Source: Bacteroidales bacterium (GTDB taxonomy: Bacteria > Bacteroidota > Bacteroidia > Bacteroidales > UBA932). From it: DNA of 21,940 nt. The stretch spans positions 1 through 21,940 of the forward strand of contig SFJB01000014.1 in assembly GCA_004555145.1 (NCBI GenBank), written 5' to 3'. This document shows, one piece after another, positions 1-21,940 of this stretch (position 1 is the stretch's first letter; every line of letters begins with the position of its first letter). The translations under genes were made by a program, and so were the position numbers. A model generated the notes under the pieces. The model did not search any database. It was not told where the DNA came from and saw only the letters and a list, made by a program, of their open reading frames with translations.

Positions 1-1
1 C

Positions 2-505
2 AAGAATCCTATCGTTGCGGAATTTCTTGGATTGTCACCTAATCTTGATTTTACGGAAACTAAACTTGAAGCTGCTATCATCACTCAAATTCAGAAGTTT
101 TTACTTGAGTTAGGGAAAGGTTATGCTTTCGTTGATCGCCAGCAACATATAGCCACAGATGCTGGGGATTTCTATATTGACTTGGTCTTTTATAACTATA
201 AGCTCAAGTGTTTTTTGCTGATTGACCTTAAAACCACCCGTATAACGCATCAGGATGTCGGACAAATGGATATGTACGTCCGGATGTATGATGAACTGAA
301 ATGCGGACCTGATGACAACCCCACGATTGGTCTTATTCTATGTGCAGATACCAGTAAAGATATAGCAAAATATTCCATTCTGCGCGACAATAAGCAATTG
401 TTTGCTGCGAAGTATCTGACCTATCTTCCAAGCGAAGAAGAACTCAGGCGTGAAATAGAGAGACAAAAAGAGATTTTTCAATTGCAGCACTCAGAGGTGA
501 AGTAA
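2..505 (+). CDS. DUF1016/YhcG-family PD-(D/E)xK nuclease, 3' part only
   Basis: The open frame runs in from the left edge (in frame from base 2), so the start and N-terminal domain lie outside the window; about 167 residues remain. They match the C-terminal nuclease domain of the DUF1016 (YhcG-like) family: an EFLGL segment, then QKFLLELGKGYAFVDRQ, then FYIDLVFYNYKLKCFLLIDLKT, which carries the PD-(D/E)xK-type acidic residue and the D-L-K strand, then HQDVGQMDMYVRMYDE and DDNPTIGLILC. The family is usually an accessory gene, often near restriction-modification or mobile DNA; its substrate is not established here. The DNA is AT-richer than the rest (44 of the first 120 bases are G or C), which fits a foreign origin. 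It ends 249 bases before tRNA-Ser and converges with it. A TTG at 32 could be read as a start, but homology continues upstream of it. Confidence 0.9.
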   Translation, partial: KNPIVAEFLGLSPNLDFTETKLEAAIITQIQKFLLELGKGYAFVDRQQHIATDAGDFYIDLVFYNYKLKCFLLIDLKTTRITHQDVGQMDMYVRMYDELKCGPDDNPTIGLILCADTSKDIAKYSILRDNKQLFAAKYLTYLPSEEELRREIERQKEIFQLQHSEVK

Positions 506-551
506 TATCTATTTGAAGGATAGAGCGTTCCAATGAGTTTTCAATAGATAT
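505..551. repeat. Inverted repeat just after the DUF1016 gene
   Basis: ATATCTATTTGAA at 505-517 pairs with TTCAATAGATAT at 540-551, with one extra T in the left arm; the loop is 22 nt. It begins at the last base of the DUF1016 stop codon. No T-run follows, so it is not a standard terminator. It could be a 3' processing hairpin or the first of the palindromes that fill this spacer. Confidence 0.6.
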
Positions 552-555
552 CGAA

Positions 556-668
556 GCACAGGCCCACTGTGCGGGATTAGCCACGCTTCGCGTGCCTTTT
601 CCCTCCCCGCTCGCCGCGGGGCCCTTGCAAACGATTTGAAGCTCACGGCCTTACGGCCTTTGAGCTTT
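556..668. repeat. Run of four short hairpins in the spacer
   Basis: Four palindromes follow one another: GCACAG/CTGTGC (556-561 with 567-572), CACGC/GCGTG (582-586 with 590-594), CCCCGC/GCGGGG (605-610 with 616-621), and GCTCA..GGCC/GGCC..TGAGC (about 641-665). The last is followed by TTTT and could act as a weak terminator for the plus-strand nuclease gene. No convincing protein is encoded here. The density of palindromes suggests a structured RNA, an interspersed extragenic repeat or an integration scar; the sequence alone does not decide. Confidence 0.55.
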
Positions 669-754
669 TCCGCACAAGTCCTTACAGGATCAAGCTCCTG
701 ACGGCCTTGCACGAAAAAAGCCCAGCGCTTTGCGCTGAGCTTCAAATTGTTTGC
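627..754. repeat. 18-bp inverted repeat bracketing the tRNA-Ser terminator
   Basis: Bases 627-644 (GCAAACGATTTGAAGCTC) are the reverse complement of 737-754 with one mismatch (17 of 18). The right copy ends at the discriminator base of tRNA-Ser and overlaps the outer arm of its terminator. The arms are 92 nt apart and enclose the terminator and the GGCC-rich hairpin. Origin and role are unknown. Confidence 0.7.
714..741 (-). terminator. Intrinsic terminator of tRNA-Ser
   Basis: On the minus strand, AGCTCAGCGC, a 3-nt loop and GCGCTGGGCT form a 10-bp stem with one G-T wobble (719-728 with 732-741), followed by a run of T (plus-strand A at 714-719). It starts 13 nt after the tRNA 3' end, as expected for a single-gene tRNA transcript. 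Confidence 0.88.
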
Positions 755-838
755 GGAAGGTGAGGGATTCGAACCCCCGAACCCGTTAAGGTCAACAGTT
801 TTCAAGACTGCCGCCATCAACCACTCGGCCAACCTTCC
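754..838 (-). tRNA. tRNA-Ser (anticodon UGA)
   Basis: The minus strand folds as a class II tRNA of 85 nt. The acceptor stem GGAAGGT (832-838) pairs with ACCTTCC (755-761), with discriminator G at 754. The D-arm region reads GGCCGAGTGGTTGATGGC, the anticodon loop CTTGAAA has anticodon TGA, there is a long variable arm, and the T-arm contains GGTTCGAATCC. The long variable arm and UGA anticodon identify a serine acceptor reading UCA-type codons. CCA is not encoded. It has its own promoter and terminator. Its 3' end faces the AT-rich nuclease gene, the usual orientation for an island inserted at a tRNA. Confidence 0.97.
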
Positions 839-856
839 TATTCCCATACGGGACTG

Positions 857-887
857 CAAATGTATGAAAAATCTGGCAATCTGCAAA
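857..887 (-). promoter_or_regulatory. Promoter of tRNA-Ser
   Basis: On the minus strand TTTG (884-887) and TACATTTG (857-864) are separated by 19 nt, an exact match to the Bacteroidota housekeeping promoter TTTG-N19-TAnnTTTG. Transcription would start some 10-15 nt before the mature tRNA 5' end at 838. Confidence 0.85.
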
Positions 888-961
888 AAAAATCTTGAGA
901 AAGAATGGCGGCGAAGATAATTTTTGTTAATTTCGCTGACAGATAAACAAGCTTGACAGAA

Positions 962-1585
962 ATGAAAACATCATTCATAAGCACAGCGATGTCCTTTCTT
1001 GCAACCTTGGTCCTGTTCAGTTCCTGTGCCCACGGCCCGGCAAGTCCGAAGGTGGACAAGTGGTCATTCTCGGAAAGGATGCTCATCAGGAAACAGGCGG
1101 ACAAGCCTATGCGTGTGCTGACCATTGCGGACAGGGAGGACTCACTCTTCCTGAGGAAAAGTGCAGCGGATCTCAGTGCCGAGATGGTGGGCAGCAGACA
1201 GTACAAGAAGCTCTCTGAGAGGATGATAGCAACAGTCACTTCGCCCGAACAGGACGGGGTTGGCATTGCGGGCCCGCAGGTGGGAATCCCGAGAAGAATC
1301 GTGGCAGTGCAGCGTTTCGACAAGGAAAACGAACCCTTCGAAGTATATCCTCAGATACGCATCACAGCCCTGAGAGGGGAAAGGAACCTCGGCTGGGAAG
1401 GCTGCCTCAGCGTGCCGGATATGCGTGGGGAAGTGCTGAGATACAATGACATAGACATAAGCTACATCTCCCCGAAGACCCTGCGAGACACCAGCGAAAC
1501 CATAAGTGGTTTTACTGCAGTGATCTTCCAGCACGAGTGCGACCACCTCGACGGCATACTCTACACGGACTATCTCGATGACTGA
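962..1585 (+). CDS. Peptide deformylase homologue with lipoprotein signal
   Basis: A 207-residue protein with the three peptide deformylase motifs: GVGIAGPQ (99-106, motif 1 with G in place of the usual second A), EGCLS (146-150, metal-binding Cys148) and HECDH (191-195, metal-binding His191 and His195, catalytic Glu192). The fold and active-site residues are therefore intact. Unusually, the N-terminus is a hydrophobic signal ending in FSSC, so Cys22 is probably lipidated and the enzyme exported to the envelope; normal deformylase is cytosolic and removes formyl from new proteins. I chose ATG 962 over an in-frame TTG nine bases upstream because it starts the signal peptide cleanly. The stop overlaps the next gene by 8 nt. 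The housekeeping def gene is presumably elsewhere; the substrate of this copy is unknown. Confidence 0.85.
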   Translation: MKTSFISTAMSFLATLVLFSSCAHGPASPKVDKWSFSERMLIRKQADKPMRVLTIADREDSLFLRKSAADLSAEMVGSRQYKKLSERMIATVTSPEQDGVGIAGPQVGIPRRIVAVQRFDKENEPFEVYPQIRITALRGERNLGWEGCLSVPDMRGEVLRYNDIDISYISPKTLRDTSETISGFTAVIFQHECDHLDGILYTDYLDD

Positions 1586-2195
1586 AGCGAATCCTATTGG
1601 CACAGACGGCATCCGGGCCGTCAAGTTCAGGCAAGTTCCGGCTGAAGATGCCGATGCCGCCCTGCGCATCATCAGGGATGCCCAGGCAATGATGAAGGAA
1701 CTCGGCCGCAAGCAATGGCAGGACGGCTATCCAGCCGGCCCCGACATTGAGCGTGACATCGCCCGGGGATATGCCTATGGTTTGTATTCGCCGGAAGGCA
1801 GCCTGATAGCCTACGGGGCCGTAGTCTTCGACGGAGAACCGACCTACCGCATCATAAGAGGGGAGTGGCTGTGTGAAGGCGACTACGTGGTCCTCCACCG
1901 CCTCGCCGTGGCCAAAGACATGAGGCACAGAGGCCTGGCCCGGCAGTTCTTCGCGAAAGTGGAGGAAATGGCAGTCGCACGCGGCTGCGCCTCCTTCCGG
2001 GTGGACACGAACTATGACAATACCTGTATGCTGGCCTTGCTGCCTGAGCTGGGCTTCACTTGCTGCGGAGAAATCACCCTCGCAAGCGGTGACAGCCGCA
2101 AGGCCTTCGAGAAGCCTCTGCGCGACCTCGAGAACCCCATGTGCGACCTTGAAAAGCTAAATCACCAAAACAATAATCACAATGAAATCGTCTGA
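1578..2195 (+). CDS. GNAT-family N-acetyltransferase
   Basis: A 205-residue protein with a GNAT core. The acetyl-CoA motif A is visible as LHRLAVAKDMRHRGLARQFF (residues 106-125), with the pyrophosphate loop RHRGLA at 116-121, followed by a helix and strand (RGCASFRVDTNYDN) and the LPELGF segment typical of the C-terminal half. It transfers an acyl group from acyl-CoA to an amine; the substrate cannot be told. There is no signal peptide, so it is cytoplasmic. Its ATG overlaps the end of the deformylase gene by 8 nt and its stop lies 14 nt inside the glycosidase gene, so the three are probably co-transcribed and translationally coupled. The last 20 or so residues are Asn-rich and look like read-through into spacer sequence rather than domain. 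Confidence 0.88.
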   Translation: MTEANPIGTDGIRAVKFRQVPAEDADAALRIIRDAQAMMKELGRKQWQDGYPAGPDIERDIARGYAYGLYSPEGSLIAYGAVVFDGEPTYRIIRGEWLCEGDYVVLHRLAVAKDMRHRGLARQFFAKVEEMAVARGCASFRVDTNYDNTCMLALLPELGFTCCGEITLASGDSRKAFEKPLRDLENPMCDLEKLNHQNNNHNEIV

Positions 2196-4140
2196 AACCA
2201 AAACCCTTTGTGCGTCATTTCTGCTGACGCTGTTTCTGTTTGCAGGCTGCTGCAGCTCCAACATGGCCGAGGCTCCCTCTGCTTCCCCGGCACCGCTCGC
2301 CCCATACGGAAGCTACACTGACGGCCTTATTGCGGACATCACCCCGACAGGCTGGCTTGCGGAGCTTCTCGACCGCCAACTCGACGGTCTCAGCGGCCAT
2401 CCTGAGGCTATGGACTACCCCTACAACAGCCCTCTCTGGGCCGGTGAACTCAAGCGCGACTCGGAGTCCCGCGGTGCAGACTGGTGGCGCTATGAGCAGA
2501 CGGCATACTACCTTGACGGCATAGCCAGGCTTGCCTGCATCACCGGGGACGAAACGCTCGGCGGCGTATGGCAGAACAATCTTGAATATGTGCTCGCACA
2601 TCCCCAGGCAGAGCCGGCAGGACGCCTGGGGGCAGCTGGCCGCTCCATGGCATGGCCGTTTGCAGTATTCTTCCGCGCGCTCAAGGCCTCATACGAAGCC
2701 ACCGGTGACCCCCGCATCCCGGAGGCACTTGAAAAGCACTACCTCAGCTACAGCCTGGATGAGCTCAGCGACCACCGCCACGTGGTCAACGTGGAGGGAA
2801 TGCTATGGACCTGGTCCCTCACCGGCAACGATGAGCTGCTGACCCGCGCCCGTGCTGCCTGGGATGCGGCTAATGCCGAGCTTACCCAAGCCAACTGTCT
2901 GGATGACAAGGATTTCCATATGCACGGAGTGACCATGAACGAGCTCCTGAAGGTGCCGATGCTGCTCTATGCATACACCGGTGAGGAGGAGTACCTGCGC
3001 GCCGCGCTCAACGCCGACCGCAAAATGGAGGCTGCCAATATGCTCGTGGACGGTTGCGTATCAAGCACCGAACACCTTGCCGGCAGGGATCCGCTTGCCA
3101 GCCACGAAACCTGCGACATCGTTGACTACAGCTGGACTATGGGCTACTTCCTCGAGACTACGGGGGATGCAGGCTGGGCTGACCGCATCGAGCGCTGTGC
3201 CTTCAACGCCGGACTCGGCTCCATCACCAAGGACTTCCGCGCGATGCAGTATTTCTCCTGCCCCAACCAGTTCCTCGCCACCGGAACCTCGGACCACAAC
3301 GCCTTCAAGTACGGCAAGACATGGATGCAGTACCGCCCTATCCACGAGACTGAATGCTGCATAGGAAACATACACCGCCTCTTCCCGAACTACGTCTCAA
3401 GGATGTGGATGACCGACGCGGACGGAGCCCCTGTCGCCACCCTGTATGGCCCTTGTGAGCTCCTGCTCGACCTCGGCGACGGACTCAGCGTAAAGATTGA
3501 GGAAATCACAAATTATCCGTTCGGGGAGGACATCGACTTCCGTTTCACATTCTACCGCAACGGACGCCGCAGCCGTGCTTCCCACGTGATGGCGTTCAGC
3601 TACAGGCTGCCTGCGTGGTGCTCACCGGACGGAAAAGCCGGCTTCCGCACCGAACGCCGAGCCTGGAAGAGCGGGGATGTATTCAGCATACACTTGCCTA
3701 TGAAGCCGGTCTTCGAGGATAACCCCGTGCAGGGAAGATCTGTGGTCATGGGACCGCTTGTGTACTCATACTCAATACCTTCCAAGTGGGAGGAGGATAC
3801 TGCCACCTACGAGAATCTGGCCGGAAAGCAGTGCCGCAACCCCGAGTTCCGGAGCTGGACTATTACCCCTTCCGCTGAATGGAACTATGCTCTCAAAGAT
3901 TGTAGCTCCGATGAAATAGAGATAGTAAGGCGCGACACTGACGGATTCCCGTTCGACGAAGGTGAATCTCCAATCTTGCTGCGCGTAAAGGCGTGCACAG
4001 CAGAAGGCTGGGAGCTTAAGGACGGGCAGCTGACCCCGTCTCTCCCGGAAACGGTCACCAGGGGTGAAGACGCAGTGCTGGAGCTCAGTCCTCTGGGCAG
4101 CACAGTGCTGAGGCTGAGCATCTTCCCTATTGCCGAATAA
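2182..4140 (+). CDS. GH127/DUF1680 family lipoprotein glycosidase (beta-L-arabinofuranosidase-like)
   Basis: A 652-residue protein. The N-terminal signal ends in LFAGC, so Cys23 is a likely lipidation site and the enzyme is exported and membrane-anchored. The middle is an (alpha/alpha)6-type region. It carries both zinc/active-site motifs of GH127: SHETCD with Glu309 and Cys311, and HETECC with Cys392 and Cys393. By comparison with characterised GH127 beta-L-arabinofuranosidases, one Cys of the ECC pair would be the nucleophile and the Glu the acid/base. The C-terminal part is beta-rich. Expected role is release of L-arabinofuranose or a related sugar from plant polysaccharide or glycoprotein; the family has other specificities, so the sugar is inferred. 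No SusC/SusD genes are nearby. It ends 1 base before the end of the convergent tilS gene, with no terminator between. Confidence 0.88.
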   Translation: MKSSETKTLCASFLLTLFLFAGCCSSNMAEAPSASPAPLAPYGSYTDGLIADITPTGWLAELLDRQLDGLSGHPEAMDYPYNSPLWAGELKRDSESRGADWWRYEQTAYYLDGIARLACITGDETLGGVWQNNLEYVLAHPQAEPAGRLGAAGRSMAWPFAVFFRALKASYEATGDPRIPEALEKHYLSYSLDELSDHRHVVNVEGMLWTWSLTGNDELLTRARAAWDAANAELTQANCLDDKDFHMHGVTMNELLKVPMLLYAYTGEEEYLRAALNADRKMEAANMLVDGCVSSTEHLAGRDPLASHETCDIVDYSWTMGYFLETTGDAGWADRIERCAFNAGLGSITKDFRAMQYFSCPNQFLATGTSDHNAFKYGKTWMQYRPIHETECCIGNIHRLFPNYVSRMWMTDADGAPVATLYGPCELLLDLGDGLSVKIEEITNYPFGEDIDFRFTFYRNGRRSRASHVMAFSYRLPAWCSPDGKAGFRTERRAWKSGDVFSIHLPMKPVFEDNPVQGRSVVMGPLVYSYSIPSKWEEDTATYENLAGKQCRNPEFRSWTITPSAEWNYALKDCSSDEIEIVRRDTDGFPFDEGESPILLRVKACTAEGWELKDGQLTPSLPETVTRGEDAVLELSPLGSTVLRLSIFPIAE

Positions 4141-4141
4141 G

Positions 4142-5368
4142 TCAGTCTTTGAATTTGAGCCTGAGAACCCTGGAGGTGGTCCCGTCCACTTTCAGGGTTT
4201 CGTCTATGCGGGAGCATAGTATGGCGCCGACATGGCTTCCCTCTATCTCGAGCACGCGCACCCCGGCCTTGCTCCCGACCGTGAATCCCAACTCCTTGAG
4301 TATGTCGGAAAGCTTCTTGCGCCGGCCTCCCATTCCGAGCGGGCGCATCCAGTCTCCAGGCTGGAAGTGCCTGATTCTCAGCGGTTGCGGCACTTTGTCC
4401 GCGTCCAGCACCAGGCAGCCCTCCTCCTGCTTCAGGCTGGAAAGTGCTTCCCGGGGCAGCAGCTCGCACAGCAATTCGGGCCCGTCGCAAACGGATGTCG
4501 CGCACAGCTCCAGTCTCGTGCTTGAGGCCACAACAGGTCCGAAGCGCTTCCCTCCGATCTGGCGTCCGCTGCGCAGGGTATCCCTGAGGTCTTCGAACTC
4601 ACCCTTGCGTATTCCGCTGCCCTCCAGGAGGCGCCAGAGCACGTATTCCCAATGCTTCAGCCCCAGCAGCGCCCGCAGGTCAATGCTCCCGTCGCCGCAA
4701 AGCACCCGTCCCCTGGCATCGAGCCAGTAATCCTCCACTATGGCGCCGGCTTGCGCGAACCTTTCCATATCCTCGCACAAGGTGGCGGTAATGGAAGGGT
4801 TCAGGTCCCGCAGACGCGGGAATATCTCGTTGCGCAGCACGTTGCGTTTGTACAGGCTCTGCGCGTTGGTGCTGTCCTCGCGCCAGCTGCAGCCGTGCTC
4901 CAGCATCCACTTGCGTATCTCTTCCCGGGATGTGCGGAGCAATGGGCGAACTATGCCGGGCCGCTCGCCCATACCGCTGATGCCGCGCAGCCCCGTGCCC
5001 CGTATCAGGTTGAGCATCAAGGTCTCGGCATCATCATCGGCGTTGTGCGCAATGGCGGTGGCTTCATACCCGTATTCGGAGCACAGCTGTGCGAACCAGC
5101 CGTACCTTAGCTCGCGCGCCGCCATTTCGGTGCTCAAGCCGTGCGCTTCTGCGTATCCAAGTGTGTCAAAGCGCTTTACGTGGCACTCCAAGCCCCTTTC
5201 CCTGCACCACTGCCGCACGAAAGCCTCGTCCCCGTCAGATTCCTCCCCGCGCAGGCAGAAGTTGCAATGGGCAAGGGCAAGCAGGGCCCCGGGAAATAGT
5301 TCCGAGGCCCTGTTAGCCAAATACATAGAGTCTATGCCTCCGCTGACCGCGAGAAGGATGTTCTTCAT
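4142..5368 (-). CDS. tilS: tRNA(Ile)-lysidine synthase
   Basis: A 408-residue protein starting with the ATP-pyrophosphatase P-loop AVSGGIDS (SGGIDS at 9-14). NFCLRGEESDGDEAFVRQWC and AIAHNADDDAETLMLNLIRGTGLRGISG then mark the PP-loop synthetase domain of TilS. A C-terminal TilS substrate-binding domain ends the protein (FQPGDWMRPLGMGGRRKKLSDILKE and later). The enzyme attaches lysine to C34 of tRNA-Ile(CAU) so that it reads AUA; it is essential and cytosolic. The ATG overlaps the stop of the DUF3078 gene (TAATG), indicating translational coupling in a proS-DUF3078-tilS operon. Its 3' end abuts the GH127 gene tail to tail. Confidence 0.95.
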   Translation of the reverse strand: MKNILLAVSGGIDSMYLANRASELFPGALLALAHCNFCLRGEESDGDEAFVRQWCRERGLECHVKRFDTLGYAEAHGLSTEMAARELRYGWFAQLCSEYGYEATAIAHNADDDAETLMLNLIRGTGLRGISGMGERPGIVRPLLRTSREEIRKWMLEHGCSWREDSTNAQSLYKRNVLRNEIFPRLRDLNPSITATLCEDMERFAQAGAIVEDYWLDARGRVLCGDGSIDLRALLGLKHWEYVLWRLLEGSGIRKGEFEDLRDTLRSGRQIGGKRFGPVVASSTRLELCATSVCDGPELLCELLPREALSSLKQEEGCLVLDADKVPQPLRIRHFQPGDWMRPLGMGGRRKKLSDILKELGFTVGSKAGVRVLEIEGSHVGAILCSRIDETLKVDGTTSRVLRLKFKD

Positions 5369-6378
5369 TATCTCTTATTGGTGATAAGGTAAGTGAACTT
5401 GATGGAGAAGGACTCCTTGAACTGCACTTTCTGCACTCCGTCGATCCTCACGATAGGGTCGTACAGCAGCCAAGTGTCAAGGGAGATCCTGAAGTACTTC
5501 GCAAGCTGGCAGGAAATCTTGTTGTCCCAGTTCACACGGTTGCTCTTGAACGGATTGTTGAGGTAGTCGGTGAAGAGCACGAGCTGGGTCTCGTACCTGA
5601 AGAGGTCGTTGAGGGCCATCTTGAAGTTGAGCTTGATCTGGGCACCGAACTGGAACAGGGCACTGCGGTAATTGGCACCGACAGCCGGGTCCAGGTCATC
5701 CGAGATGAGGTGCATACCATATTTCTTGCGCAGAGCCTCGATGGTGCAGATGGTGAAACCTCCGGTAACAGGGGCAACGTTGACGTTGAACCAGTCATTC
5801 GGGGTCCACTCCATACCGAGCGCCACGTTGGTGTAGGCCGGAGCGAACATTCCCGATTTGAGAGTACCGTTCCACTGTCCGCTTGCCTCGTCGAGAACGT
5901 ATGAGTCGTAGCTGTTAGAGAACTGGCTCCTGAAATCGAAGGAGGCGGTGTAGTTCCACTTGCTGTCCTTGGCTGTCCTGTACGCAAGCCGGCTTTCCAG
6001 ATACATCAGGTCGTTGCTCTTCTGGAGCAGGTTCTTCTTGTCCGCCGACCAGAGGAAACCGTACTGCAGCTGAAGACGGTTGTTCCAGCTGAGGAACTTC
6101 TTGACATAGTTTGCCTTGGCATCGATTCCGGCGTTCATAGTGAACGTGTTGTAGCCGCCCGCTGCCCAGTTCCACAGGCTGGTACTGTTCATTCCGAGAT
6201 CAAACTGGGCGGAGGAGTTCCAATACTGGGGTTTCTCTTCCTTTTCCTTGCTCTGAGGGGCCTGCATAATTGCAACTGCAGCCTCCGCTATAACCTTCTG
6301 GACATCGTCCTGGGCCTTGAGTGTCACGCCCGGCAGCATTACGGATGCTGCCAGCATTATGGTAAACAATTTCTTCAT
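5368..6378 (-). CDS. DUF3078 outer-membrane protein
   Basis: A 336-residue protein with a cleavable signal peptide (MKKLFTIMLAASVML..., probable cut after Ala22). The body is rich in alternating strands with aromatic residues (WNNRLQLQYGFLWSADKKNLLQ, ESRLAYRT, YTASFDFRSQFS) and a beta-type C-terminus (FKESFSIKFTYL), as in small outer-membrane barrels. It matches the Bacteroidota DUF3078 family, whose members begin the mature part with a Gln/Trp-rich N(S/T)SL(W)NWAAGG segment; this is visible at about residues 64-76. The molecular role is not known. It is packed 1 base after the proS stop and overlaps tilS, so it is expressed with housekeeping translation genes, which may only reflect operon history. 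Confidence 0.85.
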   Translation of the reverse strand: MKKLFTIMLAASVMLPGVTLKAQDDVQKVIAEAAVAIMQAPQSKEKEEKPQYWNSSAQFDLGMNSTSLWNWAAGGYNTFTMNAGIDAKANYVKKFLSWNNRLQLQYGFLWSADKKNLLQKSNDLMYLESRLAYRTAKDSKWNYTASFDFRSQFSNSYDSYVLDEASGQWNGTLKSGMFAPAYTNVALGMEWTPNDWFNVNVAPVTGGFTICTIEALRKKYGMHLISDDLDPAVGANYRSALFQFGAQIKLNFKMALNDLFRYETQLVLFTDYLNNPFKSNRVNWDNKISCQLAKYFRISLDTWLLYDPIVRIDGVQKVQFKESFSIKFTYLITNKR

Positions 6379-6379
6379 A

Positions 6380-7858
6380 CTAGTACGCGATTGCGAATAC
6401 TACTCTTCCCTTGGAAGGCTTGCCGGAGTATATGTCCACGCCTTCCTCATCATTTACATAACTGTCGATAGGAATGCACCTGATCGTCGCCTTGGTGGCA
6501 TCCTTGATGGCCTGCTCGGTCTCGGCGGTGCCGTCCCAATGGCAGAGGAGGAACTTCCCCGTGTTGATCTTTGCCTTGAACTCCTCCCAGCTGTCGCACT
6601 TCTCCACGTGCTCGTCGCGGAACTTGAGAGCCTTGGCGTACATATTGTCCTGGATGGCGTCGAGCAGCTGTGCGATATGGGCTTCGATGCCCTCGAGAGG
6701 CATAGTCTCCTTGGTGAGGGTGTCGCGACGCGCCACTTCCACAGTGCCGGCAGCGAGGTCGCGGGCACCCATGGCGATGCGCACAGGCACTCCCTTGAGC
6801 TCCCACTCGGCGAACTTGAATCCCGGCCTGAGGGTGTCGCGGTCATCTATCTTCACGCTGACTCCCAGGGCCTCGAGTCCGGTCCGGATGTTCTCCATTC
6901 GGGCTATGATTGCCTCGTGTTCCTCATCGGTCTTGTAGATAGGAACCATCACCACCTGGATAGGGGCGAGCTTCGGAGGCAGCACGAGACCGTTGTCGTC
7001 TCCGTGAGCCATTATTAGAGCGCCCATCAGACGCGTGCTCACACCCCACGAAGTGGCCCACACGTATTCCTGCTTGCCTTCCTTGTTGGTATACTGCACG
7101 TCGAATGACTTGGCGAAGTTCTGGCCGAGGAAGTGGGATGTTCCTGCCTGAAGGGCCTTGCCGTCCTGCATCATAGCCTCTATGGTGAGGGTGTCGAGTG
7201 CCCCGGCGAACCTTTCGTTGGGACTCTTGTGCCCTACGATTACCGGCATGGCCATCACCTCACGGGCGAACTTGGCGTACACCTGCACCATCTCGTAGGC
7301 CTTGGCCTGAGCTTCCTCCGAAGTGGCGTGGGCTGTGTGACCCTCCTGCCAGAGGAACTCCGCAGTACGCAGGAATACCCTGGTCCTCATCTCCCAGCGC
7401 ACCACATTGCACCACTGGTTGCAGAGTATAGGGAGGTCTCTCCAGGAAGTGATCCAATTCTTATAGGTGTTCCAGATGATGGTCTCTGAGGTAGGGCGCA
7501 CGATGAGCTCTTCTTCGAGCTTCGCTTCCGGATCCACCACAACTCCCTTTCCGTCAGGGTCGTTCATAAGCCTGTGGTGTGTGACGACCGCGCACTCCTT
7601 GGCGAAACCGGCCACGTGCTCGGCCTCCCTGCTGAAGAAGGACTTGGGGATGAATAGAGGGAAGTATGCGTTCTGGACACCGGTCTTCTTGAACATCCCG
7701 TCCAGGATGGACTGCATCTTCTCCCATATAGCGTAGCCGTAAGGCTTGATTACCATACATCCCCTGACTGCCGACTGCTCCGCAAGGTCAGCTTTGAGTG
7801 CCAGGTCATTATACCATTGAGAATAGTTCTCGGAGCGCTTGGTTACCTCTTTTGCCAT
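6380..7858 (-). CDS. proS: Prolyl-tRNA synthetase, archaeal/eukaryotic type
   Basis: A 492-residue class II aminoacyl-tRNA synthetase charging tRNA-Pro. The N-terminus ([19 protein letters not shown]) and [14 protein letters not shown] are typical of the ProS type found in archaea, eukaryotes and Bacteroidota, which lacks the large editing insertion of the E. coli enzyme. The catalytic core shows RPTSETIIW and [27 protein letters not shown] (motif 2 region). An anticodon-binding domain follows ([11 protein letters not shown] onward), then a C-terminal domain ending in an aromatic tail (VVFAIAY). Length is normal for this type. It is the first gene of a minus-strand operon with the DUF3078 protein and tilS; the spacer to the divergent lipoprotein gene is 124 nt. 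Confidence 0.96.
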
Positions 7859-7944
7859 AATATGTTGAAAAATCTGCGTTTTTTTTCGAAATTTGCATCT
7901 ATAGTATAAATCCGGGTATGAAACTTGATTTTCAAACCGGAACG

Positions 7945-7952
7945 CAAATATA
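7945..7952 (-). promoter_or_regulatory. Possible -7 box for the proS operon
   Basis: On the minus strand the sequence TATATTTG fits the Bacteroidota TAnnTTTG element, about 87 nt before the proS start. No good TTTG box sits 19-21 nt upstream, so this is a weak call. I found no matching promoter for the divergent plus-strand lipoprotein gene in the same spacer. Confidence 0.4.
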
Positions 7953-7969
7953 CAATTTTATTTATAATA

Positions 7970-7977
7970 AAGGAGAT
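7970..7977 (+). promoter_or_regulatory. Shine-Dalgarno sequence of the aromatic/Ser-rich lipoprotein gene
   Basis: AAGGAGAT precedes the ATG at 7983 by 5 nt and fixes that start. Strong Shine-Dalgarno sites are uncommon in this phylum; most starts in the window lack one. Confidence 0.6.
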
Positions 7978-7982
7978 AGAAA

Positions 7983-9290
7983 ATGAAACGCTGCACGACA
8001 CTTTTACTTCCTTTGCTCCTGCTGACGGTTTCCTGCGGAATTACCATACAGTATCCTGAGCAGAGGTTCGCAGACGGAATCTACGGCTCGCGCGAGACCA
8101 GGGAGGTCCATATCTATTCCCCTGAAGAGTTTGAGGATATGGCGGCTCTTGACCTTGCCGCCAGGTCATATGAGGATCAGAAAGTCACATATAACGTCTA
8201 CGTGCTTCCATCCCTTATGTTCGATACATTCTGGGGTGTGTCACACTTCTACAGATACTACGACCCTTGGTTCTACGATCCTTGGTACTATGACCCTTGG
8301 TTCTATCGCGACTGGGATTACTACTACTGGAACAGGCACTACTACAATCACTGGTACAACCCTTGGTACAATCCTTGGTACCGCGATCCGTGGCGCTATG
8401 ACCCTTGGTATTACGGACATTACGGATACTGGCACGACCCTTACTGGCACTACGGTTATGTAGGCCCTGTGGGACCTAGGCCTCCTAAGCCTGGTCTCTC
8501 CCACGACGGACGCAGGTATTACGGACAGCGCAGCTTTACCCAGACTTCCGGTCAGCGCGAGGTGAGCGCCAGCCGTAGCGGCAACAGGACCAGGAGCAAC
8601 TACTCCACTTCCAGCCCGTCCGGAAGCACGCTCAGAGCGGGTGGCGGCAGTGCAGGCTCAAGCATTGTCGGAGGTCAGTCCAGCTCAAGCAGCACCAACC
8701 GCAATACGGGCAGCAGCGGAACTTCAACTGCCAGGACCAGGTCATCCAGGACCACAAGCCCTAACGTAAGCTCCGGCAGCAGCATCAACAACTCCTCTGC
8801 CGCGACAAACCGCAGTGCAGGCTCCTCCGGCAGTTCAGTTGGCAGCAGCTCCAGAAGCCGCGGCAGCGCAGGCACCAGCAGTGGCAGCACATCTTCCGGC
8901 AGCTCAAGCCGTTCCGGCTCCAGTACCGTTTCCGGCAACAGAACCCGTAGCGGCAGCGTGAGCTCCGGCTCTTCCTCCGGCAGCCGCAGCACAGGTTCCA
9001 GCTCCGGCTCCAGCGTGCAGCAGCGCAGCTCATCGTCCGGAAGTTCGTCCGCAACCCGGAGCTCATCTTCTTCCGGCAGCACGAGCAGCGCGACCAGCAG
9101 ACAGCGCAGCTCATCTTCTTCCGGCAGCTCTTACAGCAGCAGGAGCACCGGTTCCTCATACAGCAGCGGGTCCTCGTCCCGTAGCTACGGTGGCGGAAGC
9201 TATGGTGGTGGCAGTTACAGCGGAGGAGGCTCATCCAGAAGCAGCGGCGGCGGAAGCTACAGCGGTGGCGGAAGCAGAGGTCGCAGGTAA
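7983..9290 (+). CDS. Putative lipoprotein, aromatic [DN]PW repeats and Ser/Gly-rich tail, unknown function
   Basis: I do not recognise a named family. The 435 residues fall into four parts. A signal ends in TVSC (Cys18, likely lipidated). A short mixed region (about 20-88) follows, containing an EVHIYSPEEFEDM segment. Next is an extreme Tyr/Trp/His segment (about 90-160) with seven [DN]PW units such as YDPWFYDPW. The tail from about 186 to 435 is nearly all Ser, Gly, Arg and Thr, ending in GGGSYSGGG-type repeats. The tail is basic through many Arg and is probably disordered. Such a protein would sit in the envelope; binding to a surface polymer, or a matrix or scaffold role, is only a guess. 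An outer-membrane protein gene follows 26 nt downstream, so the two may be expressed together. Long antisense frames over the tail are shadows of the repetitive codons. Confidence 0.75.
   Translation: MKRCTTLLLPLLLLTVSCGITIQYPEQRFADGIYGSRETREVHIYSPEEFEDMAALDLAARSYEDQKVTYNVYVLPSLMFDTFWGVSHFYRYYDPWFYDPWYYDPWFYRDWDYYYWNRHYYNHWYNPWYNPWYRDPWRYDPWYYGHYGYWHDPYWHYGYVGPVGPRPPKPGLSHDGRRYYGQRSFTQTSGQREVSASRSGNRTRSNYSTSSPSGSTLRAGGGSAGSSIVGGQSSSSSTNRNTGSSGTSTARTRSSRTTSPNVSSGSSINNSSAATNRSAGSSGSSVGSSSRSRGSAGTSSGSTSSGSSSRSGSSTVSGNRTRSGSVSSGSSSGSRSTGSSSGSSVQQRSSSSGSSSATRSSSSSGSTSSATSRQRSSSSSGSSYSSRSTGSSYSSGSSSRSYGGGSYGGGSYSGGGSSRSSGGGSYSGGGSRGRR
8259..8303 (+). repeat. Three tandem 15-nt units coding [Y]DPW[FY]
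   Basis: Bases 8259-8273, 8274-8288 and 8289-8303 are near-identical 15-nt units (TACGACCCTTGGTTC type) coding YDPWF, YDPWY, YDPWF in frame. Looser copies continue to about 8410. This points to expansion of the aromatic segment by slippage or unequal exchange. Confidence 0.75.
9061..9128 (+). repeat. Exact 20-bp direct repeat in the Ser-rich tail
   Basis: GCTCATCTTCTTCCGGCAGC occurs at 9061-9080 and again at 9109-9128, 48 bp apart and in frame. A diverged copy begins at about 9028. It is a likely site of length variation between strains. Confidence 0.75.
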
Positions 9291-9316
9291 GCATCAACTT
9301 TTAAAACGACTTGAAA

Positions 9317-11029
9317 ATGAAAAAATTATATAAATTTATACTGGCAACAGGGCTGATCGCCATTCCGGCGGCAGCCTCTGCCCAGAGTATGTATGACGCC
9401 ATCAATCTGTCGCGAAACGTATATTTCGGCACAGCCCGTTCCATGGCTCTCAGCAATGCAGTGACAGCCCTCGGAGGGGATCTGGGTACCATCGGCATCA
9501 ATCCTGCCGGTTCCGCAGTGGCTTCGTACGGCCAGCTCACCATCACCCCGGGTTTGGTGATTTCATCCGTGGCATCGCAATATTCTGCCGGCAACCAGTT
9601 CAACGGCACCACCTCTTATATGCGCAAGGCAGTTATGCCGAACTGGGGCGTGTCCGCCAACTTCAGCACCGGCCGCTCCAGGGGACTCAAGTCCTTCGTC
9701 GTGGCCGTGACTTCGAATTACACGAATCAGTATCTCAATTACTTCAATATCTACGGCACCAATAGCCAGACCTCCAAGATGGCTGAATTTGCGGCTGCCG
9801 CAGAAGGGCGTAACGAGAGTGTTCTGGACAATTACAATTCGTTCGAGAGCAGCAACATCCCTTGGGACATCCTGACCGCATATCAGGGCGGAATGTTCGG
9901 CTCATACGGTGAGGACGGCAAGTACGTTGCCATCTCTGAGGCTCTCCGCGGGGACGGGGTACACTTTGTTCCGGGCAGACTGGCCCAGAATTCGGCAGTG
10001 CAGAAAAACGGCAGCAAAAAGGATTTCGTGATTAATTTCGGCGCGAATTTCTCCGATACCTGGTACTTCGGCTTCAATCTCGGTATGCCGAACGCAAGGT
10101 ATGACTGCACCGAGTCCTTCTATGAGTCTGCCGTAGATCCGGACCAGTTCCTGCTGACCTTCACTAAGCCGGACGGGTATGACTACGACACCTACTTCAC
10201 CAGTTCCAATTTTACTTACAAATACGTCTCTGACGTGGAGGGCGTGTACGGAAAGTTCGGCGTCATTGCAAGGCCGTTCGACTTCCTGCGTTTCGGTCTG
10301 ACGTTCCAGACCCCTACCCTGTACACCGTTACCGAGAGCTGGCAGTATGCCGCAAGCACAAGCTTCACGGACAGCTACTTCAACCTCTCCGCCACCTCGC
10401 CTACAGGCAAGTATTCCTACTCCCTGGTATCCCCGTATTCCCTCGGTATGGGTATGGCTTTGACAGTGGGAGACCTCGGCTTCGTGAGCGTAGACTACGA
10501 GCTTATGGACTACAGCGTGATGCGCTTCTCCGAAATCAACAGGGACTTTATGGCAGTTGACAACTTCAGGGATCTCAATGAGACCAACCGCTATTTCGCA
10601 GGCGTGTCCAATAACCTGCGCATAGGAATGGAGCTCAGACTCCTCCCGAGCGTTTCAGTACGTGCTGGTTACGAATACCTCAGCTCTCCTGAGAAGTACT
10701 GGGTGAACAATCTCACGGAAACCGTATATGCAGACGACTTCCTTGCAGATTATGACCTCTACAATTCAGGGATACTGCAGCTGGTTGGCTCCAAATACGT
10801 GGATGACGGCATGCACTCTGCATCCTTCGGTCTGGGATATTCGTCTGCGGGTTCTTTCTTCCTGGATCTCGCCCTCAAGTTCACTAAATATCAAGACAGC
10901 ATATATTATCCATATTACGACTATCCGAACTATGATTCTGACGGCGTGCGCGTGGATGTCCCTTCACCGGAGATCCGCAATTCCCGCAATCAGACCTGCG
11001 CTGTGCTGACTTTCGGATGGAGATTTTAG
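9317..11029 (+). CDS. OmpP1/FadL-like outer-membrane protein
   Basis: A 570-residue protein with a signal peptide (probable cleavage ASA-QS after residue 22). The mature N-terminus reads ARSMALSNAVTALGGDLGTIGINPAGSA, the diagnostic start of the OmpP1/FadL/TodX family in Bacteroidota. The rest alternates strands and aromatic girdles, ending in LTFGWRF with a C-terminal Phe as in outer-membrane barrels. FadL relatives pass hydrophobic compounds across the outer membrane; the ligand here is unknown. I chose ATG 9317 over an in-frame TTG 6 bases upstream because it gives the usual MKK signal. It sits 26 nt after the lipoprotein gene and 18 nt before lpxD, with no terminator on either side, so it may head or join the lipid A operon. 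Confidence 0.9.
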   Translation: MKKLYKFILATGLIAIPAAASAQSMYDAINLSRNVYFGTARSMALSNAVTALGGDLGTIGINPAGSAVASYGQLTITPGLVISSVASQYSAGNQFNGTTSYMRKAVMPNWGVSANFSTGRSRGLKSFVVAVTSNYTNQYLNYFNIYGTNSQTSKMAEFAAAAEGRNESVLDNYNSFESSNIPWDILTAYQGGMFGSYGEDGKYVAISEALRGDGVHFVPGRLAQNSAVQKNGSKKDFVINFGANFSDTWYFGFNLGMPNARYDCTESFYESAVDPDQFLLTFTKPDGYDYDTYFTSSNFTYKYVSDVEGVYGKFGVIARPFDFLRFGLTFQTPTLYTVTESWQYAASTSFTDSYFNLSATSPTGKYSYSLVSPYSLGMGMALTVGDLGFVSVDYELMDYSVMRFSEINRDFMAVDNFRDLNETNRYFAGVSNNLRIGMELRLLPSVSVRAGYEYLSSPEKYWVNNLTETVYADDFLADYDLYNSGILQLVGSKYVDDGMHSASFGLGYSSAGSFFLDLALKFTKYQDSIYYPYYDYPNYDSDGVRVDVPSPEIRNSRNQTCAVLTFGWRF

Positions 11030-11047
11030 GAACAGAAGAACATAAAA

Positions 11048-12034
11048 ATGGAATTGACTGCACAACAGCTGGCGGACGTACTTCACGGCACGGTTGAAGG
11101 AAATCCTCAGGAAAAAGTAACATCATTCGCAAAGATTGAACACGGGAAGCCGGGCCAGCTCTGCTTCTTCGCTAATCCGAAATATGAACAGTATGTCTAC
11201 ACCAGCAAGGCTTCGGTCCTGCTGGTGAATGCTGATTTCAAGCCGAGTTCTCCCGTTACCCCCACTCTGGTAAGGGTGGAGAACGCCTATTCAGCCCTTG
11301 CCGACCTGCTCAAATATGTTTCCGAGCTGAAGAAAAAGTACCGCAGACACCGTGGCCGTTGCCGTATTGCCTGGAGTGCCAAACTTGGGAAGAAGGTGAA
11401 CGTGGGTGATTTCGTGACCATAGGCGCCGATACGAAGATAGGTGATTGCACCCGCATATCCGACAATGTCACCATAGGCGCCAACTGCAAAATAGGCTCC
11501 TACTGCATCATTTATCCGGGAGTTCACATTTTCCCGGGAACGGTCATAGGTGACAGGGTGATACTCCACGCTGGCTGCATCATCGGGGATGACGGCTTCG
11601 GCAATGCGCCTCAGCCTGACGGCAGCTGGAGGAAAATCGAGCATCTGGGCAATGTCATTATCGAGGATGACGTGGAGATAGGTTCCAATACCACCGTGGA
11701 CAAGGCACCGATGGAGTCTACCATTATTCGCAAGGGTGCGAGAATAGACAATCTCTGCCAGATCGCCCACAACGTCGAGGTCGGCGAGAACACCGCCATG
11801 GCAGCCCTCACCGGCGTTGCGGGATCGGCGAAAATCGGCAAGAACTGTCTCTTCGGAGGCCAGGCGGGAATAGTGGGACACATCAACATAGCTGACAGGA
11901 CGACAGTATGCGCCAAGTCGGCGGTGATTGGAAACATACGCAAACCTGGACAGGTACTGTTCGGAACTCCGGCAATCGACCAGAAGGTTTTCCTCAGAGC
12001 CTATGCAAAATTCAAGCAATCCGGAACGGAATAA
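11048..12034 (+). CDS. lpxD: UDP-3-O-(R-3-hydroxyacyl)glucosamine N-acyltransferase
   Basis: A 328-residue protein of LpxD architecture. The N-terminal uridine-binding domain includes [21 protein letters not shown] (about 36-56), followed by a left-handed beta-helix of hexapeptide repeats (about 110-300). The catalytic histidine is His241 in [19 protein letters not shown]. The [16 protein letters not shown] loop and [19 protein letters not shown] are typical. It adds the second hydroxyacyl chain to UDP-glucosamine in lipid A synthesis, using acyl-ACP, in the cytoplasm. Length is normal. The linker before the helix ([16 protein letters not shown]) is more basic than I expect for the family; both other frames give poorer matches there, so I see no frameshift. 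It follows the FadL-like gene and precedes lpxC, which also has its own promoter. Confidence 0.95.
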
Positions 12035-12045
12035 TATTTTTTTCC

Positions 12046-12053
12046 TATCTTTG
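12046..12053 (+). promoter_or_regulatory. Likely -7 box for lpxC
   Basis: TATCTTTG, preceded by a T-rich run and followed by GC, matches the TAnnTTTG element. The lpxC ATG is 18 nt downstream, giving a leader of about 12 nt or less. The -33 position does not carry a clean TTTG, so strength is uncertain. Confidence 0.55.
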
Positions 12054-12071
12054 CAGCCCAAACATTAGTAG

Positions 12072-12971
12072 ATGAACCAACAAACCTTAAATCAAGAGTA
12101 TAAATTCGAAGGCAGAGGCCTGCATACCGGGAGGTACGCGCACATCTGTCTCGTTCCGGCTCCGGAGAATTTTGGCATCCGTTTTCTTCGCACGGATCTC
12201 GGAGTGGAGATTCCGGCTCTGGCCACAAACGTATCAAGAACCGACAGGAGCACGACCATATCGCTCGGAGATGCCTCAGTGGTGACCATAGAACATCTTA
12301 TGTCCGCAATGACAGGTCTGGGCGTTGACAACGTGCTCGTGAAAATAGACAATGAAGAGGTCCCTATCCTCGACGGAAGCGCGGAATGCTATGTGCGGGC
12401 CATCGCTCCGGACGGACTCAAGGTTCAGGATGCAGAAAGGAAGTATCTGGAACTCAGTGAGGAAGTGGAGATCAGAAATGAGCAGACCGGTTCCTGGATT
12501 AAGATTACTCCTGCTGACAGTTTCTCCCTTGAGCTTACCGTGGATTTCAACTCCAGGGTGCTCGGAGTGCAGACGGCCAGCTGGAGCGAGAACAGCGACT
12601 ATGTCGCCCAGATTGCTCCCTGCCGCACTTTCTGCTTCTTCCACGAACTCGAATACCTTGCGTCTATGGGCCTCGTAAAGGGTGGAGATGTGGATAACGC
12701 AATCGTCATAGTGGAGCACCCGGTCAGCGAGGAGCAGATACGCAATATGTGCAAACTTTTCGGACAGCCTTTGCTTTCAGTGACTGAGCAGGGCTACCTG
12801 AGCAATATAAAGCTTCATTTCCCGAACGAATGCGGAAGGCACAAGATGCTCGACCTCATAGGGGACATGAGACTTATGGGAGGCTATCCCAAGGCGCGCA
12901 TAAGCGCCTATAAGCCAGGACATAAAATTAACAGCGCCGCAGCTGCTGCGGCCATTTCAAAACTTAAATGA
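12072..12971 (+). CDS. lpxC: UDP-3-O-acyl-N-acetylglucosamine deacetylase, without FabZ domain
   Basis: A 299-residue LpxC catalysing the committed zinc-dependent deacetylation of lipid A synthesis. Zinc ligands are His75 (IEHLMSA), His257 and Asp261 (HKMLDLIGD), with catalytic Glu74 and His284 (KPGHKIN). GRGLHTG at the N-terminus and VPILDGSA at 97-104 are family hallmarks. In many Bacteroidota LpxC is fused to FabZ in a protein of about 460 residues; here the protein stops 15 residues after the GHKIN motif in an Ala-rich tail, and lpxA begins 1 base after the stop. The stand-alone form is therefore real in this sequence. A fabZ gene must be sought elsewhere. Confidence 0.96.
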   Translation: MNQQTLNQEYKFEGRGLHTGRYAHICLVPAPENFGIRFLRTDLGVEIPALATNVSRTDRSTTISLGDASVVTIEHLMSAMTGLGVDNVLVKIDNEEVPILDGSAECYVRAIAPDGLKVQDAERKYLELSEEVEIRNEQTGSWIKITPADSFSLELTVDFNSRVLGVQTASWSENSDYVAQIAPCRTFCFFHELEYLASMGLVKGGDVDNAIVIVEHPVSEEQIRNMCKLFGQPLLSVTEQGYLSNIKLHFPNECGRHKMLDLIGDMRLMGGYPKARISAYKPGHKINSAAAAAAISKLK

Positions 12972-12972
12972 T

Positions 12973-13788
12973 ATGGCAATAACTATCCATCCTCTGGCAA
13001 CCGTTCATCCGGGAGCAAAGCTCGGAGAGAACGTGGAAGTAGGGCCTTACGCCTACATCGACGACAATGTCGAGATCGGCGATAACTGCAAGATTTACCC
13101 TCACGCCACCATTCTTCCTTATGTGAAGATGGGTAACGGCTGTTCTGTATTCCCGGGAGCTGTAGTAGGCGCGGAGCCTCAGGACCTCAAGTTCGACGGT
13201 GAGGTCACATATGTGGAAATCGGCAACAATGTAACCATACGCGAGTGCGCCACCATCAACAGGGGCACCAAGGCGAGCGGCAAGGGAGTCACCAGGGTAG
13301 GCGACAACACCCTCATTATGTCCTACGTGCACGTTGCACACGACTGCCGCGTCGGTAACCACTGCATCCTTGTGAGCTATGTGGGCATTGCCGGTGAGAC
13401 TGACGTGGACGACTGGGCGATCATCGGAGGCAACACCGCCGTGCATCAGTTCTCCCACATCGGTACCCACGCAATGGTGGGCGGCTGCTCCGCAGTCAAC
13501 AAGGATATCCCGCCTTACTCCATCTGCGGCCGCACCCCTATCTCATATGCCGGCATCAACATCGTCGGTCTGCGCAGGCGCGGCTTCGAGTCTGATGTCA
13601 TCCGCAATATCAAGGATATCTACGACACCATCTACTTCCAGGGTTACAACATCTCCGACGGCTGCGCCAAGGTGGAGGCCGGTTTCCCTCAGTCAGTCGA
13701 AAGGGACACCATACTCGAGTTCATCCGCAACTCCAAGCGTGGTATAGTCAGGGCAAATGACTCCAACTCCAAGGGAATGATAGAGTAG
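12973..13788 (+). CDS. lpxA: UDP-N-acetylglucosamine acyltransferase
   Basis: A 271-residue left-handed beta-helix protein built of hexapeptide repeats from residue 1 to about 190, with the C-terminal helical domain from GLRRRGFESDVIRNIKDIYDTIYFQ onward. YVHVAHDCRVGNHC holds the catalytic histidine (His123). GAEPQDLKFDGE and TINRGTKASGKGVTRVGD are strongly conserved LpxA features. It performs the first acylation of UDP-GlcNAc in lipid A synthesis. It starts 1 base after the lpxC stop and its own stop overlaps the next start codon (TAGTG), so lpxC, lpxA and the wbqC-like gene are probably translationally coupled. Confidence 0.97.
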   Translation: MAITIHPLATVHPGAKLGENVEVGPYAYIDDNVEIGDNCKIYPHATILPYVKMGNGCSVFPGAVVGAEPQDLKFDGEVTYVEIGNNVTIRECATINRGTKASGKGVTRVGDNTLIMSYVHVAHDCRVGNHCILVSYVGIAGETDVDDWAIIGGNTAVHQFSHIGTHAMVGGCSAVNKDIPPYSICGRTPISYAGINIVGLRRRGFESDVIRNIKDIYDTIYFQGYNISDGCAKVEAGFPQSVERDTILEFIRNSKRGIVRANDSNSKGMIE

Positions 13789-14381
13789 TGACTCTCAAGA
13801 TAGCATATTTCCCTCCGATAGAATACTTTGCCATCCTGGCAAGGTATTCTTCGGTTTATGTGGAGGCTTGCGAGAACTACCAGAAGCAGTCCTATCGCAA
13901 CCGCTGCCGCTTTTATGCGGAGAACGGCGCCCAATCCCTGAACTTTCCCGTGAAGCATCGCGGCGGCAGTTTCAACATCCCGATAAGGGAAATAGAGGTG
14001 GACTACAGCACCCCGTGGGTGCGCAAGACCCTGCGCTGCATAGACTCGGCATACTACTCCTCCGCATACTACGAATACTATCGCGACGAACTCGCCTCTA
14101 TACTCGAGTCGCAGCCACGTACCCTCTGGGAACTGGACCTTTCCGTCATTGACTTCTTCAAACGGAAAATAGGACTCGCCACTGAACTCGTGCCTACGGA
14201 GGAATTCGACCCCCTCTGCGAGGAAATCCACCCCAAACGTCCCAACACCATACTCTCCGATCTTGGCCTCAACCGCGAGTACTATCAGGTGTTCGCGCAG
14301 CGCCACGGTTTCATTCCCGGACTCTCCGTCATGGACCTGCTTTTCAACGAAGGTCCTGCTTCAATTGACTATTTGCGTTAG
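13788..14381 (+). CDS. WbqC-family protein
   Basis: A 197-residue protein resembling the WbqC-like family: an N-terminal YFPPIEYFAIL (compare Y.PP..YF), YQKQSYRNRCRF, then LNFPVKHRGGSFNIPIREIEVDY, and the STPWVRKTLRCIDSAYYSSAYYEYYRDEL segment. The family is found near polysaccharide and envelope genes, and its biochemical role is not firmly known to me. The start is a GTG whose G is the last base of the lpxA stop (TAGTG), so it ends a lipid A cluster; this context hints at an envelope-linked role. There is no signal peptide. A promoter for the next operon begins 6 nt after its stop, with no obvious terminator between. Confidence 0.8.
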   Translation: MTLKIAYFPPIEYFAILARYSSVYVEACENYQKQSYRNRCRFYAENGAQSLNFPVKHRGGSFNIPIREIEVDYSTPWVRKTLRCIDSAYYSSAYYEYYRDELASILESQPRTLWELDLSVIDFFKRKIGLATELVPTEEFDPLCEEIHPKRPNTILSDLGLNREYYQVFAQRHGFIPGLSVMDLLFNEGPASIDYLR

Positions 14382-14387
14382 CAATCT

Positions 14388-14418
14388 TTTGATTATTTGG
14401 AATTTATTGCTATATTTG
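14388..14418 (+). promoter_or_regulatory. Promoter of rimP-nusA-infB
   Basis: TTTG at 14388-14391, a 19-nt spacer, and TATATTTG at 14411-14418 give a full match to the Bacteroidota housekeeping promoter. The start is predicted near 14424-14426, leaving a leader of only about 36 nt before rimP. Confidence 0.88.
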
Positions 14419-14423
14419 CAGTC

Positions 14424-14462
14424 GTGAAAGAGATGGAAGGCCGGGCGGTCTTCCTTTTTTAA
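14424..14462 (+). CDS. Possible 12-codon leader ORF (uORF) of rimP
   Basis: GTG at 14424, at the predicted transcription start, opens a frame coding MKEMEGRAVFLF (GTG read as M) and ends in TAA at 14460-14462, whose last A is the first base of the rimP ATG (TAATG). An internal ATG at 14433 gives a 9-codon version. The last codons run through the hairpin and T-run. This may be chance in such a short leader; there is no evidence of translation beyond the arrangement. Confidence 0.3.
   Translation: MKEMEGRAVFLF
14435..14460 (+). terminator. Terminator-like hairpin in the rimP leader (possible attenuator)
   Basis: GGAAGGCC (14435-14442) and GGTCTTCC (14447-14454) form an 8-bp stem with one G-T wobble and a GGGC loop, followed at once by six T (14455-14460). 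This is intrinsic-terminator geometry. It cannot serve the preceding gene alone because it lies downstream of the rimP promoter, so it would stop most rimP-nusA-infB transcripts unless relieved. Only some 10 nt separate the predicted start from the stem. Confidence 0.75.
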
Positions 14463-14749
14463 TGAACATTGCAGATATGGATTTGGTAAAATTCAAGGAA
14501 GTTGTCACGCTGGCAGCCACTGAAAGGGGCTGTGAGCTCGTGGAACTTATGCTCAACGATGACGACAATGTCTTCGAGGTGGTGATCGACCGCAAGGACG
14601 GGAACGTGGATCTGGGAGACTGCGAGTATGTCCACAGGGCAGTGCTTGCCGCTTTCGACAGGAATATCGAGGATTATGCCCTCACGGTGGGCTCTGCTGG
14701 TATTGATGCGGCGGAAGCCGATGAAATGTTGAAAACAATAAATGAATAG
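14462..14749 (+). CDS. rimP: Ribosome maturation factor RimP, N-terminal domain only
   Basis: A 95-residue protein matching the RimP N-terminal domain: a first helix (LVKFKEVVTLAATERGCELVELML), FEVVIDRKDGNVDLGDCEYVHRAV, and the diagnostic end strand DYALTVGSAGI. RimP assists 30S subunit assembly. Known Bacteroidota RimP proteins run to about 150 residues, the VGSAGI strand being followed by the linker and an SH3-like C-terminal domain. Here 14 residues follow and translation stops, with nusA starting 4 bases later, so the C-terminal domain is absent and there is no room for a frameshifted copy. The ATG at 14462 overlaps a leader stop codon; a second ATG at 14477 is also possible. It is the first gene before nusA and infB, the standard RimP context, which supports the name. 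Confidence 0.85.
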   Translation: MNIADMDLVKFKEVVTLAATERGCELVELMLNDDDNVFEVVIDRKDGNVDLGDCEYVHRAVLAAFDRNIEDYALTVGSAGIDAAEADEMLKTINE

Positions 14750-14752
14750 ATA

Positions 14753-16021
14753 ATGGAAAAGGAGAAAGTAATTACTCTGATTGACGCGTTCAAGGACTTC
14801 AAGGAAGAGAAGAACATTGACCGTCCGGTGATGATGCAGGTGCTCAAGGACGTGTTCCTCACCCAGATCGCCAAGACTTACGGCTCGTCGGACAACTTCG
14901 ACGTGATTGTCAACGTTGACAAGGGAACATGTGAGATATACCAGAACTTCGACGTGGTTGAAGAGGTGGAGAATCCACATTCCCAGATCACCCTCGCCGG
15001 CATAGAGGAGGATGGCGGCGACGCTTCCGATTATGAGATCGGGGACCAGTACTCCAAGAGCCTCCCTCTCGCCGCTTTCGGCAGACGTGGAATACTCAAC
15101 ATACGCCAGAACCTTCAGGGCCGCATTATGGACATAGAGAAGGCAAATGTCTTCAAGAAGTACTCTGAGAAAGTGGGAGAACTCTTCTACGGCGAGGTGT
15201 ACCAGTCCTGGTCCAAGGAAGCCCTCATCCTCGATGAAGACGGCAACGAGCTCCATATCCCGAAGAGCGAGCAGATTCCGGGCGAGCGCCTGAACAAGAG
15301 CGACTCCGTGCGCGCCATCATCAAGAGCGTCGAGATGCGCAACAACACTACCCCTTACATCATCCTCAGCCGTACCTCTGACGAGTTCCTCGAGAAGCTC
15401 TTCGAGCAGGAGGTTCCGGAAATCGCCGACGGTCTGATTACCGTCAAGAAGGTGGTCAGGGTGCCTGGCGAGCGCGCCAAGGTGGCAGTGGAGTCTTACG
15501 ACGACCGTATCGATCCTATCGGAGCCTGCATAGGCGTGAAAGGCGGCCGAATTATGGGTATCGTCCGCGAACTCAGGAATGAGAACATCGACGTAATCCA
15601 GTGGTCACAGAATCCTAAGCTCCTCATCCAGAGGGCGATGAACCCGGCTATCGTATCTTCTATCGATATGTCCGACAACCCTGAGGAGAAGGTAAAGGTA
15701 TTTATGCAGCCTGACCAGGTCAACAAGGGTATAGGTCGCAAGGGCGTGAACGTGGACCTCGCAAGCAAGCTCATCGGCCGCGAAATCGAGGTATATCGCG
15801 AACTCCCTAAGGGAGAGGATTCCGAAGAAGACGACGTTTTGCTCAGCGAGTTCTCAGATGTTATCGATCAGTGGATCATCGATCGCCTCGAATCCATCGG
15901 TTGCGACACTGCAAAGGCAGTGCTCGAGAAATCCCAGGCCGACATCGCCAAGCGTGCCGACCTCGAGGATGAGACCGTGGCGGATATCTTTAACATATTG
16001 AAAGCAGAATTCGAAGACTAA
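14753..16021 (+). CDS. nusA: Transcription termination/antitermination factor NusA
   Basis: A 422-residue NusA. The N-terminal RNA-polymerase-binding domain spans about 1-135. The S1 domain is about 141-207 (GELFYGEVYQSWSKEALIL through PYIILSRTS). KH1 contains GACIGVKGGRI (257-267) and KH2 contains NKGIGRKGVNV (324-334). A C-terminal helix-hairpin-helix tail follows, with no long acidic repeats. NusA binds RNA polymerase and nascent RNA and modulates pausing, termination and rRNA antitermination. It starts 3 nt after rimP and is followed by infB after 16 nt, the standard order. Because NusA often tunes its own operon, the leader hairpin before rimP is a candidate target. Confidence 0.96.
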   Translation: MEKEKVITLIDAFKDFKEEKNIDRPVMMQVLKDVFLTQIAKTYGSSDNFDVIVNVDKGTCEIYQNFDVVEEVENPHSQITLAGIEEDGGDASDYEIGDQYSKSLPLAAFGRRGILNIRQNLQGRIMDIEKANVFKKYSEKVGELFYGEVYQSWSKEALILDEDGNELHIPKSEQIPGERLNKSDSVRAIIKSVEMRNNTTPYIILSRTSDEFLEKLFEQEVPEIADGLITVKKVVRVPGERAKVAVESYDDRIDPIGACIGVKGGRIMGIVRELRNENIDVIQWSQNPKLLIQRAMNPAIVSSIDMSDNPEEKVKVFMQPDQVNKGIGRKGVNVDLASKLIGREIEVYRELPKGEDSEEDDVLLSEFSDVIDQWIIDRLESIGCDTAKAVLEKSQADIAKRADLEDETVADIFNILKAEFED

Positions 16022-16037
16022 AGCGTGATTTTAAGGA

Positions 16038-18869
16038 ATGGCAGATATAAGACTAAATAAGATTCTAAGACAATTCAATATCGGGCTCGACGACCTGGTC
16101 AAGTTTCTCAACGGCCAGGGAGTTGAGGTCGAGGCGAACCCCAATTCAAAGATAAGCGAGGAGTTCCTCCCTGCCATCACCAAGCAGTTTGGCAAGGATC
16201 TGGAGCTCAAGCAGGCCGCAGACAAGGTCGATATCAAGATTACGGAAATCATTGAGAAAGGCCGCAGGCAGCCTAAGGAAGAGGAGCTTGACGAAGAGCC
16301 GGAGCAGGAAACCATCATCAAGAGCAACACTCTTTCCGGCCCTGCCCCAGTCGCCACCCCAGTTGCCGCCCCTGTCCAGGAGCCTGAGCCTATTGTGGAG
16401 ACCAGGCCTGTAGAAGAGGAGCAGCCAAGCCCTGAAGCCGTGAAGGCGGAAGAGGAGCCTGTGTCCGAGCCCGAGCCGCAGCCTGTGGAGGACACTGTTC
16501 CCGAAAAGGAAGCCGAGCCGGAAATCGAGCCGCAGCCGGAAGAAAGCTCCGAGCCGGAAATCGTAGAAGAAGCTCTTCCGGAGCCGGAAGTGGAGCCGGA
16601 GCCTGTGGAGTCGGCCCCTCAGAAGGCAGAGGTTAAGATCGAGCCTGTGGAGAATCAGGTGGGACAACTCAAGGTGGTGGGCAAGATAGACCTCAGCCAG
16701 TTCGACCGCAAGCCGTCCAAAAAGCGCGACCGCGTCAGCAAGGGCACCCAGAAGGTGGATGTCGCAAAGGCGGGGGCTCACGTGGAGAAATCTGCGAAGA
16801 AGGACAAGCGCCAGGACCAGAAACAGGGTGGAGCTCGTCCTGACCAGAAGCAGGGAAGACCGGGACAGCCTCAGGCCAAGGACCCTAATGCCGGAAAGAA
16901 CCGTAAGCGCGACCGCGACCGCTTCAAGCCGGTGCTGACCGAGCAGGAGCAGGAGGAAATGCAGAAGGAAATCCAGAAGCAGGTCAAGGAGACTTATGCC
17001 AAGATGAACGAGGGCAAGAAGAACAATTTCGGCGCGAAGTACCGCAAGGAAAAGCGCGAGGCTTCAGCCCAGAGGACCCAGGAGGAGCTCGCAGTAGCAG
17101 CTGCGGAGCAGAAGACCTTGAAGGTCACCGAGTTCGTTACGGTAAATGACCTCGCAACCCTGATGAACAACACCCCTGTGGTGAAGGTCATCGGAGCCTG
17201 TATGAGCCTCGGTCTGATGGTATCCATCAATCAGCGTCTCGATGCCGAAACCCTCGTGCTCGTAGCGGAGGAGTTCGGATACAATGTGGAGTTCGTGACC
17301 GCCGACATCACTGAGCAGATCAACAGCAGCGAGCAGGTGGACAAGCCGGAAGACCTCCAGCCGAGACCTCCTATCATCACCGTCATGGGCCACGTTGACC
17401 ACGGCAAGACCTCGCTGCTCGACTACATACGCAAGTCCAATGTCATCGCAGGTGAGGCCGGAGGAATCACGCAGCACATAGGTGCATACAACGTGAAACT
17501 CCCTGACGGAAGGCGCATTACCTTCCTTGATACCCCGGGTCACGAAGCATTCACCGCAATGCGTGCACGCGGTGCTCAGCTCACCGACCTCGCCATAATC
17601 ATCATTGCCGCCGACGATGCCGTGATGCCTCAGACCATAGAGGCTATCAACCACGCCCAGGCTGCCAATGTGCCAATGGTGTTTGCAATCAACAAAATCG
17701 ACAAACCGGGTGCCAATCCTGACACCATACGCCGACAGCTCTCCGAGATGAACATACTCGTGGAGGACTGGGGCGGCAAATACCAGTGCCAGGAAATCTC
17801 GGCAAAGAAGGGTTTGAACGTGGAGAAACTTCTCGACAAGGTTCTCCTCGAGACCGACATACTCGAACTTAAGGCCAACCCGAACAAGCCGGCGATAGGT
17901 GCCGTGATTGAATCATCCCTGGACAAGGGCCGCGGCTACCTGGCTACGGTGCTCGTGCAGGAAGGTACGCTCCGCACCGGAGACGTGATGCTCTGCGGAA
18001 GCTACTACGGCAGGGTGAAGTCAATGTTCAACGAGCGTGGACAGAAGGTGAGTGAGGCCGGTCCTTCTACCCCTGTATCCGTGCTTGGTCTCAACGGTGC
18101 CCCGGCAGCAGGTGAAAAGTTCAATGTGCTTGCAGACGAGAAGGAGGCAAAGAGCATAGCCAACAAGCGCGAGCAGCTCCTGCGCATCCAGGGCATCAAG
18201 ACCCAGAAGCATATGACCCTCGAGGAGATCGGACGCCGCATCGCCATAGGCAACTTCAAGGAACTCAACGTCATCGTCAAGGGCGACGTGGACGGTTCAG
18301 TCGAGGCCCTGTCCGACTCACTCATCAAACTCTCCACCGAGGAGGTGAAGGTGAACGTGATCCACAAGGCTGTGGGCGGAATATCCGAGTCTGACGTGCT
18401 CCTCGCGGAGGCATCGGATGCCGTGATCATAGGCTTCCAGGTGCGTCCTACGGTTGAGGCACGCAAGGCAGCTGACCGTGAAGGCATTGAAATCCGACTT
18501 TACTCAGTCATCTACGACTGTATCAACGAAGTCAAGGATGGTATCGAGGGTATGCTCGAGCCTGAGAAGAAGGAAGAGGTCATCGCTACCGCCGAGGTTA
18601 AGCAGACCTTCCGCATCAGCAAGGTCGGCACCATCGCAGGCTGTCTCATACGCGACGGCAAGATGGTGCAGAAATCCAAGGTGCGCCTCATACGCGACGG
18701 CATCGTGGTTTATGCCGGCGAGCTTGGCTCCCTGCAGATCGGCAAGGACAGCGTCAAGGAGGTCAGCGCAGGAAAGGAGTGCGGTATGTCCATTGCAGGA
18801 TACAACGATATCAAGGATGGAGATATCATCGAGGCATTCCAGATCATCGAAATCAAGCGTACGCTCTAA
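16038..18869 (+). CDS. infB: Translation initiation factor IF-2
   Basis: A 943-residue IF2. An N-terminal IF2_N domain (about 1-60) is followed by a long Glu/Pro-rich linker (about 80-220, many EPEP units) and a Lys/Arg/Gln-rich stretch (about 225-350). A second IF2_N-like region lies at about 360-420. The GTPase domain has G1 GHVDHGKT at 451-458, G3 DTPGHE at 498-503, G4 NKID at 552-555 and a SAKKG G5 loop; domains II-IV follow and bind initiator tRNA. It positions fMet-tRNA on the 30S subunit and promotes subunit joining. The charged linker explains the length, which is normal for the phylum. It is the last gene of the rimP-nusA-infB operon and ends at a shared terminator with glyA. Confidence 0.97.
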
Positions 18870-18888
18870 GGCTGTCGCAAGTGCATAA

Positions 18889-18918
18889 GAAAGGCCGCTC
18901 ATCGATGGGCGGCCTTTC
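18889..18918. terminator. Bidirectional terminator between infB and glyA
   Basis: GAAAGGCCGC (18889-18898) pairs perfectly with GCGGCCTTTC (18909-18918). The stem extends by a G-T and a C-G pair to 12 bp, with an ATCGAT loop. Short T-rich stretches leave on both strands, so one hairpin can stop both converging transcripts. It lies 20 nt after infB and 19 nt after the glyA stop. Confidence 0.85.
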
Positions 18919-18936
18919 CTATTGTATGAAAGAATG

Positions 18937-20289
18937 TTAATACCTGTTCAGAGGAACGCCGGCGGTCATTTGGTTGACCTTCTTGCGTACTGACTCGAGA
19001 ACTTCGCTGTGCTCCTCCAGGCTCTTCAGCTGTTCTGCCGTAGGTACGTCTGCCTTCTTGAGGCTGAGGGCTTCGATATGCTTGTCGCAGGAGGCGAGCA
19101 CTTCGTCGATAAGCTCCACTATGCTCAGCATATCCTTCTCGCAGAAGCCGCGTGAAGTGACTGCCGGGGTGCCTACCCTGATGCCGGAGGTCTGGAATGC
19201 GCTGCGGGTGTCGAACGGAACCATATTCTTGTTCACTGTGATTCCGGCCTTCTCCAGCTGGGTCTCGGCCACACGCCCGTTCACCTGCTCGTACTTGCCT
19301 CTCAGGTCAACGAGCATCAGGTGATTGTCCGTGCCGCCGCTGACTATCTTGTATCCGCGCTTGATGAATTCATCGCACATCGCCTTGGCGTTGGAGATCA
19401 CCTGCTTCTGATAATCCACGAACTCCGGCTGCATTGCCTCGAAGAACGCTACGGCCTTGGCTGCAATCACGTGCTCCAGCGGACCTCCCTGGGTTCCCGG
19501 GAACACTGACGAATCGAGCACCTGGCTCATCTTCTTTACGACGCCCTTGGGGGTGGTACGGCCCTGAGGGTCGTCGAAGTCCTTGCCTATCAGGATGATG
19601 CCGCCTCTTGGACCGCGCAGTGTCTTGTGGGTTGTGGAGGTGACGATATGGGCATACTTGACAGGGTTCTTCAAGAGACCTGCTGCGATGAGTCCTGCAG
19701 TGTGCGCCATATCGATCCAGAGTATGGCTCCGACCTCGTCTGCAATCTTGCGCATACGCTCGTAGTCCCACTCGCGGGAATACGCTGACGCTCCGCCGAT
19801 AATGAGTTTCGGCCTGCACTCACGCGCCTTCTGCTCCATGGCGTCGTAGTCAATGTAGCCCGTCTCCGGATTGAGACCGTACGCCACCGCCTTGTAAAGT
19901 ATGCCGGATGCGTTGACCGGTGAGCCGTGGGTGAGGTGTCCGCCCTGGCTGAGGTCCAGTCCCATAAAGCAGTCACCCGGTTTGAGTATGGACATAATAA
20001 CCGCCATATTGGCCTGGGCACCGGAATGCGGCTGCACATTGGCCCACTCCGCGTCGTATATTGCCTTCAGCCTGTCGATTGCAAGCTGCTCGATCTGGTC
20101 CACGACCTCGCATCCGCCGTAATAGCGCTTGCCCGGGTAACCCTCGGCATACTTGTTCGTGCAGATGGAGCCCATTGCTCTCAAAACTTCATCGGTAACA
20201 TAATTCTCGGAAGCGATAAGCTCGAGTCCGGTTTCCTGGCGGTCCCTCTCTTTCTTGATCAGGTCCGCGATTTGAATGTCCTGTTTCAT
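18937..20289 (-). CDS. glyA: Serine hydroxymethyltransferase
   Basis: A 450-residue PLP enzyme converting serine and tetrahydrofolate to glycine and methylene-tetrahydrofolate. The PLP-binding lysine is Lys222 in [15 protein letters not shown]. The N-terminal [10 protein letters not shown] and [17 protein letters not shown], the [11 protein letters not shown] loop and [10 protein letters not shown] are all SHMT hallmarks. It is somewhat longer than the roughly 420 residues of the E. coli enzyme, mainly at the C-terminus. The gene stands alone, reading away from the RNA methylase gene with which it shares a 53-nt promoter spacer. Confidence 0.97.
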
Positions 20290-20308
20290 ATGTGTAGAAT
20301 AATGGATA

Positions 20309-20341
20309 CAAAGATAGTAAAATAATCCTTACCTTTGCCAA
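20309..20341 (-). promoter_or_regulatory. Promoter of glyA
   Basis: On the minus strand TATCTTTG (plus positions 20309-20316) is the -7 box. TTGG at 20338-20341 is 21 nt upstream of it and is an imperfect -33 box; it abuts the -7 box of the divergent promoter. The start would be about 10-15 nt before the glyA ATG. Confidence 0.65.
20330..20337 (+). promoter_or_regulatory. -7 box of the divergent RNA methylase gene
   Basis: TACCTTTG matches TAnnTTTG. No TTTG is visible 19 nt upstream. It ends 5 bases before the GTG start codon, so the transcript would have almost no leader. Its core falls next to the glyA -33 position, so the two divergent promoters overlap and should compete. Confidence 0.55.
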
Positions 20342-20342
20342 C

Positions 20343-20876
20343 GTGAAAGACAGGAAACTATTAAATATTGAGCTCGGCCGGGTGAGGCCGGACGAATACG
20401 CTTCGCTGCCTCCGTCCGGGTTGGTGCTGGTGCTGGACAATATACGGAGCGCGCACAACGTGGGGAGCATTTTCCGCAGCGGCGACGCCTTCAAGGTGGA
20501 CAAGTTGTACCTTTGCGGCATCAGTGCCGTGCCTCCGTCCGCCGAAATCCACAAATCGGCGCTCGGCTCCGAACAGAGTATGCCCTGGGAGCACGTGGGC
20601 GACACCCTGGAACTGGTGGAACGGCTGCGAGGGGAGGGTTACACGGTAGTGAGCGTGGAACAGACCTGCAATGCCGTGCAGCTCCAGGACTTCGTGCCGC
20701 AGGAGGGCGTGCGCTACGCGCTTGTGCTGGGTAACGAGGTCGACGGGGTGCGCCAGGATGTCGTGGATGCGTCCGACTTCGCACTCGAGATACCGCAGTT
20801 CGGCTCCAAACATTCCCTGAACGTCTCCGTGAGCGCCGGTGTGGTGCTCTGGCAGTTCTGCCGTTTTGTAAAATGA
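20343..20876 (+). CDS. SpoU/TrmH-family RNA 2'-O-methyltransferase
   Basis: A 177-residue SPOUT methyltransferase with all three knot motifs: LDNIRSAHNVGSIFRSGDAF (motif 1), ALVLGNEVDGV (motif 2) and EIPQFGSKHSLNVSVSAGVVLWQF (motif 3, the AdoMet-binding trefoil knot). The Arg of NVGSIFR is the likely catalytic residue. It methylates a 2'-hydroxyl in tRNA or rRNA; the target cannot be told, and I leave the symbol blank because TrmH, TrmL and related enzymes are hard to separate by eye. Start is GTG at 20343, matching the N-terminal KLLNIELGRV expected of Bacteroidota homologues; no upstream in-frame alternative fits the promoter. It may be leaderless. It is divergent from glyA and 94 nt before groES. 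Confidence 0.92.
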   Translation: MKDRKLLNIELGRVRPDEYASLPPSGLVLVLDNIRSAHNVGSIFRSGDAFKVDKLYLCGISAVPPSAEIHKSALGSEQSMPWEHVGDTLELVERLRGEGYTVVSVEQTCNAVQLQDFVPQEGVRYALVLGNEVDGVRQDVVDASDFALEIPQFGSKHSLNVSVSAGVVLWQFCRFVK

Positions 20877-20877
20877 C

Positions 20878-20892
20878 GTGACAATTTGTCAC
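20878..20892. promoter_or_regulatory. Perfect palindrome upstream of groES (possible operator)
   Basis: GTGACAATTTGTCAC is a 7+1+7 perfect palindrome lying one base after the methylase stop and touching the putative -24 box of the groES promoter. It is a plausible regulator-binding site. It does not match the HrcA/CIRCE element, and the regulator is unknown. Confidence 0.5.
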
Positions 20893-20908
20893 TGGCACGG
20901 ACATTGAT
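20893..20908 (+). promoter_or_regulatory. Sigma54-like promoter of groES-groEL
   Basis: TGGCACG, 4 nt, TTGAT fits the sigma54 -24/-12 pattern TGGCACG-N4-TTGC(A/T), except that the -12 GC is GA. A housekeeping reading (TTTG at 20885, TATTGTGG at 20911) is poor in both box and spacing. The start would be about 20918-20921. Confidence 0.45.
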
Positions 20909-20921
20909 GTTATTGTGGCTG

Positions 20922-20938
20922 TCCGGGCGTTGCCCGGG
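20922..20938 (+). promoter_or_regulatory. GC-rich hairpin in the groES leader
   Basis: CCGGGC, GTT, GCCCGG (20923-20928 with 20932-20937) plus an outer T-G pair form a very stable short hairpin. If the sigma54-like promoter is used it lies within a few bases of the mRNA 5' end, where such hairpins often protect transcripts. No T-run follows, so it is not a terminator. Confidence 0.6.
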
Positions 20939-20970
20939 ATAAAGGATAACAATTAAAAAACAATAACATT

Positions 20971-21237
20971 ATGATCAAACCATTAGCAGACAGAGTACTG
21001 ATCGAGCCTAAGGAGGCAGAGACCAAGACAGCGGCGGGTATCTATATTCCCGACACGGCAAAAGAGAAACCACAGCAGGGAACCGTAGTTGCGGCAGGCC
21101 CGGGCAAGAAGGACGAACCGATGGAGGTGAAGGTCGGTGACCAGGTCATTTACGGAAAATACGCCGGAACCGAGGTGAACTTCGAGGACAAGAAGTATCT
21201 TATCGTGAAGCAGTCTGATATTCTGGCTGTACTTTAA
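20971..21237 (+). CDS. groES: Co-chaperonin GroES
   Basis: An 88-residue Gro[12 protein letters not shown] at the N-terminus, the mobile loop region [23 protein letters not shown] that contacts GroEL (IYI tripeptide), GTVVAAGPG, and the C-terminal half [14 protein letters not shown] with [16 protein letters not shown]. The heptameric lid closes the GroEL folding chamber. It is complete and of normal length. It is followed by groEL after 20 nt in the standard operon. The leader carries a palindrome, a sigma54-like promoter, a GC-rich hairpin and a 9-bp inverted repeat ending 1 nt before the ATG, which suggests stress control. No Shine-Dalgarno sequence is visible. Confidence 0.98.
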
Positions 21238-21243
21238 TCTTAT

Positions 21244-21940
<697 letters not shown>

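Follow-up and report, generated by a model that had tools for sequence, protein, structure and literature searches.

The rimP-nusA-infB operon of the window (the whole 21,940-nucleotide stretch of DNA analysed here) is preceded by a very short leader holding a hairpin and a T-run, and both are real and conserved when judged by comparison with the leaders of related loci. The order of box, hairpin and T-tract, with covarying base pairs, recurs in the order Bacteroidales and in much of our phylum sample, and it was retained after two losses of rimP. What is new is that rimP is missing at 8 of 60 loci of the window's family, with hairpin and T-tract standing directly before nusA, and that sequence relationships trace this state to two separate losses. 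We propose that the element is probably an intrinsic terminator close to the promoter, acting on (rimP-)nusA-infB as an attenuator that has no antiterminator and is controlled most likely by NusA. The "most ubiquitous transcription attenuator" would thereby extend to the Bacteroidota, a major phylum of gut bacteria, in a very short form. Loss of rimP with the leader kept is a natural experiment that distinguishes whether the leader exists for NusA or for RimP, and the old proposal of NusA autoregulation becomes directly testable in Bacteroides.

Organization of the leader

The window comes from a Bacteroidales genome, and its nusA gene shares 90% identity with loci annotated as uncultured Bacteroidales bacterium and as Candidatus Cryptobacteroides avistercoris. 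The features of the locus are collected in Table 1. An open frame of 265 amino acids (14459-15256, minus strand) lies opposite rimP and the first part of nusA, possibly by chance, and a tRNA gene lies at 754-838 on the minus strand (Rfam, 57 bits).

Table 1. Features of the rimP-nusA-infB locus in the window
Feature	Position	Strand	Basis and remarks
WbqC-like gene	13788-14381		Upstream neighbour of rimP
Bacteroidota-type promoter (predicted)	14388..14418	+	TTTG 14388-14391, TATATTTG 14411-14418; sequence and pattern match
Likely first transcribed bases	14422..14434	+	Inferred from box position; fold; GTG and GAGAT common in relatives' alignment
12-codon GTG frame	14424..14462	+	Judged no conserved gene, by frame comparison in relatives
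Terminator-type hairpin	14435..14454	+	Arms GGAAGGCC 14435-14442 and GGTCTTCC 14447-14454, loop GGGC 14443-14446; fold; stem in 81/81; covariation
T-tract of terminator, six T	14455..14460	+	Sequence; T-run 4-8 in all 81 sequences
rimP	14477..14749	+	Likely start ATG 14477, 90 aa; PF02576 41.6 bits; start by alignment to relatives
nusA	14753..16021	+	PF08529 and PF13184
infB (IF-2)	16038..18869	+	PF11987, PF00009, PF04760

The initial annotation had described a promoter, an 8-bp stem and six T in this leader, and all three are present as it stated (by sequence and pattern match). One of the eight pairs, the third from the loop, is a G-U pair. The predicted fold of the leader RNA has an energy of -17.8 kcal/mol, compared with a mean of -11.1 for shuffled sequences (z -2.66), and 1 of 200 shuffles is as good. 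In the same fold, GTGAAAGAGAT, which lies within the likely first transcribed bases, can pair partly with the T-tract. A simple terminator scan is not telling alone, since it returns 7 sites in 5 kb versus 5.6 expected; the weight of the case for the hairpin is its conservation, not the scan. Rfam gives no cis-regulatory family in the leader; its model of the gamma-proteobacterial rimP leader, RF01770, has no match in the window at the gathering score and none in 14300-14560 at E<=10. A snoRNA model matched there at E 6 only, which is chance level.

The longest ATG frame of rimP begins at 14462 and encodes 95 amino acids. This ATG had been taken as the start of rimP, an assignment that the alignment does not bear out: in many close relatives, rimP starts at the position of residue 6 of the window frame, that is, at ATG 14477. 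In two relatives, L001 and L002, the codon aligned to this ATG is immediately preceded by an in-frame stop, so that an upstream start is impossible there. The comparison suggests that rimP probably starts at 14477 rather than at 14462, in which case the TAATG overlap is likely a coincidence.

Conservation of the hairpin in the window's clade

We define the clade as 81 sequences, namely the window and its 80 nearest nusA loci (L001-L080). The stem is found at the same place in all 81 leaders, behind a T...TTTG-type box (T...TTTG or TTCG type among the leaders of relatives). Within the 14 nt that follow pair 7, the longest run of T measures 4 (17 leaders), 5 (22), 6 (34), 7 (6) or 8 (2), and the distance from T-tract to gene start differs widely. 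The stem itself is far from uniform, with 26 distinct nine-pair versions. All leaders except L015 (80/81) carry a wobble or mismatch at one or more of pairs 3-5, counted from the loop, and these flaws vary in kind across the clade (G-U, U-U, A-G, A-C and G-G). All 14 genomes with the main stem type of the clade hold a single match to the stem motif, and it is spelled as in the known leader; six genomes of other stem types have no match to it, as expected.

Alignment of whole leaders with MAFFT displaces the stem subtypes by a base, and we used stem-anchored counts instead. Covariation was scored on 55 of 72 hairpins with a four-base loop; the 17 omitted are mostly near copies, together with L021, which has two mismatches, and with L087, L116 and L295, which are doubtful or different; their omission slightly favours pairing. 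All nine pairs show two-sided changes, and 96.3% of cells are paired versus 74.2% in shuffles. The covariation score is 0.687, compared with 0.287 for shuffled sequences and 0.11-0.19 for slid pairings; kinship among the sequences inflates such scores, and the slid controls retain that kinship. Compensatory changes in the stem and a kept T-run are two of the signs that the initial annotation had named for a terminator-type switch between the promoter and rimP-nusA-infB. With both found among the relatives, the comparison supports a switch of this kind.

Distribution in the order, the family and the phylum

In 26 of 30 further Bacteroidales loci (L081-L110), a strict motif, GGGG(A/G)C..GTCCCC, is found before nusA. 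The remaining four comprise one stem of the window's type (L081), a close variant (L083) and two leaders cut by a contig end (L089 and L100). The longest T-run after the strict-motif stems is mostly 4 (19/26), and in six of these 26 stems at least one of the first seven pairs is not Watson-Crick.

Of 99 phylum genomes, 60 supplied regions for analysis, as did 60 of the 76 family genomes in which nusA was matched. One phylum stretch (L170) is cut off by a contig end; in the other 59 leaders the element recurs in other letters, for example as GTGGGG..CCCCAC plus TTTTTTGTTTT or as TCGCCC..GGGCGA plus TTTTTGT. Of these, 57 were scored (two have no rimP frame), and in 43 at most 1 of 40 shuffles is as good as the best hairpin, which in some leaders is not the one before rimP (e.g., L122, L128, L167 and L169).

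Within the window's family, the strict motif occurs at 33 of the 60 loci. At most 1 of 100 shuffles is as good in 47 of the 60 leaders, two of which (L221 and L292) owe this to other hairpins. The 13 leaders that are not significant are a mixed group. L201 is among them only through a wrong nusA start, its hairpin being plain, and L190 and L199 have a hairpin with a T-rich tail for which 3 of 100 shuffles are as good. In seven leaders (L193, L202, L204, L206, L209, L211 and L295) the stem is followed by a poor T-tail; here the element may fail to terminate transcription or may act in another way. No such hairpin was found in three of the 60 leaders (L225, L227 and L298). The stem is thus kept more widely than the T-tract.

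A fixed sequence motif can be rejected for the family as a whole: when 79 family genomes were scanned with patterns derived from two stem types, 0, 2 and 4 genomes matched, and several of these matches are not at nusA (G232; G209, G179 and G196). Across the family it is thus structure rather than letters that is kept. Rfam models of sRNA and viral type matched four Bacteroidota loci at E 1.9-3.5, a chance level.

Loss of rimP and truncation of RimP

A profile of RimP, made from 14 full-length relatives, finds the protein in 52 of the 60 family loci. At the other eight (L194, L198, L200, L201, L217, L220, L283 and L287) rimP is absent, and a divergent gene, which we take to be a putative LpxD-like gene from a reading of its sequence, is followed straight by nusA. 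A TTTG box, a hairpin and a T-rich tail stand directly before nusA in all eight, ~25-95 nt away, and by position the element thus belongs to the leader of the nusA transcript.

The RimP_N model has no match anywhere in the genomes of these eight loci, and rimP is likely absent elsewhere in them too. RimP_N is unmatched in 19 of 79 family genomes, a count to be read with the profile results, as five of the 19 (G163, G193, G211, G221 and G232) hold a profile-detected RimP; three of the 19 also have no nusA match, and three have leaders outside those read.

In a NusA tree with 72 rows and an open root, four intended outgroup rows falling inside it, the eight rimP-less loci fall into two groups, and supported branches force two changes (bootstrap range 2-2). 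By these sequences, the hairpin outlived rimP twice, in two separate losses. Its persistence before nusA after rimP was gone indicates that the device would serve nusA-infB, with RimP unneeded.

RimP has also changed where it is present. The RimP of the window consists of the N-terminal domain only, the C-terminal domain being missing, and the same holds for 64 of the 81 clade members, in which the profile match ends at position 74-77 of 154. Mapped on the NusA tree, this truncation requires 6 changes, at least 3 of them forced, and it therefore arose or reverted repeatedly in the family.

Proposed mechanism and alternative explanations

In the mechanism that we favour, RNA polymerase would start ~10 nt before the stem, as judged from the position of the predicted promoter, and make an RNA of roughly 40 nt that would be either released at the T-tract or read through, and the read-through fraction would set expression of the operon. 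Since almost no RNA lies upstream of the stem, a competing RNA structure or antiterminator is unlikely, and control would most likely come from a protein acting on the polymerase. An abundance of NusA, which the operon itself encodes, would increase termination and thus close a negative feedback loop. NusA is a plausible sensor both by analogy with Bacillus subtilis, for which the available part of a review gives a precedent (PMC12288461), and from the hairpin staying with nusA after loss of rimP. The sequence does not favour NusA over NusG, IF2 or simple constitutive damping, and a hairpin kept before nusA could also be expected of a device tuned for infB. The seven family leaders with a poor T-tail and the three lacking a hairpin count against the attenuator reading.

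The flaws of the clade stems, and the short T-runs elsewhere, would fit the weak hairpins and interrupted T-tracts toward which NusA- or NusG-dependent terminators tend, as stated in the available text of PMC8060035; we draw this parallel by analogy. That stem flaws are linked to longer T-runs is only an idea, confounded with clade. A fuller reading, which we hold tentatively and at slightly less than even chances, is that the Bacteroidota leader is a minimal feedback device owned by nusA and kept through two losses of rimP and repeated loss of the RimP C-terminal domain. The window's clade would then have re-tuned it, from a GGGGAC/GTCCCC stem, mostly perfect and followed by a short T-run, to stems with a wobble or mismatch at pairs 3-5 (80/81) and longer T-runs (4-8, 6 being the commonest length), leaving termination weak enough for NusA to respond.

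The hairpin might instead be a fixed damping terminator, which would stop a set fraction of transcripts in the absence of any sensor and lower operon output or insulate the operon from upstream read-through. We regard this as unlikely. It agrees with the finding that the hairpin alone is conserved, no antiterminator or ligand fold fitting the leader and no Rfam cis-regulatory family being assigned there. Yet an insulator would be badly placed where the hairpin lies in the window and its clade, downstream of the promoter predicted for the operon itself; promoter strength alone could set a fixed level, and the hairpin remains with nusA after loss of rimP.

Protective hairpins classically lie within about 10 nt of the RNA 5' end. 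The leader hairpin would sit in just this position, and it could thus stabilise the mRNA or shape its translation rather than terminate transcription, a role to which the poor T-tails of seven family leaders also lend some weight. A stabiliser needs no T-tract, however, and a T-run of 4-8 follows the stem in 81/81 clade leaders while the distance to the gene start varies widely; we therefore consider such a role improbable.

Control by ribosomes was part of the original proposal, in which translation of a tiny leader frame decides whether the hairpin forms. The frame exists in the window as described, from GTG 14424 to TAA 14460-14462, overlapping ATG 14462 by one base, and a GTG is present near the presumed transcript start in 75 of the 81 clade leaders. 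What the relatives do not keep is the frame. Its length ranges from 1 to 131 codons among the 81 sequences; 18 frames have 1-4 codons, 11 (of 105-131 codons) continue in frame into rimP, and the rest end at scattered places, with no shared stop. A conserved short reading frame overlapping the hairpin, the mark of a leader-peptide attenuator, was thus not found among the 81 leaders, and in other Bacteroidales a GTG falls within the next 16 nt in just 4 of 22 leaders with a recognisable box. The frame lengths largely refute ribosome control, to which we give very little credence: the upstream-frame part of the earlier idea is wrong, and its NusA part is likely, by analogy.

Sensing by RimP, which is encoded first in most loci and was suggested as a feedback factor in the main text of PMC2965389, is less credible still and largely refuted, since the hairpin persists in 8/8 rimP-less loci, whose genomes hold no RimP_N match elsewhere, and since RimP is reduced to its N-terminal domain in most of the clade.

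Comparison with known systems

In Flavobacterium psychrophilum, a member of the same phylum, rimP has a structured 5' element according to the available text of PMC9723704, which states that further Flavobacteriaceae genera carry it as well; this is a list entry only and gives no mechanism or link to nusA. In the open-access literature, as far as its text was available, we found no Bacteroidota rimP/nusA attenuator beyond that entry; the main text of the B. thetaiotaomicron transcriptome paper has no 'nusA', and that of PMC2965389 has no word beginning 'bacteroid'.

RF01770 describes an element in the same position before rimP, whose last hairpin in E. coli is GGGCTTTAGGCCC plus a T-run. The model scores 102 bits in E. 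coli, our positive control, whereas neither the window nor any of 9 Bacteroidota loci (at E<=5) is matched.

NusA autoregulation in B. subtilis was reportedly first described in 2016. According to the available part of a review (PMC12288461), B. subtilis NusA regulates its own synthesis by stimulating termination in its leader. Intrinsic termination stimulated by NusA there sets transcription into nusA, and the window leader may be likened to it by its sequence. The B. subtilis leader is much longer, at ~180 nt (main text of PMC2965389) versus an estimated 40-55 nt in the window.

The closest counterpart is the rimP-leader of Naville and Gautheret 2010 (PMC2965389), which their main text defines as a terminator hairpin and T-stretch before rimP-nusA-infB, 4-130 nt from the gene. 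The initial annotation had pointed to attenuator-type structures upstream of rimP in gamma-proteobacteria; this is close but too narrow, since the same text describes the rimP-leader for Firmicutes as well. In its general form the rimP-leader has no visible antiterminator, and NusA is the favoured candidate sensor; RimP is named as a possible feedback factor. By its anatomy the window leader is alike, with a hairpin and T-stretch in the leader of the same operon. Its T-tract lies 16 nt from ATG 14477, within the published range; from ATG 14462 the spacing would be 1 nt, outside it. It likewise has one dominant fold, with only ~10-15 nt of RNA expected before the stem. The GGGc(...)gCCC signature of the rimP-leader is absent from the window stem, GGAAGGCC/GGTCTTCC, whereas a G-rich/C-rich stem is present in 26/30 Bacteroidales. 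With the motif kept there and at 33/60 family loci, the window stem is a drifted variant. As far as sequence and the main text of PMC2965389 allow the two to be matched, the window element is the published rimP-leader attenuator in a drifted and very short form.
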